Below are positions 1-64,000 of a DNA stretch of 64,000 nt, in pieces; positions within the stretch are counted from its first letter, which is position 1, and each line of letters starts with the position of its first letter. The notes beneath the pieces are model-generated. The model saw only the letters and a list, made by a program, of their open reading frames with translations, did no database searches and was not told where the DNA came from. The stretch comes from Angustibacter luteus. Its GTDB lineage: Bacteria; Actinomycetota; Actinomycetes; Actinomycetales; Angustibacteraceae. The stretch spans positions 298,005 through 362,004 of the forward strand of contig NZ_BAABFP010000004.1 in the NCBI RefSeq assembly GCF_039541115.1, written 5' to 3'. The position numbers were made by a program, and so were the translations under genes.

Positions 1-754
1 CGGTGTGCGCGAGCCCGGCCCGCAGCAGCCGCCCGGCCAACCGCTCCACGCCGGCGGGCGTCGTCCGCTCCCCGGTGCCGACCGCGACCACGCCGGACGC
101 GAGCAGCAGGACGTCGCCGCCCTCGACGTGCTCGAGCTCCGGCTGGTACGCGAGCGGGGTGCCGGCGAACCGCGGGTGGTGCTGGTAGATCGCCTTGGTC
201 AGCGACGTCTCGCGCCGACGCGCCGGCATGGCCAGGCTGGTGACGGCGACCTGCGGACCCACCCAGGCGCTGGAGTCGCGGGTGAACAGCAGGTTGGGCA
301 GCGGGTCGATGACGAAGTCCTCGGGCGAGGCCAGTGACGACACCACTCCGGGGCGCAGCATCGGACGCCGGGCCGAGAGCTCGTCGTGCCGCAGCCCCGA
401 GATGAGCACCTCGGCGAGCTCGGCCTCGTCCAGGTCGCCGAGCAGCGCACGGGCGCGGCTGGCCAGCCGGTCCCCGACGTGCGGCTCGCCCAGCGCGTAC
501 TCGACCGTGTCGTGCCGCGCCTGCGGCACCGTCAGCGCCTCGCGCAGCAGGTCCGCCAGGTAGAGCACCTCGACCCCGCGGTCGGTCAGCGCGGCGGCGA
601 AGGCGTCGTGCTCGTCCTGGGCGCGGTCGACCCACGGGATGCCGTCGAAGAGCAGGCGGTCGTTGTTCCGCGGGGTGAGGCGGCGCAGCTCGTGACCGGG
701 ACGGTGCAGCATCACGGTGCGCAGCCGTCCTACCTCGCTGTCTGCTCCTGCCAT
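1..754 (-). CDS. arcA: Arginine deiminase, 3' end cut off by the window edge
   Basis: Hydrolyses arginine to citrulline and ammonia (first step of the ADI pathway). About 251 codons are visible, reading leftward from ATG at 754. Family signatures seen in the translation include the N-terminal VMLHRPG, LLFDGIPWVDRAQDEHDAF, FTRDSSAWVG and VEGGDVLLL; the last carries substrate/catalytic acidic residues. The C-terminal segment with the nucleophilic Cys lies outside the window, so activity cannot be judged. TAGGGT (minus strand, 762-767) ends 7 nt before the ATG, consistent with a leaderless mRNA. It diverges from the GT2 gene at 789 with only 34 nt between the start codons. Downstream partners (arcB, arcC) cannot be seen. 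Confidence 0.93.
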   Translation of the reverse strand, partial: MAGADSEVGRLRTVMLHRPGHELRRLTPRNNDRLLFDGIPWVDRAQDEHDAFAAALTDRGVEVLYLADLLREALTVPQARHDTVEYALGEPHVGDRLASRARALLGDLDEAELAEVLISGLRHDELSARRPMLRPGVVSSLASPEDFVIDPLPNLLFTRDSSAWVGPQVAVTSLAMPARRRETSLTKAIYQHHPRFAGTPLAYQPELEHVEGGDVLLLASGVVAVGTGERTTPAGVERLAGRLLRAGLAHT

Positions 755-761
755 GGCGCCG

Positions 762-781
762 ACCCTACCTGCGGCTAGGCT
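762..781. promoter_or_regulatory. Divergent pair of -10 boxes for leaderless transcripts
   Basis: Minus strand TAGGGT (762-767) lies 7 nt before the arcA ATG. Plus strand TAGGCT (776-781) lies 7 nt before the GTG of the GT2 gene. Both match the actinobacterial TAnnnT -10 box at the spacing expected when transcription begins at the start codon. No Shine-Dalgarno sequence precedes either gene. Inferred from sequence only. Confidence 0.6.
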
Positions 782-788
782 CCACCGG

Positions 789-1505
789 GTGAGCGAGCAG
801 CCGACGTCCGTCGCCGTGGTGATCCCGGCCAAGGACGAGGCGCAGCGCATCGCGGCGACCATCGCCGCGGCCGCGACCATCGCCGGCGTCGACCTGGTGG
901 TCGTGGTGGACGACGGGAGCAGCGACGAGACGTCGACGGTGGCCCGCGAGGCGGGGGCCGAGGTGGTCCGGCACGACCGCAACCAGGGCAAGGGCAAGGC
1001 GATGCAGACCGGCGCGGCCTACGTGGCCCGGCACGAGAGCACGCCGCACGCCTTGCTCTTCATCGACGCCGACCTGGAGGGCTCCGCGGTCGAGACCGGT
1101 GCCCTGGTCGCTCCGGTGGTCAGCGGCGCCGCGGACATGACGATCGCGGTGCTGCCGAAGCAGAAGAGCGCCGGGGGTGGCCGCGGGTTCGTCGTCGGGC
1201 TGGCCAGCCGCGGGATCGAGCGGGCCACCGGCTGGACGCCGACCCAGCCGCTGTCCGGGATGCGCTGCCTGACCCGGCCGGCCTACGAGGCGGCCCAACC
1301 GCTCGCGGCCGGCTGGGGCGTGGAGGTCGGCCTGACCATCGACGTGCTGCGGCGCGGGATGACCATCGAGGAGGTGCCCTGCGAGCTGCACCACCGGGTC
1401 ACCGGCACCGGCCTGAGCGACCAGCTGCACCGGCTGAGCCAGTACCGCGACGTCTGGCGCGCGCTCGCCGTCCGGCGCGTGCGCGCCGCCCTGCGACGTC
1501 CATGA
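789..1505 (+). CDS. Family 2 glycosyltransferase
   Basis: 238 aa, cytoplasmic GT-A fold sugar transferase. The N-terminus VAVVIPAKDEA and the VVVDDGSSDET nucleotide-binding segment are typical of GT2, and FIDADLEGS supplies the metal-binding DxD-type motif. There is no clear membrane segment. The frame is open upstream, but GTG at 789 is chosen because TAGGCT sits 7 nt upstream and homology begins right after it. It overlaps the next gene by 4 nt (ATGA), so the two are translationally coupled; a joint role in cell-envelope glycan or lipid-linked sugar synthesis is likely. Donor and acceptor cannot be deduced. Confidence 0.85.
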   Translation: MSEQPTSVAVVIPAKDEAQRIAATIAAAATIAGVDLVVVVDDGSSDETSTVAREAGAEVVRHDRNQGKGKAMQTGAAYVARHESTPHALLFIDADLEGSAVETGALVAPVVSGAADMTIAVLPKQKSAGGGRGFVVGLASRGIERATGWTPTQPLSGMRCLTRPAYEAAQPLAAGWGVEVGLTIDVLRRGMTIEEVPCELHHRVTGTGLSDQLHRLSQYRDVWRALAVRRVRAALRRP

Positions 1506-3031
1506 CGGACGCGCCGTCCATGACGGACGCCGGGTCGCGGCGCCGGGTCTCCCCGTGGGCGCTGCTCGCGGTCGGCACGTCGTTCGTGCTGCTGATCGGC
1601 ACCGCGGCGTTCGGCCCGTCGGCGGCCTCACCGGACCTGGGCGCCGATACCGGTTGGCGCGCAGCACTTCCACCCTGGTCCATCGGCTTCCACGCCTCGT
1701 CCGCGCTGGTGACCGGCCTGGTCGACACGGGCTACCTGATCGGCGGTATCGGCGTCGCGCTCGGCCTGTGGGCGGCGTACCGGGGGGAGCGGGTGCCCCC
1801 GCAGGCCCTCGGGGTCGCCGGCGCCTTCGCGGTGCTGGCCGTCCTCGTCGCCCCGCTCGGCTCCGCCGACCACGTCAGCTACGCGGCCTACGGTCGGATC
1901 GCGGCGAACGGCGGTGACCCGTACGTCGTCCCGCCGCAGAGCTGGGCTGGCGGGCACGACCCGGTGGCCGGCGCGGTCGAACCACCGTGGACGACGACCC
2001 CGACCATCTACGGGCCGGTGGCCACCGCCATCCAGGCCGTGTGCAGCCTGGTCGGCGGGGACAGCCTGCGACTGACCGTGTGGTGCTGGCAGCTCTGCTG
2101 CCTGGCCGCCTGGCTGACCGTCGGCTGGCTGGTGATCCGATTGTGCCGCAACGCCTTCGGCGCGACGTCGTGGCAGGTGGACCGCGCCGCCTGGGTGTGG
2201 CTGCTCAACCCGGTGCTGCTCGGCGTCCTGTTGGTCGGTGCGCACGTCGACCTGCTCGGCGCGGCGTTCGCGGTCGGTGCGCTGGCGCTCGCCGGGCGTC
2301 GTCCGTTGCTGGCCGGCCTGGCGCTGGGGGCCGCCGTCGGCGTGAAGGCAACGTTCGCGCTGGTGGGCCCTGCACTGCTGATCGCGTTGTGGCGCAGGGA
2401 CCGTGGCAGGTCCTGGCGGCCCGCGCTGCTCGGCGTCCTCGGCTCGGCGATCGTGCTGCTGCCGGCGCAGCTGTGGGCGGGCTCGCACGTGTTCGACCAG
2501 CTCAGCCGGGCCCGGCGCTTCGTCTCGCTCGCGACGCCGTGGCGCCCGTTCGTGGAGTGGGCGACCGGACCGTTCACGAACGACGCGGTGCGCGACGCCG
2601 TGGTGCTGCTCACCCCCGTCGTGGTGATCGGCCTGGCGGTGCTGCTGTGGTTGGTGATCCGGCCCGGCGCCGGCGAGCCCGTGGCCGACGCGGCCGACCA
2701 GGTCACCGTCGACGCGGCCGGCTGGGCCCTGGTGCTGGGCGCCGCCTACGTCCTCGGCGCGCCGTACTCGTTGCCCTGGTACGACGCCGTGGCCTGGGCG
2801 CCGCTGGCGCTGGTCGCGGTGCCGGGGGTGGACGCCCTGCTGCTGGTCCGGCTGGTCGCGTACTGCGTGGCCTACGTGCCGGGCCGGGTGATCGGGTCGA
2901 GCCGGCACGTGCAGGACGTCACGCTGGGCTATCGCCGGGGCTGGGCTCCGTGGATCGGGCTGGCGCTGCTGCTGGCGCTGGGCTGGCTCGCCGCTCGTCG
3001 TCCTCGAGGGCCTGCACGCTCGCCGCGATGA
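1502..3031 (+). CDS. Polyprenol-phosphomannose-dependent mannosyltransferase-like membrane protein (MptA/MptB type)
   Basis: 509 aa with about a dozen hydrophobic segments. The first periplasmic loop, with SADHVSYAAYGRIA, GGDPYV and TPTIYGPVAT, resembles actinobacterial alpha-1,6-mannosyltransferases (GT-C fold) that extend lipomannan-type glycans from polyprenyl-phosphomannose. It overlaps the upstream GT2 by 4 nt. Two in-frame ATGs lie 18 nt apart inside a short direct repeat (1502 and 1520), so the exact start is uncertain. The last 113 nt overlap the convergent membrane gene 2919-5168, and the shared part encodes low-complexity tails. Substrate is inferred from family resemblance only. 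Confidence 0.75.
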   Translation: MTDAPSMTDAGSRRRVSPWALLAVGTSFVLLIGTAAFGPSAASPDLGADTGWRAALPPWSIGFHASSALVTGLVDTGYLIGGIGVALGLWAAYRGERVPPQALGVAGAFAVLAVLVAPLGSADHVSYAAYGRIAANGGDPYVVPPQSWAGGHDPVAGAVEPPWTTTPTIYGPVATAIQAVCSLVGGDSLRLTVWCWQLCCLAAWLTVGWLVIRLCRNAFGATSWQVDRAAWVWLLNPVLLGVLLVGAHVDLLGAAFAVGALALAGRRPLLAGLALGAAVGVKATFALVGPALLIALWRRDRGRSWRPALLGVLGSAIVLLPAQLWAGSHVFDQLSRARRFVSLATPWRPFVEWATGPFTNDAVRDAVVLLTPVVVIGLAVLLWLVIRPGAGEPVADAADQVTVDAAGWALVLGAAYVLGAPYSLPWYDAVAWAPLALVAVPGVDALLLVRLVAYCVAYVPGRVIGSSRHVQDVTLGYRRGWAPWIGLALLLALGWLAARRPRGPARSPR

Positions 3032-5168
3032 TCAGCGGGATGGCCAGGGTGAAGCCGACGGCCGGGATCGCCGTCCCGGAGTCGTTGACCGCGAAGCCGA
3101 TGCCGAGCAGCAGCAGCAGGCAGCCCAGGCCCTGGCGCAGGGTGGGGCTGCGGTCGTAGGCCCGTTGCAGCGCACCGGCTCCGACGGACGACGGCCGCAT
3201 CAGCACCAGCACCACGAACAGCGCCGCGAAGGGCACCAGGATCGACAGGACGCTGCCGAACAGGATCGACAGGTTCTGCTCGCCCTTGCGGGAGATGACC
3301 TGCCAGGCGCCGCCGTCGATCACGGTCTGCACGAACCGGCCCAGGTGGGTCTGGCTGTCGGTCGGCCGCAGCCAGTCCAGCACCGAGACCACCGTGAGCA
3401 TGGCCACCGTGCCGACGCCGATCAGGATCACCTTGCGCCAGGTCAGCCGGATGCCGAGCACCAGCAGGGTCAGCACCGCGAACGCCGGGACCATGCCCAG
3501 CGGCCCGCCGAAGTCGCTGCCCCACGCGGGGCTCACGTCCAGGGCCGTGGCGATGACGCCGATCAGCGCCACCGCGGCGGCGGCGACCTTGCGGCGTCCG
3601 GACTGGACGAAGTGGTCGGCCACCGCGATGGCGAACAGCATCGCGCCGGTGCCGAAGAGGGCGAAGGCCACGTTGGAGAAGCCGTAGAACCGCCCGGCCA
3701 CCACGGGTTGCAGGCCCATCAGGCTCGAGGTCTGCAGCCGCGACCCGGTCACGATGTCGGCGGCCAGCACCAGCGACGTCAGCCCGGCGACCGCGCCGAA
3801 CGGGCCGAGCAGCCGGCGGCGCCACGGGCCGAGCTGAGCGACCAGCGTCAGGGCCGTCACGTAGGCCGCGACGACCAGCACGACCATCAGCAGCGCGTGC
3901 TGGTAGCGCCACCACGGCACGGTGTTGGCCAGGTACGTCGACACCGGGACGCACGCGAACACGAGCGCGGTCCGGCGCACCAGCGTCAGCAGCCGGCGGC
4001 GCTTCGACCCGGACGCCCAGCGGTGCCGCAGCACGATCGCGGCGCCGCCGTACAGCAGCAGCTGCGCGATCACCAGGCCGTTGAAGAACGGCGCCACCAG
4101 CTTCTGCACGCGCTGCGCGGCCTGGTCGAGGTCGCTGACCTTCTCGAGCCGGTCGGCCGCGCTGGCCGGCGCCTGCCCGGAGGCCACCGACCGGTTCGTG
4201 ATGGGTGAGCCGACCAGGGTGTTCGGCTCCGGGACGTCGAGCAGGTGCAGCAGGGTCGGCGTCACGTCCGTGGCCTGCACGAGCGCCACCTGCCGGGTGG
4301 ACGACGTCCACAGCCAGCCCGGCCCGTAGCCGGGACCGGTCGCCGCGCCCAGCTGCAGGTGCGGCGTCGCCCCCGCGTCAGCCAGCGACAGCACGAGGAC
4401 GCGAGCGCCGTCCGGCACGGCCGCCAGCACCTGGCCGACGGCGTCGTCCACGGCCTTCACCTGCTCGGCGCGCGAGCCGTCGGTGATCGCCACGCCCTGC
4501 TCGGCCGGCCCCGGCAAGGGGTCGCCCGGGTCACGCACCGCGCCGACGTCCACGACGGTCAGCGGGCAGTCGGACGACGACAGCGCGCCGCCGAGCCCGG
4601 TCAGCGGGCTGTACCGGGCGACGGTGCCGTCACGGCGCGCCAGGGCGGCCGCCGCACCCGGCCCGACCGCGGTAGCGCACACGTCCGCCGTGGCCAGGGT
4701 GTCGCCGAGCAGACCGGGTGTGGCGTCGAACTTCTCGCCGTCCGCCTCTGTGACGTACCGCGGCCAGGTGGTCACGGTGGCGGAGCCGAGGGGGGCGACG
4801 CCGCCGCTCACCTCGACGGGCCGGCACACCCGCACCGCGGGGTCCTTCGCCTTCGGGTCGCGCTCGTCGGCGGCCCGGCGTCCGGACGAGACCGCGAGCC
4901 AGCCGTCCACCGGGCACGCAGCGGGCTTCACGCTGCGCACGGTCACGTCCCCGATCGAGCCGACCTGCGCGAGCCGCGCCAGGTTGGGGGTCGCTTGCGC
5001 CGAGACGTCCGACCACTGCACGCCGCCGGTGCCGATCAGCACGACCGGGGCGACCGGACCGGACGGCGCCGCGGCCGCGCTCGGCGCCACGGCCGCGGTC
5101 GCGGTCGCACTCAGACCCAGGGCGCTGATCCCCAGCAGAACGGCGACGAGGCGTGGTCGGATCGGCAC
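2919..5168 (-). CDS. Membrane protein with exported alkaline-phosphatase-like domain
   Basis: 749 aa from GTG at 5168. A signal peptide with Ala-rich cleavage region (about residues 1-35) precedes an extracytoplasmic domain of about 330 residues. In that domain VVLIGTGGVQW, TPNLARLA and CPVDGWLAVSSG recall the alkaline phosphatase/sulfatase fold. About ten membrane segments follow, with a Pro/Ala-rich tail. Metal ligands could not be assigned, so catalysis is unproven. TACTCT (minus strand, 5175-5180) lies 6 nt before this GTG; GTG 5174 is the alternative. The 3' end runs 113 nt into the convergent mannosyltransferase gene. Adjacent glycosyltransferases suggest an envelope role. Specific function unknown. 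Confidence 0.7.
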   Translation of the reverse strand: MPIRPRLVAVLLGISALGLSATATAAVAPSAAAAPSGPVAPVVLIGTGGVQWSDVSAQATPNLARLAQVGSIGDVTVRSVKPAACPVDGWLAVSSGRRAADERDPKAKDPAVRVCRPVEVSGGVAPLGSATVTTWPRYVTEADGEKFDATPGLLGDTLATADVCATAVGPGAAAALARRDGTVARYSPLTGLGGALSSSDCPLTVVDVGAVRDPGDPLPGPAEQGVAITDGSRAEQVKAVDDAVGQVLAAVPDGARVLVLSLADAGATPHLQLGAATGPGYGPGWLWTSSTRQVALVQATDVTPTLLHLLDVPEPNTLVGSPITNRSVASGQAPASAADRLEKVSDLDQAAQRVQKLVAPFFNGLVIAQLLLYGGAAIVLRHRWASGSKRRRLLTLVRRTALVFACVPVSTYLANTVPWWRYQHALLMVVLVVAAYVTALTLVAQLGPWRRRLLGPFGAVAGLTSLVLAADIVTGSRLQTSSLMGLQPVVAGRFYGFSNVAFALFGTGAMLFAIAVADHFVQSGRRKVAAAAVALIGVIATALDVSPAWGSDFGGPLGMVPAFAVLTLLVLGIRLTWRKVILIGVGTVAMLTVVSVLDWLRPTDSQTHLGRFVQTVIDGGAWQVISRKGEQNLSILFGSVLSILVPFAALFVVLVLMRPSSVGAGALQRAYDRSPTLRQGLGCLLLLLGIGFAVNDSGTAIPAVGFTLAIPLIIAASVQALEDDERRASPAPAAAPARSTEPSPGDSPA

Positions 5169-5207
5169 CTGCACAGAGTAGGGGCCCCATCGGCCAGACT
5201 GTGACCT

Positions 5208-6446
5208 GTGACCCGTGCCCCCCGCCCCGCCGTGCAGGCACTCGTCGTCGTCGCGGTCCTGGTGCTGGCCGAGCTGCCGATCGCCTGGCACTACCTGGTC
5301 ACGTGGCCCGGTGACCAGTGGCAGGTGGACGTCGAGGTGTACCGCGAGGCGGCCCGTTCGGTGGTCTACGGCCGGCCCATCTACGAGCAGCTCACCGAGT
5401 CCCCGCAGCTCCTGCCGTTCACCTACCCGCCGTTCGCGGCGCTGGTGTCACTGCCGATGACGCTGGTCTCGTTCCACGCACTGGGCTGGATCTGGACGGG
5501 GATGCAGGTCGCTGCGACGTACGCGACGGTGATGATCGCCTTCCGCCGGTTGCTCGCTCGGGTCGAGCCGTGGCGGTGGGTGGCCGGCGCCCTGGTGACG
5601 GTGCCGATGCTCTACCTGCTGCCGGTCTCGGACGGCGTCCGGTTCGGTCAGGTGAACGCGTTCCTGGTGCTCGCCTGCCTGGGTGACCTCGCGCTGCCCC
5701 TCGGGCCGTGGCACCGGGTGCGTGGGATCTGGATCGGGCTGGCGACGGCCATCAAGCTGACGCCCGGGGTGTTCTTCGTGCACTTCGCCGTGTGCCGGCG
5801 CTGGCGCGAGCTCGCCGCGGGCGTGCTGGCCGCAGCGACCGCGACCGTGGCGGCCGCGCTGGTGCTGCCGGAGGCGACGGTGGCGTTCTGGGGCGGCGCG
5901 CTCGGCGACCCGAACCGGTTGGGGCCCAACCGCGGCACGTCCAACCAGTCGCTGCGCGGGGTGCTGCTGCGGCTGGGACCGGAGGGTGCGGCCGGCACCG
6001 CGCTGTGGCTGCTGGCCGTGCTCGTCGTCGGGGTGATCGGCTTCACGTTGGCTCGGCGCGCCTACCGGGCGGGTGACCCCATCGCGGAGGTCGCGGCCGT
6101 CGGTCTGATGGCGGTGCTGCTGTCGCCGGTGGCATGGGTGCACCACTACGCCTGGGTCGTTCTCGTGATCGCCGCGCTGGTCGGTGACGGGCGGGACCGG
6201 CGTCGGCTCGTCTTCGCCGGGATCATCACGGCCTGGTTCCTGGCCCGGCTGCCCTGGTGGGGGATCAGCTGGGTCGCGAACGATTGGCCCGTCCTGTGGT
6301 TCGGCCGGATCCTGCAGAACTCCTACTGCCTCGGCGGTCTCCTCGCCCTCGCGCTGCTGTGGCGGGTGGTGCCGTCGCCGGGCGCCGCCGGGCGTGTCGC
6401 GCAGGATGTCCGGGACAGCGAGCAGGACATGCCACTCGGGCATTGA
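5208..6446 (+). CDS. GT87 family polyprenol-linked mannosyltransferase-like membrane protein
   Basis: 412 aa, about ten hydrophobic segments. The loop DVEVYREAARSVVYGRPIYEQL followed by LPFTYPPFAAL is the hallmark of GT87/DUF2029 enzymes such as PimE, which use polyprenyl-phosphomannose on the outer face of the membrane. Start is GTG 5208, with CAGACT (5195-5200) 7 nt upstream. It diverges from the phosphatase-like membrane gene. An imperfect hairpin overlaps its stop codon. The acceptor is unknown; proximity to another mannosyltransferase hints at a shared glycoconjugate. Confidence 0.8.
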   Translation: MTRAPRPAVQALVVVAVLVLAELPIAWHYLVTWPGDQWQVDVEVYREAARSVVYGRPIYEQLTESPQLLPFTYPPFAALVSLPMTLVSFHALGWIWTGMQVAATYATVMIAFRRLLARVEPWRWVAGALVTVPMLYLLPVSDGVRFGQVNAFLVLACLGDLALPLGPWHRVRGIWIGLATAIKLTPGVFFVHFAVCRRWRELAAGVLAAATATVAAALVLPEATVAFWGGALGDPNRLGPNRGTSNQSLRGVLLRLGPEGAAGTALWLLAVLVVGVIGFTLARRAYRAGDPIAEVAAVGLMAVLLSPVAWVHHYAWVVLVIAALVGDGRDRRRLVFAGIITAWFLARLPWWGISWVANDWPVLWFGRILQNSYCLGGLLALALLWRVVPSPGAAGRVAQDVRDSEQDMPLGH

Positions 6447-6462
6447 GGTGCCCGTGCGGCAT
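6429..6462 (+). terminator. Hairpin overlapping the GT87 stop codon
   Basis: Arms 6429-6442 and 6449-6462 are 14 nt each with two mismatches and a 6-nt loop containing the TGA. There is no T-run. It lies between convergent genes, so it could terminate either transcript. Confidence 0.4.
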
Positions 6463-6498
6463 GGACCGCTCCGACGTGGGCGCTTCCGGCGCGCCCGG

Positions 6499-7242
6499 TC
6501 AGCCGCCGAAGTCCTGCGTCCAGTAGACGCCGTAGCTGCCGCCCCGGGCGACACCGACCCCGAGCTTGCTGAAGCCGCAGTTGAGGATGTTGGCGCGGTG
6601 CCCCGGGCTGTTCATCCACGAGTCCATCACCGCGGCGGGGCTGCGCTGACCGGCGGCGATGTTCTCGCCCAGCAACCCGCCCGAGTACCCCGCGGCGTGG
6701 ATGCGCTGGTCGAAGGTCCGCCCGTCCTGGGACACGTGCGAGAAGTAGTCGTGCGTCGCCATGTCGGTGCTGTGGCCGACGGCGGCGCGGGTGAGCGCGG
6801 CGTCCGAGGTGACGGGTCGGCACCCCGCCGTGGACCGTGCCGTGTTCACCAGGGCGAGCACCGCGCTCGCCTCGGACGTCGACGGGGTGGTGCTGCGCGG
6901 CGGTGAGGTGGCGCGGGGCCCGCTGGTGGCGTGGGGCGTGCGGGTGGCCCGCGGCTTGGCGCTGGCTGCGGGCGTGGCAGCGGCGCGGACCTTGGCCCGG
7001 GCCGGGGGCTTCGCCGTGGCGGTCGGGCGCGGGGTCGGTGATACCGACGGGCTGCTCGTCGCCCGGCTCGTCGTGGTCGTGGTCGTGGTCGTGGTGGCGG
7101 CGAGGCGGTCGGCGGCCGGCGCGAGCGCGTCGTCCGGTCGGGTGGCGAGGTAGCCGAGGGACGACGCGACGCACAGCACGACGACGCCGGCCAGGGCAGC
7201 GGCGACGCGGCCACGAGGTCCTGCGGGGGTGTCCGGACGCAT
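6499..7242 (-). CDS. Exported CAP-domain (SCP/PR-1-like) protein
   Basis: 247 aa. An N-terminal membrane segment (about residues 12-32, uncleaved anchor or signal) is followed by a Thr/Ser/Pro/Ala linker with a run of nine Thr. A C-terminal CAP domain begins near residue 125 (VLALVNTARSTAGC). CAP residues seen are HSTDMATHDYFSH, GENIA and SWMNSPGHRANIL, so the His/Glu cavity is intact. CAP proteins are secreted and often bind wall or lipid ligands; role here unknown. CAAGAT ends 7 nt before ATG 7242. Confidence 0.88.
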   Translation of the reverse strand: MRPDTPAGPRGRVAAALAGVVVLCVASSLGYLATRPDDALAPAADRLAATTTTTTTTTSRATSSPSVSPTPRPTATAKPPARAKVRAAATPAASAKPRATRTPHATSGPRATSPPRSTTPSTSEASAVLALVNTARSTAGCRPVTSDAALTRAAVGHSTDMATHDYFSHVSQDGRTFDQRIHAAGYSGGLLGENIAAGQRSPAAVMDSWMNSPGHRANILNCGFSKLGVGVARGGSYGVYWTQDFGG

Positions 7243-7288
7243 CCGGACGATCTTGCACTACCGGGACAGATCACTCAACCGCAGCGGC

Positions 7289-8086
7289 TCAGGACTGCTG
7301 CCCCAGTGCCTTGGCCTCCTCCTGCTCGGCCGCCGCGTTCCAGTCCCGCTTCGAGGACTGCCAGCCGTCCTCGTTCAGCCCCACGCGCCAGTAGCCCGAG
7401 ATGGACTGCTGGGTCCGGTCGATCCCGCGGTCGATCCGCAGGTGGGCGCGCAGCTCCTTGACGAAGGTCGCCTCGCCGTGGACGAAGAACTGACCGCGGC
7501 CGGGTGGGAACGCCGCCGCCTTCACCTGGTCCACCAGCAGCGCACCGACTTTGCGGTCCTCGCGGTGCAGCCACACGACGTCCACCTCGGCGGCCGACTC
7601 GATCGGCTGCTGGTCGGCGGCGTCCGGCACCTCGATGAAGGCGGTCGCGGTGGCCCCGGCGGGCAGCGCCTCCAGCGCGGCCGCGATGGCCGGCAGGGCG
7701 CTCTCGTCGCCGGCGAGCAGGTGCCAGTCCGCCGCCGGGTCCGGCGCGTAGCCGCCACCCGGACCGTTGAACAGGATCTCGTCGCCGGGCTGCGCGTTCG
7801 CGGCCCACGGCCCGGCGACGCCCTCGTCCCCGTGCACCACGAAGTCGATGGCGAGCTCGCGGCGCTCGGCGTCCCACCTGCGCACCGTGTAGGTGCGCAC
7901 GAGCGGCCGCTCCTGCCCCGAGTCGAAGAGCAGCTTCACGTAGTGGTCGGTGTACTCGCCGGCGGCGAACCGGTCGAGGCCGGCGCCGCCGAGGACGACG
8001 CGCACCAGGTGCGGGGAGACCTGCTCGGTGCGCAGCACCACGCCGTGGTGCGGGTCGGGGCGCGGGCGGCGAGGTTGCTCGGTCAC
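7289..8086 (-). CDS. Siderophore-interacting flavoprotein (SIP family)
   Basis: 265 aa from GTG 8086 (the frame is open much further upstream, but homology starts at VTEQPRR). FAD-binding motif RTYTVR, then the DFVVHGDEGVAGPWA region and a C-terminal NAD(P)H-domain half ending in a WRVGLNEDG-type stretch identify the ViuB/SIP family. These reduce Fe(III)-siderophores in the cytoplasm. An AAAGG ribosome-binding site lies upstream. It is last in a minus-strand run with larB, larC and a UPF0016 transporter, 29 nt after the latter, so a shared metal theme is plausible. Confidence 0.9.
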   Translation of the reverse strand: MTEQPRRPRPDPHHGVVLRTEQVSPHLVRVVLGGAGLDRFAAGEYTDHYVKLLFDSGQERPLVRTYTVRRWDAERRELAIDFVVHGDEGVAGPWAANAQPGDEILFNGPGGGYAPDPAADWHLLAGDESALPAIAAALEALPAGATATAFIEVPDAADQQPIESAAEVDVVWLHREDRKVGALLVDQVKAAAFPPGRGQFFVHGEATFVKELRAHLRIDRGIDRTQQSISGYWRVGLNEDGWQSSKRDWNAAAEQEEAKALGQQS

Positions 8087-8115
8087 GAGGTTGGAGCCTT
8101 TCGGAGAGTGCGGGA

Positions 8116-8733
8116 TCAGATGGGCAGGTCGACGCCGGCGGCTTGCAGCGCGCAGATCGCGGCCAGCAGCAGGCAGACCCCGCCGCCGATCCGTTGCACG
8201 GTGGCCAGCCTGACCCGGCGGAGCAGCGCCCGGCCGGCGACCGCCCCGAGCGCGGAGACCAGCAGCAGGCCGACCCAGGCGCCGACGAACACCGAGAGCG
8301 GGTCCTTCGTGCGGACCACCAGGCCGGCGGTGAGCAGCTGCGACAGGTCGCCCCACTCGGCCACGAACAGCACGGTGAAGCTCGCCACGACGGCGCGCCA
8401 GCCGGTGGCTGCCTTCGTGACCTTGGCGCCGAACTCGGCCTCGGTCTCGGCCTCCTCCTCGTCGGCCTTCTTCGCCCCGCGCAGCAGGACGATGCCGCCG
8501 ATCAGGAACATCACCGCGGCGAACGCCACCACCGGTCGGTGCGGCAGGCGCGAGATCAGCCCACCGGCCGTGACGGCCACCAGGGTCTGCACGAAGAACG
8601 CGAGCCCGACGCCGATCCAGACCAGCAACGGCCGGTACCGGGTGGCCAGCACCAGGGTGGCGACGAAGGTCTTGTCGGGGAGCTCGACGGGCACGATGAG
8701 GATCAGCGCCGTCAGTGCCACGGTCAGATCCAC
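8116..8733 (-). CDS. UPF0016/GDT1 (TMEM165-like) divalent cation transporter
   Basis: 205 aa, six predicted membrane helices in two homologous halves. Each half carries the signature acidic motif: ELPDKTF near residue 17 and EWGDLSQ near residue 126. An acidic cytoplasmic loop (ADEEEAETEAE) separates them. Family members export Mn2+ or exchange Ca2+/H+; ion specificity here is not determinable. It starts 13 nt after larC stops and is followed closely by the SIP gene, suggesting cotranscription. Confidence 0.88.
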   Translation of the reverse strand: MDLTVALTALILIVPVELPDKTFVATLVLATRYRPLLVWIGVGLAFFVQTLVAVTAGGLISRLPHRPVVAFAAVMFLIGGIVLLRGAKKADEEEAETEAEFGAKVTKAATGWRAVVASFTVLFVAEWGDLSQLLTAGLVVRTKDPLSVFVGAWVGLLLVSALGAVAGRALLRRVRLATVQRIGGGVCLLLAAICALQAAGVDLPI

Positions 8734-8746
8734 GCGGACCAGCCTT

Positions 8747-9919
8747 TCACGCGAGCAGGTCGGTCGCCGCCGCGGTCGCGTGGGCCAGGACGACCTTGAG
8801 CGGGACGCCGGTCGCCGCCGCCACCGCGAGGACGTCGTCGTGCTCGGGCTGGGCGTTGACCACCCGGCCGTCCAGGTGGGCCAGCTTGACCCGCACCGGG
8901 TGCCCGTCGACGTCCACGGTCGTCTCGGTCCGCGAGAGCGCGGTCTTGCCCACCGGGACGACCCGCAGGCCGATCGCGCTGGTCTCGGTGAAGACGGTGC
9001 GCTCGAGCTCAGCCTGCACGGCAGAGTCGTTCGGGCACAGCACGTGCAGCGTGTGCGCCGGGCGCCCCTTCTTCATCAGGATCGGGGTGAGCCAGGCGTC
9101 GGAGGCGCCGGCGTCGAGCAGCCGGGCGAGCACCTGCGGCCACACCCGCGGGTCCAGGTCGTCGACGTTCGTCTCGAGCACCACGGCAACACTGCTCACG
9201 GACCCGCTGTCACCGCGCACCAACCGCAGCGCGCCGTGCCGGCCGGGGAGCACCCGTGAGCCGGCACCGGCGCCGGTGCCGGTCACCGCCATCGCGGGCA
9301 TCGGGCCGTACCCGTCCGCCAACGTGGTGAGCAGGGCCGCGCCCGTGGGGGTGCAGAGCTCGACGTCCACCGGGCCGCCGTGGGCCGGCGCACCCGCCCC
9401 GGTGAGCAGGTGCAGCACCGCCGGCACCGGAACCGGGATCTCGCCGTGCGCGCTGCGCGCCGTCCCACCGCCGAGTGCGATCGGACCCACCGTGACCCGG
9501 TCGCCGAGCCAGCCGAACCCCGCGCACACCCCGACGACGTCCCCGATCGCGTCGTGCGCGCCGACCTCGTGGAAGTGCACGTCGTCCGCGCCGGTGCCGT
9601 GCACCCGGCCCTCGGCCTCGGCCAGCCGGGCGAACGCCGCGTGCGCGGTGGCACGCACCGCGTCGTCGAGGTCGGCGCCGTCCAGCAGTTCGCGGACGTC
9701 GGCCCAGGTGCGGTGCGGGACGTCGTCCTCGACCCCGCGCACGTGCGCGCGACCGACCGCGAAGCCGTGCCGCACCTCGCGGTCGAACGTGATCTCGACG
9801 GGCGCGACGGCCCGGGCGGCGTCGGCCATCACCTCGGCCGGGACGCCCAGGTCGTGCAGCGCGGCGAGCAGCATGTCGCCGCTGGCGCCGGACGAGGCGT
9901 CGACCCAGACGTCTCCCAT
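8747..9919 (-). CDS. larC: Nickel-pincer cofactor biosynthesis protein LarC
   Basis: 390 aa. In lactobacilli LarC is a CTP-dependent nickel insertase that finishes the pyridinium-3,5-bisthiocarboxylate mononucleotide cofactor of lactate racemase. The N-terminal DASSGASGDMLLAAL, the VHFHEVGAHDAIGDVVG metal segment and a C-terminal domain (VLETNVDDLDPR, LMKKGRPAHTLHVLC) are all present and uninterrupted. No frameshift (seen in some homologues) is needed. Its start overlaps the larB stop (TGATG). Neither larE nor larA is in the window. Confidence 0.92.
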   Translation of the reverse strand: MGDVWVDASSGASGDMLLAALHDLGVPAEVMADAARAVAPVEITFDREVRHGFAVGRAHVRGVEDDVPHRTWADVRELLDGADLDDAVRATAHAAFARLAEAEGRVHGTGADDVHFHEVGAHDAIGDVVGVCAGFGWLGDRVTVGPIALGGGTARSAHGEIPVPVPAVLHLLTGAGAPAHGGPVDVELCTPTGAALLTTLADGYGPMPAMAVTGTGAGAGSRVLPGRHGALRLVRGDSGSVSSVAVVLETNVDDLDPRVWPQVLARLLDAGASDAWLTPILMKKGRPAHTLHVLCPNDSAVQAELERTVFTETSAIGLRVVPVGKTALSRTETTVDVDGHPVRVKLAHLDGRVVNAQPEHDDVLAVAAATGVPLKVVLAHATAAATDLLA

Positions 9920-10641
9920 CAGACGGCGTCCCGGGGCCGCGCGCGCCGGGCGATCCGGGCCGCGTGCACGCCGGCGCCGTAGCCGTTGTCGACGTTCACC
10001 ACGGCGATCCCGGGCGCGCAGGAGTTGAGCATGGCCAGGAGCGCGGCCAGGCCGCCGGCGCCGGTGCCGTAGCCGATGGAGGTGGGGACGGCCACGAGCG
10101 GGACGCCGGTCAACCCGCCGACCACGCTCGGCAGGGCGCCCTCCATGCCCGCGACGACGATGAGCGCGTCGGCGTCGTCCAGCCGGTCCCGGACCGCGAG
10201 CAGCCGGTGCAGCCCGGCCACGCCCACGTCGTCCACCCGCTCGGCGCTCGTGCCGTGCACCCGCGCGGTGATCATCGCCTCGGCGGCGACCGGGGCGTCG
10301 GACGTGCCCGCGGCGACCACCAGGACCCGCCCGCTCGGCGTGGGCAGCGGGCCGAGGACGGCGGTGCGCGAGACGTCGTCGACGTCCGCGTCCGGCAGGG
10401 CGAGCCGGATCGCGTCGCGCGCCTCGCCGTCCAGCCGGGTGGCGAGGATGGCGCGCTCGGGGTGGCTGGCGTGCAGCGTGGTCAGGGCCCCGACGATCTG
10501 CTCCGGCGTCTTGCCCTGGCCGAACACGACCTCGGGGTCGCCCGTGCGGCGGGCGCGGTCGACGTCCAGGCGCGCGAAACCGACGTCGACGTAGCCGACG
10601 CCTGCGGTGGGGGCGTCCTCGTGGGGCGGGTGCTCGGGCAC
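9919..10641 (-). CDS. larB: Nickel-pincer cofactor biosynthesis protein LarB
   Basis: 240 aa from GTG 10641. LarB carboxylates and cleaves nicotinic acid adenine dinucleotide, the first step of the Ni-pincer cofactor pathway. It is related to the AIR carboxylase PurE: VVVAAGTSDAPVAAEA, VVAGMEGALPSVVGGL and VPTSIGYGTGAGGLAALL form the PurE-like core. The N-terminal part FARLDVDRARRTGDPEVVFGQGKT is typical of the family. TACCCT (minus, 10648-10653) is 6 nt before the start. It diverges from the DUF4446 gene and overlaps larC by 1 nt. Confidence 0.92.
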   Translation of the reverse strand: MPEHPPHEDAPTAGVGYVDVGFARLDVDRARRTGDPEVVFGQGKTPEQIVGALTTLHASHPERAILATRLDGEARDAIRLALPDADVDDVSRTAVLGPLPTPSGRVLVVAAGTSDAPVAAEAMITARVHGTSAERVDDVGVAGLHRLLAVRDRLDDADALIVVAGMEGALPSVVGGLTGVPLVAVPTSIGYGTGAGGLAALLAMLNSCAPGIAVVNVDNGYGAGVHAARIARRARPRDAV

Positions 10642-10647
10642 AGGCAG

Positions 10648-10679
10648 AGGGTACGTGGCGCGCCGCTGCCGCGTAGGCT
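10648..10679. promoter_or_regulatory. Divergent leaderless -10 boxes between larB and the DUF4446 gene
   Basis: TACCCT on the minus strand (10648-10653) is 6 nt from the larB GTG. TAGGCT on the plus strand (10674-10679) is 7 nt from GTG 10687. The 45-bp intergenic space has no Shine-Dalgarno candidate on either side. Confidence 0.55.
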
Positions 10680-10686
10680 CCGGGGC

Positions 10687-11238
10687 GTGCTCGCCCTCCC
10701 CCTCGCTGCTGACGCCGTGCTCGATCCCGCCCCGACCAGCTGGGTCGCGGTGGCGGCTGCGGTCGTCGCGGTGCTGGCGCTGCTCATCGCGATCGGGGCG
10801 CAGCTGCGGCTGAGCCGGATCAAGCGGGGGCTTCGCGTGCTGCGCGGGCACTCCGGCGAGGGCGACGTGCTCGAGGTCGCCACCAAGCACGCCGCCGAGG
10901 TGAGCCTGCTGCGCGAGCAGGTCGAGCGTCAGCAGGCCGAGCTCGCCCGGATCAGCACGGACGTCGCCGCCAGCCTGCGGCACGTCGCCGTCGTCCGCTT
11001 CGACGCCTTCGGCGACATGGGCGGGCGGATGTCGTTCTCCGCTGCTGTCGTGGACGACGCCGGCGACGGGCTCGTCATCACGGCGATCCACGGTCGCGGC
11101 GAGACGCGCTCCTACGCGAAGGGGCTGGTGGGCGGGGCGTCCGAGCACACGCTGAGCCCCGAGGAGCAGCAGGCGGTCGACGCTGCGCGCACCGAGAAGA
11201 CCGAGAAGCAGGGGTCCGACAAGAAGGCCCGCCGATGA
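10687..11238 (+). CDS. DUF4446 family membrane-anchored protein
   Basis: 183 aa. One N-terminal membrane helix (about residues 15-37), then a predicted coiled coil (EVSLLREQVERQQAEL). The conserved C-terminal domain has VVRFDAFGDMGGRMSFSAAVVDDAGDGLVITAIHGR and ETRSYAKG, characteristic of DUF4446, with a Lys/Glu-rich tail. Function unknown. GTG 10687 is chosen for the TAGGCT box 7 nt upstream; the frame is open far upstream only because it shadows larB. The stop overlaps the pheA start (ATGA), so the two are coupled. Confidence 0.85.
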   Translation: MLALPLAADAVLDPAPTSWVAVAAAVVAVLALLIAIGAQLRLSRIKRGLRVLRGHSGEGDVLEVATKHAAEVSLLREQVERQQAELARISTDVAASLRHVAVVRFDAFGDMGGRMSFSAAVVDDAGDGLVITAIHGRGETRSYAKGLVGGASEHTLSPEEQQAVDAARTEKTEKQGSDKKARR

Positions 11239-12179
11239 CCGCCGTGCCGGCCGGGGCCGAGTACGGCTACCTCGGTCCCGCGGGCACGTTTACCGAGGCG
11301 GCGCTGCTGCAGGTGCTCCCCGAGGACGCGGTGGCCCGACCCATGCCGAGCGTGGACGCCGCCCTGGCCGCGGTGCGCTCCGGCGACCTCGCCGCCGCCG
11401 TGGTGCCGATCGAGAACTCCGTCGAGGGTGGGGTCAGCGCGACGCTGGACGCGCTCGCGAACGGGTCCGCGCTGCGGGTCACCCGCGAGATGCTCGTGCC
11501 GGTCACCTTCGTGCTGGCCGCGCGCGCTGGGACGGCGCTCGCCGACGTCCGGCGGGTCGCCTCGCACCCGCACGGGTGGGCGCAGTGCCGTGGCTGGGTG
11601 GGCTCGCACCTGCCCGAGGCCGTGTACGTGCCGGCGCTGTCCACGGCCGGGGCCGCGGAGGGATTGGCCGTCGACCCGGACGCCCCGTACGACGCGGCGC
11701 TGTGCGCACCCCTGGCGGCGCAACGGTTCGGGCTCTCGGTGCTGGCCACCGACGTCGGCGACAACGCCGCCGCGGTGACCCGCTTCGTCCTGGTGCAGCG
11801 GCCCGGGGCGGTGGCGGCGCCGACCGGCGCGGACAAGACGTCGCTCGTGGTGTTCCAGCGCGACGACCACCCCGGTGGCCTGCTGGAGATGCTGGAGCAG
11901 TTCGCGACGCGGGGGATCAACCTGTCCCGCATCGAGTCCCGGCCGACCGGGGAGTCGTTGGGGCAGTACTGCTTCTCGATCGACTGCGAGGGCCACATCG
12001 GCGAGGCGCGGGTCGGCGAGGCGCTGATGGGACTGCACCGGACCTGCCGCGAGGTCCGCTGGCTCGGGTCCTACCCGCGGGCCGACGCCAAGGCCATCAC
12101 CGTCACGGTCTCGACCACCGACCAGGCCTTCGGCGACGCCGGCGACTGGCTCACCCGGCTCCGTTCCGGCGAGGCCTGA
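11235..12179 (+). CDS. pheA: Prephenate dehydratase
   Basis: 314 aa monofunctional enzyme converting prephenate to phenylpyruvate (phenylalanine synthesis). The PDT domain begins YGYLGPAGTFTEAAL, continues with VPIENSVEGGV, and contains the catalytic VTRF motif near residue 178. The C-terminal ACT domain has GGLLEMLEQF and SRIESRPTG, the phenylalanine-binding ESRPT signature, so allosteric feedback by Phe is expected. There is no chorismate mutase domain. It overlaps the DUF4446 gene by 4 nt. Confidence 0.96.
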   Translation: MTAVPAGAEYGYLGPAGTFTEAALLQVLPEDAVARPMPSVDAALAAVRSGDLAAAVVPIENSVEGGVSATLDALANGSALRVTREMLVPVTFVLAARAGTALADVRRVASHPHGWAQCRGWVGSHLPEAVYVPALSTAGAAEGLAVDPDAPYDAALCAPLAAQRFGLSVLATDVGDNAAAVTRFVLVQRPGAVAAPTGADKTSLVVFQRDDHPGGLLEMLEQFATRGINLSRIESRPTGESLGQYCFSIDCEGHIGEARVGEALMGLHRTCREVRWLGSYPRADAKAITVTVSTTDQAFGDAGDWLTRLRSGEA

Positions 12180-12193
12180 CGCAAGGGTGGGGG

Positions 12194-12910
12194 TTAGGCG
12201 CGCTGCAGGGCCCGGCGTGCGATGAGCATGCAGATCAGCCCGTTCAGCATCCCGAAGGTCACGTCGGACGGGTGGTGCATGCCGCGGTAGAGCCGGGCCG
12301 TCGCCACCGCGAACGGGATGATCGCGAAGCCGACCCCGAACAGCACCCGCAGCCACCGCCGCTCGAACTGCGTCGCGCAGATGATGGCGAGCCCGAAGTA
12401 CAGGGCGGACGACGCGCCGGTGTGCCCCGAGGGGAAGGACGACGTCGGGGGCGACTCGTCAAGCTTGGGGACGTCGGGGCGCTTGCGGTCGATCATGATC
12501 GTCACCAGCAGGAACACCAGCGCCTGCATCGAGACACCGACGATCAGCGCCACCGGCTCACGCAGCCGCCCGCTGAGCCGCCAGATGATGAACGCCGAGA
12601 CGAACATCCCGATGATGATCGTGCTGGTGTTGCCCAGGTGCGAGACGACGAGCGTGATGTCGTTCCAGCCCGGCGTCCGGTGCGAGGCGAACCAGCGGTT
12701 GACGCCGTCCTCCCCCGAGATCGAGTCCTTCAGCTGGTGGCCGACGAGGTAGCCGACCCCGCAGAGGATGACGAACCAGCCGGCCACCGGCAGCAGCACC
12801 TGGAGGGCGAGCACGGAGGCCAGCCGCCCGGCCGGGGGCAGCGAGCCGTCCGCCGGCTCGAGCCGGGGGTTGCGCGAACGCGTCGTCCCGGGGTCGACGA
12901 GTCCGGTCAT
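12194..12910 (-). CDS. PAP2-family membrane phosphatase (second of two)
   Basis: 238 aa, about six membrane helices. All three PAP2 phosphatase motifs are present: KRPDVPKLD, SSFPSGHTG and ARLYRGMHHPSDV, with catalytic His residues in motifs 2 and 3. Likely dephosphorylates phosphatidate, diacylglycerol pyrophosphate or polyprenyl pyrophosphate at the membrane. It follows another PAP2 gene by 12 nt, in an operon led by a lipid kinase. Convergent with pheA, 14 nt apart. Confidence 0.88.
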   Translation of the reverse strand: MTGLVDPGTTRSRNPRLEPADGSLPPAGRLASVLALQVLLPVAGWFVILCGVGYLVGHQLKDSISGEDGVNRWFASHRTPGWNDITLVVSHLGNTSTIIIGMFVSAFIIWRLSGRLREPVALIVGVSMQALVFLLVTIMIDRKRPDVPKLDESPPTSSFPSGHTGASSALYFGLAIICATQFERRWLRVLFGVGFAIIPFAVATARLYRGMHHPSDVTFGMLNGLICMLIARRALQRA

Positions 12911-12922
12911 GGGGGTGCTCCT

Positions 12923-13669
12923 TCAGTCGGTCTGATCTTCGACGGCGCGCTCGGCGCCGCGCAGGGCACGCTGCCGCAGAATCGGCCCGAACGCGACCCA
13001 GGACGACGCCACGACCAGCCCGCCGACCAGGAACCCGGCGAGGACGTCGCTCGGGAAGTGCACGCCGAGCAGCAGCCGGTCGAAGCCGGTCGCCAGCACC
13101 AGCAGGGCGGCGACGGCCAGCAGGGCCGCCCGCCGGCGGCGCTTCTCGGCCGGTCGCCACAGCAGCACCACCAGCAGCGTGCAGCCGAGCATCGCGTTCA
13201 GCGCGTGCCCGGACGGGAAGCTGTACCCGCTCGCGGACGACACCGGGTGGTCGAGCACCGGCCGGGCCCGGGAGACGCCCAGCTTGATCAGCGCGCCGAG
13301 CAGCGTGCCGACGAGCATGGTGATCGCCGCCCACAGGGCCGCGGTCCGGGCGTCGCGGCGCCACAGCCAGATCGCGGCGAGCAGCACCGCGAACCGGAAG
13401 ACGAAGGGGTGCAGCACGTAGCCGCCGATGTCCGCGGCATCGGCCAGCCACTCGTGCCGCAGCGCCCAGCCGGTCGTCGTCGTGACCACCCGCTGGTCGA
13501 ACCGGACGACGGGTCCCGACGAGTCGCGCACGAGCAGGGCCAGCACGGTCACCAGGACGGCGCTCACGGCCATCGCCACCACCCCGGCGAGCAGTCGCGG
13601 CCGGGCCCGGCGGGTGTCGACCTCGACCGGGCTGGAGCTGCCGGCGTCGCCGGGACGACCAGCGGTCAC
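12923..13669 (-). CDS. PAP2-family membrane phosphatase (first of two)
   Basis: 248 aa from GTG 13669, which overlaps the lipid-kinase stop (GTGA). Motifs SRARPVLDHP, YSFPSGHALN and LLLGVHFPSDVLAG match the PAP2 consensus with both catalytic His. Five or six membrane helices. It is only distantly similar to the neighbouring PAP2 protein, so a recent tandem duplication is unlikely. Substrate unknown, but the context implies lipid phosphate turnover. Confidence 0.86.
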   Translation of the reverse strand: MTAGRPGDAGSSSPVEVDTRRARPRLLAGVVAMAVSAVLVTVLALLVRDSSGPVVRFDQRVVTTTTGWALRHEWLADAADIGGYVLHPFVFRFAVLLAAIWLWRRDARTAALWAAITMLVGTLLGALIKLGVSRARPVLDHPVSSASGYSFPSGHALNAMLGCTLLVVLLWRPAEKRRRRAALLAVAALLVLATGFDRLLLGVHFPSDVLAGFLVGGLVVASSWVAFGPILRQRALRGAERAVEDQTD

Positions 13670-14730
13670 GAGGAGAGGACCCGGTCCGCGGGCAGCCGGA
13701 TCACCAGGGCACCCGGGTCGACCCGGGCCCGCAGCGCCCGCACCTGGCCGACGACGTCGCCGTCCAGCTGCGCCTCGGTCGGCCGGTCCACCCGCACCGA
13801 GATCTCGTGGCAGCGCATCCGCTCCACCCGGTGGTGGCCGCGGCGGGTGAGCACCCGGACCGCGACGGTCGCCCAGCTGACCAGCCCCTTGGGGGTCAAC
13901 GTGACCGCGTCGAGCCACCCGTCGTCCACCTCGGCGTCCGGGATGAGCCGGATGCCGCCGGTCAGGGTCCCGCAGTTGCCGACCAGCAGGGTGCTGACCC
14001 GGCGGCTGAACTCGGGCTGGTCGTCGCGCACGATCGTCGCCTTGGCGCGCGGCGCCCGCAGGTGCTTGGCGCCCGAGACGGCGTAGGCGAGCCAGCCCAC
14101 CTTGGCCTTCAGCTTCTCCGGCGCACCGGCCATCATCTGGGCGTCGAAGCCGAGCCCGGCCATGACCAGGAAGACCAGGGTCTGCGGGCGCTCGTCCTCA
14201 CCGGACGGGTCGAACTCGACCAGCCCGACGTCGATCGCGTGGTCCTGGCCGGTCAGCGCCACGGCGAGCGCGTCGTCGATGCTGGACAGCGGCAGGTCGA
14301 GGTTGCGGGCCAGCAGGTTGCCGGTGCCACCGGGCAGCAGCCCGAGCGGCACCCCGGTGTGCACGAGGGCCTCGGCGACCTCCCGCACCGTGCCGTCGCC
14401 GCCGAGTGGGCAGACCAGGTCGACGCCGGCGTCCAGGGCCTGCCTCGCCTGGCCCTTGCCGTGGTCGTCCTCGGTCGTCTCCAGGAACATCGGGTCGGCC
14501 CACCCGTGCGTCCGGCAGACCCGCCTGACCTGGCTGCGCACGGCGTCCAGGTCGGAGAACTTGGTGGGGTTGATGATGATCGCGGCCTGCCGGATCGACC
14601 CGTCGTCCGGCGTGCTCGGCTCGAGCTCCTGCACCCGCGCGCGGTAGCGGTACAGCTGCACCGCGAGGCCGGTGAACGCGACGACGATCACGACGGCCGC
14701 GATGGCCAGGGCGATCGGGTGGACGGTCAT
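13666..14730 (-). CDS. Diacylglycerol/lipid kinase family protein
   Basis: 354 aa from ATG 14730. An N-terminal membrane helix (about residues 5-25) is unusual for cytosolic DgkB/YegS-type kinases and would tether the enzyme. The catalytic domain contains INPTKFSDL, the nucleotide-binding [30 protein letters not shown] and the C-terminal beta-sandwich DGWLDAVTL. Phosphorylates diacylglycerol, sphingosine-like or other lipids with ATP. It leads an operon with two PAP2 phosphatases, giving a potential phosphorylation/dephosphorylation pair. TATGTT lies 8 nt before the start. Confidence 0.88.
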
Positions 14731-14785
14731 GGTGCGCCAACATATCGGTGAGGTCGGCCATGCCGCGCGGGATAGGCTCGAGCGC

Positions 14786-16069
14786 GTGATCGATCTCAAG
14801 GTCCTCCGTGACGACCCCGACGCTGCTCGGGCCAGCCAGCGCGCCCGTGGCGAGGACGTCGAGCTGGTCGACGCCGTGCTGGCCGCCGACGAGGAGCGTC
14901 GCAGCAGCCTGGCCGAGTTCGAGCGGGCCCGAGCCGAGCAGAAGAGCTTCGGCAAGCAGGTGTCCACCGCCGCCAAGGAGGACAAGCCCGCGCTGATCGC
15001 CCACGCCAAGACCCTCAGCGAGCGGGTCAAGGAGCTCGAGCAGCAGTCGGCCACCGCCGCCGACCACCTGAGCGGGCTGGTCCGCCGGGTCGGCAACCTG
15101 ATCGAGCCCGGGGTGCCGTCGGGCGGCGAGGACGACTTCGCGCTGCTGCACGAGGTCGGCGCCGCCCGCGACTTCGCCGCCGAGGGCTTCGAGCCGCGCG
15201 ACCACGTCGAGCTCGGCGAGCTGCTCGGTGCCATCGACATCGCCCGTGGCGCCAAGGTCGGCGGCTCGCGCTTCTACTTCCTCACCGGCCAGGGCGCGCG
15301 GCTCGAGCTCGGCCTGCTCAACCTGGCGATGAGCCGGGCGATCGAGGCCGGCTTCAGCCCGATGATCGTGCCGACGCTGGTCAAGCCGGACGTCATGGCC
15401 GGTGCCGGGTTCCTGGACGCGCACGCCAGCGAGGTCTACCGGCTCGCGGACGACGACCTGTACCTCACCGGGACGTCGGAGGTCGCGCTCGCCGGGTACC
15501 ACGCCGACGAGATCGTCGACCTGAGCGACGGCCCGATCCGGTACGCCGGCTGGTCGACCTGCTACCGCCGTGAGGCGGGCTCGCACGGCAAGGACACCCG
15601 CGGCATCATCCGGGTGCACCAGTTCCAGAAGATCGAGCTGTTCAGCTACTGCCCGGTCGAGGAGGCGGCCGCCGAGCACCAGCGGCTGCTGGCCTTCGAG
15701 CGCAGCCTGCTGGACGCCGTCGAGCTGCCCTACCGGGTGATCGACGTCGCCGCCGGCGACCTCGGCGGCCCCGCGGCCCGCAAGTACGACTGCGAGGCCT
15801 GGGTGCCGACCCAGGGCCGCTACCGCGAGCTGACCTCGACGTCCAACTGCACGACGTACCAGGCCCGCCGGCTCGGCACCCGCGAGCGCGACCCGGAGCG
15901 GGACGGCGCGACCCGGCCGGTCGCGACGCTCAACGGCACCGCGGCCACCACCCGGTGGTTGGTCGCGATCCTGGAGAACCACCAGCAGGCCGACGGCTCG
16001 GTCGTGGTCCCGCCGGCCCTGCGTCCCTTCGTCGGGCTGGACGTGCTCGAGCCGGTCCGGCGCGCGTGA
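14786..16069 (+). CDS. serS: Seryl-tRNA synthetase
   Basis: 427 aa class II synthetase charging tRNA-Ser. The N-terminal coiled-coil arm covers about residues 30-100. Motif 2 region ([27 protein letters not shown]) and motif 3 region ([33 protein letters not shown]) are intact. GTG 14786 ([15 protein letters not shown]) is the conserved N-terminus, with TAGGCT ending 7 nt upstream. The open frame upstream is spurious. The stop overlaps the HAD gene by 4 nt. Confidence 0.97.
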
Positions 16070-16887
16070 GCGCTCCGACGCGGCCCCGCTGGCCGGTTGT
16101 CGCCCTCGACGTGGACGGCACGATCCTGGACCACGACGGCGGACTGACCGACCGGGTGCGGTCGGCGGTGCAGGCGGTGGCGGACTCCGGTCGCGAGGTG
16201 GTGCTGTCCACCGGGCGCTCGCTGATCGCCACCACCCCGGTGCTGGACCGGCTCAGCCTGACCCACGGGTACGCGGTGACCAGCAACGGCGCGGTGACGC
16301 TGCGGCTGGACCCGAGCCTGGACGACGGCTACGAGCTCGCCGACGTGGTCACCTTCGACCCGCGGGACGCGCTCACCCTGCTGCGCGAGCACCTGCCGCA
16401 GGCCGTCTACGCGGTCGAGGACCTGGGCACCGGCTTCCGGCTCACCGCACCGTTCCCGGACGGCGAGCTGATCGGCACCATGTCCATCGTGCCGTTCGAG
16501 GACCTCTTCGAGCGGCCGGCCACCCGGGTGGTGGTCCGCAGCCCCGAGCACACCCCCGAGGACTTCCTCGAGCTGGTGGAGCGCCTCGGGCTGCACGGCG
16601 GCAGCTACACCGTCGGCTGGACCGCCTGGCTGGACATCGCGCCCGAGGGCGTCAGCAAGGCGCACGGCCTGGCCTTCGCCGCGCAGTCCCTGGGGGTGGC
16701 CGCCGTCGACGTCCTCGCCGTGGGCGACGGTCGCAACGACCTCGAGATGTTCGCCTGGGCCGGCCGCTCGGTGGCCATGGGCCAGGCGCCGGCCGAGGTG
16801 CAGGACGCCGCCGACGAGGTGTGCGCCGACGTGTACGCGGACGGGCTCGCCGACGTCCTGGAACGCCTTGTCGCAGAGGGGAACTGA
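16066..16887 (+). CDS. Cof-type HAD-superfamily phosphatase
   Basis: 273 aa. HAD motif [11 protein letters not shown] carries the nucleophile and general acid Asp. Motif II is STGRS, and motif III/IV includes Lys in EGVSKAHGL and [10 protein letters not shown]. The cap is type IIB, as in Cof/YidA sugar-phosphate or flavin-related phosphatases. The substrate is unknown. The GTG start overlaps the serS stop. A paralogue with the same layout is at 23999-24796. Confidence 0.88.
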
Positions 16888-16891
16888 GCCG

Positions 16892-17818
16892 ATGGCCGGA
16901 TCGACGGACGAGCTGGACCTGGACGGCTGGGCGCAACGGGCCTGGGCCTGCCTCGAGATGCTGCACGTGCCCGGCTACTTCTCCGCCGAGTGCCGCACCC
17001 AGTACAAGGCGCTCGGCCTGCACCCCGGGCTGGCGTACTTCCCGGTGCGGGCCGCCGCGATGGGGCCGGTGCCGGCCGAGGTCGTCGAAGCCACGTTCTA
17101 CGTGTTCGCGCCGCGCCGGGTCCGGATGATCGTGCCCGAGTGCTGGCAGCAGGCGTCGCCCGAGCAGGTGCTCGCCGCCCGGCACGAGGGCGTGCAGCAG
17201 ACCTTGCACGCGATCCTGGACGAGACGCTCGCCGCCGCCCCCGAGGGCGCGCTGGACGAGGCGGTCGCGCTGGTCCGGCAGGCCTGCGAGGGACTGACCG
17301 CACCCGGCCGGCCGCTGTACGCCGGGCACGCGTCGCTGCCCTGGCCGGACGACCCGCTGCTGCAGCTCTGGCACGCCGCCACCCTGCTGCGCGAGCACCG
17401 CGGGGACGGCCACGTCGCCGCCCTGCTGACCGCGGGGCTGAGCCCGCTCGATGCCATGTGGACGTACGGGCTGGCTGACACGGGCGGGCCGACGCTGCAC
17501 TTCCTGCAGCAGAGCCGGGGCTGGACCGAGGCCGAGTGGCAGGAGTCCGCCGACCGGCTCATGGAGCAGGACCTGATCGGGAACGCCGACGGTGCCGGTG
17601 AGGCCGCAGGCGGCGTGCAGGGCAGCGGTCTGGAGCTCACCGCATCCGGCCGCGAGCTGCGCACCGAGCTGGAGGAGACCACCCAGCTGTCCGCGCTGGA
17701 CGGCTGGGCCCACCTCGGGCTGGACGGCACTCGACGCCTCGCCGAGCTGCTGAACCCGTTGCGCCGCAGCGTGATCGCGTCCGGCGTGCTGGCACCGACC
17801 CGCGCGACCGCGGCCTGA
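16892..17818 (+). CDS. SCO6745-like conserved protein
   Basis: 308 aa from ATG 16892 (AGGGGAA upstream). Resembles the actinobacterial SCO6745 family: an N-terminal MLHVPGYFSAECR, AAMGPVPAEVVEATFYVFAP and a central LWHAATLLREHRGDGHVAAL. The family is often cited near secondary-metabolism genes, but its biochemical role is unknown. The C-terminal part looks winged-helix-like (LTASGRELR, a MarR-type end), which is inference. It follows the HAD gene by 4 nt, last in the serS operon. Confidence 0.75.
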   Translation: MAGSTDELDLDGWAQRAWACLEMLHVPGYFSAECRTQYKALGLHPGLAYFPVRAAAMGPVPAEVVEATFYVFAPRRVRMIVPECWQQASPEQVLAARHEGVQQTLHAILDETLAAAPEGALDEAVALVRQACEGLTAPGRPLYAGHASLPWPDDPLLQLWHAATLLREHRGDGHVAALLTAGLSPLDAMWTYGLADTGGPTLHFLQQSRGWTEAEWQESADRLMEQDLIGNADGAGEAAGGVQGSGLELTASGRELRTELEETTQLSALDGWAHLGLDGTRRLAELLNPLRRSVIASGVLAPTRATAA

Positions 17819-17834
17819 GCCAGCAGGGCCTGAG

Positions 17835-18953
17835 CTAGACCGGCCGAGCGGTCTGCTCGACGGCGTCGCGGACGACGTCCGCCATCGTGACGTCCCCCGA
17901 CAGCGCGCCGCGGTGAAGCACCGTGCGCTGCCGCACCGCGCCCGGCCCGCGGTGCAGGAGGTCGGCGACACCGTCCTGCACCTCGTCCAGATCTCCGCTG
18001 TCCGCCAACGCCGGCCGGACGTGCTCGACCAGGGAGGCGACGACCTCGCTGGCCCGACGCGGTCGCCAGGTGCCGGGGTCGACGAGGTTCTCGTCCAGTC
18101 CGGAGCGCCCGGCCCGCCAGGAGGCCAGGCGCAGCAATGCCGTCGGGACGTCGTCCGGTGGCCGCCCGTCCCGCCAGTCGCGGACGGCGGTCTCGACCAG
18201 CGCCCGGCACAGCGCCGCGACCAGCACCGTGTCCTGCGCCAGCAGGCACACGTCGGCCACCCGCACCTCGACCGTCGGGTACTGCGCGGACAGCCGCGCG
18301 TCGAAGTAGAGCATCCCGGCATCCAGCGGCACGTCCGTGGCCAGGTGCTCGGCGACCAGGCGGTGGTAGGCGTCCGCGGATCCCAACAGCTCCAACGGTC
18401 CTGCGGTCGGCCACCGGTTCCACAGCTGCGACCGGAAGCTCCCGTAGCCGGAGTCGACGCCGGACCAGAACGGCGAGTTCACGCTGAGTGCGATGAGCGT
18501 CGGCAGCCACACCCGGATCCGGTCCAGCGCGGCCACACCCTCGTCGTCCGACTCGACCCCGACGTGCACGTGCAACCCGCAGGTGAGCTGCTCGCTCTCG
18601 GTCAGCCCGAACCGTTCGGCCATGGTCAGGTAGCGCGCGGCCGGCGTCGTGCGGGGAGTTGTCGGCAGCGGGGACGTCGCCAGCGCGGCGATCTGCGCGC
18701 CTACTCTGCCAGCGGCTTCAGCGGCCCGGGCCCGGGCGGCGACCACGTCGTCGGCGAGCGCGGACAGGTCGGTCTGGGGGTGGGTGTCGACCTCGACCTG
18801 CTGCAGCTGGAGCTCGCCCTCGAGGGTGCCCCCCGGTGCGCCCGCCCCGTCGTCGCGGCCGTCCAACGCGACGACCGCCGCGGCGAGGGCCAGGGCCTGG
18901 CCGGTTTCGGGGTCGACGACGAGCAGCTCCTCCTCCACCCCGACCGTGCGCAT
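17835..18953 (-). CDS. YbdK-type carboxylate-amine ligase / glutamate-cysteine ligase 2
   Basis: 372 aa. The N-terminal TVGVEEELLVVDPETG is the family signature. VEVDTHPQTDL, CGLHVHVGVES and VEVRVADVCLL form the GCS2 ATP-grasp-like active site. Homologues join glutamate and cysteine weakly in vitro; the physiological product in actinomycetes is uncertain. CACACT (minus, 18961-18966) ends 7 nt before ATG 18953. It follows the stress-regulator gene on the same strand by 19 nt, so readthrough is possible. Confidence 0.9.
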   Translation of the reverse strand: MRTVGVEEELLVVDPETGQALALAAAVVALDGRDDGAGAPGGTLEGELQLQQVEVDTHPQTDLSALADDVVAARARAAEAAGRVGAQIAALATSPLPTTPRTTPAARYLTMAERFGLTESEQLTCGLHVHVGVESDDEGVAALDRIRVWLPTLIALSVNSPFWSGVDSGYGSFRSQLWNRWPTAGPLELLGSADAYHRLVAEHLATDVPLDAGMLYFDARLSAQYPTVEVRVADVCLLAQDTVLVAALCRALVETAVRDWRDGRPPDDVPTALLRLASWRAGRSGLDENLVDPGTWRPRRASEVVASLVEHVRPALADSGDLDEVQDGVADLLHRGPGAVRQRTVLHRGALSGDVTMADVVRDAVEQTARPV

Positions 18954-18972
18954 GCGTCGAAGTGTGGCGTGC

Positions 18973-21264
18973 CTACTGCTCCGGGGCGACTTCGAACCAG
19001 ACCACCTTGCCCGCGACGTCGTCGGACACCCCCCAGGACGTGGAGAGCAGGTCGAGGATGTCCAGGCCGCGGCCGTCCAGCGCGTCGTCCTGGCGCTCGG
19101 CCCGCAGCGGGTGCCGGGAGTTGTCGTCGCCGACCTCCACCCGGATCCGGTCGGTTCGCATGATCAGCCGGAGCCGGGCCTCGCTGCGGCCGTGGATGAA
19201 CGCGTTCGTCACGGTCTCGCTGGTCAGCAGGACGACCGTCTCGGTCGTGGCGATCAGGTACCCGGCCTGCCGGCAGTGCTGCTGGACGAACGAGCGAGCG
19301 CGACGGACGGCCCCGACGTCCGGCGGCAGCACCAGGGACACGTCCGAGCGACGGGCCGGCGTCGGAGCCCGGAGCTCGCTGTCCGCGCGGTCCGCGCGGT
19401 CGTCGGGGGCGTCCACCGCGGACCGGACGAACGTCGGCAGCTCCCCCGAGTCGTCCACCGGGTTGCAGCGGATCGCCAGCAGCGCGACGTCGTCCTCGGC
19501 GTCCGTGGGCAGCTCGCCCAGCAGCGCGTCGCACAGCGAGCCCAGCGGCAGGTTGGCGAGGGCCTGCACCCGGTGCCGCAGCCACTCCAGCCCCTGGGTC
19601 AGGGACTCGCCGCGCCGCTCCACCAGGCCGTCGGTGTACAGCAGCAACGTCATCCCCGGCTCCATCACGAGCCGGTGGTCGGTGCGCGCGGTCCCGGGCA
19701 GCAGGCCCAGCAGCAGCTCGGGCTCACTGACCAGCAGCTCGCCCTGCCCGTCCGCCGTCAACAGGATCGGTGGCGGGTGCCCCGCGTTCGACCAGCGCAG
19801 CGACCGCGTCACCGTCGTCCGGTCGCCCTCGACCTCGGCCTGCAGGTCCCGCTCGACCCGAGCCAGCACCGCGGTGGCCAGCGCGTCGACGTCCAGGTCC
19901 CGCAGCGCGTGGTCCAGACCCGTGAGCACCTCGGCCGGCGAGCCGTCCAGGCTGTGGGCCACCCCGCGCAGGACACCGCGCACCTGGGCCATCGAGGCGG
20001 TGGCCAGCCGGTCGTGCCCGGCGACGTCCCCGATCACCAGCATCGTGTCGCCGTCCGGCAGCGCGAAGGAGTCGTACCAGTCCCCGCCCACGTAGGCCTC
20101 GCGGGCCGCCGGCAGGTAGCGGGCGACCAGCTGCAGGTGCGCGGGCTGCGCCGGGTCGGTGAGCAGGCTGCGCTGCAGCGACTCCGACAGCAGTCGGGAC
20201 GACATCGTCGCCTCCCGCTCGGCCTGGCGCGCCTGGATCCGTTGCAGCGCCTGGGCGCACTGGGCCGCGAACGCCGCCAGCAGCTCCTTCTCGTCGAGGG
20301 TGAAGGCGCGGGGCTCCACCCAGCTGACGGTCAGTGACCCGAGCAGCCGACCCTCGGCCAGCAGCGGCAGGGAGGCCCACGCGTCGCAGCCGGACGTCGC
20401 GTAGACGAGCTGCATCTCCTCGCCCCAGGCCAGTCCCTCGTCCCGGTTGCCCAGGTAGATCGGCTCCGGCACCACTGCGGCCACCACCGACGGCAGACGG
20501 GTCGACGTCGGCATCTCCTGGCGCAGCCGCTGACCCTCGCGGCGGGTGTCCGTGATGGTCAGCCGCACCACCTGGTCCTGGTCGTCGCGCACCGCCACAC
20601 CGCCGCCGTCGCAGCCCATCGCCGCGACGCCGCGGACCACGATGAGGTCGGTGAGCTCCTCGACGGAGTCCGCCGCGGCCAGCTCGAGGGCGACGAACGC
20701 GAGGCCCTGCAGCCGCCGTCCGACCTGGGCCTCCGCCGCGCTGAGGACGGCCATCTCGCGCTGCTGGACCACCAGGTCCGACTCCAGCCGCTGCGCGTGC
20801 TCCAGGAGCTCGACCTCGCGGCGCTCGTGCACCCGGCGCCGCTCCTCGTCGTGCACCGTGGCGGTCACGTCCGCGACGGTGCTGAGGACCAACCGGGTGT
20901 CCTTCGTGTCCTCGAGCGGCGAGTTCGTGACCGACCACCAGCGCTCGACGAAGGTCCCCGAGTCGGCGGGCAGCTCGATGTCGTGCCGCATGCGGGGGAC
21001 GACGTGCGTCGCTCCGCTGTGCAGGGCGCGGGCGACGGAGTCGGTCAGCGGGCCGCCGGGGCCGACGACGCCGGGCTGGTCCGGGTTGGTGGGGAAGCTG
21101 TCCGCCACCGGACGGCCGACCAGCTGGTCGCGGCTGCGCCCGGTGAGCGCCAGCAACGCGTCGCTGACGGCGACGACCACGAGCTGCTCGTCCAGCAGCC
21201 AGCAGGGCAGCGGGACCGCAGCCAGGACGGCCCGGTAGTCGAGGACGGCATGCTCGTCCGCCAC
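18973..21264 (-). CDS. PAS-GAF-PP2C(SpoIIE)-HATPase stress regulator (RsbU/RsbW-like fusion)
   Basis: 763 aa from GTG 21264, with a strong GGAGGGAGG 3 nt upstream. Order of parts: PAS (about 8-130), short helix, GAF (about 175-345), PP2C phosphatase (about 365-580) with GGDWYDSFALPDG, IGDVAGHD, NAGHPPP, YTDGLVE and DDVALLA, then an anti-sigma-type HATPase (about 630-760) with ETVTNAFIHG, VEVGDDNS and DGRGLDIL. A protein able both to dephosphorylate an anti-anti-sigma STAS factor and to act as its kinase. A STAS protein is at 52647. Diverges from the ADGG operon. Confidence 0.9.
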   Translation of the reverse strand: MADEHAVLDYRAVLAAVPLPCWLLDEQLVVVAVSDALLALTGRSRDQLVGRPVADSFPTNPDQPGVVGPGGPLTDSVARALHSGATHVVPRMRHDIELPADSGTFVERWWSVTNSPLEDTKDTRLVLSTVADVTATVHDEERRRVHERREVELLEHAQRLESDLVVQQREMAVLSAAEAQVGRRLQGLAFVALELAAADSVEELTDLIVVRGVAAMGCDGGGVAVRDDQDQVVRLTITDTRREGQRLRQEMPTSTRLPSVVAAVVPEPIYLGNRDEGLAWGEEMQLVYATSGCDAWASLPLLAEGRLLGSLTVSWVEPRAFTLDEKELLAAFAAQCAQALQRIQARQAEREATMSSRLLSESLQRSLLTDPAQPAHLQLVARYLPAAREAYVGGDWYDSFALPDGDTMLVIGDVAGHDRLATASMAQVRGVLRGVAHSLDGSPAEVLTGLDHALRDLDVDALATAVLARVERDLQAEVEGDRTTVTRSLRWSNAGHPPPILLTADGQGELLVSEPELLLGLLPGTARTDHRLVMEPGMTLLLYTDGLVERRGESLTQGLEWLRHRVQALANLPLGSLCDALLGELPTDAEDDVALLAIRCNPVDDSGELPTFVRSAVDAPDDRADRADSELRAPTPARRSDVSLVLPPDVGAVRRARSFVQQHCRQAGYLIATTETVVLLTSETVTNAFIHGRSEARLRLIMRTDRIRVEVGDDNSRHPLRAERQDDALDGRGLDILDLLSTSWGVSDDVAGKVVWFEVAPEQ

Positions 21265-21517
21265 GGCCCTCCCTCCGCAGTCCTTGGCTGCCGCCATTGG
21301 CCGCCCATCGATCCCCGCACCCTGCGTGCGTCCCCAGAGTCTCCACCAGGATGCGCTCCGAACGCGACGCATCGGACATGTCGCCGCCAATTCCACCCCA
21401 TCGGGCCTGTCCGCCTGGAGGGACGCGCCTTCCGTGCTCGCGCTCTGAGTGGCAGGGTCCGGCCTGGGGGGCTAGGTATGAACCTCACGACCCCGCACGC
21501 GACTCGAGGAGGAACCC
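21265..21517. promoter_or_regulatory. Divergent intergenic region with plus-strand promoter for the ADGG operon
   Basis: A possible sigma-70-type promoter reads rightward: TGGCAG (21450-21455), 17-nt spacer, TAGGTA (21473-21478). A leader of about 35 nt then ends in a strong AGGAGG (21507-21512), 5 nt before ATG 21518. No obvious operator palindrome or minus-strand promoter was found in the rest of the region. Confidence 0.45.
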
Positions 21518-21799
21518 ATGAGCGACGACACCCAGGACCCGACCACGGAAGGCCCCGCCGACGGCGGTGCCAGCGGCACGCCCGGCCAGCACGACGGTGG
21601 TGCTGACGGTGGCGCGGATGGCGGTGCTGACGGTGGCGCTGACGGCGGTGCTGACGGTGGCGCCGATGGCGGTGCTGACGGTGGCGCCGATGGCGGTGCT
21701 GACGGTGGCGCTGACGGCGGCGCTGACGGTGGTGCTGACGGTGGTGCTGACGGTGGCGCTGACGGTGGCGCCGATGGCGGTGCTGACGGCAGCGCCTGA
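21518..21799 (+). CDS. (Ala-Asp-Gly-Gly)15 repeat peptide, possible modified-peptide precursor
   Basis: 93 aa. Residues 1-28 are an acidic Thr/Pro/Gly leader (MSDDTQDPTTEG...) ending in HDGG. Then come fifteen perfect ADGG repeats (21602-21781) and a final ADGSA. No Cys, Lys, Arg or aromatic residue and no signal peptide. Strong AGGAGG. Its TGA is followed immediately by the GTG of the JmjC oxygenase, so the two are translationally coupled. All base differences among the fifteen repeats are synonymous third positions, which favours a real, selected protein. Candidates: substrate of the neighbouring oxygenase, or a calcium/metal-binding low-complexity protein. Function unknown. Confidence 0.7.
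   Translation: MSDDTQDPTTEGPADGGASGTPGQHDGGADGGADGGADGGADGGADGGADGGADGGADGGADGGADGGADGGADGGADGGADGGADGGADGSA
21602..21796 (+). repeat. 12-bp tandem repeat array encoding ADGG
   Basis: Fifteen 12-bp units plus a degenerate sixteenth, with consensus GCT GAC GGT GGC. GCC-GAT-GGC-GGT units alternate with GCT-GAC-GGT-GGC units, suggesting growth by duplication of 24-bp pairs. Because no unit contains a stop in any frame, all six frames are open here. Confidence 0.95.
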
Positions 21800-23053
21800 G
21801 TGCAACCCGCTCCGCCGGCGCAGGTGCCCGGGCTGACGCCCGGGCACCTCGCCCTGCCACGGTTGGTGTCCGCCGACCCGGACGCCTTCGCCCGCGAGGT
21901 CTGGGGTCACGAGGCCTGGCTCAGCCAGGCGGCTGACCTGCCCGGCGACGTCCACGACCTGCTGGACGCCGACGCCGTCGACGAGCTGGTCTCGTCGCGC
22001 GGGCTGCGCACCCCGTTCCTGCGGGTCGCCAAGAACGGCAGCACCCTGCCCGACCGGTCCTTCACCGCCGGCGGCGGCATCGGCGCCGCCGTGGGCGACC
22101 AGATCAGCGACGACAAGCTGCTGCGGCTGTTCGCGGACGGCGCGACGCTCGTCCTGCAGGGCCTGCACCGCACCTGGCCGCCGCTGGTCGCGTTCTGCCA
22201 GCAGCTCGCGGCCGAGCTCGGGCACCCGGTGCAGGCCAACGCGTACGTGACGCCGCCGCAGTCGCAGGGCTTCGACGACCACTACGACGTGCACGACGTG
22301 TTCGTCCTGCAGGTCGAGGGTGAGAAGCGCTGGCGGATCCACGCCCCGGTGCACGAGGCGCCGCTGCGCGACCAGCCCTGGACGGACCGCCGCCAGGACG
22401 TCGCCCGGGCCGCCGCCACCGAGCCGCTGCTCGACGTTGTCCTCACCCCCGGTGACTGCCTCTACCTGCCGCGCGGCTTCCTGCACGCGGCGACCGCGCT
22501 CGGCGCGGTCAGCACCCACCTCACGCTCGGGGTGCACACCTGGACCCGGCACTCGCTGGCGCAGCAGGTCCTGGACCAGGCCCTCGCCAGCCTCGCCGCC
22601 GACCCTCAGGTGCGGCACTCGCTCGCCCTGGGCGCGGACGTCGCGGACCCCACGGCCATCGCCGACGACCTCGAGCTGATCCGCGGACGCCTGCTGGACG
22701 CCGTCCGGGACGTTGACGCGGCCGCGGTGGCCCAACGGCTGGCGGCGCACCGGCTGGCCGCTCAGCGCGCCGCGCCGGTCGCACCCCTCGCCCAGCTGCG
22801 CGAGGCGGCAGCGCTGACCGACGACGCTCCTCTACCAGCCGGGCTCGCGCTCCGTGCGCACCTGCTGCCGCAGCTGGTCGACGAACCCGACGGCGGAGCG
22901 GTCCTGCGCAGCCGGGCCGGCGACGTCCGGCTCCAGGCCGACCAGGTGGACTCCGTGCGCGAGCTCCTCAAGACCGGGCGCGCCGACGACCTCGGGTCTG
23001 CCCTGGCCCGCACCCTGCTGCTCACCGGGATCCTCGTAGCGCCGAACCGATGA
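21800..23053 (+). CDS. JmjC/cupin_4 family Fe(II)/2-oxoglutarate oxygenase
   Basis: 417 aa from GTG 21800, directly after the stop of the ADGG peptide. It belongs with YcfD/RoxA-type ribosomal oxygenases (cupin_4). The iron ligands are visible as H161-x-D163 (DDHYDVHDVFVLQVEGEKRW) and distal H229 (GDCLYLPRGFLHAA), on a double-stranded beta-helix. The C-terminal helical/winged region (about 255-417) fits the dimerisation and substrate-binding part of YcfD. Expected reaction: hydroxylation of a peptide side chain. The coupled repeat peptide is a natural candidate substrate (inference). The stop overlaps the ferredoxin-like gene by 4 nt. Confidence 0.88.
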   Translation: MQPAPPAQVPGLTPGHLALPRLVSADPDAFAREVWGHEAWLSQAADLPGDVHDLLDADAVDELVSSRGLRTPFLRVAKNGSTLPDRSFTAGGGIGAAVGDQISDDKLLRLFADGATLVLQGLHRTWPPLVAFCQQLAAELGHPVQANAYVTPPQSQGFDDHYDVHDVFVLQVEGEKRWRIHAPVHEAPLRDQPWTDRRQDVARAAATEPLLDVVLTPGDCLYLPRGFLHAATALGAVSTHLTLGVHTWTRHSLAQQVLDQALASLAADPQVRHSLALGADVADPTAIADDLELIRGRLLDAVRDVDAAAVAQRLAAHRLAAQRAAPVAPLAQLREAAALTDDAPLPAGLALRAHLLPQLVDEPDGGAVLRSRAGDVRLQADQVDSVRELLKTGRADDLGSALARTLLLTGILVAPNR

Positions 23054-23994
23054 CCGACACGACCTTCCGCTGCGCCGACGCCGCTCGCGACCGGGACGAC
23101 CCGATGGTGGGGACGGCGGCCCCGGCGCGCCGCTGGCTGCTGATCGAGCACCCGGGGCCGTGGGCGCCGGAGGCGTTCGCGGAGTCCGGCATCGAGCGCG
23201 GCGTCCAGGAGCAGCTGCGCTCGGCGGCAGGGGCGTCCGGTGCCCGGATCCTGCTGGTGCGCCGTCCGGGGCGGGCGGACCCGCAGCGCGGTCCGCGGGC
23301 GTGGGCCGTGGTGGACCACGCGTCCGGCGTCCCCTCGGTGTGGGGCACGTGGACCGAGGACGGCGACCTGCTGGACGCTGCGCTCGCCCTGGATCCCGAG
23401 CGGGCGCCGGTCGGTCCGGTGCACGCCGCCGAGGAGCCCGTGCTGCTGGTGTGCACGCACGGCCGGCACGACACGTGCTGCGCGATCCGCGGTCGCCCGG
23501 TGGCGGCGGCGCTGGCGCAGCGCTGGCCGGACTGGACCTGGGAGTGCTCGCACGTCGGCGGCGACCGGTTCGCGGCCAACGTCGTGCTGCTCCCGGACGG
23601 CGCGTACTACGGCTACCTGGACGCCGAGTCCGCGGTGCGGGTGGTCGAGCAGCACCTGGCCGGCCGGGTCGATGCCGACTTCCTGCGGGGGCTGTCCACC
23701 GAGCCGCCGGTGGTGCAGGCCGCCGTCGTGGAAGCGTTGCGGCAGTGGGGTCCTGTCGGTGCTCGGACGTTCCGCTCGGTGCACCTGGAGGCGTTGGACG
23801 ACGGCGGCTGGCGGGTCGAGCTGGCCGGGCAGCCGGGGGCCGGCGTGCCGGACCGGGTGGGCCTCACGGTGCGACGAGCGACCCGCGCCGCCGCGCAGCT
23901 CACCTGCCGCGCCGGCGGCCCGGCCGCCTCGACGACGTACGAGGTGGTGGACGCGCGGGTGCTCGGGCCGACCTCGCCGGATGCGGCAGGATGA
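23050..23994 (+). CDS. Sucrase/ferredoxin-like (thioredoxin-fold 2Fe-2S) protein
   Basis: 314 aa. The core LLVCTHGRHDTCCAIRGRPVAAAL, with C135, C143 and C144, and WECSHVGGDRFAANVVLLPDG, with C166, are diagnostic of the sucrase/ferredoxin-like family, which has a thioredoxin-like ferredoxin fold. A further Cys is at residue 8. Cluster ligation is inferred. Overlaps the JmjC gene (ATGA), suggesting it feeds electrons to, or repairs the iron of, that oxygenase. No partner reductase is next to it. Confidence 0.87.
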   Translation: MTDTTFRCADAARDRDDPMVGTAAPARRWLLIEHPGPWAPEAFAESGIERGVQEQLRSAAGASGARILLVRRPGRADPQRGPRAWAVVDHASGVPSVWGTWTEDGDLLDAALALDPERAPVGPVHAAEEPVLLVCTHGRHDTCCAIRGRPVAAALAQRWPDWTWECSHVGGDRFAANVVLLPDGAYYGYLDAESAVRVVEQHLAGRVDADFLRGLSTEPPVVQAAVVEALRQWGPVGARTFRSVHLEALDDGGWRVELAGQPGAGVPDRVGLTVRRATRAAAQLTCRAGGPAASTTYEVVDARVLGPTSPDAAG

Positions 23995-23998
23995 CCGC

Positions 23999-24796
23999 AT
24001 GCGGATGGTGGCGACCGACCTCGACGGCACGATCGTCGGAGCGGACGGCGCGGTCAGCGCTCGCACGGTCGCGGCCCTGCAGGCCTGCCAGGACGCCGGG
24101 GTGCTCGTCGTCTACGTGACCGGCCGGCCGGTCCGCTGGATGGCCGAGGTGGTGGAGCAGACCGGGCACAGCGGGATCGCCCTGTGCGGCAACGGCGCCG
24201 TGGTCTACGACCTCGCCGCCGAGCAGGTGGTCACGGCGCGCACGCTGTCACCGGAGGTGGCGGTGGAGGTGGCCGACCGGCTGCGCGCGTCCATGTCGGA
24301 CGCCCAGTTCGCCGTCGAGACGCTGGCCGGGTTCCGGCTCGAGCCGGGCTTCCAGCCGCACTGGGACGACGCCTTCCGGCCGTTCCCCGAAGGTGACCTC
24401 GGGCAGCTGCTGGCCGACGACCCTGGCCTGCTGAAGCTCTTGTGCCGCAGCGAGTCCCGGCTGGCCGACGACATGCTGGCCCGGGCGATCCAGGCGCTGG
24501 ACGGGCTGGCCGCCCCCACCCACTCGAACCCGCGGGACTGCCTGCTGGAGGTCTCGGCGCTCGGCGTCGGCAAGGCGAGCGCGTTGGCCGAGCTGGCCGC
24601 CGAGCACGGCATCGACCCGGCGGATGTCGTCGCCTTCGGGGACATGCCGAACGACCTGGACATGCTCGCCTGGGCCGGCCGCGGCTACGCGATGGACGGC
24701 GGGCACGCCGACGTCCTGGCTGTGGCCCAGCACGTCGCGCCGCCGATCCACGAGGACGGCGTCGCCCAGGTCCTGGAGTCCCTCCTCGCCCCCTGA
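23999..24796 (+). CDS. Cof-type HAD-superfamily phosphatase
   Basis: 265 aa. Motif I ATDLDGTIVG, motif II YVTGRP, motif III Lys in LGVGKASAL and motif IV AFGDMPNDLDM are intact, with a type IIB cap. Substrate unknown (sugar phosphates or nucleotide-related compounds are usual). Starts 4 nt after the ferredoxin-like gene, so it may belong to that operon. However, CAGGAT (23987-23992) lies 6 nt before the ATG, so it may also have its own leaderless promoter. Paralogue of the gene at 16066. Confidence 0.88.
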   Translation: MRMVATDLDGTIVGADGAVSARTVAALQACQDAGVLVVYVTGRPVRWMAEVVEQTGHSGIALCGNGAVVYDLAAEQVVTARTLSPEVAVEVADRLRASMSDAQFAVETLAGFRLEPGFQPHWDDAFRPFPEGDLGQLLADDPGLLKLLCRSESRLADDMLARAIQALDGLAAPTHSNPRDCLLEVSALGVGKASALAELAAEHGIDPADVVAFGDMPNDLDMLAWAGRGYAMDGGHADVLAVAQHVAPPIHEDGVAQVLESLLAP

Positions 24797-24797
24797 C

Positions 24798-24862
24798 GCA
24801 GATAGGCCACTATCCGGGGTCATGGGGGCTCGAAAGGCCCGGATAGCGGGCTATTTGCGCTA
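24798..24862. terminator. Long imperfect inverted repeat between convergent HAD and bpa genes
   Basis: Arms 24798-24820 and 24840-24862 pair over 23 nt with four mismatches around a 19-nt loop; the inner half (CTATCCGGG / CCCGGATAG) is perfect. It fills the 63-nt convergent gap and reaches the last codon of bpa. Probably a bidirectional terminator without a T-tract. Confidence 0.6.
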
Positions 24863-25459
24863 GAGGTACTGGCCGGTGTTGGGGGGCTGCTGGCTGGGGT
24901 GCTGGGGCTGGCCAGGGTGCTGGGGATGGCCGGGCAGGCCGTCCGGGGGCATCGCGCCGGGCGGCAGGGCGCGGCGCATCTCCTCCAGCTGGGCGCGGGC
25001 GGCCATCTGCTGGGCCATCAAGGCGGTCTGGATGCCGTGGAACAGCCCCTCCAGCCACCCGACGAGCTGGGCCTGGGCGATCCGCAGCTCGGCGTCCGAG
25101 GGGGTCTGGTCACCGCTGAACGGCAAGGTGATCCGGCGCAGCTCGTCGACGAGCTCGGGGGCCAGACCCTGCTCGAGCTCGGTCAGCGAGCGCTCGTGGA
25201 TCGCCGCGAGGCGGCTGCGCCCGGCGTCGTCCAGCGGCGCGGAGCGCACCTCCTCGAGCAGCTGCTTGATCATGCTGCCGATCCGCATGACCTTCGCGGG
25301 CTGCTCGATGAGGTCGGCCGGGTTGCGCTCGGCGTCCTCACCCTCCCCGGTGCCGTCTCCGGACCCGCTACCGGACGACGACACGCCCATCCCGTCCTGG
25401 GTGACCACCACGAAGCGGTCCTGCTCGGGTCCCGGGTTCGTCTCGTCAGGCTGGCTCAT
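24860..25459 (-). CDS. bpa: Bacterial proteasome activator Bpa/PafE
   Basis: 199 aa. Forms a ring that opens the 20S proteasome gate without ATP. The central helical bundle (about residues 45-160: LIEQPAKVMRIGSMIKQLLEEVRSAPLDD, ELVDELRRITLPF, LRIAQAQLVGWLEGLFHGIQTAL) is the DUF2587 core. The His/Pro/Gln-rich tail ends in GQYL, the motif that docks into proteasome alpha-subunit pockets. The N-terminus is disordered (SSSGSGSGDGTGEGED). CAGGAT is 6 nt before ATG 25459, so it may be transcribed separately from the ABC permease 18 nt upstream. Implies that the host has a 20S proteasome. Confidence 0.93.
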   Translation of the reverse strand: MSQPDETNPGPEQDRFVVVTQDGMGVSSSGSGSGDGTGEGEDAERNPADLIEQPAKVMRIGSMIKQLLEEVRSAPLDDAGRSRLAAIHERSLTELEQGLAPELVDELRRITLPFSGDQTPSDAELRIAQAQLVGWLEGLFHGIQTALMAQQMAARAQLEEMRRALPPGAMPPDGLPGHPQHPGQPQHPSQQPPNTGQYL

Positions 25460-25477
25460 GCCCCCATCCTGCCCCCA

Positions 25478-28228
25478 TCACTGGCCCAACCGCCGGGTGA
25501 GCGGCAGCCGGGAGCGCACCCCCAGCCCGGCGGCGGCCGCCGCCAGCAGCGGGACGCCGATCCCGATCAGCGCCAGCATCAGCCACGGGATGGCGATGAT
25601 GGGCGTCCCCCAGACGTAGTTGCCGTTCGCGTCGTTGTGCTGGGCCGTGAGCGGCCACGCCACCGCGATCCCGGGCACGAGGCCGACGGCGATCCCGGCC
25701 AGGCTGCCGAGCAGCCCGATCACCACGGCCTGGGCGGCCGCCATGGTCCGGCGGGTGCGCGGGCGGGCGCCGATGGCGGCCAGGGTCGCGGCATCCGGTC
25801 GGCTGTCCACCAGCGCGAGCCCCGTGGCCGTCAACGTGCCGACGAGCACCGCCAGCGCGGCGACCGCGATCAGTCCGACCAGCGGCAGCGCGAAGGACTC
25901 GTCGAAGCCGCGCTCGGTGTAGACCTCGGCGTACCGGGTGGTGCCGAGCAGGCTCTCCTGCAGCTTGTCCTGGGCACTCCGGCTCAGCGGGTTCGCCGAC
26001 GGGGACAGGACCGCGCTGGTCTGCTGCCAGGCGATGCCGAGCTGCTTCGCAGTCGTCGGCGTCATGATCGCGCCGACGACCGTGAGCATCGTGCCCTGGC
26101 GCATCGGCGGCAGGGCGGCGGCGCGCACCCGGTGCACCTGGAGGTCACGGGTCTTGGCCGTGCCGCCGTAGTACACGTCGTACGTCATCAGGGTCGCGTG
26201 GCTGGTGCTGTCGATCAACGCGGGACTGGGTAGCAGCACACCGCCGGCGTCCAGCACAGCCTGCTGGTTGGCGTCGAGCTGGTACCCCAGTGCGGCGAGC
26301 GCCGCTCGGTCGGCCACCACGCTCGGCGTGCTGCTGTAGCTGTTGGGTCGGTCGTTCAGGCCCGCGGTCTGCCAGTTCAGGCAGTCGTCGGCGGGCTGGC
26401 TCGCCTCGCTCGCCAGCTCGATGGGCTCGGCCGGGCAACCCTTCGGCGGGACGTAGACGCTCGGGGACCAGCTCGACCCTGGGTCGGTCCGTCCCAGCGA
26501 CCCGACCGGCAGCAGCTCACGCCCGGGAGCCAGCTGCTTCGCGGTGGTGTTCGCGGCGGTCCACCAGGCGTCGTCCACGCTGTCGGCAGTGATGGTCGTG
26601 ACGCCGGCCGCCTGCCGCGGCTGGTAGTCCCGCCGGCTCTGCGCGAAGTCGCTGCTGGCGCCGATGGCCAGCGTGGTGACGCCGGCCACGGCAGCCATCA
26701 CCGCCGCGACGGCCGGGGCGGTGCGGCCGCGCTGGCGCGCGCTGTCCCGGGTGGCCAGCCGCAGGCCCAGGGGCAGGTGGCGGCCCAGCCGCCCGATGCC
26801 GCCGACCACGGACGGCATGAGCGCGATGGCGCCGAGCACCATGACCAGCGTGCCGCCGGCCACCCAGTACTCACCGCCCTGCTTCGTGCCAAGCACCAGG
26901 GCGGCCGCCGCACCGGCGCCGAGCAGCACCGCCCCGAGCACGGGCAGCCCGCGCCGTGACCGCACGGTCCCGCGCCGCCCCGCGAGCACGGCGACGACGT
27001 CCTGACGGGCGGCGGCGCGGGCCGGGAAGTACGCCGCGGTCAGCGCCGCGACCGCCCCCAGCGCGGCCGCGACGAGCAAGGGGAGCCAGGCCACGTCGAA
27101 CGGTCCGAGCACCGACTGCGGCCTGACCCGCGGCACGGCCCACACGATCAGGGCGCCCAGCGGGATGCCGAGCAGTGCGCCGGCCACCGCGGCGAGCGCA
27201 CCGGTGGTGAGCGCCTGGGCCAGCACGATCCGGCGGACGTCGCGGGCCGTGCCGCCCGCGGCGGCGACGAGCGCGAGCTGGCGGCGCTGGCGGCGCACCC
27301 CGACGGCGAACGCCGGCCCGGCCAGCAGAATCACCTCGAGCACGATGGAGAACACGACCAGGACGAGCACGGCCCGGTCGGCGTTGCTCGAGCCGTACTC
27401 GGTGAACGCCTCGGGGTTCGTGAGGGTGGACTGCCAGTCGGCGGGCGGGTGCTGCACGACCGAGCGGGAGGTGACGGCCAGCCCGACCTTGTTGAGCTCG
27501 CGGACCCGCGCCCAGCTGACCGGGTCCGGGCCACGCAGCAGGTAGATGTGCTGGACGTCGTCCCCGCTGGGCTGGGCGAACGGGGCGTTCGGCAGTCCCA
27601 GCACCATCGCGTCGTCGTACACCGTGGGCACCACCCCGGTGCCGACGACGCGCGCCGTCCGGCCGGCGTCCGCGCTGTCGGCTCCGGCCGGCAGCAGCTC
27701 GATCGTGTGGCCCACGCCGAACCCGTGATCGGCGACCCACGGGGAGACCAGCACCTCGTCGTCCGTGCGGGGGTAGCGCCCCTCGCGCAGCGTGCTGAAG
27801 CCGGCGAGCTGCGGCGAGCCGGCGTCCGCGGCCACCACGTGCACGGGCAGCCGGCCGCGTTCAGTCCGCATCGTGCTGCTCGTGGACGTGATGTCGAGCA
27901 GGTCGCCGCCGACGGCCGTGCGCACCTTGTCCGGAGTCCACTCGCCGGCGTCCGAGCCCTGTTCCGAGAGCGTGCTCCAGTTCGAACCGTCCACGTTCTG
28001 GTCGATCGGGTCGCTGCCCGTGGGCGTGACGAGCGCCTGGGCCTGGCCGAGCTGCTGGTTGAGCTGCTCGACGGACGTCATGTCGTTGGTCTCGTAGACG
28101 GTGGCGAAGGTCGAGACGGCGAGCACGGGCAGACCGACCATCACGGCGACAAGGGCGTTGCGTCCCTTGTGCCGCACCAGGTCTCGTCGGGCGACCCGCA
28201 GTGCGGGTCGCCATCCGGCCAGGCTCAC
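25478..28228 (-). CDS. ABC exporter permease, FtsX/MacB family, duplicated
   Basis: 916 aa. An N-terminal helix (about 24-46), a large extracytoplasmic loop, then two FtsX blocks of membrane helices: the first around residues 280-420, a joined pair near 425-530, and the last three helices near 770-910. This is the ten-helix layout of actinobacterial lipoprotein/antimicrobial exporters. The GTG start overlaps the ATPase stop. Paired with the ATPase under PadR control it likely exports a peptide, lipid or drug. Substrate unknown. Confidence 0.88.
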   Translation of the reverse strand: MSLAGWRPALRVARRDLVRHKGRNALVAVMVGLPVLAVSTFATVYETNDMTSVEQLNQQLGQAQALVTPTGSDPIDQNVDGSNWSTLSEQGSDAGEWTPDKVRTAVGGDLLDITSTSSTMRTERGRLPVHVVAADAGSPQLAGFSTLREGRYPRTDDEVLVSPWVADHGFGVGHTIELLPAGADSADAGRTARVVGTGVVPTVYDDAMVLGLPNAPFAQPSGDDVQHIYLLRGPDPVSWARVRELNKVGLAVTSRSVVQHPPADWQSTLTNPEAFTEYGSSNADRAVLVLVVFSIVLEVILLAGPAFAVGVRRQRRQLALVAAAGGTARDVRRIVLAQALTTGALAAVAGALLGIPLGALIVWAVPRVRPQSVLGPFDVAWLPLLVAAALGAVAALTAAYFPARAAARQDVVAVLAGRRGTVRSRRGLPVLGAVLLGAGAAAALVLGTKQGGEYWVAGGTLVMVLGAIALMPSVVGGIGRLGRHLPLGLRLATRDSARQRGRTAPAVAAVMAAVAGVTTLAIGASSDFAQSRRDYQPRQAAGVTTITADSVDDAWWTAANTTAKQLAPGRELLPVGSLGRTDPGSSWSPSVYVPPKGCPAEPIELASEASQPADDCLNWQTAGLNDRPNSYSSTPSVVADRAALAALGYQLDANQQAVLDAGGVLLPSPALIDSTSHATLMTYDVYYGGTAKTRDLQVHRVRAAALPPMRQGTMLTVVGAIMTPTTAKQLGIAWQQTSAVLSPSANPLSRSAQDKLQESLLGTTRYAEVYTERGFDESFALPLVGLIAVAALAVLVGTLTATGLALVDSRPDAATLAAIGARPRTRRTMAAAQAVVIGLLGSLAGIAVGLVPGIAVAWPLTAQHNDANGNYVWGTPIIAIPWLMLALIGIGVPLLAAAAAGLGVRSRLPLTRRLGQ

Positions 28229-28998
28229 GCCGTCCCCTCCTGGTTGTCGCGCAGCAGGACCTCGGCCTCGGGGGCGTCGCCGGTGGTGTCGACCACGACG
28301 CCGTCGCGCAGGAAGACCACCCGGTCCGCCCAGGCGGCGTGCCGGGCCTCGTGGGTGACCAGCAACCCGGCGCAGCCGGCGTCCACCCGGGCGCGCAGCA
28401 CGCGCAGCACGGCCTCACCGGTCTCGGAGTCCAGGGCGCCGGTGGGCTCGTCCGCGAGGACCAGACGGCGGTCGCCGACCAGCGCGCGGGCGATCGCGGT
28501 GCGCTGCTGCTGCCCGCCGGACATCTCGTCCGGGAACCGGTCCGCCAGGTCGGCGACGCCGACCTCGGCGAGTGCCTCGCGGGCCTGCTTGCGGGCGGTG
28601 CCCGACCGGACGCCGTCCAGCTCGAGCGGGAGCATGACGTTCTCGACCGCGGTGAGGGCGGGGATGAGGTTGAGGTCCTGGAACACGTACCCGAGGCTCC
28701 GCCGACGCAGCGCCGCGATCTCGCCGCGCTTCAGCTGGGACAGGGGCTGCAGCTCGACGTACACCTCGCCGGACGTCGGGGTGTCCAGGCCGCCGGCCAG
28801 GCTGAGCAGGGTGGACTTGCCGGAGCCGCTCGGCCCCATCACCGCGACCAGCTCACCGGGGCGGACGGTGAGGCTGACGTCGCGCAGCGCGTGCACGGCC
28901 GTGTCGCCCTCGCCGTGCACGCGGGAGACGCCGCTCAGCTCGAGCACCGCGTTGGTGGTGCTGCCGGTGGACGTGCGCAGGCTCTCGGTGGCGGTCAT
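28225..28998 (-). CDS. ABC transporter ATP-binding protein (LolD/MacB type)
   Basis: 257 aa. Walker A GPSGSGKS (residues 55-62), Q-loop region YVFQDLNLIPAL, signature MSGGQQQRTAIARAL, Walker B LVLADEPTGALDS and H-loop VTHEARHA are all intact. Powers the adjacent FtsX-type permease. Overlaps both neighbours by 4 nt (ATGA and GTGA), forming a padR-ATPase-permease operon. Confidence 0.93.
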   Translation of the reverse strand: MTATESLRTSTGSTTNAVLELSGVSRVHGEGDTAVHALRDVSLTVRPGELVAVMGPSGSGKSTLLSLAGGLDTPTSGEVYVELQPLSQLKRGEIAALRRRSLGYVFQDLNLIPALTAVENVMLPLELDGVRSGTARKQAREALAEVGVADLADRFPDEMSGGQQQRTAIARALVGDRRLVLADEPTGALDSETGEAVLRVLRARVDAGCAGLLVTHEARHAAWADRVVFLRDGVVVDTTGDAPEAEVLLRDNQEGTA

Positions 28999-29612
28999 CG
29001 CTGCGCCCCCTGCGTCGGCGCCTGCGCAACGTCCGAGTCAAGGGCGGCTACAGGTGCGATCGGTTCGGACGTCGTGGGGGGTGGCGGGGTCTCGTGGGCG
29101 CGGCGCAGCAGGCGGGCCTCGACGTGGTCGAGCCAGCGGACCTCGGCCTCCGCGGCGAACACCAGGCTGTCCAGCACCAGCAGCCAGGCCAGGTCGTCGT
29201 TCTCGGTGGCCCGCTGCTTGAGCCGGGTCAGGTCACGCAGCGAGCGCATGGTCTGGGTGCGCTGGGACTGCACCACGGCGGGGACGTCGACCCCGGGCAC
29301 GGTGACCGCGAGCGCCAGCTTGATGGCGAGCTCGTCACGCGGCCGGTCCTCGCGGTCGACCGGGGTGAGCCACCAGCGCTCGACGGTCCCCCGACCGTCC
29401 GTCGTCAGCCGGTAGGCGATGCGCCCCTCCTCGTCCGGCCCCCCTGCGGCCTCGACGAGTCCGTCGCGCTCGAGCCGGTTGAGCGTCGTGTAGACCTGCC
29501 CGACGTTCAGCGGCCATGTCCCGCCGGTGCGGGCCTCGAACTCGGACCGTAGCTGCGCCCCGTACATCGGCTGCTCCGCGAGCAGCGCCAGCAGCCCCTG
29601 CCGGATCGACAT
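28995..29612 (-). CDS. PadR-family transcriptional regulator
   Basis: 205 aa. N-terminal winged helix: IRQGLLALLAEQPMYGAQLRSEFEARTGGTWPLNVGQVYTTLNRLERDGLV is the classic PadR signature. A C-terminal dimerisation helix follows (DLAWLLVLDSLVFAAEAEVRWLDHVEARLL). ATG 29612 is preferred because AAGGGG is 6 nt upstream; 29618 is the alternative. Represses its own operon and is likely released by the exporter's substrate. Two palindromic sites overlap the promoter. Confidence 0.92.
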   Translation of the reverse strand: MSIRQGLLALLAEQPMYGAQLRSEFEARTGGTWPLNVGQVYTTLNRLERDGLVEAAGGPDEEGRIAYRLTTDGRGTVERWWLTPVDREDRPRDELAIKLALAVTVPGVDVPAVVQSQRTQTMRSLRDLTRLKQRATENDDLAWLLVLDSLVFAAEAEVRWLDHVEARLLRRAHETPPPPTTSEPIAPVAALDSDVAQAPTQGAQR

Positions 29613-29628
29613 CGACATCCCCTTCTGT

Positions 29629-29686
29629 ATACCGAGTATTGCCTCGCTGAGCAGCATGTATACCCGGTATGTAGAGGGCAGTGCAA
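29629..29686 (-). promoter_or_regulatory. padR promoter with two PadR-like operators
   Basis: On the minus strand: -35 TTGCAC (29681-29686), 18-nt spacer, -10 TATACA (29657-29662). Site 1, ATACCGGGTAT (29660-29670), overlaps the -10. Site 2, ATACTCGGTAT (29629-29639), lies between the probable start of transcription and the ribosome-binding site. The two near-palindromes share nine of eleven bases and their centres are 31 bp apart (three helical turns), suiting cooperative autorepression. Confidence 0.65.
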
Positions 29687-29706
29687 GCCCGCCGCACGAC
29701 TCCCAC

Positions 29707-29803
29707 CCCCCGCGGTGATCATGCACGTTCGCCCCGCTCACCCGGGGGCGGGCGCCCGCCGGACGTCGCCCGGCGGGGCGAACGTGCATGATCACCGCGG
29801 GGG
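29707..29803. repeat. Dispersed palindromic element, copy A
   Basis: Perfect 31-bp arms 29707-29737 and 29773-29803 around a 35-nt GC-rich loop. The arms contain GGTGATCATGCACGTTCGCC, also found in copies at 43333 and 56270. The right end is 14 nt past the quinone oxidoreductase stop codon (minus strand), so it could serve as its terminator. No T-run. Confidence 0.9.
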
Positions 29804-29817
29804 TGGTGGGGGCTGAG

Positions 29818-30795
29818 CTAGGTGGTGAGCAGCACCTTGCCGATGTGCTGAGAGTCCTCGAGCAGCTGGTGGGCGCGGCCCGCCTCGGCCAGCGGGAGCA
29901 CCGTGTCGACCACGGGCCGCACCCGGCCGGCCTCCACGAGCGGCCAGACGTGCTCGCGCACCGCGGCCACGATGGCCGCCTTCTCGGCGACCGGACGCGC
30001 CCGCAGCGACGTCGCGATCACCGCCGCGCGCTTGCGCATGAGCAGGCCCAGGTCGAGCTCGGCCTTCGTCCCGCCCTGCAGGCCGATGGTCACCTGCCGG
30101 CCGTTCACCGCCAGCGCCTCGACGTTGCGGGCCAGGTACTTCGCCCCCATGTTGTCCAGGATCACGTCCGCGCCGTGCCCGTCGGTCGCCGTCCGCACCG
30201 CCTCGACGAAGTCGTCCTCGCGGTAGTTCACCAGGATGTCGGCCCCGAGCTCGCGGCAGCGCTCCAGCTTCGCGGCCGACCCGGCGGTCACCGCCACCCG
30301 GGCGCCGACCTCCCGAGCCAGCTGGATCGCCATCGTGCCGATGCCGCTCGACCCGCCGTGCACGAGCAGCACCTCGCCCGGCCGCAGCCCCGCCGTCAGG
30401 AACACGTTGCTCCACACCGTGCACGCCACCTCGGGCAGCCCACCGGCCTCCACCAGCGTCACCCCGGACGGCGCCGGCAGCAGCTGCCCGGCCGGCACCG
30501 CCACCAGCTCCGCGTACCCCCCACCGGCCAGCACCGCGCACACCGGCGCGCCGACGTCCCAGCCCTCGACGCCCTCACCGAGCGCCTCGACCGTGCCACT
30601 GCACTCCAGCCCCAGGTACTCCGACGCCCCCGCCGGCGGCGGGTAGTGCCCCTGGCGCTGCATCACGTCCGCGCGGTTCACCCCCGCCGCAACCACCCGG
30701 ACCAGCACCTCACCCGGCCCGGGCTCGGCGTCCGGGACCTCGGACAACGACAGGACGTCGGGCCCGCCGGGGCCACTCATCGTGATCGCGCGCAT
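29818..30795 (-). CDS. NAD(P)H:quinone oxidoreductase (zinc-independent MDR, PIG3/QorA-like)
   Basis: 325 aa medium-chain dehydrogenase/reductase. N-terminal GroES-like domain (GVNRADVMQRQGHYPPPAGASEYLGLECSG) and Rossmann domain with VHGGSSGIGTMAIQLA. Catalytic-zinc ligands are absent, as in quinone oxidoreductases. The C-terminal LPLAEAGRAHQLLEDSQHIGKVLL is typical of the PIG3 group. TAGGGT (30802-30807 on minus) ends 6 nt before ATG 30795. Diverges from an MFS gene. Confidence 0.92.
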   Translation of the reverse strand: MRAITMSGPGGPDVLSLSEVPDAEPGPGEVLVRVVAAGVNRADVMQRQGHYPPPAGASEYLGLECSGTVEALGEGVEGWDVGAPVCAVLAGGGYAELVAVPAGQLLPAPSGVTLVEAGGLPEVACTVWSNVFLTAGLRPGEVLLVHGGSSGIGTMAIQLAREVGARVAVTAGSAAKLERCRELGADILVNYREDDFVEAVRTATDGHGADVILDNMGAKYLARNVEALAVNGRQVTIGLQGGTKAELDLGLLMRKRAAVIATSLRARPVAEKAAIVAAVREHVWPLVEAGRVRPVVDTVLPLAEAGRAHQLLEDSQHIGKVLLTT

Positions 30796-30859
30796 GGCCC
30801 GACCCTAGGCAGGAAACCCGTGTGCGGCGACAGCGCCTCCGGGAGCACACTGGCCGATC

Positions 30860-32077
30860 ATGCGCACGCTGCTCTCCGACCCCCGCTACCGGGCCTTCTG
30901 GATCGGCCAGGCGACCAGCGTCATCGGCAACGGCATCACCCTGGTGGCGCTCGCGGCCCTCGTCATCCCGCACCGGGGTGGGCAGGCGTTCGGGCTGGCG
31001 CTGGCCGCCGAGTCGCTCACCATGGGCGTGCTGCTGCTCGGCGCGGGCGTGCTGGTCGACCGGTACTCCCGGACGGCGGTCATGGCGATCGCGGACGTCG
31101 CCCGCGGGATCGGGGTGGTCGGGATCCTGCTGTTCGCGGCGTCCGGGCCGCTGGCCGGGCTGCTGGTCGCGTGCGCCTTCGTGGGCGCCGGCATCGCGCT
31201 GCACCAGCCCGCGCACCGGGCCGCCATCCCGCAGCTGGTCCGGCCCGACCAGCTGCAGGCCGCCAACGCGCTCGACTCCGCCACCATGCAGCTCGGTCTC
31301 GGCGCCGGCACCGCCCTCGGCGGCGTGCTGGTGTCGGTGTGGGGGCCGCGGCACGCCGTGCTCGTGGACCTCGCCACCTTCGCGGTCAGCCTGCTGACCC
31401 TGCTCTGGCTGCGCCTGCCGCCGGTCGGCGAGCGGCCGGAGGGCACCGGGCTGCGGCACGCGCTGCACGAGGCGCACGAGGGCATCCGGGAGGTGCGCCG
31501 CCGGCCCTGGGTCGCCGTGGTCATGCTGCAGGGCACCGTGCAGGTGTTCTGCCTGTTCGCCCCGGCGTTCGCGCTGATCCCGGTCGTCGCCCTCGCGCGC
31601 TACGGCAACGGTGCCTACGGCTGGTACACCACGTGCGGCTTCGTCGGCACCGCCATCGGCGCCGCGCTGGTCGCCCGCACCCGCCCGCAGCGCCCAGGCT
31701 GGTCGGCGATGAACGCGGTCGCGCCGTGCGCGCTGCTGCCGCTCCTGCTGGTGGTGGACCTGCCGCTGTGGGCGTTCTGCCTGATCAACGCGGTGGCCTG
31801 GGCCGGCATCGGCTGGTTCGCGGTGCTCTGGTTCGGCGCCCTGCAGACCGAGTTCCCGGCCCAGGTGCAGGGACGCGTGTTCAGCCTGGAGAGCCTGGCG
31901 ACCTTCGGGCTGCAACCACTCGGGCTGGCCATCGCTCCCGTCGTGGCCGCGGCCGTCGGCCTGACAACCGTGGCGGTGGTCGCCAGCCTCGTGATGATCG
32001 TGACGACGTACGCCGTGTTCCTGGTGCCGGGAGTCGCCCGCTTCAGGTCCCCGGACCTGGTGCCGGCTCAGCCCTGA
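30860..32077 (+). CDS. MFS transporter (EntS/MFS_3 type)
   Basis: 405 aa, about twelve membrane helices. The start RTLLSDPRYRAFWIGQATSVIGNGITLVAL and the loop HQPAHRAAIPQLVRPDQLQAANALDSA are typical of the MFS_3 efflux group (enterobactin exporter EntS, macrolide efflux). Substrate unknown. CACACT ends 8 nt before ATG 30860. Its last 35 nt overlap the convergent mobA-like gene. Confidence 0.88.
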   Translation: MRTLLSDPRYRAFWIGQATSVIGNGITLVALAALVIPHRGGQAFGLALAAESLTMGVLLLGAGVLVDRYSRTAVMAIADVARGIGVVGILLFAASGPLAGLLVACAFVGAGIALHQPAHRAAIPQLVRPDQLQAANALDSATMQLGLGAGTALGGVLVSVWGPRHAVLVDLATFAVSLLTLLWLRLPPVGERPEGTGLRHALHEAHEGIREVRRRPWVAVVMLQGTVQVFCLFAPAFALIPVVALARYGNGAYGWYTTCGFVGTAIGAALVARTRPQRPGWSAMNAVAPCALLPLLLVVDLPLWAFCLINAVAWAGIGWFAVLWFGALQTEFPAQVQGRVFSLESLATFGLQPLGLAIAPVVAAAVGLTTVAVVASLVMIVTTYAVFLVPGVARFRSPDLVPAQP

Positions 32078-32651
32078 CCTGCCGCCGCGCCCGGTCCAGG
32101 TCGGCCTCGGTGTCGACGTCCAGCAGCAGGGGCTCGGGCACGGCCACCTCGACGAGCGCCAGCCCGGCCAGCACGGAGCGCATCGAGCGCCCCACCGGGC
32201 TCGGCCCCACCGCGGCCCGCAGCGCCCCGGCCCGGTAGAGCGCCAGCAGCGGCTGCCGCCGGCCACCGTCGTCCACCGCGCACACCCCGTCGTCCTGCGC
32301 GGGCCACGCGGCCAGCAGCGCCGGCAGCGCCGCGCCCGCGAACGGCTGGTCACCGGCCAGCACTGCCAGGACCGCCTCGTCCGGCACCTCGTCGAGCGCC
32401 CGGGCCAGCCCGGCGACCGGCCCGCCCCCCGGCGGCTCCTCGCGCACCCACCGCACCGGCACGGACGTCGCCCGCCGGGCCCCCACCACCAGCACCGGGA
32501 CGTCGGGCGCCGCCCCGCGGACGCCGGCGAGCAGCCGGTCGAGGACGCTCACGCCGTCCAGCCGCGCCGCGAGCTTGTCGTGGCCCAACCGCCGTGATCC
32601 GCCGCCGGCGAGCACCACGACGACGTCCAGAATCCTCCGCTCAGCCGCCAC
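32043..32651 (-). CDS. mobA: MobA-like NTP transferase (molybdenum cofactor guanylyltransferase type)
   Basis: 202 aa. Signature VLAGGGSRRLGHDK near residues 13-26 is the nucleotide-binding loop of MobA/MocA proteins, followed by GPVAGLARAL and AVLAGDQPFAG (metal-binding Asp). Transfers GMP (or CMP) to molybdopterin to form the bis-dinucleotide cofactor. No other molybdenum cofactor gene is in the window, so a different NTP-transferase role is possible. GTG start at 32651. The 3' end overlaps the MFS gene by 35 nt. Confidence 0.82.
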   Translation of the reverse strand: MAAERRILDVVVVLAGGGSRRLGHDKLAARLDGVSVLDRLLAGVRGAAPDVPVLVVGARRATSVPVRWVREEPPGGGPVAGLARALDEVPDEAVLAVLAGDQPFAGAALPALLAAWPAQDDGVCAVDDGGRRQPLLALYRAGALRAAVGPSPVGRSMRSVLAGLALVEVAVPEPLLLDVDTEADLDRARRQVRAEPAPGPGT

Positions 32652-32812
32652 GGACTCAGTATCGCGGTCGGCTGCAACTACTCAGGAACGCTCAGCCAGC
32701 CCACGGGACACGCCGAAACTAGGCCGAACGGGTGACTGGCGGGCCCGCCGCGTTCAATGTCCTCTCCCTGCACGCCGAAGAGCGATGGACCGGCGACAGA
32801 GGGAAGGGCACC
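32652..32812. other. Divergent intergenic region upstream of the conservon
   Basis: 161 nt between mobA and cvnA. GATACT lies 6 nt before the mobA GTG on the minus strand. On the plus side only GGGAAGGG (32801-32808), the cvnA ribosome-binding site, is clear; no convincing -35/-10 pair or operator was found. Confidence 0.4.
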
Positions 32813-35800
32813 ATGCTGCGTAACCGAGGGATCAGGACCAAGCTACTTGCGGTCCTGGCACTACCGATCGTCGTGCTGATCATCGGTGCTGCCGTCATCT
32901 CTGCCCAGGGATTCACCCGAGCAGCGCAGGCCGCGAAGGTCGAGAAGCTGGCCAACGGTGGCAGCGCGCTCGGTGACCTGATCACGCGCCTGCACCAGGA
33001 GCGCACGCTCGCCGTGCAGGTCGCCAACGGCACCGCCACGCCCGAGCAGGTGAAGCAGCTGAAGGGCGCGCAGGGCGGCACCGACAAGGCCGTGCTCGAG
33101 ACCCGCAGCTTCGTGCAGAGCCTGAGCCTCAGCTCGCTGTCGCAGGAGGCCATCCAGGCCGTCGCGGCGTCCGAGGCCGGCCACATGCAGCTGCCCGCCG
33201 TCCGCGCGGACGTCGTCAGCGGCCACGGCCAGCCCGACCAGATCGCCGCCAAGTACGACGACATGATCGCGCTGGACGCCGAGCTGCCGGCCCGCATCGG
33301 TGACTCGCTGACCGACCGCCGGATCGGCCGCAGCCTCGTCGCCTACGCCAACCTCGCCAACCTCGTCGAGAGCGCCAGCCAGGAGGCCGAGATCGGCGCC
33401 GTGGCCGTCGCGACCAAGGGCATCGACGCCCAGACCGCGGTCAAGCTCTCGCTGCTGCAGTCCGCGCAGAACCAGCAGGTCGAGGCCTTCCGCCTGAACG
33501 CCAACTCGCACCTCGCGAGCATGATGGACACCGCGCTGTACCAGCCCATCGAGTCCCGCGCCGCGTTCAACACCGAGCGCGCGGACATCATGGGCAGCCT
33601 GGGCGGCACGCCGACCGTCACCACCCAGCACGACTGGATCAAGAACGCCGGCCAGCGAGTGACGTCGCTCTCCGCGCTGCTGCAGCCGCTGGCCCAGCAG
33701 ACCGCGAAGGACGCGTCCGCCGCGGCCGCCGACGCCCGCCGTTCGGCCGTCATCATCCTGGCCGCCAGCCTCATCATCGTCGCCTTCGTCATCGTGCTGG
33801 GTCTCTTCCTGGCTCGCGCCATGACCCGCCCGCTGCGCCGCCTGACCGTCACCGCTGGTGAGCTCGCCGACGAGCTGCCGAAGATGGTCGAGCGGATGGC
33901 CACGCCGGGCGAGGGCCCGGGTGTCCAGCTGCCCGAGATCGAGGTCTACTCCGAGGACGAGGTCGGCCGCCTGGCCGAGGCGTTCCGGAACGTCAACGAG
34001 ACCACGGTCCGGGTCGCCGAGGAGCAGGCGGCACTGCGCGCCTCGATCGCGGAGATGTTCGTCAACGTCGCCCGGCGCAACCACGTCCTGCTCTCGCGCC
34101 AGCTGTCCTTCATCGACCAGCTGGAGCGCACCGAGGAGAACCCGGACACGCTGGACAACCTGTTCCGCCTGGACCACCTCGCCACCCGGATGCGTCGGAA
34201 CGCCGAGTCGCTGATCGTCCTCGCGGGCCTGGACAGCGGTCGTCGTCTGCGTCGTTCCATGCCGCTGTCCGACGTGATCCGCACCGCCGTGTCCGAGATC
34301 GAGCGGTACGACCGCGTCGACCTCGCGCTGCAGGCGGACCCGCCGCTCGTCGGCCACGTCGCGCTGACCACGGCGCACATGATCGCCGAGCTGCTGGAGA
34401 ACGCGACCCAGTTCTCCAACCCGGACACCCGCGTGGTGACCTCGACCGCCTTCAGCAGCACCGGCGTCCGCGTCACCATCACCGACCTCGGCCTGGGCAT
34501 GACCTGGGACGAGATCACCGACGCCAACCAGCGCATCGCCAACCCGCCGGTCACCGACGTGGTCGGCTCGCAGCGCCTCGGCTTCTACGTGGTCGGCCGC
34601 CTGGCCCGCCGCCTGGACGCCACCGTCGCGCTGCGCCCGGGTCGCACCCAGGGCACGGTCGTCACCATCGACCTGCCCCCGGCGCTCTTCGTCCCGGGCA
34701 CCGTCTCGGACCTGGCCGTCAGCGACCTGGAGGCCAGCGACCTGCCGGCCATCGAGTCGAGCTCGTCCGACCAGCCCGTGTCCGACTCGGCGCCGATGCT
34801 GCCGAGCCTGCCCAGCCTGCCGGCCGCCCCCAGCGCGCCGGTCCCCGCCCCGGCCGGCTTCGACGTGCCCGTCGTCGCCTCCGACTCCGGAGTCGACCTG
34901 CCGCGCCGCGGCCAGGTGGACGCCGTCGTGGACGCCGGTGCGGACGAGGCGCGGGTCGAGCCGCGGGTGCCGGTGCAGCCGGCCCCCGAGGCCTTCGTCG
35001 ACGCGACCGGTGACGGCGCCTCGCTGCCCAAGCGCGGCACCGCCCCGATCGAGGCCGCTCCCGCGGTCGACGTCGCGGCCGCTCCGCCGCCGCCGCGGTC
35101 GGGCATGTTCAACAGCTTCCGCTCACGTCGCGACGTCGACGAGACGGTCGACACCACCGTCCCCGAGGTGCCCGCGCTGAGCACCCCGCTGGACGACGGC
35201 ACCGGCGAGGTCTTCGTCCCGGTCCTCGAGGAGGCCACGCCGGCTCTGCCGACCCGTGACGTCGCCGAGGTCGTCGAGGCTCCTGCGGCTGAGGTCGAGG
35301 AGGTCGAGGAGGTCGAGGCCACTGAGGCCGAGGTCGCCGAGGTCGCCGAGGTCGAGGTCGTGGAGGCCACGCCGGGTCCGCTGGACGCCGGCTGGGTCCC
35401 CGAGGCCGACGCCGAGTGGGTCCCCGAGGCCACGGAGGCTACGGAGACCGCGGAGGCCACGGAGACCGCTGAGGTCGAGGCCGTCGAGGTCGAGGCTGCT
35501 GAGGTCGAGGCCGTCGAGGTCACCGAGCCGTCGTTCGAGTTCGAGCCGGCTTTCGAGCCGGTCGCCGAGCTCGAGCCCGAGACCGCGTCGCTGGCCTTCG
35601 TCCCGGCACTGGAGCTCGAGCCGGTCGCCGAGGTCGAGCCCGTCGCCGAGGTCGAGGTCGAGGTCGAGGTCGAGCCCGAGGTCGAGCCCGAGGTCGAGCC
35701 GGTCAGCGCATCCGCTGCGCAGGACGGTCCGGACGCCCGCTCCACGCTCAGCGAGCTGGCCCGTGAGGCCCGCGCCGCTGGCGACGAGGCGCTGCACGGA

Positions 35801-36613
35801 CAGCCCGAGGACGTCGTCGAGGACGAGCCGCAGGTTCCCGCGGTCCCGGCGCTGCCGCCGGTCGGGGTGCCCGCGATGGACATCCTGCCCGCTCGTGGTG
35901 GCCGCGGCCGCCTCGGACGGCGCTCGCCGAAGCCCGCCCCGGCCCCCGCGCCGGTGCAGCAGGCGAAGTCGTGGCCGACGCCGTCGCCGATCCCGGCGGC
36001 CCGTCAGCCGGAGCCGTCGGCCCCGGTCACCCCGGTGGCACCGGTCGCTCCGGTCGCTCCGGCCGTGCCCGAGCCCGCCACCTCGGTGTTCGCTCCGGTT
36101 CCGGCTCCCGCGCCGGTGGAGTACCAGGAGCCGGTGCCTGCACCGTCCTCCTTGTTCGCCCCGGTCCAGCCGGCCGCACCGGTCGAGTACCAGGAGCCCG
36201 TGCCCGCGCCGTCCTCCCTGTTCGCCCCGGCGATCAGCGAGGCCGACGAGCCGGCCTTCCAGCCGTCGTTCGAGCCTGCTGTCCCGGCCCTCGCGGCCGC
36301 CGTCAGCCTGCGCGAGCGCTCCGCCATGGCCTCCGAGGCGCTCTCCGAGCTGTCTGCGCTGTCGACGTACAGCCCGCAGGCCGTGGAGGAGACCGCCCCG
36401 GCGTCCCTGACCCGACGCACGCCGTTGGCGACCGAGGCCGGCCAGATGGCCTCGCGACCCGCGGCGGATGAGCCCCTCGGCGCCCGCCGTGGAGCCCGCA
36501 ACGCGGCAGACGTCCGCACCATGCTCAGCGGCTTCCGGGCCGGCGTGGAGCGTGGCCGTACGTCGCCGGCAAGTCACAGCAGCAACTCGGCTACCGAGGA
36601 CGCAGACGCCTGA
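32813..36613 (+). CDS. cvnA: Conservon sensor CvnA: nitrate/nitrite-sensor (NIT) histidine-kinase-like protein
   Basis: 1266 aa. TM1 (about 10-32), extracytoplasmic NIT domain (about 45-305), TM2 (about 310-332), HAMP, kinase-like helix pair (LDHLATRMRRNAESLIVLAG near 455) and an HATPase domain to about 620 (ENATQFSNP, ITDLGLGM, GFYVVGRLARRLDA). A tail of about 640 residues is rich in Pro, Ala, Glu and Val, with VEVEVEVEPEVEPEVE-like runs and two copies of PVEYQEPVPAPSSLFAP. Leads cvnABCD. CvnA signals to the small GTPase complex encoded downstream; phosphotransfer is not established for the family. Confidence 0.92.
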   Translation: MLRNRGIRTKLLAVLALPIVVLIIGAAVISAQGFTRAAQAAKVEKLANGGSALGDLITRLHQERTLAVQVANGTATPEQVKQLKGAQGGTDKAVLETRSFVQSLSLSSLSQEAIQAVAASEAGHMQLPAVRADVVSGHGQPDQIAAKYDDMIALDAELPARIGDSLTDRRIGRSLVAYANLANLVESASQEAEIGAVAVATKGIDAQTAVKLSLLQSAQNQQVEAFRLNANSHLASMMDTALYQPIESRAAFNTERADIMGSLGGTPTVTTQHDWIKNAGQRVTSLSALLQPLAQQTAKDASAAAADARRSAVIILAASLIIVAFVIVLGLFLARAMTRPLRRLTVTAGELADELPKMVERMATPGEGPGVQLPEIEVYSEDEVGRLAEAFRNVNETTVRVAEEQAALRASIAEMFVNVARRNHVLLSRQLSFIDQLERTEENPDTLDNLFRLDHLATRMRRNAESLIVLAGLDSGRRLRRSMPLSDVIRTAVSEIERYDRVDLALQADPPLVGHVALTTAHMIAELLENATQFSNPDTRVVTSTAFSSTGVRVTITDLGLGMTWDEITDANQRIANPPVTDVVGSQRLGFYVVGRLARRLDATVALRPGRTQGTVVTIDLPPALFVPGTVSDLAVSDLEASDLPAIESSSSDQPVSDSAPMLPSLPSLPAAPSAPVPAPAGFDVPVVASDSGVDLPRRGQVDAVVDAGADEARVEPRVPVQPAPEAFVDATGDGASLPKRGTAPIEAAPAVDVAAAPPPPRSGMFNSFRSRRDVDETVDTTVPEVPALSTPLDDGTGEVFVPVLEEATPALPTRDVAEVVEAPAAEVEEVEEVEATEAEVAEVAEVEVVEATPGPLDAGWVPEADAEWVPEATEATETAEATETAEVEAVEVEAAEVEAVEVTEPSFEFEPAFEPVAELEPETASLAFVPALELEPVAEVEPVAEVEVEVEVEPEVEPEVEPVSASAAQDGPDARSTLSELAREARAAGDEALHGQPEDVVEDEPQVPAVPALPPVGVPAMDILPARGGRGRLGRRSPKPAPAPAPVQQAKSWPTPSPIPAARQPEPSAPVTPVAPVAPVAPAVPEPATSVFAPVPAPAPVEYQEPVPAPSSLFAPVQPAAPVEYQEPVPAPSSLFAPAISEADEPAFQPSFEPAVPALAAAVSLRERSAMASEALSELSALSTYSPQAVEETAPASLTRRTPLATEAGQMASRPAADEPLGARRGARNAADVRTMLSGFRAGVERGRTSPASHSSNSATEDADA

Positions 36614-36725
36614 TCCTCGGCTACTGCCAGTGGGTGCACTTGCCCGCGACCGTTAAAGACCCGCACCACCCTGTCCGATCAACCAGCAAGCAACAGCAGC
36701 GCAATGCAGACGGAGGACCACCACC

Positions 36726-37178
36726 GTGACGACGATGAGCACCGAGGCAGCCAACTTCAGCTGGCTTCTCGACAACTTCGTGAAGAGCGTGCCCGGCGTG
36801 CGGCACACGCTCGTCGTGTCCGCCGACGGACTTCTGATGGCCATGTCAGACGATCTCGACCGCACCAGCGGTGACCAGCTGGCAGCGATCGTGTCGGGCA
36901 TGGCCAGCCTCACCCGGGGGGCTGCTCGCCAGCTCCGCTCGGGCGAGGTTCGGCAGTCCATTGTCGAGATGGACACGCTGTTCCTGTTCACCATGAGCAT
37001 CAGTGACGGCTCCGTGCTGTCGGTGATGGCAGACGCCACCTGCGACGTCGGCCTCATCGGGTACGAGATGGCCCTCCTGGTCAGCCGCACCGAGGCCACG
37101 CTCACCCCGCAGCTCGTGTCGGAGATGCGCTCGCGCCTCCCCGTCGCCGGCGCGCTGCGGGCCGTGGCAGGGGGGTGA
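36726..37178 (+). CDS. cvnB: Conservon roadblock/LC7 protein CvnB
   Basis: 150 aa from GTG 36726. Single roadblock/LC7 fold: FSWLLDNFVKSVPGVRHTLVVSADGLLMAMS, QLAAIVSGMASLTRGAARQL and VMADATCDVGLIGYEMALLV. In other bacteria roadblock proteins act as GTPase partners or activators (MglB-like). 112 nt after cvnA, overlapping cvnC by 4 nt. Confidence 0.94.
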   Translation: MTTMSTEAANFSWLLDNFVKSVPGVRHTLVVSADGLLMAMSDDLDRTSGDQLAAIVSGMASLTRGAARQLRSGEVRQSIVEMDTLFLFTMSISDGSVLSVMADATCDVGLIGYEMALLVSRTEATLTPQLVSEMRSRLPVAGALRAVAGG

Positions 37179-37585
37179 TCCCGGTGGACCCCCTCGACTA
37201 CCCGTCCGACGTGACGGAGGACGAGGCGGACGAGGAGACCTACGCCGTCCGCCCCTACGCCGTCACCGGGGGTCGCACGCGGACCACGACGAACGAGCCG
37301 CTGCCTGTCGAGGCACTCGTCCAGTCCCTGCGCGGCCACGACGACATCGGCCTGACGCCCGAGCGTCGCAAGATCCTCGAGCTCACCCGCGACCAGTACC
37401 TGTCCGTGGCCGAGTTGTCGGCCCACGTCAAGCTCCCCGTCGGCATCATGCGCGTCCTGATCAGCGACATGTCCGACTCGGGAAACGTCCGGATCCACGG
37501 AGCCGGCGCCTTCTCGTCCACCACAGCCCCCGCTACCAGCCTCAGCGTCCTGGAGAGTGTTCTCAATGGCATTTCCTCGCTCTGA
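37175..37585 (+). CDS. cvnC: Conservon DUF742 protein CvnC
   Basis: 136 aa. DUF742 winged-helix-like domain: VRPYAVTGGRTRT, RRKILELTRDQYLSVAELSAHVKLPVGIMRVLISDM. Acidic N-terminus (DVTEDEADEE). GTG 37175 overlaps the cvnB stop; GTG 37184 is an alternative. Conserved in all conservons; molecular role not well defined. The 3' end overlaps cvnD by 20 nt. Confidence 0.93.
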   Translation: MIPVDPLDYPSDVTEDEADEETYAVRPYAVTGGRTRTTTNEPLPVEALVQSLRGHDDIGLTPERRKILELTRDQYLSVAELSAHVKLPVGIMRVLISDMSDSGNVRIHGAGAFSSTTAPATSLSVLESVLNGISSL

Positions 37586-38204
37586 CGTCGCCCCGCAGGG
37601 CACGCCCGCGGGAGCCCCGGGCACGCCCACTGCTGCGGGTACCCCCGACGCGCCCCCCACTGTCGTCAAGATCGTCGTCGCCGGCGGGTTCTCCGTCGGC
37701 AAGACCACCTTCATCGGGTCCTTGTCGGACATCGAGCCGCTTCGCACCGAAGCGGCGATGACCGAGCACTCGATCGGCGTCGACGACGCCGGTCTGGTCT
37801 CGGACCGCAAGACCTCCACGACCGTCGCCATGGACTTCGGCCGCATCTCGCTGCCGGGCAACCTGTGGCTGTACCTGTTCGGCACGCCGGGCCAGGACCG
37901 CTTCCTCTTCATGTGGGACGACCTGGTCAAGGGTGCGATCGGTGCGGTCGTCCTGGTCGACACCGACCGGCTCGACCAGTGCTTCCCGGCCGTGGACTAC
38001 TTCGAGGCTCGGCAGATCCCGTTCGTCGTCGCGGTCAACTGCTTCGACGGCGTGGCTCGCCACCAGCTCGAGGACGTCCGTGAGGCCCTCGCGGTCCCGG
38101 CGCACGTGCCGATGCTCTACACCGACGCCCGCACCCGGGCGGCGACCAAGCAGGCCCTGATCTCCGTCGTCCAGCTGGCGATGCAGCGCCTGACCGGGGC
38201 CTGA
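37566..38204 (+). CDS. cvnD: Conservon small GTPase CvnD
   Basis: 212 aa. Disordered Pro/Ala/Thr N-terminus (1-32), then a Ras-like domain: P-loop GGFSVGKTT (40-48), switch II FGTPGQDRFLFMWDDL with Gly-Gln, and base-recognition region AVNCFDG, with Asn-Cys in place of NKxD, as is usual for this family. ATG 37566 has GGAGAG 10 nt upstream and lies inside the end of cvnC. Final gene of the conservon. Confidence 0.94.
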   Translation: MAFPRSDVAPQGTPAGAPGTPTAAGTPDAPPTVVKIVVAGGFSVGKTTFIGSLSDIEPLRTEAAMTEHSIGVDDAGLVSDRKTSTTVAMDFGRISLPGNLWLYLFGTPGQDRFLFMWDDLVKGAIGAVVLVDTDRLDQCFPAVDYFEARQIPFVVAVNCFDGVARHQLEDVREALAVPAHVPMLYTDARTRAATKQALISVVQLAMQRLTGA

Positions 38205-38231
38205 GCCGACCGCTCAGCCCCACCCCTGACC

Positions 38232-38270
38232 CGGCCGGTGTCGGTGCCCCTGAGGCACCGGCACCGGCCG
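38232..38270 (+). terminator. Conservon terminator hairpin
   Basis: Arms 38232-38248 and 38254-38270 form a 17-bp GC-rich stem (GGCCGGTG / CACCGGCC ends) with one mismatch and a 5-nt loop, 27 nt after the cvnD stop. It sits between convergent genes and can serve both. Confidence 0.75.
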
Positions 38271-38290
38271 CGCCACGTTTGCGCGGGCCG

Positions 38291-38641
38291 TCAGCCGACG
38301 GTGGCCTTCGTGACCTTGCCGTCAGTGACGGTGAGGTTGATGCGGCTCGGGTTCAGGTCCATGGTGACGGCGAACTTCTCGCCGTCCCGCTCGACCACCC
38401 GCGTCGTCCCGCCGGCGTCGGCGACCGCCTTGACGGCATCGTCCTCGGTCATCCCGACGACGGACGTGGCGAGCTGCTGGGCCTTGGCGTCGTCCATGGT
38501 CGGCTCCTCCGCCGTCTGCTGCGTGGTGCTGCTGCTGCTGGCGGCCGGCGTGCCGTCGTCGCCGTTGCCGCATCCGGTGAGCAGCGCGGCTCCGGCGAGC
38601 ACGGCTCCGGCCGCGACGATCCTGACGTGCTTCGTGATCAT
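38291..38641 (-). CDS. Lipoprotein with I78-type peptidase-inhibitor-like domain
   Basis: 116 aa from ATG 38641. Signal peptide with lipobox ALLTGC (acylated Cys near 24), Ser/Thr linker, then about 55 residues resembling the I78 inhibitor family (Elastase inhibitor AFLEI/Flags type): GMTEDDAVKAVADAGG, VERDGEKFAVTMDLNPSRINLTV and DGKVTKATVG. Inhibitory activity is only suggested by similarity. Convergent with cvnD. Confidence 0.7.
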   Translation of the reverse strand: MITKHVRIVAAGAVLAGAALLTGCGNGDDGTPAASSSSTTQQTAEEPTMDDAKAQQLATSVVGMTEDDAVKAVADAGGTTRVVERDGEKFAVTMDLNPSRINLTVTDGKVTKATVG

Positions 38642-38683
38642 GGTCGCCTCCCGGGTGGGAGCGTAGCGGCTGCTGCGTCGTCC

Positions 38684-38739
38684 GAGAGCAGAGAAGTGGG
38701 GCACCCGAACTGCCGTAGGTGCCCCACTTCTCTGTTCTC
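38684..38739. terminator. 22-bp inverted repeat downstream of the USP gene
   Basis: Arms 38684-38705 and 38718-38739 (inner sequence CAGAGAAGTGGGGCACC and its complement) pair over 22 bp with one mismatch around a 12-nt loop. It is 19 nt past the USP stop (minus strand) and before the next minus-strand gene. Terminator, or one copy of another repeat family. Confidence 0.7.
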
Positions 38740-38758
38740 GCCGCGCTGAGGTCCCCGG

Positions 38759-39183
38759 TCAGCGGGACCGAGCGGACTCCTTCACCGCGAGCACGGGGCA
38801 CGCCGCCTCGAGCAGCACCTGCTGGGCGGTGCTGCCCAACAGGAGCTTGCCCACCTGGCTGCGGTACCGGATGCCGATCACGATCAGCGTCGCGCGCTGC
38901 TCCTCGGCGACCCGCAGGATCTCCTCGGCCGCGTCCCGCCCGGCCGTGGGCTGCTGGACCTCGTGCTCGATCCCCGCGCTCGTGAGCTCGGCGTCGATGG
39001 CGTCCAGGTCCTCGGCCGTGGCGAACGCCGCGTCCGAGTAGTTGCCGTGGTGCCCGGTGTTGACCACGACCAGACGCCCGCTACGACGTACCGCCTCGTC
39101 CTTGGCCCGCTCGAAGGCCGCGATCCCTTGCGGGCTCGGGATGTAGCCGACGACGATCCGCTCGGCCACGGCGGCACTTCCGG

Positions 39184-39187
<4 letters not shown>
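38759..39187 (-). CDS. Universal stress protein (UspA-type)
   Basis: 142 aa from GTG 39187, overlapping the ABC ATPase stop (GTGA). Usp fold: ERIVVGYIPSPQGIAAFERA, then IVIGIRYRSQVGKLLLGSTAQQVLLEAACPVLAVK. The GxRxRS-type ATP loop is preserved in modified form (GIRYRSQVGKLLLGS). Being last in a sugar ABC operon is unusual for a Usp and suggests coregulation by the LacI repressor. Confidence 0.9.
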
Positions 39188-40019
<832 letters not shown>

Positions 40020-40023
<4 letters not shown>

Positions 40024-41042
40024 GCCTTGACCTTCCTGATCCACTGGTCGACCGCGACGGCCACGATCACCAGGACGCCGGTCGCGAGGACGCGCCACTG
40101 CTGGTCGACGCCCATCTGGGACAGCCCGAACTGCAGGGTCTGGACGATGAGCGCACCGATGGCCGTGCCGATGAGGCGACCACGACCACCGAACAGGCTG
40201 GTGCCGCCGATGACCACCGCGGTGATGCTCTGCAGGTTGGCGTCCGGGACGGCGTTCGGCGTCGCAGCGCCGGCCCGCCCGATCAGGACCCACGCCGCGA
40301 TGCCGTAGATCAGGCCGGCGACGGTGTAGACGCCGAGCAGGATCCGCTTGCTCGGCACACCGGACAGGCGCGCCGACTCGGGGTCGTCACCGACGGCGTA
40401 CACGTACCGGCCCCAGGCGGTCTGGGCCAGCACGAAGCCGATCACGATGTAGACGATGACCACGACGACGATGCCCCAGGTGAGCCGGAAGTCGCCGATG
40501 CTGAACCCCTCGCCGAGGATGTTCAGGATCCGCGGCAGGTGCTCGGCCTGGATGCTCGAGCCGCCGGAGTACAGCAGCGCGATCGCCGTGAAGATGCTGA
40601 GCGTGCCCAGCGTGACGATGAACGGCGGCAGGTTGACCCGGGTGACCAGGAACCCGTTGAGGGCCCCGGCCGCCGTGGCGAGCACGAAGCCGAGGAGCAG
40701 GGCCAGGATGCCCGGCATCCCGCCGTCCTGGGCCAGCGACGCCATCACCATCATCGACAGCACCATGATCGCCCCGACCGACAGGTCGATGCCCGCCGTG
40801 AGGATGACCAGGGTCTGGCCGACTGCCAGGCAGGCGACGACGGCCGTCTGCTGGAGCAGGATGCCCATCGAGGTGGCGGTCAGGAACGTGGGCGTCGCGA
40901 TGAAGAACGCCACGAACGCGACCAGCAGCAGGAACAGCGGGCTCAGCCAGGGTTTCCCGTGCAGCTGATGCTGGACCTTCTGCAGTGGGGAGTGCTGCCG
41001 CCGAGCGAACTCGGCGGCAGCGGACTCGACCGTGTCACTCAT
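40020..41042 (-). CDS. Sugar ABC transporter permease (RbsC/FrcC-like)
   Basis: 340 aa, eight to ten membrane helices. FLTATSMGILLQQTAVVACLAVGQTLVILTAGIDLSVGAIMVLS is the ribose/fructose-type permease signature; IGGTSLFGGRGRLIGTAIGALIVQTLQFGL closes it. Starts 2 nt after the binding-protein stop. Confidence 0.94.
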
Positions 41043-41044
41043 GG

Positions 41045-42154
41045 TCAGTTGCCCCAGCAGATCTTCAGACCCTCGTCTGAGGTGATGCTCTTCACGCCCT
41101 CAGCGGGCTTGTCGGTGATCAGCGCGACCCCGGTGTTGAAGAAGTCGAGGCCGGACGTCGTCGCCGGCTTCTCGCCGCCACGGGCGACCTTGGCGATGGC
41201 CTCCATGCCCAGCGTCGCCATCTTCAGCGGGTACTGCTGCGCCGTGGCACCGATGACGCCGCTCTTGACGCTGGAGACGCCGGCGCAGCCGCCGTCGACG
41301 GACACGATGGTGGCCGTCTTGCCAGCGGCCTTCAGCGCACCGTTGGCGCCGACCGCGGTCGGCTCGTTGATCGTGTAGACGAGGTTGATGTTCGGGTTCT
41401 TCGCCAGGCACTTCTCCATGGCGGTGCGGCCGCCGTCCTCGGCGCCCTGCCCGGCCTCGTTGCAGACGATGGTGTAGTCGCCACCCTGGCCGCCGGTGTA
41501 CTTGCCGGTCTTGGCCTCGTCACCGTTCTTCTTCGGGTCGGCGACGTCGATGCCCATGCCCTCGAGGAAGCCCTGGTCGCGGTTGTAGTCGACCGAGACG
41601 ATCTTGTCGTCGAACAGGTCCAGCAGGGCGATCGTGGCCGCCTTGCCGGCGAGGGTCGCCGCCGCCCACTGGCCGTCGAGCTTGCCGGCCTCGCGGTTGT
41701 CGGTGGCGAACGTGATGTCGACCGTGTTGGCCGGGTCGGGCGGGGTGTCCAGCGCGATGACGTACAGGCCGGCGTCCCGGGCCTTCTTGATGGCCGCGTT
41801 TACGCCGGTGCTCATCGGCGTGATCAGGATCCCCTTGTCGCCGCGGGCGATGGAGTCCTCGATCGCCGTGATCTGGCCGGCGTCGTCACCTTCCTGCTTG
41901 CCGGAGGCCACGGTGAGCTTGACGTTGTTCTTGGAGGCGTCCTCCTTCGCGCCCTTCTGCATGGCGACGAAGAACGGGTTGGTGGAGTCCTTCGTGATGA
42001 GGCTGACGCCGACGGCCTTTTCGCCGCCCGAGCTGGAGCCCGAGCTGGAGTCGTCGCCGCGGCCACAGGCCGCGAGGCCCGCCACCGTGACGCAGGCCGC
42101 AGTGATGGCGATGGCCCGTCTCATGGACGGGCTGCTGAGAGTCATGCGAGTCAT
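41045..42154 (-). CDS. Sugar ABC transporter substrate-binding lipoprotein (FrcB-like)
   Basis: 369 aa. Signal peptide with lipobox GLAAC (Cys near 30) and a Ser/Gly linker. Periplasmic-binding fold: VSLITKDSTNPFFVAMQKGAKEDA, ILITPMSTGVNAAIKKARDAGLYVIALDTPPDP and DNREAGKLDGQWAA. Similar to fructose/ribose-type binding proteins; the ligand is not certain. ATG 42154 or 42145 are both possible. Divergent from its LacI regulator. Confidence 0.92.
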   Translation of the reverse strand: MTRMTLSSPSMRRAIAITAACVTVAGLAACGRGDDSSSGSSSGGEKAVGVSLITKDSTNPFFVAMQKGAKEDASKNNVKLTVASGKQEGDDAGQITAIEDSIARGDKGILITPMSTGVNAAIKKARDAGLYVIALDTPPDPANTVDITFATDNREAGKLDGQWAAATLAGKAATIALLDLFDDKIVSVDYNRDQGFLEGMGIDVADPKKNGDEAKTGKYTGGQGGDYTIVCNEAGQGAEDGGRTAMEKCLAKNPNINLVYTINEPTAVGANGALKAAGKTATIVSVDGGCAGVSSVKSGVIGATAQQYPLKMATLGMEAIAKVARGGEKPATTSGLDFFNTGVALITDKPAEGVKSITSDEGLKICWGN

Positions 42155-42188
42155 GGTCAGGGTGTCCCTCTCTTGGCGGAACTACTGC

Positions 42189-42281
42189 TTGACAACGATG
42201 TCAAACATAGTGTGTAGTCCCAGTAGCCGAGAAAGTCAATGGTTTGCCCGGAAAGCAGGTGTGATCGTGACACCGTTGTCA
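42189..42281. promoter_or_regulatory. Two LacI-type operators between the sugar ABC operon and lacI
   Basis: O1 TTGACAACGATGTCAA (42189-42204) and O2 TGACACCGTTGTCA (42268-42281) share the form TGACAnCGnTGTCA with the central CG typical of LacI-family sites. O1 contains a TTGACA that can act as the -35 for lacI (TGTAGT 18 nt on) and lies downstream of a minus-strand TTGACT-17-TACACA promoter for the ABC operon. O2 overlaps the lacI start region, so both operon control and autoregulation are expected. Confidence 0.75.
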
Positions 42282-43301
42282 TCAGGGGCACCGCGACCGC
42301 GGGCGACAATGCGTGAAGTCGCCGCGTTGGCCGGCGTGAGCCTGAAGACGGTGTCCCGGGTGGTCAACCGCGAGGCCAGCGTCTCGCCCGAGGTCACGGC
42401 CCGGGTCGAGAAGGCGGTTCGCCAGCTGGGGTACCGGCACAACCTGGCGGCGAGCAACCTGCGCCGGACGAACGCCCGCAGCGCCATGGTGGGCGCGCTG
42501 CTGCAGGACGTCAGCAACAGCTTCAGCGCGTCGCTGCTGCGCAGCCTCGAGGACGCCGCGCACAGCCGCGACATGCTGCTCTTCGCCTCCAGCCTGGACG
42601 AGGAGCCCGAGCGCGAGCGCAGCCTGGTGGAGAGCCTGGTCCGCCGCCGCGTCGACGGCCTGCTGCTGATGCCGGCCACGCAGCGGCAGGACTACCTCGT
42701 CGACGACGTGCGCAGCGGCCTGCCCGTCGTCTTCGTGGACCGGCGCCCGCACGGGCTGGATGCCGACTCGGTGACCGTCGACAACACCCTCGGCGCCCGG
42801 ATGGCGGTGGAGCACCTGATCGCGCACGGTCACGCACGCATCGCGCTGATCGGTGACCTGCCCGGGATCCAGACGGCCGCCGACCGGCTCACGGGCTACC
42901 ACCAGGCGATGCGGAAGGCCGGCCTGCAGCCGCTGCGCGAGCACGTGGTGATGGGCGTGCGCAAGGACCGGGCCGCCTACGAGGCGGCCCTGCGGCTGCT
43001 CGACCTGGACCGGCCACCCACCGCGATCTTCGCGGCCCGCAACGCCTTGGCGATCGGCACGATCCGGGCGCTGCGCCAGCGCGGCCTGGCCGGACGCATC
43101 GCGCTGGTCGGCTTCGACGACTTCCCGCTCGCCGACATCGTCGACCCGCCGCTGACCGTGATCCGGCAGAACGTCGCCCAGATCGGCGTCGAGGTGACCC
43201 GCCTGCTCTTTGCGCGCATCGACGGCGACCACTCGGCGTCCCAGCACATCGTGCTCCACCCCGAGCTCGTGGCGCGAGGGTCCGGCGAGCTCCGGCCCTA
43301 G
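42261..43301 (+). CDS. LacI-family transcriptional regulator
   Basis: 346 aa from GTG 42261 (GGAAAG 5 nt upstream; GTG 42267 is the alternative). HTH: TMREVAALAGVSLKTVSRVVNREASVSPEVTARVEKAV, with hinge helix LAASNLRRTN. Sugar-binding domain: MVGALLQDVSNSFSASLL, VVFVDRRP, LIGDLPGIQTAADRLTGY and IALVGFDDFPLADIVDPPLTVI. The adjacent operators and ABC operon imply it senses the imported sugar or a phosphorylated form. A long upstream open frame is antisense shadow of the binding protein. Confidence 0.94.
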   Translation: MIVTPLSSGAPRPRATMREVAALAGVSLKTVSRVVNREASVSPEVTARVEKAVRQLGYRHNLAASNLRRTNARSAMVGALLQDVSNSFSASLLRSLEDAAHSRDMLLFASSLDEEPERERSLVESLVRRRVDGLLLMPATQRQDYLVDDVRSGLPVVFVDRRPHGLDADSVTVDNTLGARMAVEHLIAHGHARIALIGDLPGIQTAADRLTGYHQAMRKAGLQPLREHVVMGVRKDRAAYEAALRLLDLDRPPTAIFAARNALAIGTIRALRQRGLAGRIALVGFDDFPLADIVDPPLTVIRQNVAQIGVEVTRLLFARIDGDHSASQHIVLHPELVARGSGELRP

Positions 43302-43332
43302 CCCGCCCCCCCGCCACCCCGCACACCCTCCG

Positions 43333-43416
43333 CGGTGATCATGCACGTTCGCCCCGCGGCGCCCTGGCCAGTCACGCGGGGAGGCAGCCCGGCGGGGCGA
43401 ACGTGCATGATCACCG
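43333..43416. repeat. Dispersed palindromic element, copy B
   Basis: Perfect 25-bp arms 43333-43357 and 43392-43416 around a 34-nt loop, with the same arm core as copies A and C. The left end is 31 nt past the lacI stop. Loop sequence differs from the other copies, so only the stem is conserved. Confidence 0.9.
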
Positions 43417-43433
43417 GGGTGGGGTCTCGCGAT

Positions 43434-43452
43434 GTGGACACTTGGTGTCCAC
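43434..43452. promoter_or_regulatory. Perfect palindrome upstream of cysK
   Basis: GTGGACACTTGGTGTCCAC: 8-bp arms and a 3-nt centre, 92 nt before the cysK GTG. Candidate operator for a sulfur/cysteine regulator. No binding family can be assigned by eye, and a small RNA hairpin is also possible. Confidence 0.5.
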
Positions 43453-43455
43453 GGG

Positions 43456-43548
43456 ATGACTCGCGGCCGTGCGCGGTGTTCCCTGGGACGAGGGACGTCA
43501 CCCCCGGCGTCCCGTCGCGCCCAGAAGCATGAGGTGAGCTGCACGTGA
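43456..43548 (+). CDS. Possible 30-codon upstream ORF ending on the cysK start
   Basis: ATG 43456 reads 30 codons to TGA 43546-43548, which overlaps the cysK GTG (GTGA). It encodes an Arg-rich peptide with Cys at residues 8 and 29 and no clear ribosome-binding site. Its codons 26-28 contain the cysK Shine-Dalgarno (GAGGTGAGC), so translation through it would affect cysK initiation. Chance is possible in this GC-rich DNA. Confidence 0.25.
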
Positions 43549-44477
43549 GCCGCATCTACGACGACGTCACCACGCTGATCGGCAACACGCCGCTGGTACG
43601 TCTGAACCGCATCACGGACGGCGCGGGGGCGACCGTCCTGGCCAAGCTGGAGTTCTACAACCCGGCCAACAGCGTCAAGGACCGGATCGGGGTCTCGATC
43701 ATCGACGCCGCCGAGGCGTCCGGCGAGCTCAAGCCCGGCGGCACCATCGTCGAGGCCACCAGCGGCAACACCGGCATCGCGCTCGCGATGGTCGGCGCCG
43801 CCCGCGGCTACGACGTCGTGCTGACCATGCCCGAGACCATGAGCAAGGAGCGCCGCGCGCTGCTCCGGGCCTTCGGCGCCGAGCTGGTGCTGACGCCCGG
43901 CTCCGAGGGCATGAAGGGCGCCGTCAACAAGGCCGACGAGATCGCCAAGGACCGCGGCGCCGTCCTGGCCCGGCAGTTCGCCAACGAGGCCAACCCGGCG
44001 ATCCACCGCAAGACCACGGCCGTCGAGATCTGGGACGACACCGACGGCGAGGTCGACATCGTGGTGGCCGGCATCGGCACCGGTGGCACGATCACCGGCG
44101 TCGGGCAGGTGCTCAAGGAGCGCAAGCCCGGCGTCCAGATGATCGCGGTCGAGCCCGAGGAGTCGCCGATCCTGAACGGCGGGACCCCTGGGCCGCACAA
44201 GATCCAGGGCATCGGCGCGAACTTCGTCCCTGAGATCCTGGACACCGGCATCTACGACGAGGTCATCGACGTCAACGCCGAGACGGCGGTCACCTGGGCC
44301 CGTCGTGCGGCCGCCGAGGAGGGTCTGCTCGTCGGGCTGTCGTCGGGTGCTGCGATCAAGGCCGCGGTCGACGTCGCGCAGCGCCCGGAGAACGCGGGCA
44401 AGACGATCGTGGTCATCATCCCGAGCTTCGGCGAGCGCTACCTCTCGACGATCCTCTACAGCGACCTGCTCGACTGA
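43545..44477 (+). CDS. cysK: Cysteine synthase A (O-acetylserine sulfhydrylase)
   Basis: 310 aa PLP enzyme making cysteine from O-acetylserine and sulfide. [12 protein letters not shown], the PLP lysine in [11 protein letters not shown], the [10 protein letters not shown] asparagine loop, [10 protein letters not shown] phosphate-binding loop and [14 protein letters not shown] are intact. Start GTG 43545 with GAGGTG 8 nt upstream. Followed 10 nt later by cysE. Confidence 0.96.
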
Positions 44478-44487
44478 TCGGCTGCTG

Positions 44488-45126
44488 ATGCACGTGCGCC
44501 GTTCCACGTCGACCGCCCCGAGCCCTTCTCTGGCAACGGGTCTGGCCGCCATCCGGGAACGGCTGACGGAGGACCTCGACACGGCCGCGCGACGTGATCC
44601 CGCGTCGCGCGGCCGGGCCGAGCTGTTGCTGTGCTACCCCGGTCTGCACGCCGTCTGGGTGCACCGGCTCGCGCACCAGATGTGGCAGCGGCCGGGGCTG
44701 AAGCTGTCGGCGCGGCTGCTGTCCCAGCTCAACCGGTCCGTCACCGGGGTCGAGATCCACCCCGGTGCGCAGATCGGCCGGCGGCTGTTCATCGACCACG
44801 CCATGGGCGTGGTGATCGGTGAGACCGCCGAGATCGGCGACGACGTGATGCTCTACCACGGCGTCACGCTGGGCGGCCGGTCGATGGAGCGGATCAAGCG
44901 GCACCCCACCATCGAGGACGGCGTGACCATCGGCGCCGGCGCCCGCGTGCTCGGGCCCGTGGTGGTCGGCGCCGGCGCGCAGATCGGCGCCAACGCGGTC
45001 GTCGTCAAGGACGTGCCGCCGGGCTCGGTCGTGGTCGGCGTCCCGGGGCAGGTGCGGCAGCCGCCGTCCGACGTCCGGGTCGAGGACCCCTACGACGTCT
45101 GGGCCGACCCGGCGATCTTCATCTAG
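44488..45126 (+). CDS. cysE: Serine O-acetyltransferase
   Basis: 212 aa, short Gram-positive-type enzyme. The N-terminal helical domain [21 protein letters not shown] is followed by left-handed beta-helix hexapeptides ([84 protein letters not shown]). The catalytic His/Asp of the DHAMG region are present. Its tail (DPAIFI) ends in Ile, as needed for docking into CysK. Cotranscribed with cysK. Confidence 0.95.
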
Positions 45127-46121
45127 AGGCCGGGGTAGGTCAGCCCGATCTGGTCGCGGACCTGGTCCAGCGTCTCCATGATCGCCACGGTCTCGTCCAG
45201 CGGCATGGCCGGGCTCTCGGTCAGGCCCTCGCGCAGGCAGCGAGCGACCTCGGCCGCCTCGAAGCGCAGCCCCTTGTGCTCGTCCGGGGCCGGCTCCTCG
45301 GTCCACACCTCCGGCTCACCGACCCGCGGGCGGAAGACGAACGACGTCGGCGCGTACCAGGTCGTGTCGATCTCGATCCGGCCCTCGGTCCCCACGATCG
45401 CGGCCTGGCAGGGCCCGGCGGCGCGCATCGTGGTCGACAGGACCGCGTGCGCCCCGCTCGCGTACTCGAAGATCATCGAGGTCTGCGCGTCCACGCCGGT
45501 CGGGCCGAAGTCGGCGCGCGCGGTGACCTGGGACGGCGTGCCCAGCAGCATGGAGGCGAACGAGACCGGGTAGACGCCCAGGTCGAGCAGCGCGCCACCG
45601 CCGAGCTCGGGGGAGAACAGCCGGTGCTCCGGGTCGAAGGCGAACCACTGGTCGTGGTCGGCGGTCACCGTGGTGATCTCGCCGAGCGCGCCGGCGGCCA
45701 CGAGCTCGCGGATCCGCAGGACGTGCGGGAGGAAGCGCGTCCACATGGCCTCCATGCAGAACACCCCGCGCGCCCGGGCCGCGTCGACGATCTCGCGCGC
45801 CTGGGCGGCGTTCATCGTGAACGGCTTCTCGATGAGCACGGCCTTGCCGGCCTCGATGGCCAGCAGCGCGGCGTCCAGGTGGCCCGGGTGCGGGGTCGCC
45901 ACGTACACGGCGTCGACGTCCGGGTCGGCGACGAGGTCCGCGTAGCTGCCGTGCGCCCGCGGCACGCCGTGGGCGCCCGCGAAGCGTTCGGCCGACGCCG
46001 CGCTGCGCGAGCCGACGGCCACGACCTCGACGTCCGGCAGCAGCGCGATGTCCGAGGTCATGACGGACGCGATGCCGCCGGTGCCGATCACGCCGAACCG
46101 GGTGGTCGAGCTCGAGGTCAC
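45123..46121 (-). CDS. Gfo/Idh/MocA-family oxidoreductase
   Basis: 332 aa. Rossmann [12 protein letters not shown] (about 9-20), [30 protein letters not shown] with the family's EKP, then the C-terminal substrate domain ([31 protein letters not shown]). An NAD(P)-dependent sugar or dihydrodiol dehydrogenase; substrate unknown. GTG 46121 overlaps the stop of the EAL gene. Convergent with cysE, sharing 4 nt. Confidence 0.9.
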
Positions 46122-47653
46122 GGGGGCTCCAGGGGCAGGATGTGGGCGACGACGTACGCCGGGTCCCCGTTCTCGTCGTCCAGGGTGCTGGCCCAGACCC
46201 TCGCCGGCACGGGTGCCCCGGTGGCGTGAAGGTACCGCTTCTCCACCTGCTGCGTCCTGGCGTGGTCATCGAGCAGCTCGATCAGGTTCGACGTGTCCGC
46301 CAGCTGGTCGTCGGGGTGGGTGAGGTCGGCCACGGTCTTGCCGATCACCTCGTCGGGCGAGTACCCGAGCATCGAGGCGAACGAGGTGTTGCTGCGCAGG
46401 ATCACCCCGTCGAAGTCCGAGAGGGCCAGGCCGATCGGGGACTGGTCGAACGCCCAGCGCAGGGTCGCCTCGAGCGAGGCGAGCTGGTGCTCCGCCTCGA
46501 CCTGCGGCGTGACGTCCCGGCTGGTCGACACCACCTGCAGTGGCTTGCCGGTCTCGTCGCGCACGAGCTGGGAGCGGGTGTTCAGCCAGCGATAGGAGCC
46601 GTCGCGGTGCCGGGCCCGGTGCACCCGCACCGAGGCCCGCTCGCCGACCTCGGGCTCGCGGGTCGCCATGATCTCGGGGGCCTCGTCGGGGTGCAGGTGG
46701 TCGGCGGCCGACGTCCCGATGACCTCCGACGGCGTGTACCCCAGGACGGCGAGCGCCCCCGGCGACGCGTAGAGCACCGTCGCGTCGGGGTCGGCGATGG
46801 TGACGAGCTCCTCGGAGCCGATCTGGATGGGGGCCGGTAGGCGGACGTCCAGGGCGTGCTCGAGCGGGCCGGGCGGCGGGTGCAGCTCGGCGGTCAGGTC
46901 GGACGACGCGGGTTCGGGGCGGCCGAAGAACCAGCCCTGGGCGGTGTCGCAGCCGAGCGCGACGAGCTGGCGGGCCTGCTCGCGGGTCTCGACCCCCTCG
47001 CCGCACACGGACAGGCCGAGGCTGTGGGCGGTGTCGATGAGCAACCGCACGATGACGGCGTCCCGGGCGTTCTCGTGCACCCGGGCCACGAACGAGCGGT
47101 CGATCTTCATGATGTCGATGGGCAGCCGGCGCAGCAGGCTGAGCGGGGAGTGCCCGATGCCGAAGTCGTCCAGCGCGATCCGGACGCCGAGCGAGCGCAG
47201 GGCGTGCAGCCGGGCCGCGGCCTCGTTCATGTCGCCGAGCGCGGCGGACTCGGTGATCTCGAGCACCAGTCGGCGGGGGTCCAGGCCGGACTCCTCCAGG
47301 GCCGCCGCGACCTGCCAGACGAACGTGTCGTTGGCCAGCTGCAGCGGTGAGACGTTGACCGAGACCCTGGTCTGCGGGCGGACCCCGTTGCTCCACGCCT
47401 GGGTCGCGCGGCAGGCGAGCTCGAGCACGTGGGCGCCGAGCGCGTGGATCAGGCCGCTGGACTCGGCGACCGGGATGAACGAGTCCGGCGGGACGTCGCC
47501 GAGGGTCTGGTCGCTCCACCGGGCGAGCGCCTCGACGGCCACGGGGCGGGCCGAGGGGAGGGTGACGATGGGCTGGTAGTGCAGACCGATCGCGCGCTGG
47601 CTCAGGGCGCGGCGGAGTCTCGCCTCGATCTCGGACGTCGGTTGAGCGCCCAC
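46118..47653 (-). CDS. EAL-PAS-PAS cyclic-di-GMP phosphodiesterase
   Basis: 511 aa from GTG 47653 (start uncertain; TTG 47746 is also in frame). The EAL domain comes first (about 5-245), with EALARW, NVSPLQL, ITES, DDFGIGHS, KIDRSF, GEGVET and AQGW. All metal and catalytic residues are present, so hydrolysis of c-di-GMP is expected. Two PAS domains follow (about 265-380 and 390-505; VDQPGR... type hinge). No GGDEF and no membrane segment. PAS domains after, not before, the EAL are unusual. Confidence 0.85.
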   Translation of the reverse strand: MGAQPTSEIEARLRRALSQRAIGLHYQPIVTLPSARPVAVEALARWSDQTLGDVPPDSFIPVAESSGLIHALGAHVLELACRATQAWSNGVRPQTRVSVNVSPLQLANDTFVWQVAAALEESGLDPRRLVLEITESAALGDMNEAAARLHALRSLGVRIALDDFGIGHSPLSLLRRLPIDIMKIDRSFVARVHENARDAVIVRLLIDTAHSLGLSVCGEGVETREQARQLVALGCDTAQGWFFGRPEPASSDLTAELHPPPGPLEHALDVRLPAPIQIGSEELVTIADPDATVLYASPGALAVLGYTPSEVIGTSAADHLHPDEAPEIMATREPEVGERASVRVHRARHRDGSYRWLNTRSQLVRDETGKPLQVVSTSRDVTPQVEAEHQLASLEATLRWAFDQSPIGLALSDFDGVILRSNTSFASMLGYSPDEVIGKTVADLTHPDDQLADTSNLIELLDDHARTQQVEKRYLHATGAPVPARVWASTLDDENGDPAYVVAHILPLEPP

Positions 47654-47782
47654 CCTGTACCTGGCCTTCCCCTGGCGCCTCAGGACGCCGCATCCTGCAC
47701 GACCACCCTCCCACGATCGGCGACGTTTCGTGGCGCTGGGTGACAAATGCCCCCGATCGGCGGAGCCGGAGCGGTGGTCTGC

Positions 47783-47788
47783 CAGAAT
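47783..47788 (+). promoter_or_regulatory. Possible -10 box for tRNA-Ser
   Basis: CAGAAT ends 12 nt before the tRNA 5' end, placing a transcription start a few bases upstream of the mature tRNA. No clear -35. Confidence 0.35.
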
Positions 47789-47800
47789 TGGCGCCGCCCG

Positions 47801-47883
47801 GGAGGGTTCGCATAGTGGCCGAGTGCAGGCGCCTTGAAAGCGCCCGAGGGAAACCTCCGAGGGTTCGAATCCCTCACCCTCCG
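47801..47883 (+). tRNA. tRNA-Ser (anticodon TGA)
   Basis: 83 nt, class II. Acceptor GGAGGGT pairs with ACCCTCC, with discriminator G at 47883. D-loop AGTGGCCGAGTGC; anticodon stem GGCGC/GCGCC with loop CTTGAAA (anticodon 47835-47837). A long variable arm follows, and the T-loop GGGTTCGAATCCC is canonical. No encoded CCA. Reads UCA and, by wobble, UCG codons. Confidence 0.96.
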
Positions 47884-48018
47884 CAGACGTGACAGAGATT
47901 GACGTTCGTCACAGCGTCAGCGAGACGATGCCGGGTTGTCACGTATCAGCCGGTAAACTCGTCCGCTGAGGCACCCGGCCTCCCGTCTGGTGGACGACGA
48001 CCGAGCTTGTGAGGGTAC
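47884..48018. other. Intergenic region after tRNA-Ser
   Basis: 135 nt. A TAAACT (-10-like) at 47953-47958 may drive the DUF3048 gene; no paired -35, integrase or direct repeat of the tRNA 3' end (attachment site) was seen. Confidence 0.4.
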
Positions 48019-49152
48019 GTGAGGCAATCGTTCGACCGCCGGACTCTGCTGCTGGGTGCGATCGGCGCCGCTGGTGCGGCCGTGGTCGCCGCGTGCTCGC
48101 ACGACAAGCCGCAGGCGGCCCCCGCGTCCCCGTCGCCCAGCGCGACCCCGACGCCGTCGCCGACCCCCTCGGACCCCCGTCCGCGCTGGCCGTTGACCGG
48201 CCGGGTCATGAAGAACCCGGCGGACGGGAAGCACACGGCTGTCGCCGTCAAGGTCCCGGACAACAAGAACGAGCACCCGCAGGTCGGCCTGGACAAGGCC
48301 GACATCGTGTTCGTGGAGCTCGACGGCTACCGCGACTCCAGCGGCTACAGCAGCACCCGGCTCGTCCCGGTCTTCCACTCCCGGTTGCCGGACGGCGTGG
48401 GCCCGGTCCGCTCGATCCGCCCGGTGGACATCGCCCTGCTGAGCCCGATCGGTGCGGTCATCGGCAACACCGGGGCGACCGGCTGGGTGCTGAACTACGT
48501 CAAGCACTTCGCGAGGTTCATCGACGGCTCGCGCTCGTACATGGCGACCAAGGGGACGGGCTCGTACTCGATCGACCCGAACCGGGTGCGCACGTACCAG
48601 GGCGTCACGTATTACGACCGCGCCGTCGTCTGCCACCCGAAGCAGCTGGCGAAGCAGACCAAGAAGTTCCGTGGTGGACCGCCGCACCTGTACCTGCCGT
48701 TCGCCACCGCGGTCGACGAGGTGAGCACGGACAAGGGCAAGCCAGCGCGGACGATCCACGTGCCGTGGAAGCAGGGCCACACCTACGACATGGGCTACAC
48801 GTACGACAAGAAGTCCGGCACGTACCTGCGCAGCATGCCGTGGGGGCCGCACGTGCTGGCCGACGGGACCCGCGTCGCGCCGGACAACGTCCTGGTGATC
48901 CGGGCCAAGCAGCACTACGCGAAGATCTTCCACGGCAGCGGGCACGACGAGCCGATCCACGACATCGTCAACGCCAAGGGCACGTTCGCCTACTTCCACG
49001 GCGGCAAGTACGTCGCCGGCACGTGGAAGAAGGGTCCCGTGAACGGGCTGTTCAGCTTCACGCTCAGCGACGGTACGCCGCTGAAGATGGCCCCCGGCCA
49101 GACCTACGTCGAGCTCCCGCAGAGCAACGCCAAGGTGCTGGTCAAGGCCTGA
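48019..49152 (+). CDS. DUF3048-containing lipoprotein (YerB-like)
   Basis: 377 aa from GTG 48019. N-terminus with twin Arg (FDRRTLLLGA) and lipobox VAAC near 26, so possibly Tat-exported and lipidated. A Pro/Ser/Thr linker follows, then the two-part DUF3048 domain (VAVKVPDNKNEHPQVGLDKADIVFVELDGY, VGPVRSIRPVDIALLSPIG and the C-terminal KGTFAYFHGGKYVAGTWKKG). YerB family function is unknown; secreted, possibly wall-related. Alone between tRNA-Ser and a convergent gene. Confidence 0.88.
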   Translation: MRQSFDRRTLLLGAIGAAGAAVVAACSHDKPQAAPASPSPSATPTPSPTPSDPRPRWPLTGRVMKNPADGKHTAVAVKVPDNKNEHPQVGLDKADIVFVELDGYRDSSGYSSTRLVPVFHSRLPDGVGPVRSIRPVDIALLSPIGAVIGNTGATGWVLNYVKHFARFIDGSRSYMATKGTGSYSIDPNRVRTYQGVTYYDRAVVCHPKQLAKQTKKFRGGPPHLYLPFATAVDEVSTDKGKPARTIHVPWKQGHTYDMGYTYDKKSGTYLRSMPWGPHVLADGTRVAPDNVLVIRAKQHYAKIFHGSGHDEPIHDIVNAKGTFAYFHGGKYVAGTWKKGPVNGLFSFTLSDGTPLKMAPGQTYVELPQSNAKVLVKA

Positions 49153-49158
49153 CCGCGC

Positions 49159-49650
49159 TCAGGCGCGGACGCGGCCGACCTTGAGCAGGGCGAGGCCGAT
49201 CAGGATCACCGTGACGCCGATCCCGAACACGGCCAGTGCGACGCCGAACGCCACGACCGAGGTGAACAGGCTGGCGCGCAGGAACGACGCGGTCATCACC
49301 GTCTCGCGCTTCGGGTCGTCCTGGTCGAGCTCGGCGTAGGTCTTGCCGCCGCCGATCTCGGTCGCGTGCTTCTCGATCACGTTCGCCTGGGCGTAGGCCG
49401 TCCACGGCTGGTCGACCTTCTGGCCCGCGAAGTGCGCGGCGTCCTCGGAGACCGTGATGCCCTCGTCGCCCAGGGTGGTGGAGATGACCACCCACGTACC
49501 CGCGCCGGCGACCACGAAGATCAGCCCGAGCACGATGACGATGGTCGCGAGCGCGCGGCCCGCCGGCTTCGGTCGGGCGGCGACAGGCGCCTCGGTGGCG
49601 ACGGCGGGCTCGGTCGGCTGGGGGTCTGGCGTCGGATCGCTGTCGGACAT
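49159..49650 (-). CDS. Two-helix membrane protein of unknown function
   Basis: 163 aa from ATG 49650 (AGAGGAG 7 nt upstream). Pro/Ala/Glu N-terminus, TM1 (about 33-58), an extracytoplasmic loop of about 65 residues (ITVSEDAAHFAGQKVDQPWTAYAQANVIEKHA), TM2 (about 130-155). I do not recognise a characterised family. Similar actinobacterial proteins are often mislabelled as ring-opening dioxygenases; nothing here supports that. Confidence 0.7.
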   Translation of the reverse strand: MSDSDPTPDPQPTEPAVATEAPVAARPKPAGRALATIVIVLGLIFVVAGAGTWVVISTTLGDEGITVSEDAAHFAGQKVDQPWTAYAQANVIEKHATEIGGGKTYAELDQDDPKRETVMTASFLRASLFTSVVAFGVALAVFGIGVTVILIGLALLKVGRVRA

Positions 49651-49728
49651 CTCGGGCTCCTCTGGCAAGTCGGGCGCGGACCTCCACCATCGCAGCGCCG
49701 ACCGGCCGCGACAAGATCATCCGCGATC

Positions 49729-50361
49729 TCAGCCCGAGGTCGTCTGCGGGGTCGGGGCGGGCCGGGCGATCAGCTCGCGGTAGTCCGAGCGGAGCAAGGG
49801 CTCGGCGGTCAAGGCGCCGCCGGGCAGCGGGACCTCGACGGGCTTGCCGTCCCGGACGATCTGCACCGAGCGAACTCCCGGCACCGTCGTCGCGGTGAGC
49901 ACGATCTGACCGACCGCGAGCGGCAGCCGGTCCGCCGAGGGGTCCTTCGCCGCCGCCTGCACCTCGAGCGTCGCCAGGCCGTCGACCAGGTCGACCAGCG
50001 CGAGGTCCACCCCCGGCGTGAGCGCGGTGCTCAGCCCGGCGGCGCGCTGGCGGTCGGTGGGGCCGGCGGACAGCATCTTCAGCTGGACCGCCAGCTGCTC
50101 CCGAGGTTCCAGGGACGACGTGTCCACCGGGGTGGGGACGGCGACCAGCTGCTGGTCGGCGTCCAGCAGGTAGGTGCGCGGCTCCGCCTCGCGCACCCGC
50201 AGGTCGGGCGACGCCGTGGCCGAGCCGTTCGGGCTCGGGCTGAGCAGCCCGTACGGGACGTCGCCGGACCTGATCGCGCGCGGGTCGCCGTCCGCGGGCA
50301 GCCCGCACCCACCGAGCGCGACCAGGCACAGCGCGGCGGCGGCGATCCGTCGGCCGGTCAC
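49729..50361 (-). CDS. GerMN-domain lipoprotein (LpqB-like, short)
   Basis: 210 aa from GTG 50361, overlapping the kinase stop (GTGA). Signal with lipobox ALGGC (Cys near 20). A GerMN domain (about 65-180: YLLDADQQLVAVPTPVD, LKMLSAGPTDRQRAAGLSTALTPG, LAVGQIVLTATTVPGVRSVQIV) is present, as in LpqB, but without LpqB's beta-propeller. Being the third gene after regulator and kinase parallels mtrA-mtrB-lpqB; it may tune the kinase from outside. Confidence 0.85.
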   Translation of the reverse strand: MTGRRIAAAALCLVALGGCGLPADGDPRAIRSGDVPYGLLSPSPNGSATASPDLRVREAEPRTYLLDADQQLVAVPTPVDTSSLEPREQLAVQLKMLSAGPTDRQRAAGLSTALTPGVDLALVDLVDGLATLEVQAAAKDPSADRLPLAVGQIVLTATTVPGVRSVQIVRDGKPVEVPLPGGALTAEPLLRSDYRELIARPAPTPQTTSG

Positions 50362-51749
50362 GACACGCCCGCCGGCTCCGCGACAGCGGCGCCCTCGGCG
50401 ACGAGAGGGAGCCGCAGCACGAACCGCGCACCACCACCCGGCCGGTCGGTGCACCCCACGCCGCCGTGGAAGGCCCGCGCCGTCTCGGCCACCAGGCTCA
50501 GGCCCAGCCCGGTGCCTTGCCGGGAGCCGCGCGAACCGGCCCGCACGAACCGCTCGAAGATCCGGGTCCGCTCGGCGAGCGGCACGCCCGGTCCCTCGTC
50601 GTCCACGGTCACCAGCGCGTCGGGGCCGGACCGCTCGACCGCGACGGCCCGCAGCCCGCCGCCGTGCAGGTCGGCGTTGTCGAAGAGGTTGAACAGGGCC
50701 CGGCTCAGCTGGTTCTTGTCGACCCGGACGACGAGTGGCTCGGTCGGCAGGGTGGGAGTCGTCGCGCGGTGGCTGGCCTGCAGCGCGTGCCGGACGAGGT
50801 CGCCGAGGTCGACGTCGCTGAGCGCCTGGGTCGCCACGCCCGCGTCCAGCCGGCCGAGCTCGAGCAGGTCCTCGAGCGAGCGCTGGAACCGGTCGAGCTC
50901 GGTGGCGACGAGGTCGAGCGCCTGCTGCGAGCGGTCCGGCAGCTCGTCGCGGCGACGCTGCAGCACCGCCACGCTGGTGACGAGGGTGGTGAGCGGGGAG
51001 CGCAGCTCGTGGCTGATGTCCGCCGCGAACCGGGCGTCGCGCTGGATCCGCTCGTCGAGCGCCTCGACCATCGCGTTGAACGAGCCGACGATGGCGGCCA
51101 GGTCCGGGTCGTCCGTGCTGGGCAGCCGGGTGCTCAGCTCGCCGACGGAGATGCGGGCTGCCGCGGCGGCGACGTCGTCCAGGGGGGCGACCACCCGGCG
51201 GGCGGCGTACCGGCCGAGCAGGGCGCCCCCGATGGCGGTCAGCACGGCGAACCCGAACAGGACGAGCCGCAGGGTGCCGAGCGTGCCGCTGAGCTCGGTG
51301 GGGCTGCTGACCTCGTAGAACTCGGCGCCCACCGCGGGCAGCGGCACCCCGACGACCAGCTCGCGGCCGTTCGGTCCGGTGGCCCAGACCAGGGTCGCCC
51401 GCCCGTGCGCGACGGCCTGCTGCGCGCTGGCCGGGATCGCCCGCGCGTCCGCCTGCAGGGACGAGGAGAACCACCGGCCGCCGCGGTGCACCACGATGTC
51501 GGTGTCGGACGGCGGGGCGACGTCGCCGAGCACGTCGCTGACCTGGGCCCCGGAGGTGAGCAGGCCGTCGCGCACGAAGGACGCGTCGGCGAACGCCTGC
51601 CGGGTCGCGGTGCGCTCACGCTGGTCGACGAGGTAGTGCCGGGCCACGAAGTAGGTGCCCGCGGCCAGCACCGCCGACAGGATCAGCGCCCCACCGGTGA
51701 ACGCCACCGTGACGCTCGCGCGCAGCCCCCAGGGGCGTCGCCGTCTCAC
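50358..51749 (-). CDS. Membrane sensor histidine kinase
   Basis: 463 aa. TM1 (about 13-36), extracytoplasmic sensor (about 37-155), TM2 (about 158-178), HAMP, H-box DISHELRSPLTT (His near 247), N-box NLFDNADLHGGG, G1 VDDEGPGVP and G2 GTGLGLSLV. A complete kinase. It follows its response regulator by 27 nt. Layout resembles MtrB or CseC systems that sense envelope stress. Confidence 0.93.
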   Translation of the reverse strand: MRRRRPWGLRASVTVAFTGGALILSAVLAAGTYFVARHYLVDQRERTATRQAFADASFVRDGLLTSGAQVSDVLGDVAPPSDTDIVVHRGGRWFSSSLQADARAIPASAQQAVAHGRATLVWATGPNGRELVVGVPLPAVGAEFYEVSSPTELSGTLGTLRLVLFGFAVLTAIGGALLGRYAARRVVAPLDDVAAAAARISVGELSTRLPSTDDPDLAAIVGSFNAMVEALDERIQRDARFAADISHELRSPLTTLVTSVAVLQRRRDELPDRSQQALDLVATELDRFQRSLEDLLELGRLDAGVATQALSDVDLGDLVRHALQASHRATTPTLPTEPLVVRVDKNQLSRALFNLFDNADLHGGGLRAVAVERSGPDALVTVDDEGPGVPLAERTRIFERFVRAGSRGSRQGTGLGLSLVAETARAFHGGVGCTDRPGGGARFVLRLPLVAEGAAVAEPAGVS

Positions 51750-51776
51750 GCTGGGCCTGGCTTCACGTCGCGCCCG

Positions 51777-52523
51777 TCATCGCGGGTCGAGTCGGTAGCC
51801 GAGGCCGCGCACGGTGACGACGAGCTCGGGTGCGCCGGCGTCGCGCTCGATCTTGGTGCGCAGTCGGCGGATGTGGACGTCGACGATGCGCTCGTCGCCG
51901 AAGAAGCCGCGGTCCCAGACCCGTTCCAGCAGCGTGCGCCGGCTCAGCACGTGACCGGGCGGCGAGGCGAGCTCGCAGAGCAGGCGGAACTCGGTGAGGG
52001 TCAGGTGCACCTGGGTCTGGCCGCGTCGCACCGCACCGGCGGCATGGTCCAGCGTCAGCCCGGTCTCGGCGTCCAGAACCATTGCGGCAGCGTGGTCCTC
52101 GGGTTGGTCCGCACCGGCTGGACCCGGCGCCTGCGCCGCCGCCTCGGCCGGGTCGGCGGCCGGCGGTCGGCGCAGCAGGGCGCGCAACCGGGCGCTGACC
52201 TCCTCGACCACGAAGGGCTTGGTGACGTAGTCGTCGGCGCCCGCCTCGAGGGCCGCGACGATGTCGTCGGTGCCGGCCCGGGCACTGAGCACGATGATCG
52301 GCGCCTGGCTCATGGGGCGGGCCCGCCGGATGAACGTGAAGCCGTCCATGCCGCCGAGCATGAGGTCCACCAGCATCAGGTCGACCCGCTCGTCGGCCAC
52401 CGTGGCCAGCGCGTGCTCGGCGTCGGCGTGCTCCAGGACCTCGTAGCCCTCGTCCTCCAGGGCCAGGGCCAGGGCGCTGCGGATCCCGTCGTCGTCCTCG
52501 AGCACGAGCAACCGGGTAGCCAC
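51777..52523 (-). CDS. OmpR/PhoB-family response regulator
   Basis: 248 aa from GTG 52523. Receiver: acidic pocket EDDD (9-12), phospho-acceptor Asp53 in MLVDLMLGG, SARAGTDD and VTKPF Lys. An Ala/Pro linker of about 40 residues is longer than usual. Winged helix: LTLTEFRLLCELASPPGHVLSRRTLLERVWDRGFFGDERIVDVHIRRLRTKI. Heads the regulator-kinase-lipoprotein operon. CAGCAT is 6 nt before the start. Confidence 0.93.
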   Translation of the reverse strand: MATRLLVLEDDDGIRSALALALEDEGYEVLEHADAEHALATVADERVDLMLVDLMLGGMDGFTFIRRARPMSQAPIIVLSARAGTDDIVAALEAGADDYVTKPFVVEEVSARLRALLRRPPAADPAEAAAQAPGPAGADQPEDHAAAMVLDAETGLTLDHAAGAVRRGQTQVHLTLTEFRLLCELASPPGHVLSRRTLLERVWDRGFFGDERIVDVHIRRLRTKIERDAGAPELVVTVRGLGYRLDPR

Positions 52524-52646
52524 CGCTCCATGCTGCCAGGCGGTTCGGCCCCGGCTGCCCGTACCGGCGTGCTGGGCCTCGGTCGTCAACAAACCGCAAA
52601 GAAGCGACGCGCCCGATCGCAACGTTCGGGAGCCAGGATGAATGAC

Positions 52647-52973
52647 ATGACCCAGACGAGCGAAGCGGTGCCGGTCGGACGCCGGGACGTGGTGGTCGTC
52701 CTGGACGACGACACGACCGCGCTCGCGCTGGCCGCGCTGCCGTCCCGGCTCGGTGAGGTGCTGAGCGCGGGCGACGCGCGGCTGGTGGTCGACGTCAGCG
52801 GGCTCGGCCGGTTGTCGTCCGGCGTGGTGGCGGCGTTGCTGTGGAGCAAGCGCCGGTGCCTGGCGCGCGGCGTCCCGATGTCGGTGCGCGGCGTCCGTGG
52901 TCCGCAGCTCGCCGAGCTACGGCGGACCGGGCTGGGTGCGGCGCTGGACGTCCCGCTGCGTGGGCGGCGATGA
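52647..52973 (+). CDS. STAS-domain protein (anti-anti-sigma-like)
   Basis: 108 aa. STAS fold (VVVVLDDDTTALALAALPSRLGEVLSAGDARLVVDVSGLGRLSSGVVAALL) with Ser-Ser at the usual phosphorylation position after VSGLGRL. ATG 52647 is preferred because CAGGAT (52634-52639) is 7 nt upstream; ATG 52638 is also in frame. A possible partner of the PP2C/HATPase protein at 18973. Overlaps the next gene by 4 nt. Confidence 0.78.
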   Translation: MTQTSEAVPVGRRDVVVVLDDDTTALALAALPSRLGEVLSAGDARLVVDVSGLGRLSSGVVAALLWSKRRCLARGVPMSVRGVRGPQLAELRRTGLGAALDVPLRGRR

Positions 52974-53524
52974 CCATGTCGACCCAGGTGTGGGCAGGCG
53001 GCCTCGGGCGGCGCGAGCGGCTGGTCCGCGACCGGGTGTGGAGCGTGGCCACGGTGGCCGCCCGCCCGGGGGCGGTGCAGGTCGAGCGGACCGAGGACGG
53101 CCTGCGGGTCGGGGTCGGCGACGAGCCAGGGTGGGGTGGGCGCAGGACGTGGGTCGTGCTGCGCCGGGACGGCAGCGTCAGCGTCGACGCGCCGTCCACC
53201 CCACCCGCTCTGCTCGTCTCCAGCACGGCCGCGCGCACCCTGCCGGCCGTGCCGGGGGTGCCGGAGCGGATCGGGATGGACCCGGGGGAGCGTCTTCTCG
53301 TACTCTCGTCCGACGCGCTCGACGTGCTCCCCGAGTCGGTCGTGTCCGTGCTGCAGTCGCTGCCGGATCGGGTGACCGGGAAGGATCCGGTCGATCTGCT
53401 TGCTGAGTTGTTCGAAGGGCTGCCGAGCGGCAGCGGTGTGATCGTGACCCGTCGACCGGCTCCGGTGCCGGTGGCGGGTTCGGACCAGGAGGAGGCGACA
53501 TGGGGATCAGCGCAGCGTTCCTGA
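52970..53524 (+). CDS. Protein of unknown function with PP2C-tail-like end
   Basis: 184 aa from ATG 52970, overlapping the STAS stop. The C-terminal 65 residues (GMDPGERLLVLSSDALDVLPESVV, DPVDLLAELFEGLPSGSGVIVTRRP) read like the end of SpoIIE phosphatases (PGD.LLLYTDGL...). But the catalytic Asp residues (DG and DD) are absent, so it is probably a non-catalytic relative. The N-terminal half is not recognised. Confidence 0.65.
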   Translation: MTMSTQVWAGGLGRRERLVRDRVWSVATVAARPGAVQVERTEDGLRVGVGDEPGWGGRRTWVVLRRDGSVSVDAPSTPPALLVSSTAARTLPAVPGVPERIGMDPGERLLVLSSDALDVLPESVVSVLQSLPDRVTGKDPVDLLAELFEGLPSGSGVIVTRRPAPVPVAGSDQEEATWGSAQRS

Positions 53525-53706
53525 ACGAGCTCAACGCCCAGCGGGCCAGCGCCGTGCACGACCTCGGTCTGGCCCAGGCGGCCGGCGACGAGGCTGCGGT
53601 CGCCGACGCGGTGGCCCGCCTGGAGGACCTCGACGAGCTGCTCTGCCGCAGCGGGAGCCACGACCTCGTGCTCGACCTGGACGCCGGCCTGACCCGCGCC
53701 GGCTGA
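53500..53706 (+). CDS. Small protein of unknown function
   Basis: 68 aa, acidic and largely helical (AAFLNELNAQRASAVHDLGLAQAAGDEAAVADAVARLEDLDELL), with GGAGGAGG 5 nt before ATG 53500. Overlaps the preceding gene by 25 nt in another frame, so it looks coupled to it. No relatives recognised; a short coiled-coil partner is possible. Confidence 0.6.
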   Translation: MGISAAFLNELNAQRASAVHDLGLAQAAGDEAAVADAVARLEDLDELLCRSGSHDLVLDLDAGLTRAG

Positions 53707-53708
53707 GC

Positions 53709-54206
53709 TCAGTCGACCCAGAACGTGTCGTGGTGGTCCATGAACGCCGCGCGCTCCGGGTCGGCCAGCGGTGGGCGCCGGTGCTGGGCGACGTCCGCGA
53801 GCGTCTCGAAGTAGCCCTCCCGCGGCGCGCCCGGGGTGAACAGGATGAGCATGGACGCCGGCTCGCCCGAGACGTTCTTGAACCCGTGCAGGCCGCCCTG
53901 CGGGACGTACAGGAAGTCGCCGGGCGCCGTGTCCACCCAGCGTGAGCCGTCGTACACCTGAACCGTGCCGGCCAGGATGTAGAACGACTCCGTGATGGCC
54001 CGGTGGAAGTGCGGGTCGGGGCCGCTGCGCTGCGGCCCGAAGTCCCAGCGGTAGAGGCCCAGCTGGCCGCCGGTGGACTCCCCGGTGGCCAGGTAGTGGA
54101 CGTCGTTGCCGGGCTGGTTGCTGAGCTCGGGTGCCGCGGTGGCGGGGCGGAACGAGGCGCTGACCTCACCGTTCTCGCCGTGGTAGACGGGCGGTGGGTA
54201 CGACAT
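53709..54206 (-). CDS. Cupin-domain protein
   Basis: 165 aa single cupin. GPDPHFHRAITESFYILAGTVQVY supplies motif 1 (HxH...E), and APGDFLYVPQGGLHGFKNVSGEPASMLILF motif 2 with its His. A metal-binding beta-barrel such as a small dioxygenase or isomerase; substrate unknown. Convergent with the 68-aa gene, 2 nt apart, and 21 nt upstream of the APC transporter's 3' end. Confidence 0.85.
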   Translation of the reverse strand: MSYPPPVYHGENGEVSASFRPATAAPELSNQPGNDVHYLATGESTGGQLGLYRWDFGPQRSGPDPHFHRAITESFYILAGTVQVYDGSRWVDTAPGDFLYVPQGGLHGFKNVSGEPASMLILFTPGAPREGYFETLADVAQHRRPPLADPERAAFMDHHDTFWVD

Positions 54207-54227
54207 GCGGTCGACGTTACGACGCGC

Positions 54228-56171
54228 TCAGCCGACGTGCACGTGCGGCCGGCGCTCCGGTTCGGCCACAGCCTGACGCAGGATCTCCCGGGTCACCGGC
54301 GCGACCTCGCCCTGCCCGAGCACGAGGTAGCGCAGGAAGTGCCGCACCGGGTTGCCCTCGGTCCACTCGAAGTACAGGTGCGGCCGGTGGCCCGTCCGGT
54401 CGCGGACGTCGAGGGCGAGCGCGGCCAGGGCCGGCGGCACGGCTGAGGCCTGCATCGTCAGCACCCGGTACTGCCCGGCCCGCACCTCGCCGCACACCTT
54501 CAGTCGGGTCTCGAACTCTGACGGGTCGGTGACCGTCACCTCGACGAACAGCACGTCACCGGGGCTGGGCAGATCGTGGTCGTGCATCGTCTGGCGGAGC
54601 TTCTCGCGGTACTCGTGCGCGTCCCGCTGATCGGGCTCGTTGGCCACCAGGCGCACGTTCGACCGCACGCTGTCCCGGACGAACATCTGCGCCTTGTGGT
54701 CCAGCTCGACCTCGGTGACCCGCAGGTCGAAGGCCCGGCGCACCCGCGAGACGGCGGACACGCCCACGATGCCGGCGATGAAGCAGGCGCCGATCTTCAC
54801 GCCGTCCGGCCGTTCGATCACGTTCGCGATGGTCACGTAGACGAAGACCGCTGCGATGGCGGCGAAGCCCCAGGTCTTCGCGGTCTGCCGGGCCCGGCGG
54901 GCCGACAGGGTCACGGCGACCGCGGCGGAGGTGATCAGCACCAGGACGCCGGTCGCGTACGCGCCGCCCTGGGCGTCGACGTCCGCGTTGAACAGGATCG
55001 TGACGAGGAACGCGATGGCGGTCAGCACCAGCACGAGCGGGCGGACGGCGCGGGCCCAGTCGGGCGCCATGCCGTATCGCGGCAGGTACCGGGGCACGAG
55101 GTTCAGCAGCCCGGCCATCGCGGACGCGCCGGCGAACCACAGGATCGCGATGGTGGAGATGTCGTAGACCGTGCCGAAGCCGTTGCCCAGGTAGGTGTGC
55201 GCGAGGTGGGCCAGGGCGCGACCGTTGGCGGCGCCGCCGGGCTGGAACTCGCGCGCCGGGATCAGCAGGGTGGTCACGAAGCTGCTGAAGATGAGGAAGA
55301 TGCTCATGATGACGGCGGCGCTGGTGAGCAGGCGGCGGGCACCGCGGATCCGCCCGGTGGGCCGCTGCTCGGTGTCGTCCGCGTCGCCCTCGATGTGCGG
55401 CATGACCGCCACGCCGGTCTCGAAGCCGGACAGGCCCAGCGCGAGCTTGGGGAAGACCAGCAGGGCGACGGCGATGATCATGAACGGGCTGCCGTGCGAG
55501 TCGGTGACCGCGGTGGTCCAGTGCGTCACCACGATCGGCTCGGTGACGATGTGCCACATGCTGTCGGCGATCACCACCACGTTCAGCGCCAGGTAGACGC
55601 CGACCAGGACGACCGCGATGCCGACGGCCTCGGTGAAGCCCTTGAGGAACACGGCGCCCAGGGCGGCCAGCAGCACCAGCGTCACGATCACCTCGTGGCC
55701 GTGGAAGGCGCTGGGCCAGAACGGGTTCTCGTCGATGTGCGCGGTCGCGTCGGCCGCGGACAGGGTCATGGTGATCAGGAAGTCGGTCGCCGCGAAGCCG
55801 AGCAGCACCAGGACGAACAGCTTGCCCTTCCAGAACGACAGCAGCCGCTCCAGCATGGCGATCGAGCCCTCGCCGCGCGGGCTCTCGGCGGCCACCCGGC
55901 GGTAGACCGGGAGCGCACCGAACAGGGTGACGAGCACGAGCACCACGGTGGCGAGGGGCGACAGGACACCGGCTGCGAGCGCGGCGATGCCTGGCTGGTA
56001 GCCGAGGGTCGAGAAGTAGTCGACGCCGGTCAGGCACATGACGCGCCACCACGGGTCGCGGTGCGCCTCGCGGGTGCTCGGGTGGGCGTGCGGGCCGGGA
56101 TGGCGGGCCGCGGGTTCGCTCATCCCGCGCAGCAACCAGCCACGCACCTCCGTCCGGGTGGACGTCGACAC
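54228..56171 (-). CDS. APC-superfamily transporter with C-terminal cytosolic domain
   Basis: 647 aa from GTG 56171 (GAGGAGG 4 nt upstream). About twelve helices (about 40-480): [61 protein letters not shown] soluble tail of about 160 residues follows. An amino-acid or cation (KimA-like potassium) role is possible. It lies beside kdpDE, which favours K+, but this is inference. Copy C of the palindromic repeat lies between its start and the kdpE stop. Confidence 0.8.
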
Positions 56172-56269
56172 CGAACCTCCTCGCGCACCGCCCGGCGTCA
56201 TTCGCCGGGCCTCCAACCATCGTCCGGCCGGGTGCGCGGTGCATCCGCAAGGAAGTCGTTAGGGTTCCC

Positions 56270-56354
56270 CCCCAACCCCGCCGTGATCATGCACGTTCGC
56301 CCCGGTCGGCGACGCGCGCCCGGGCGAACGTGCATGATCACCGCGGGGTTGGGG
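56270..56354. repeat. Dispersed palindromic element, copy C
   Basis: 33-bp arms 56270-56302 and 56322-56354 with one mismatch and a 19-nt loop. The right end is 6 nt past the kdpE stop (minus strand), so it probably terminates the kdp transcript. Arm core shared with copies A and B. Confidence 0.9.
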
Positions 56355-56360
56355 TGGGGG

Positions 56361-57059
56361 TCAGGGGGAGGGTTGTGGCTCGAACCGGTAGCCCAGCCCG
56401 GGTTCGTTGAGCAGGTACCGCGGTCGCGCCGGGTCCGGCTCGAGCTTGCGCCGCAGCTGGGCCATGTAGACCCGCAGGTTGCCGTCGGCGTTCTCGTAGC
56501 CCGGGCCCCAGACCTCGGCGAGCAGCTGGCGGCGGGTCAGCAGCTTGCCGGGGTGGCGCAGCAGCACCTCGAGCAGGTGCCACTCGGTCGGGGTGAGCCG
56601 GACGTCGCGTGCCTGCCCCTCGTCGTCCGCGGTCACCCGGTGGGCGGGCAGGTCGACGGTGGTGCTGCCCAACCGGACGACCGGGAGCGCGTCACTGGGC
56701 GTCGAGCGCCGGGTGACGGCCCGCAGCCGGGCCAGCAGCTCGTCCACCGAGAAGGGCTTGGTCACGTAGTCGTCGGCGCCGGCGTCCAGCGCCTCGACCT
56801 TGTCGATGCTGTCGCTGCGGCCGGACAGGATCACGATGGGCGCGGCGGTCCAGCCCCGCAGCCCGCGCACGACCTCGACGCCGTCCAGGTCCGGCAGGCC
56901 GAGGTCGAGCACCACCAGGTCCGGGTTGTGCCGCCCGGCCAGCGCGAGTGCGTCGGCGCCGGTCGCCGCGGTGAGCACCGTGTAGTGCCGGGCCCGCAGG
57001 TTGATCGCCAGCGCGCGCAGGATCTGCGGCTCGTCGTCCACGACCAGGACGGTGGTCAC
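56361..57059 (-). CDS. kdpE: KdpE response regulator
   Basis: 232 aa. Receiver with DDE (8-10), phospho-acceptor Asp52 (VVLDLGLPDLDG), SGRSDS and VTKPF. Winged helix: LTPTEWHLLEVLLRHPGKLLTRRQLLAEVWGPGYENADGNLRVYMAQLRRKLE, matching KdpE. Activates kdpFABC at low K+. Its GTG start overlaps the kdpD stop (GTGA). Confidence 0.95.
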   Translation of the reverse strand: MTTVLVVDDEPQILRALAINLRARHYTVLTAATGADALALAGRHNPDLVVLDLGLPDLDGVEVVRGLRGWTAAPIVILSGRSDSIDKVEALDAGADDYVTKPFSVDELLARLRAVTRRSTPSDALPVVRLGSTTVDLPAHRVTADDEGQARDVRLTPTEWHLLEVLLRHPGKLLTRRQLLAEVWGPGYENADGNLRVYMAQLRRKLEPDPARPRYLLNEPGLGYRFEPQPSP

Positions 57060-59659
57060 GAGACCCCCTGCGCCGCAGCGGGATCGGCGCGTTCGCGGCG
57101 TCCCGGCTCGGCGTCGTGCGGGTCGTCCCGCGCCACGGGCAGGGCGATGACCATCGTCAGCCCGCCACCCGGTGTCTCCTCCGGCGTGAGCGTGCCGCCC
57201 ATGGCCTCGGCGAGCCCGCGGGACAGCGCCAGCCCGAGGCCGACGCCGGTGGTGTTGTCGGTGTCGCCGAGCCGCTGGAACGGCACGAACACCGTGTCGA
57301 GCTTGTCGGCGGGGATGCCCGGCCCGCGGTCGACGACGCGCAGCTCGACCCGTTCGCCGAGGCTGCTGCCCGTGATCCGCACGGGGACGTCGGAGTCGTT
57401 GTACCGCAGCGCGTTCTGCACCACGTTGGCCACGACGCGCTCGAGCAGCCCGGGGTCGGCGTCCGCCTCCGGCAGGTCGTCCGGGACGTCGACGAGGACG
57501 CGCGCGCCGTCCGGTCCGAGGTCGTCGAGGGCGAGCGGCACCACCTCGTCAAGCGCCACCGCCCTCCGCTGGACCGTCATCGCCCCAGCGGTCAGCCGGC
57601 TCATGTCGAGCAGGTTGTCCACCAACCGGGCGAGCCGGTCCAGCGACTCGTCGGCGGTGAGCAGGAGCTCGTCGCGGTCGTCTGCGGACCACGCGACGTC
57701 GGTGCTGCGCAGGCTGGTCACGGACGCCTTGGCCGAGGCCAGCGGGGTGCGCAGGTCGTGCCCGACGGCGGCGAGCAGCGCGGTGCGCATGCGGTCGGTG
57801 GCCGCCAGGGGCGCTGCCGCCGCGGCCTGCTCGGCCAGCCGCGATCGCTCCAGCAAGGCCCCGGCCTGCGCGGCGAACGCGCCGACCACGCGCTGGTCCT
57901 CGGCGCGCAGCGGGCGACCCCGCACCACCAGGACCAATTGCTCGCCGGCCGGGAACTCGGCGTCGGCCTGCTGCGGGCTCGGGCAGGCGTCCGCGCCTGC
58001 GGTGGCCGTGGCGGTCGCCACCACGGTGAACGTACCGCGGTCCGCCGGGCCGGAGCGCTCGAGCAGCGTCACGTCGTCCAGGCTGAAGGCCTCGCGCACC
58101 CGCTCCAGCAGGCCCGCGAGCCCCGTCTCGCCGCGCAGCACGCTGCCGGCCAGGGTGCCGAGCGTCTGGGACTCCGCCGAGGCGCGCGCCGCCTGCCGGG
58201 TGCGCCGCGCGGCCAGGTCGACCACCGAGCTGACGGACGCGGCCACGACCAGGAAGACCGTCAGGGCCAGCGCGTTGTTGGTCTCGCTGATGTTGAAGGT
58301 GTGCAGCGGCGGCGTGAAGTAGTAGTTCAGCAGCATCGAGCAGCTGACCGCCGCGAGCAGTGCCGGCAGCAGCCCGCCGACCAGCGCGACGCCGACGACG
58401 ACGAGCAGGTACAGCAGGACGTCGCTGATCAGGTTCAGCTGCGGGGGCGCTGGGACCAGCGCGAGCGTGAGCAGCGGCGGCGCCAGCACCGCCAGCAGGA
58501 CGCCGTACACCCGACGTCGCACCGTGAGTGCGCCGCCGAGCTGGGGGAGCGCGCGACCGCGACCGGCCTGGGCGTGGGTGACGAGGTGGACGTCGATGTC
58601 CCCCGAGCCGCGGATCGTGGCCGACCCGATCCCCGGCCCGCCGAGCAGCGCACCCCACCGCGAGCGCCGGCTGGCGCCGAGCACGAGCTGGGTGGCGTTC
58701 TCGGCCCGGGCGAACTCCAGCAGCGCGCGCGGGACGTCGTCCCCCACGACCTGGTGGTACGAGCCGCCGAGGGTCTCGACGAGCTGGCGCTGGGTGGCCA
58801 GGTCGGCCGGGCTCGCGCCGGTCAGCCCGTCCGAGCGGGCCACGTGCACGGCCAGCACGTCCCCGCCGGCGGACCGCGCCGCGATCCGCGCCGCGCGGCG
58901 GATCAGCGTCTCGCCCTCGGCGCCGCCGGTCAGCGCGACGACCACCCGCTCGCGGGTCTCCCAGGTGCCCTGGATTCCGTGCGCGGCGCGGTAGTCCTGC
59001 ATCGACTCGTCGACCTTGTCGGCCACCCAGAGCAGGGCCAGCTCGCGCAGCGCGGTGAGGTTGCCGACCCGGAAGTAGTTGCCCAGCGCGGCGTCCACCT
59101 TGTCGGCGGTGTAGACGTTGCCGTGCGCCATGCGGCGGCGCAGCGCCTCGGGGGCCATGTCGACGAGCTCGACCTGGTCGGCCGCCCGGACCACCGCGTC
59201 GGGCAGCCGCTCCTGCTGGCGCGCGCCGGTGATCTTCTCGACGACGTCGTTGACGGACTCCAGGTGCTGGACGTTGACGGTGGCGACCACGTCGATGCCC
59301 GCAGCCAGCAGCTCCTCGACGTCCTGCCAGCGCTTGGCGTTCCGTGAACCCGGCACGTTGGTGTGGGCGAGCTCGTCGACCAGCGCGACCCGCGGGCGGC
59401 GGGCCAGCACGGCGTCGACGTCCATCTCGGTGAAGGTCCCGCCGCGGTGGGTCAGCTCGCGCCGGGGCACCACCTCGAGCCCCTCGACGAGGTCCGCGGT
59501 GTGCTGGCGGCCGTGCGTCTCGACCAGCCCGACGACGACGTCGGTGCCGCGCTCGACCCGTCGGTGGCCCTCGTCGAGCATGGCGAAGGTCTTGCCCACC
59601 CCGGGGGCGGCCCCGAGGTAGACGCGCAGCGTGCCGCGGCCCACGCGACCACCTCCCAT
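57056..59659 (-). CDS. kdpD: KdpD potassium/turgor sensor kinase
   Basis: 867 aa. N-terminal KdpD domain with Walker A GAAPGVGKT (16-24) and VDELAHTNVPGSRN, a USP-like domain (about 235-365), four membrane helices (about 395-495), a GAF-like region and a kinase core with H-box VGHDLRTPLAS (His near 631) and GVGLGLALSRGL. Senses K+ limitation and phosphorylates KdpE. Starts 5 nt after kdpC. Confidence 0.96.
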   Translation of the reverse strand: MGGGRVGRGTLRVYLGAAPGVGKTFAMLDEGHRRVERGTDVVVGLVETHGRQHTADLVEGLEVVPRRELTHRGGTFTEMDVDAVLARRPRVALVDELAHTNVPGSRNAKRWQDVEELLAAGIDVVATVNVQHLESVNDVVEKITGARQQERLPDAVVRAADQVELVDMAPEALRRRMAHGNVYTADKVDAALGNYFRVGNLTALRELALLWVADKVDESMQDYRAAHGIQGTWETRERVVVALTGGAEGETLIRRAARIAARSAGGDVLAVHVARSDGLTGASPADLATQRQLVETLGGSYHQVVGDDVPRALLEFARAENATQLVLGASRRSRWGALLGGPGIGSATIRGSGDIDVHLVTHAQAGRGRALPQLGGALTVRRRVYGVLLAVLAPPLLTLALVPAPPQLNLISDVLLYLLVVVGVALVGGLLPALLAAVSCSMLLNYYFTPPLHTFNISETNNALALTVFLVVAASVSSVVDLAARRTRQAARASAESQTLGTLAGSVLRGETGLAGLLERVREAFSLDDVTLLERSGPADRGTFTVVATATATAGADACPSPQQADAEFPAGEQLVLVVRGRPLRAEDQRVVGAFAAQAGALLERSRLAEQAAAAAPLAATDRMRTALLAAVGHDLRTPLASAKASVTSLRSTDVAWSADDRDELLLTADESLDRLARLVDNLLDMSRLTAGAMTVQRRAVALDEVVPLALDDLGPDGARVLVDVPDDLPEADADPGLLERVVANVVQNALRYNDSDVPVRITGSSLGERVELRVVDRGPGIPADKLDTVFVPFQRLGDTDNTTGVGLGLALSRGLAEAMGGTLTPEETPGGGLTMVIALPVARDDPHDAEPGRRERADPAAAQGVS

Positions 59660-59664
59660 CGGAC

Positions 59665-60273
59665 TCAGTCTGCCGCGTCGGTGGCGCGGTCGAGCGCCAG
59701 GTTCAGCTCGAGCACGTTCACCCGCGGCTCGCCGAGGAACCCGATCACCCGACCCTGGGTGTGCTGGGCGACCAGCCGCCGCACGGTCGCGACGTCCAGG
59801 CCGCGCTCGCGGGCCACCCGCGCGACCTGGATCCGGGCGTACGCCGGGCTGATGTGCGGGTCCAGACCCGAGCCGCTGGCCAGCAGCGCGTCCGGCGGGA
59901 CGTCGCGCGGGGCGACGGCGTCGGACGCGGCCACCGCGGCCCGCCGCTGGGTGATCGCGGTGACCAGGTCCGCGTTCTCCGGTCCGAGGTTCGACGCGGA
60001 CGACGCGAGCGCGTCGTAGCCGTCCTGGCCCGCCGCCGACGGCCGGCTCTGGAAGTAGCCGTCGTGGTCGGTGAACGACTGGCCGATCAGGCTCGAGCCG
60101 ACGGTGCGGCCGCCGTGGCTCACCAGTGAGCCGTCGGCGTTGTGCCGCAACGTGATCTGGGCGATTGCGGTCATCCCCAGCGGGTAGGCCAGGCCGAGAA
60201 TCACGGTCAGCACCACGAGGGTGCGGACGGCGGCGGCGTACTGGCGGAGGGCAGGTGCGGTGCGGGCAGACAT
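59665..60273 (-). CDS. kdpC: KdpC subunit of potassium-transporting ATPase
   Basis: 202 aa. One N-terminal membrane helix (about 14-36), then the periplasmic KdpC domain: VGSSLIGQSF, YFQSRPSAAG, DALLASGSGLDPHISPAYARIQVARVARERGL, VNVLELNLALD. Stabilises the KdpFABC complex. Starts 12 nt after kdpB. Confidence 0.96.
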   Translation of the reverse strand: MSARTAPALRQYAAAVRTLVVLTVILGLAYPLGMTAIAQITLRHNADGSLVSHGGRTVGSSLIGQSFTDHDGYFQSRPSAAGQDGYDALASSASNLGPENADLVTAITQRRAAVAASDAVAPRDVPPDALLASGSGLDPHISPAYARIQVARVARERGLDVATVRRLVAQHTQGRVIGFLGEPRVNVLELNLALDRATDAAD

Positions 60274-60285
60274 GGGGTTCCTTGG

Positions 60286-62310
60286 TCAGCCGATGCCGGG
60301 GATCTGGGACACCAGCAGGTCGATGAGCTTGATGCCGACGAACGGGGCGACGATGCCGCCGAGGCCGTAGACGGCGAGGTTGCGGCGCAGCATGTCCGCC
60401 GCGGACGACGGCCGGTACCGGACGCCGCGCAGGGCCAGCGGGATGAGGGCGACGATCACGAGGGCGTTGAACACGACCGCGGACAGGATGGCCGAGCGCG
60501 GGGTGGCCAGGCCCATCACGTTGAGCGTGCCCAGGCCGCCGTACACCCCGGCGAACATCGCGGGGATGATCGCGAAGTACTTGGCGATGTCGTTGGCGAT
60601 GGAGAACGTCGTCAGCGACCCGCGGGTGATCAGCAGCTGCTTGCCGATCTCGACGATCTCGATGAGCTTGGTGGGGTTGGAGTCCAGGTCCACCATGTTG
60701 CCGGCCTCCTTGGCGGCGGAGGTGCCGGAGTTCATCGCGACGCCGACGTCCGCCTGGGCCAGCGCGGGCGCGTCGTTGGTGCCGTCACCGGTCATCGCGA
60801 CGAGCCGGCCGCCCTCCTGCTCGCGCTTGATCAGCGCCATCTTGTCCTCGGGCGTGGCCTCGGCGAGGAAGTCGTCGACGCCGGCTTCGTCCGCGATCGC
60901 CTTGGCGGTCAACGGGTTGTCGCCGGTGATCATCACCGTGCGGATGCCCATCCGGCGCATCTCCTCGAAGCGCTCGCGCATGCCGGGCTTGACGACGTCC
61001 TTGAGGGTGATGACGCCGAGCGCGCGGGCGGCGCCGCCCGCCGTCACGTCCGCCACCACCAGCGGGGTGCCGCCGGCGGTGGCCACCGCGTCGACGGCCA
61101 CTGCGACGTCCGGGCCGACCTGACCGTGGTTCTCCCGCACCCAGGCCAGCACCGCGCCGGCCGCTCCCTTGCGGACCTGCCGCCCGCCGTCCAGGTCGAC
61201 GCCGCTCATCCGCGTCTGCGCGGTGAACGGCACGAAGTGCGCCGACGTCAGCTCCCCCGCGGCGCGCTCACGCAGTCCGTAGGCGGTCTTGGCGAGCACC
61301 ACGATCGACCGGCCCTCGGGTGTCTCGTCCGCCAGGCTGGACAGCTGCGCGGCGTCGGCCAGCTCGGCCGCGCTGACCCCGGCCGCCGGCAGCAGCTCGC
61401 TCGCCTGCCGGTTGCCGAGGGTGATCGTGCCGGTCTTGTCCAGCAGCAGGGTGTTGACGTCGCCGGCCGCCTCCACGGCGCGGCCCGACATGGCGAGCAC
61501 GTTGTGCTGCACCAGCCGGTCCATGCCCGCAATGCCGATGGCGGACAGCAGGGCACCGATCGTGGTCGGGATCAGGCAGACGAGCAGGGCCACCAGGACG
61601 ATCAGGGACTGCTCGGCGCCGCTGTAGACCGCGAACGGCTGCAGCGTGACGGTGGCCATCAGGAAGACCACGGTCAGGCTGGCCAGCAGGACGTTCAGGG
61701 CGATCTCGTTGGGCGTCTTCTGCCGCGCCGCGCCCTCCACCAGCGCGATCATCCGGTCGATGAAGCTCTCGCCGGGCCTGGCGGTGATCCGGACGACGAT
61801 CCGGTCCGACAGCACCCGGGTGCCGCCGGTGACCGAGCTGCGGTCGCCGCCGGACTCGCGGATCACCGGGGCGGACTCGCCGGTGATCGCCGACTCGTCC
61901 ACGCTGGCCACGCCCTCGATGACGTCGCCGTCCCCGGGGACCAGCTCGCCGGCGTCCACCACGACGACGTCGCCGAGCCGGAGCTCCGCCGCCGGGACGA
62001 CGTCCTCAGCCGCGCCGTCCGCACCCAGCCGACGCGCCGTGGTCTGCGCCTGGGCGTTGCGCAGGGTCGCGGCCTGCGCCTTGCCACGGCCCTCGGCCAC
62101 CGCCTCGGCGAGGTTGGCGAACAGCACGGTCGCCCACAGCCAGCCGACGACGGACCAGGCGAACACGTCCGGGTCGGTCACCGCCAGCGCGGTCGCCAGC
62201 ACGGCGCCGACCTCGACGACGAACATCACCGGGTTGCGCACCATCGTGCGCGGGTCGAGCTTGCGGGCGGCATCGGGCAGTGCCGCGAGCAGCGTGCGGG
62301 CGGTGGTCAA
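60286..62310 (-). CDS. kdpB: KdpB catalytic P-type ATPase subunit
   Basis: 674 aa from a rare TTG start at 62310, supported by GGAGGG 6 nt upstream and alignment with the usual N-terminus ([27 protein letters not shown]). TTG overlaps the kdpA stop. [10 protein letters not shown], phosphorylation site [13 protein letters not shown] (Asp near 293), [14 protein letters not shown] and [21 protein letters not shown] are intact. Hydrolyses ATP to drive K+ uptake through KdpA. Confidence 0.96.
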
Positions 62311-63968
62311 CGCAGTCCCTCCGCGAGAGGTCCCAGCGCGAGCGCGGGGAAGAAAGTGAGACCGGCGACGACGATGACGACGCCGGCGAGCATGGTGACG
62401 AACAGGGGACGGTGGGTCGGCAGGGTGCCGGCCGTCTCCGGGACCGGGTGCTGGGCGGCCAGCGAACCGGCCAGCGCGAGGACGAGCAGCATCGGCAGGA
62501 AGCGGACGACGAGCATGACCACCCCGAGCGCGACGTTGTAGAACGGCGTGTTCGCGCCCAGCCCGGCGAACGCCGAGCCGTTGTTGTTCCCCGCCGACAG
62601 GAACGCGTAGAGCACCTCGGACAGCCCGTGTGGGCCCGGGTTGAGGATCGAGTCCCGCCCCGCGGGCAACGCCATCGCGAGCCCGGCGCCGGCCAGCACG
62701 ACCACCGGCATCACCAGGATGTACAGCGACACCAGCTTGATCTCGCGCGCGGTGATCTTCTTGCGCAGGTACTCCGGGGTGCGGCCCACCATCAGCCCGG
62801 CGACGAACACCGTGACGATCGCGAGGACGAGCATCCCGTAGAGCCCGGAACCCGTGCCGCCGGGCGAGACCTCTCCCAGCCCCATGCCGACCATCGCCAG
62901 CCCGCCGCCCAGCGCGGTGAAGCTGGAGTGGAACGAGTTCACCGCGCCCGTCGACGTCCCGGTCGTCGACGTCGCGAACAGCGCGGACGCGGCCTCGCCG
63001 AAGCGGGTCTCCTTGCCCTCCATCGACGCGCCGGCCAGCCGCAGCGCCGTGCCCGGGTGCGCGGCCTCCAGCGCCCACATCGCGGTGAGCACCAGTCCCC
63101 ACAGGGCGGTCATCGCGGACAGCACCGCGTAGCCCTGCCGCCGGTCGTCCAGCATCCGGCCGAGCGTGTACGTCAGGCAGACCGGGATCAGCAGCAGCAG
63201 GAAGATCTCAAGCAGGTTGCTGAGCGCGTTGGGGTTCTCGAAGGGGTGCGCCGAGTTGGCGTTGAAGAAGCCACCGCCGTTGGTGCCGAGCTCCTTGATC
63301 GCCTCCTGCGACGCGACCGGCCCGCCCGGGAGGGTCTGGGTCGCGCCGCCCAGGGTGCGGGCCGCCGTCCCGCTCGACAGGTTCTGCACCGCGCCGAGCC
63401 CGATCAGCGCGAGCGCGGACAGCACGGACAGCGGCAGCAGGATGCGCAGGCAACCGCGCACCAGGTCGACCCAGAAGTTGCCGAGCCGGTCGGTGCGCGA
63501 GCGCACGAAGCCGCGGATCAACGCCACGGCGACGGCCATGCCGACCGCGGCGGACACGAAGTTCTGGACGGCGAGCCCGCCCATCTGGGTCAGGTGCCCC
63601 ATCGCGGACTCACCCGAGTAGGACTGCCAGTTCGTGTTGGTCACGAACGAGGCCGCGGTGTTGAACGCCTGCTCCGGCGGGATACCGGGGAAGCCCAGGC
63701 TGAGCGGCAGGTGCGGCTGGAGGCGTTGCAGCGCATAGAGTCCGACGACGGAGACGGCCGAGAAGGCCAGCAGCGAGCGTGCGTACACGGGCCACCGCTG
63801 GTCGGCGGCGGAGTCGACGCCCATCACGCGGTAGAGCCCGCGTTCGACCCGCAGGTCGCGCTCGCTCGTGTAGACCCGGGCCATGTAGGCGCCGAGCGGT
63901 CGGTAGCAGACGGCGAGGGCCGCCAGCAGCAGTCCGAGCTGCAGCAGCCCGGCGGTGAGGTCGTTCAT
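62307..63968 (-). CDS. kdpA: KdpA potassium-translocating subunit
   Basis: 553 aa, ten or more helices. Four selectivity-filter-like loops are visible: [54 protein letters not shown] and [12 protein letters not shown]. Channel-like subunit of KdpFABC. ATG 63968 is 2 nt after the kdpF stop. Confidence 0.97.
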
Positions 63969-63970
63969 GG

Positions 63971-64000
63971 TCAGAAGCGCTCCGGGAAGATCAGGGCGGC
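63971..64000 (-). CDS. kdpF: KdpF, C-terminal end only
   Basis: The last nine codons before TGA read AALIFPERF, the usual ending of the approximately 30-residue KdpF peptide that stabilises the complex. The rest lies beyond the right edge. Confidence 0.85.

Follow-up and report, generated by a model that had tools for sequence, protein, structure and literature searches.

Aspartate-repeat peptides encoded beside a JmjC oxygenase in actinobacteria: a candidate RiPP-like cassette

Why would a bacterium place the gene for a repetitive, acidic peptide directly in front of the gene for an iron-dependent oxygenase? The question is raised by a 64,000-nucleotide stretch of the Angustibacter luteus genome, here called the window. 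Three genes on its forward strand stand in a row: a precursor-like peptide gene (21518-21799, 93 aa), the gene for a predicted Fe(II)/2-oxoglutarate (2OG) oxygenase of the JmjC_2 type (cupin_4, ribosomal-oxygenase-type; 21800-23053, 417 aa) and the gene for a Suc_Fer-like, thioredoxin-fold [2Fe-2S] protein (23050-23994, 314 aa). The gene set is apparently undescribed. The earlier note on this DNA knew of no described system with this set, and none was found in the open-licence papers searched, where searches with the peptide motifs returned 0 papers.

Three coupled genes in Angustibacter luteus

The TGA of the peptide gene (21797-21799) abuts the GTG of the oxygenase gene at 21800, and the oxygenase and Suc_Fer-like reading frames overlap by 4 nt. 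The reading frames and both junctions were re-read and agree with the earlier description of three coupled genes. An AGGAGG ribosome-binding site lies 5 nt upstream of the peptide ATG (GAGGAGGAA, 21506-21514, forward strand, read directly), and AGGAGG-like sites, judged by eye, precede many of the peptide reading frames in relatives. A scan for promoters and terminators found none, and an Rfam search gave no match.

The translation of 21518-21799 is MSDDTQDPTTEGPADGGASGTPGQHDGG(ADGG)15ADGSA. It begins with a short, acidic N-terminus, MSDDTQDPTT, whose sequence is not clearly leader-like; between this N-terminus and the (ADGG)15-ADGSA core, the 23-aa repeat typical of the family appears once, in partial form (EGPADGGASGTPGQHDGG). 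The peptide holds a single His. The core is encoded by a tandem array (21593-21790, forward strand) with a 12-nt unit and a 24-nt higher-order repeat (TRF scores 240 and 284). Across the 16 ADG[GS] units, which are not independent where they arose by copying, all four third codon positions vary, but the eight first and second positions show just one change, a single Gly-to-Ser substitution. An exact search of the 4.16-Mb genome for (ADGG)2 found the window array as its sole match. Matches to DGGADGGA in G193 were set aside as chance since they lie inside a reading frame that we take to be acyl-CoA-dehydrogenase-like.

The oxygenase matches PF08007 (JmjC_2) in Pfam with an E of 2.4e-29. The cupin_4/JmjC assignment and the H161-x-D163...H229 triad that had been called earlier both hold: H161 (22280-22282), D163 (22286-22288) and H229 (22484-22486) are present on the forward strand, along with K176 (22325-22327), whose role is presumably to bind 2OG. 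These four residues occur in 59 of 59 aligned oxygenases; in the family, the lysine of a GxKxW motif is present alongside HxD...H, and HxDxHD is found in 89 of 89 members. The predicted structure aligns with NO66 (4e4h_C) over 468 columns (Foldseek E 1.4e-23, TM 0.63 to the query), and the model has helices and strands at its C-terminus. The modelled architecture is that of the ribosomal oxygenases (ROX).

The third reading frame matches PF06999 (Suc_Fer-like, E 4.8e-22). Its AlphaFold2 model has a thioredoxin-fold [2Fe-2S] ferredoxin domain that superimposes on 1m2a_B (Z 10.0, rmsd 2.0, 87 residues), so the fold claimed earlier is borne out by predicted structure. The cluster site is probably not the plain four-Cys ligand set of thioredoxin-like [2Fe-2S] ferredoxins. 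Candidate residues are C135 (23452-23454), C143 (23476-23478), C144 (23479-23481), H168 (23551-23553) and D172 (23563-23565), all on the forward strand, the last two within an HxGGD motif. In a gapless extension of the structural alignment, H168 and D172 match C55 and C59 of the Aquifex protein, and the cluster site is likely Cys, Cys, His168 and Asp172. Apd1, a PF06999 protein, carries HxGGH instead. Among 74 cassette-linked Suc_Fer proteins, 72 have HxGGD, one has HxGGC and one is unreadable, whereas all 18 readable unlinked Suc_Fer proteins have HxGGH; HxGGD is in this comparison a cassette-specific motif. If the reading of the cassette given below is right, the Suc_Fer proteins offer a natural set with His, Asp or Cys at one ligand position, in which the effect of a ligand swap on function can be tested.

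Linkage of peptide and oxygenase across actinobacteria

Two sets of loci were compared: 47 close relatives of the window oxygenase (the near set) and 41 non-window oxygenase hits from 296 sampled actinobacterial genomes (the sampled set). The oxygenase family occurs in 41 of the 296 genomes, with the window genome counted, and is therefore no oddity of a single strain. A repeat peptide of the DGG or Asp type is encoded directly upstream in 46 of the 47 near loci (at L051 a contig end cuts off its N-terminus), and in the 47th, L033, a contig end leaves only the last peptide residues visible. Suc_Fer is just downstream in 42 near loci and absent from 5. In the sampled set, an Asp-containing repeat peptide precedes 35 of the 41 oxygenases, and contig ends cut three of the remaining six; Suc_Fer adjoins the oxygenase in 31 of these loci and is absent from 9 of the 40 assessable. 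The peptide is kept even where Suc_Fer is missing. This arrangement, a small precursor-like gene beside the gene for a putative dedicated modifying enzyme, is conserved across species.

The earlier note had proposed a peptide-modification system and had named related pairs lacking such a peptide as the finding that would speak against it. Such pairs were sought, but each of the 70 oxygenase/Suc_Fer pairs that could be assessed has a peptide that is repetitive or rich in Asp. The linkage of peptide and oxygenase in that proposal stands, and the proposal as a whole is partly supported.

The peptides differ in the number and type of their repeats yet stay Asp-repetitive. For example, L050 has ADHG repeats and L119 has two copies of a 23-aa repeat. 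Three loci speak against the pattern: the near oxygenase L106 is preceded by an acidic peptide that lacks repeats, and the distant oxygenases L107 and L125 are preceded by a different small peptide ending in RSDGND. Peptide reading frames at sampled loci were chosen for their Asp content, a bias that a control at random places offsets only partly: a stretch of 30 aa with at least 10 Asp precedes 26 of 33 low-scoring oxygenases (25 without L119, which was counted on the wrong reading frame) vs 1 of 639 random places, and one with at least 5 Asp precedes 55 of 56 high-scoring oxygenases vs 32 of 639. L053 stands among the low scorers because it is frameshifted.

Farther out in the family, the repeat becomes DADGTDGDATD and the leader LTDEDIETV-like. 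The leader motif is present at 22 of the 28 loci with low scores and at 3 of the 9 with high scores vs 2.6% of shuffled leaders (all 37), counts that share the reading-frame error at L119 and use a pattern derived from the same peptides. This suggests a leader/core design in the distant clade; the window subclade has no DEDIETV-like leader. Core type also clusters on the oxygenase tree, whose 59 rows are the window, 19 of the 47 near loci, 36 of the 41 sampled loci and 3 plasmid sequences. A script assigned the labels from the peptide sequences (27 DGG, 22 DxD, 7 other, 3 unlabelled). On these labels, DGG requires 4 changes vs 19.0 when shuffled and DxD 3 vs 17.5; 0 of 500 shuffles were as low as observed for either, and the labels do not fall into one clean split. 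Two smaller alignments covered the window with 24 of the 47 near loci (A1, 25 rows) and the window with 19 of the 42 near Suc_Fer proteins (A2, 20 rows).

Clustering of neighbouring reading frames of at least 80 aa at 67 loci (47 near and 20 of the 41 sampled) gave no non-cassette cluster in more than 5 loci, and no conserved protease or exporter. Most RiPP loci have a linked protease or exporter, which is usual and not obligatory. A phage search gave no match. Among plasmids, 108 records hold distant relatives, none of which covers 80%.

Aspartate as the candidate target

The earlier note had named Asp, or else Gly, as the substrate. A search that did not require Asp yielded 108 in-register copies of the 23-aa repeat, and D5, D16 and D20 are each present in all 108. 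When the register test was dropped, D5 was present in 116 of 117 copies, D16 in 109 and D20 in 108, the rest being repeats of other lengths. Gly 6, 7 and 21 are equally constant in the 108 copies, so only the distant clade separates Asp from Gly. There, other residues often take the place of Gly while Asp stays (DADASDADA, TDTTDSTDT). Asp is the residue kept throughout. Near peptides are 35% Gly vs 15% Asp, which counts against Asp. Judged from these sequences, Asp fits best as the target and the Gly alternative is less likely. His was also considered; its position in the 108 copies holds H in 80, Q in 27 and R in 1, and it is disfavoured as a target, since His is missing altogether from 9 of 44 near peptides and occurs once in the window peptide.

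The three genes probably form a dedicated peptide-modification cassette of a new RiPP-like class, in which a ROX-type 2OG oxygenase would repeatedly beta-hydroxylate Asp with the help of a specialised [2Fe-2S] protein. The first gene would encode the precursor, a short N-terminal segment followed by an Asp-repeat core. The second would encode a JmjC oxygenase with the build of a ribosomal oxygenase. This enzyme may grip the precursor at its N-terminal segment or at the repeats, and would work through the core, hydroxylating the beta carbon of successive Asp residues with Fe(II), 2-oxoglutarate and O2. The third gene, usual and dispensable, would encode a [2Fe-2S] protein whose ligand set is altered and which may supply electrons, keep the oxygenase iron ferrous or complete a second oxidation. 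The mature peptide would be a poly-beta-hydroxyaspartyl chain of strong negative charge that could bind Ca2+ or Fe3+. Linkage, Asp constancy, the leader/core design of the distant clade, the intact catalytic residues and HxGGD are all features of the sequences; the identity of the substrate, the modification of Asp, the role in electron transfer and the binding of metal are proposals that go beyond them. A wider version, in which this is a phylum-wide RiPP class making ribosomal poly-beta-hydroxyaspartate with a ROX-type JmjC oxygenase and a dedicated [2Fe-2S] protein of unusual Cys2-His-Asp ligation, as an intracellular or exported polyanion for Fe3+ or Ca2+, is possible and somewhat less likely.

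The oxygenase could instead modify the peptide in another way, by oxidizing the alpha carbon of Gly or Ala with backbone cleavage, by desaturation or by cross-linking. A 2OG dioxygenase reportedly forms macrocycles in RiPPs (attributed to Xia, 2025), and in the window clade Gly flanks Asp and is equally constant. A 2OG-dependent HExxH enzyme that hydroxylates a Gln string also cleaves the backbone, according to the part of PMC12636437 that was available. Nevertheless, Gly and Ala are inconstant in the distant clade where Asp is constant, no partner residue for a cross-link was seen to be kept throughout, and solved ROX relatives, where an activity is named, bear the names of hydroxylases or demethylases; this reading is unlikely. 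It is more doubtful again that the peptide is an acidic regulator or chaperone, such as a mimic of an acidic ribosomal segment, and that the oxygenase acts on a ribosomal protein or other target. The closest solved relatives (NO66, MINA53 and YcfD) are indeed named as ribosomal-protein hydroxylases, and the missing protease and exporter would suit such a role, but the peptide is present even in loci that lack Suc_Fer, and its repeats vary in number and type, stay rich in Asp and track the oxygenase tree, as a multi-site substrate might.

Since the two proteins are iron-dependent by prediction and the peptide is strongly anionic, the peptide might be an unmodified Ca or Fe buffer that loads or protects them, with the metal as the constant partner. 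Simple buffering needs neither a peptide type that tracks the oxygenase nor a leader/core design, and this reading is very improbable. Least credible of all is a functionless low-complexity reading frame lying ahead of the oxygenase by chance. GC-rich 12-nt arrays do open several frames, but the peptide is found in the 47 near loci and at 35 of the 41 sampled non-window hits, the repeat varies synonymously, and many loci have good ribosome-binding sites. A chance repeat was rejected on the third-position variation and the Asp-content control.

If Asp hydroxylation by the cassette is correct, a large, so far unassigned set of bacterial JmjC proteins would gain a substrate, and an iterative aspartate-hydroxylating class would join the ribosomal peptides. 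The system would be a simple one, in which one or two enzymes serve a peptide that carries roughly 10 to 25 Asp.

Comparison with known systems

Among known systems, the oxygenase stands closest to the ROX enzymes (NO66, MINA53, YcfD/RoxA; PF08007), which it resembles in Pfam family, modelled fold, HxD...H and the GxKxW lysine. It differs in following an Asp-repeat peptide gene, a context that implies no ribosomal substrate and points to the peptide, and NO66 has HYDDIE in the stretch where cassette oxygenases carry HxDxHD. Where the name of a relative includes its substrate residue, that residue is His or Arg (NO66, MINA, YcfD); none is named for Asp, and one relative is named only as a putative asparaginyl hydroxylase. 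These names count against the Asp reading.

A survey of RiPP recognition elements (PMC12710340) describes, in the portion available, fish and algal proteins in which a JmjC (PF08007) domain is joined to an RRE-like fold, and distant bacterial homologues in RiPP-like contexts; that portion names no Asp-repeat precursor, and the main text of the survey contains neither 'cupin' nor 'ferredoxin'. PMC13118837 mentions a Streptomyces cupin cluster, and neither DGG nor BatC occurs in its accessible text.

Hydroxylation of a ribosomal precursor by a JmjC/cupin enzyme is known from biphenomycin-type RiPPs. As described in the available parts of PMC12707348 and PMC12257519, BipG and PbsQ hydroxylate an ornithine of the precursor, and BipG, BpmG and PbsQ contribute a single tailoring step, on one Orn, to pathways that also use MNIO, radical SAM, arginase and protease enzymes. 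By these descriptions, the cassette oxygenase differs in being the only enzyme common to all loci and in presumably facing many Asp. Predicted beta-hydroxy-Asp in a ribosomal peptide is shared with the MNIO systems PesHI (PMC13060819) and PflD (PMC12636437), which, in the sections available, differ in enzyme type, in acting on single named sites and in their precursors. As for the third protein, the accessible part of PMC11126956 gives Apd1-type Suc_Fer [2Fe-2S] proteins two Cys and two His ligands. The cassette proteins would share their thioredoxin-like ferredoxin fold and keep the Cys pair and the first His, and where the Apd1 type has its second His, 72 of 74 have Asp.

Arrangement of the cassette and its two enzymes

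The peptide gene (21518-21799, + strand) directly abuts the JmjC_2 oxygenase gene (21800-23053, +; spacing 0 nt), which in turn overlaps the gene for the Suc_Fer-like protein (23050-23994, +) by 4 nt. A divergent gene of the PAS/GAF/SpoIIE type (18973-21396, - strand; Pfam) precedes the cassette. A HAD-family hydrolase gene (23999-24796; Pfam), starting 5 nt past the Suc_Fer-like gene, was left out of it since every ORF cluster outside the cassette is confined to 5 or fewer of the 67 related loci compared. The A. luteus genome carries a single PF08007 gene and a single PF06999 gene, both in the cassette, and only one ADGG array of this kind. Elsewhere in the window, at 35261-35700 and 36087-36230, there are more tandem repeats, acidic (GAG GTC / GCC) and 66-nt.

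The oxygenase model (AF2, mean pLDDT 90.3) matches NO66 with an E value of 1.4e-23 over 468 columns (TM 0.63, 24% identity). Residues H161, D163, K176, and H229, as well as H165 and D166, are unchanged in 59/59 aligned oxygenases, and the motifs HxDxHD and GxKxW are present in all 89. A 2OG/Fe(II) mechanism is predicted, as follows from the family, and a C-terminal winged helix is likewise expected.

The model of the Suc_Fer protein (mean pLDDT 89.2) includes a thioredoxin-like [2Fe-2S] ferredoxin domain. In yeast Apd1, the cluster is held by two Cys and two His (PMC11126956). The motif HxGGD occurs in 72 of 74 cassette Suc_Fer proteins, the one in locus L053 being unreadable and that in L104 reading HxGGC, which would be a natural ligand swap. 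Away from cassettes, HxGGH is found in all 18 readable PF06999 proteins (19 of the 30 PF06999 loci from 198 genomes are unlinked). In genome G139, where the oxygenase has no Suc_Fer nearby, the unlinked Suc_Fer also has HxGGH. The variation of the last position among His, Asp, and Cys points to a ligand role.

Linkage of the repeat peptide to the oxygenase

A single scan across species genomes turned up 47 near loci, with oxygenases 49-62% identical over the best segment, from Streptomyces, Nocardioides, Microlunatus, Mumia, Brevibacterium, Brachybacterium, Serinicoccus, Leucobacter, Rothia, and others. In 46 of them the gene immediately 5' of the oxygenase encodes a repeat peptide, counting L050, L053, and L051, whose peptide is truncated N-terminally by a contig end; in the 47th (L033), a contig end cuts the peptide, with the final residues still visible. 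In L053 (Streptomyces sp. WAC08241, 3338-4153), the peptide is in frame with a frameshift-split oxygenase, a read-through that reflects either a gene fusion or an error in the sequence. Downstream, 42/47 loci have Suc_Fer on the same strand (absent from L010, L037, L038, L051, and L054); the peptide is tied to the oxygenase more strictly than Suc_Fer is. Automatic assignment found an ATG or GTG start for 28 of 44 loci given (16 unassigned; two assignments, L019 and L021, implausible); among these 28, the peptide stop overlaps the oxygenase start by 4 nt in 10 and by 1 nt in 4.

The usual repeat of the near peptides is EGPADGGAAGTPGVHDGGADGGA. Over 108 copies from 35 loci, collected without requiring Asp, D5, D16, and D20 of this 23-mer are invariant, as are G6, G7, and G21, while its His position holds H 80 times, Q 27 times, and R once. 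In the window, L041, and L054, the 23-mer is mostly replaced by plain ADGG.

Distant relatives were sought with a profile of 25 oxygenases (alignment A1) in 296 genomes from the phylum at E <= 1e-30. Matches came from 41 genomes, the window's own included, and 33 of 199 genera; ten, including that of the window, exceed 420 bits, and all others fall below 281. Neighborhoods were examined for all 41 non-window matches. An Asp-containing repeat peptide stands directly 5' of the oxygenase in 35; an acidic peptide without repeats precedes it in L106 and another small peptide, ending RSDGND, in L107 and L125, and contig ends cut L097, L127, and L128. Most low-scoring loci have a DADGTDGDATD-like core behind an LTDEDIETV-like leader; the repeats of L102 and L119 differ from this type. 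An automatic test found the leader motif in 22/28 low-scoring and 3/9 high-scoring loci versus 2.6% of shuffled leaders, with a pattern derived from these same peptides and with several misses that show the motif by eye. Suc_Fer adjoins the oxygenase in 31/41, is absent from the examined stretch in nine, and cannot be judged at a contig end in L121.

Two side groups were also seen. L107, L125, and L131 (3698-3835) form a PF08007 clade of their own, on a long branch and with no Suc_Fer next to the oxygenase; in one case, on a Streptomyces virginiae plasmid, an aldo/keto reductase accompanies it. Their small peptides (...AARxRA..., ending GRSDGND) seem to represent a second class of peptide for enzymes of this family. 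On a Streptomyces clavuligerus plasmid, in L129 (4799-4945), a 48-aa peptide with an Asp/Pro core and a similar leader, LEPDEIEVI, precedes a PF08007 enzyme; genes for an S9 peptidase and an ABC transporter are close by.

A proposed enzyme and multi-site substrate

The earlier note, which proposed that the neighboring oxygenase hydroxylates the repeat peptide, had named cupin_4/ferredoxin pairs without a nearby repeat or DGG-rich peptide as a refuting observation. No such pair was found: 73 non-window loci, near and sampled, have an oxygenase/Suc_Fer pair, and the peptide is present in all 70 that are readable, the upstream side being cut in L033, L097, and L128. In a control that counted Asp over the 30 consecutive residues where an upstream ORF has most of it, at least 5 Asp were found upstream of 55/56 high-scoring oxygenases (window included) versus 32/639 random positions from the same loci, and at least 10 upstream of 26/33 low-scoring ones (25 without L119, counted on the wrong ORF) versus 1/639, though loci share descent and the trials are not independent. 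On a tree of 59 oxygenases, the DGG core type needs 4 changes versus 19.0 in shuffles and DxD 3 versus 17.5 (each 0/500 as low), with labels script-read from the peptides and related rows clustering anyway.

The peptide core stays Asp-repetitive while other residues differ between clades. Together with the strict linkage and with peptide types that cluster among related oxygenases, this is most simply read as an enzyme and its multi-site substrate. The oxygenase would beta-hydroxylate Asp in the peptide, the chemistry expected of such an enzyme on this residue. Since no protease or exporter is conserved beside the cassette among 67 related loci, the product may be active whole or processed by housekeeping enzymes. 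From its charge, one could guess at a putative binder of Ca2+ or Fe3+.

No description of the cassette was found in the limited set of open-licence literature searched. Products of Asp beta-hydroxylation are known in RiPPs, made by other enzymes (PMC13060819 and PMC12636437), and hydroxylation of precursor peptides by JmjC enzymes has been described at ornithine (PMC12707348 and PMC12257519). The cassette is rated RiPP-like, with novelty in its precursor type, in its pairing of enzyme and substrate, and in its redox partner.
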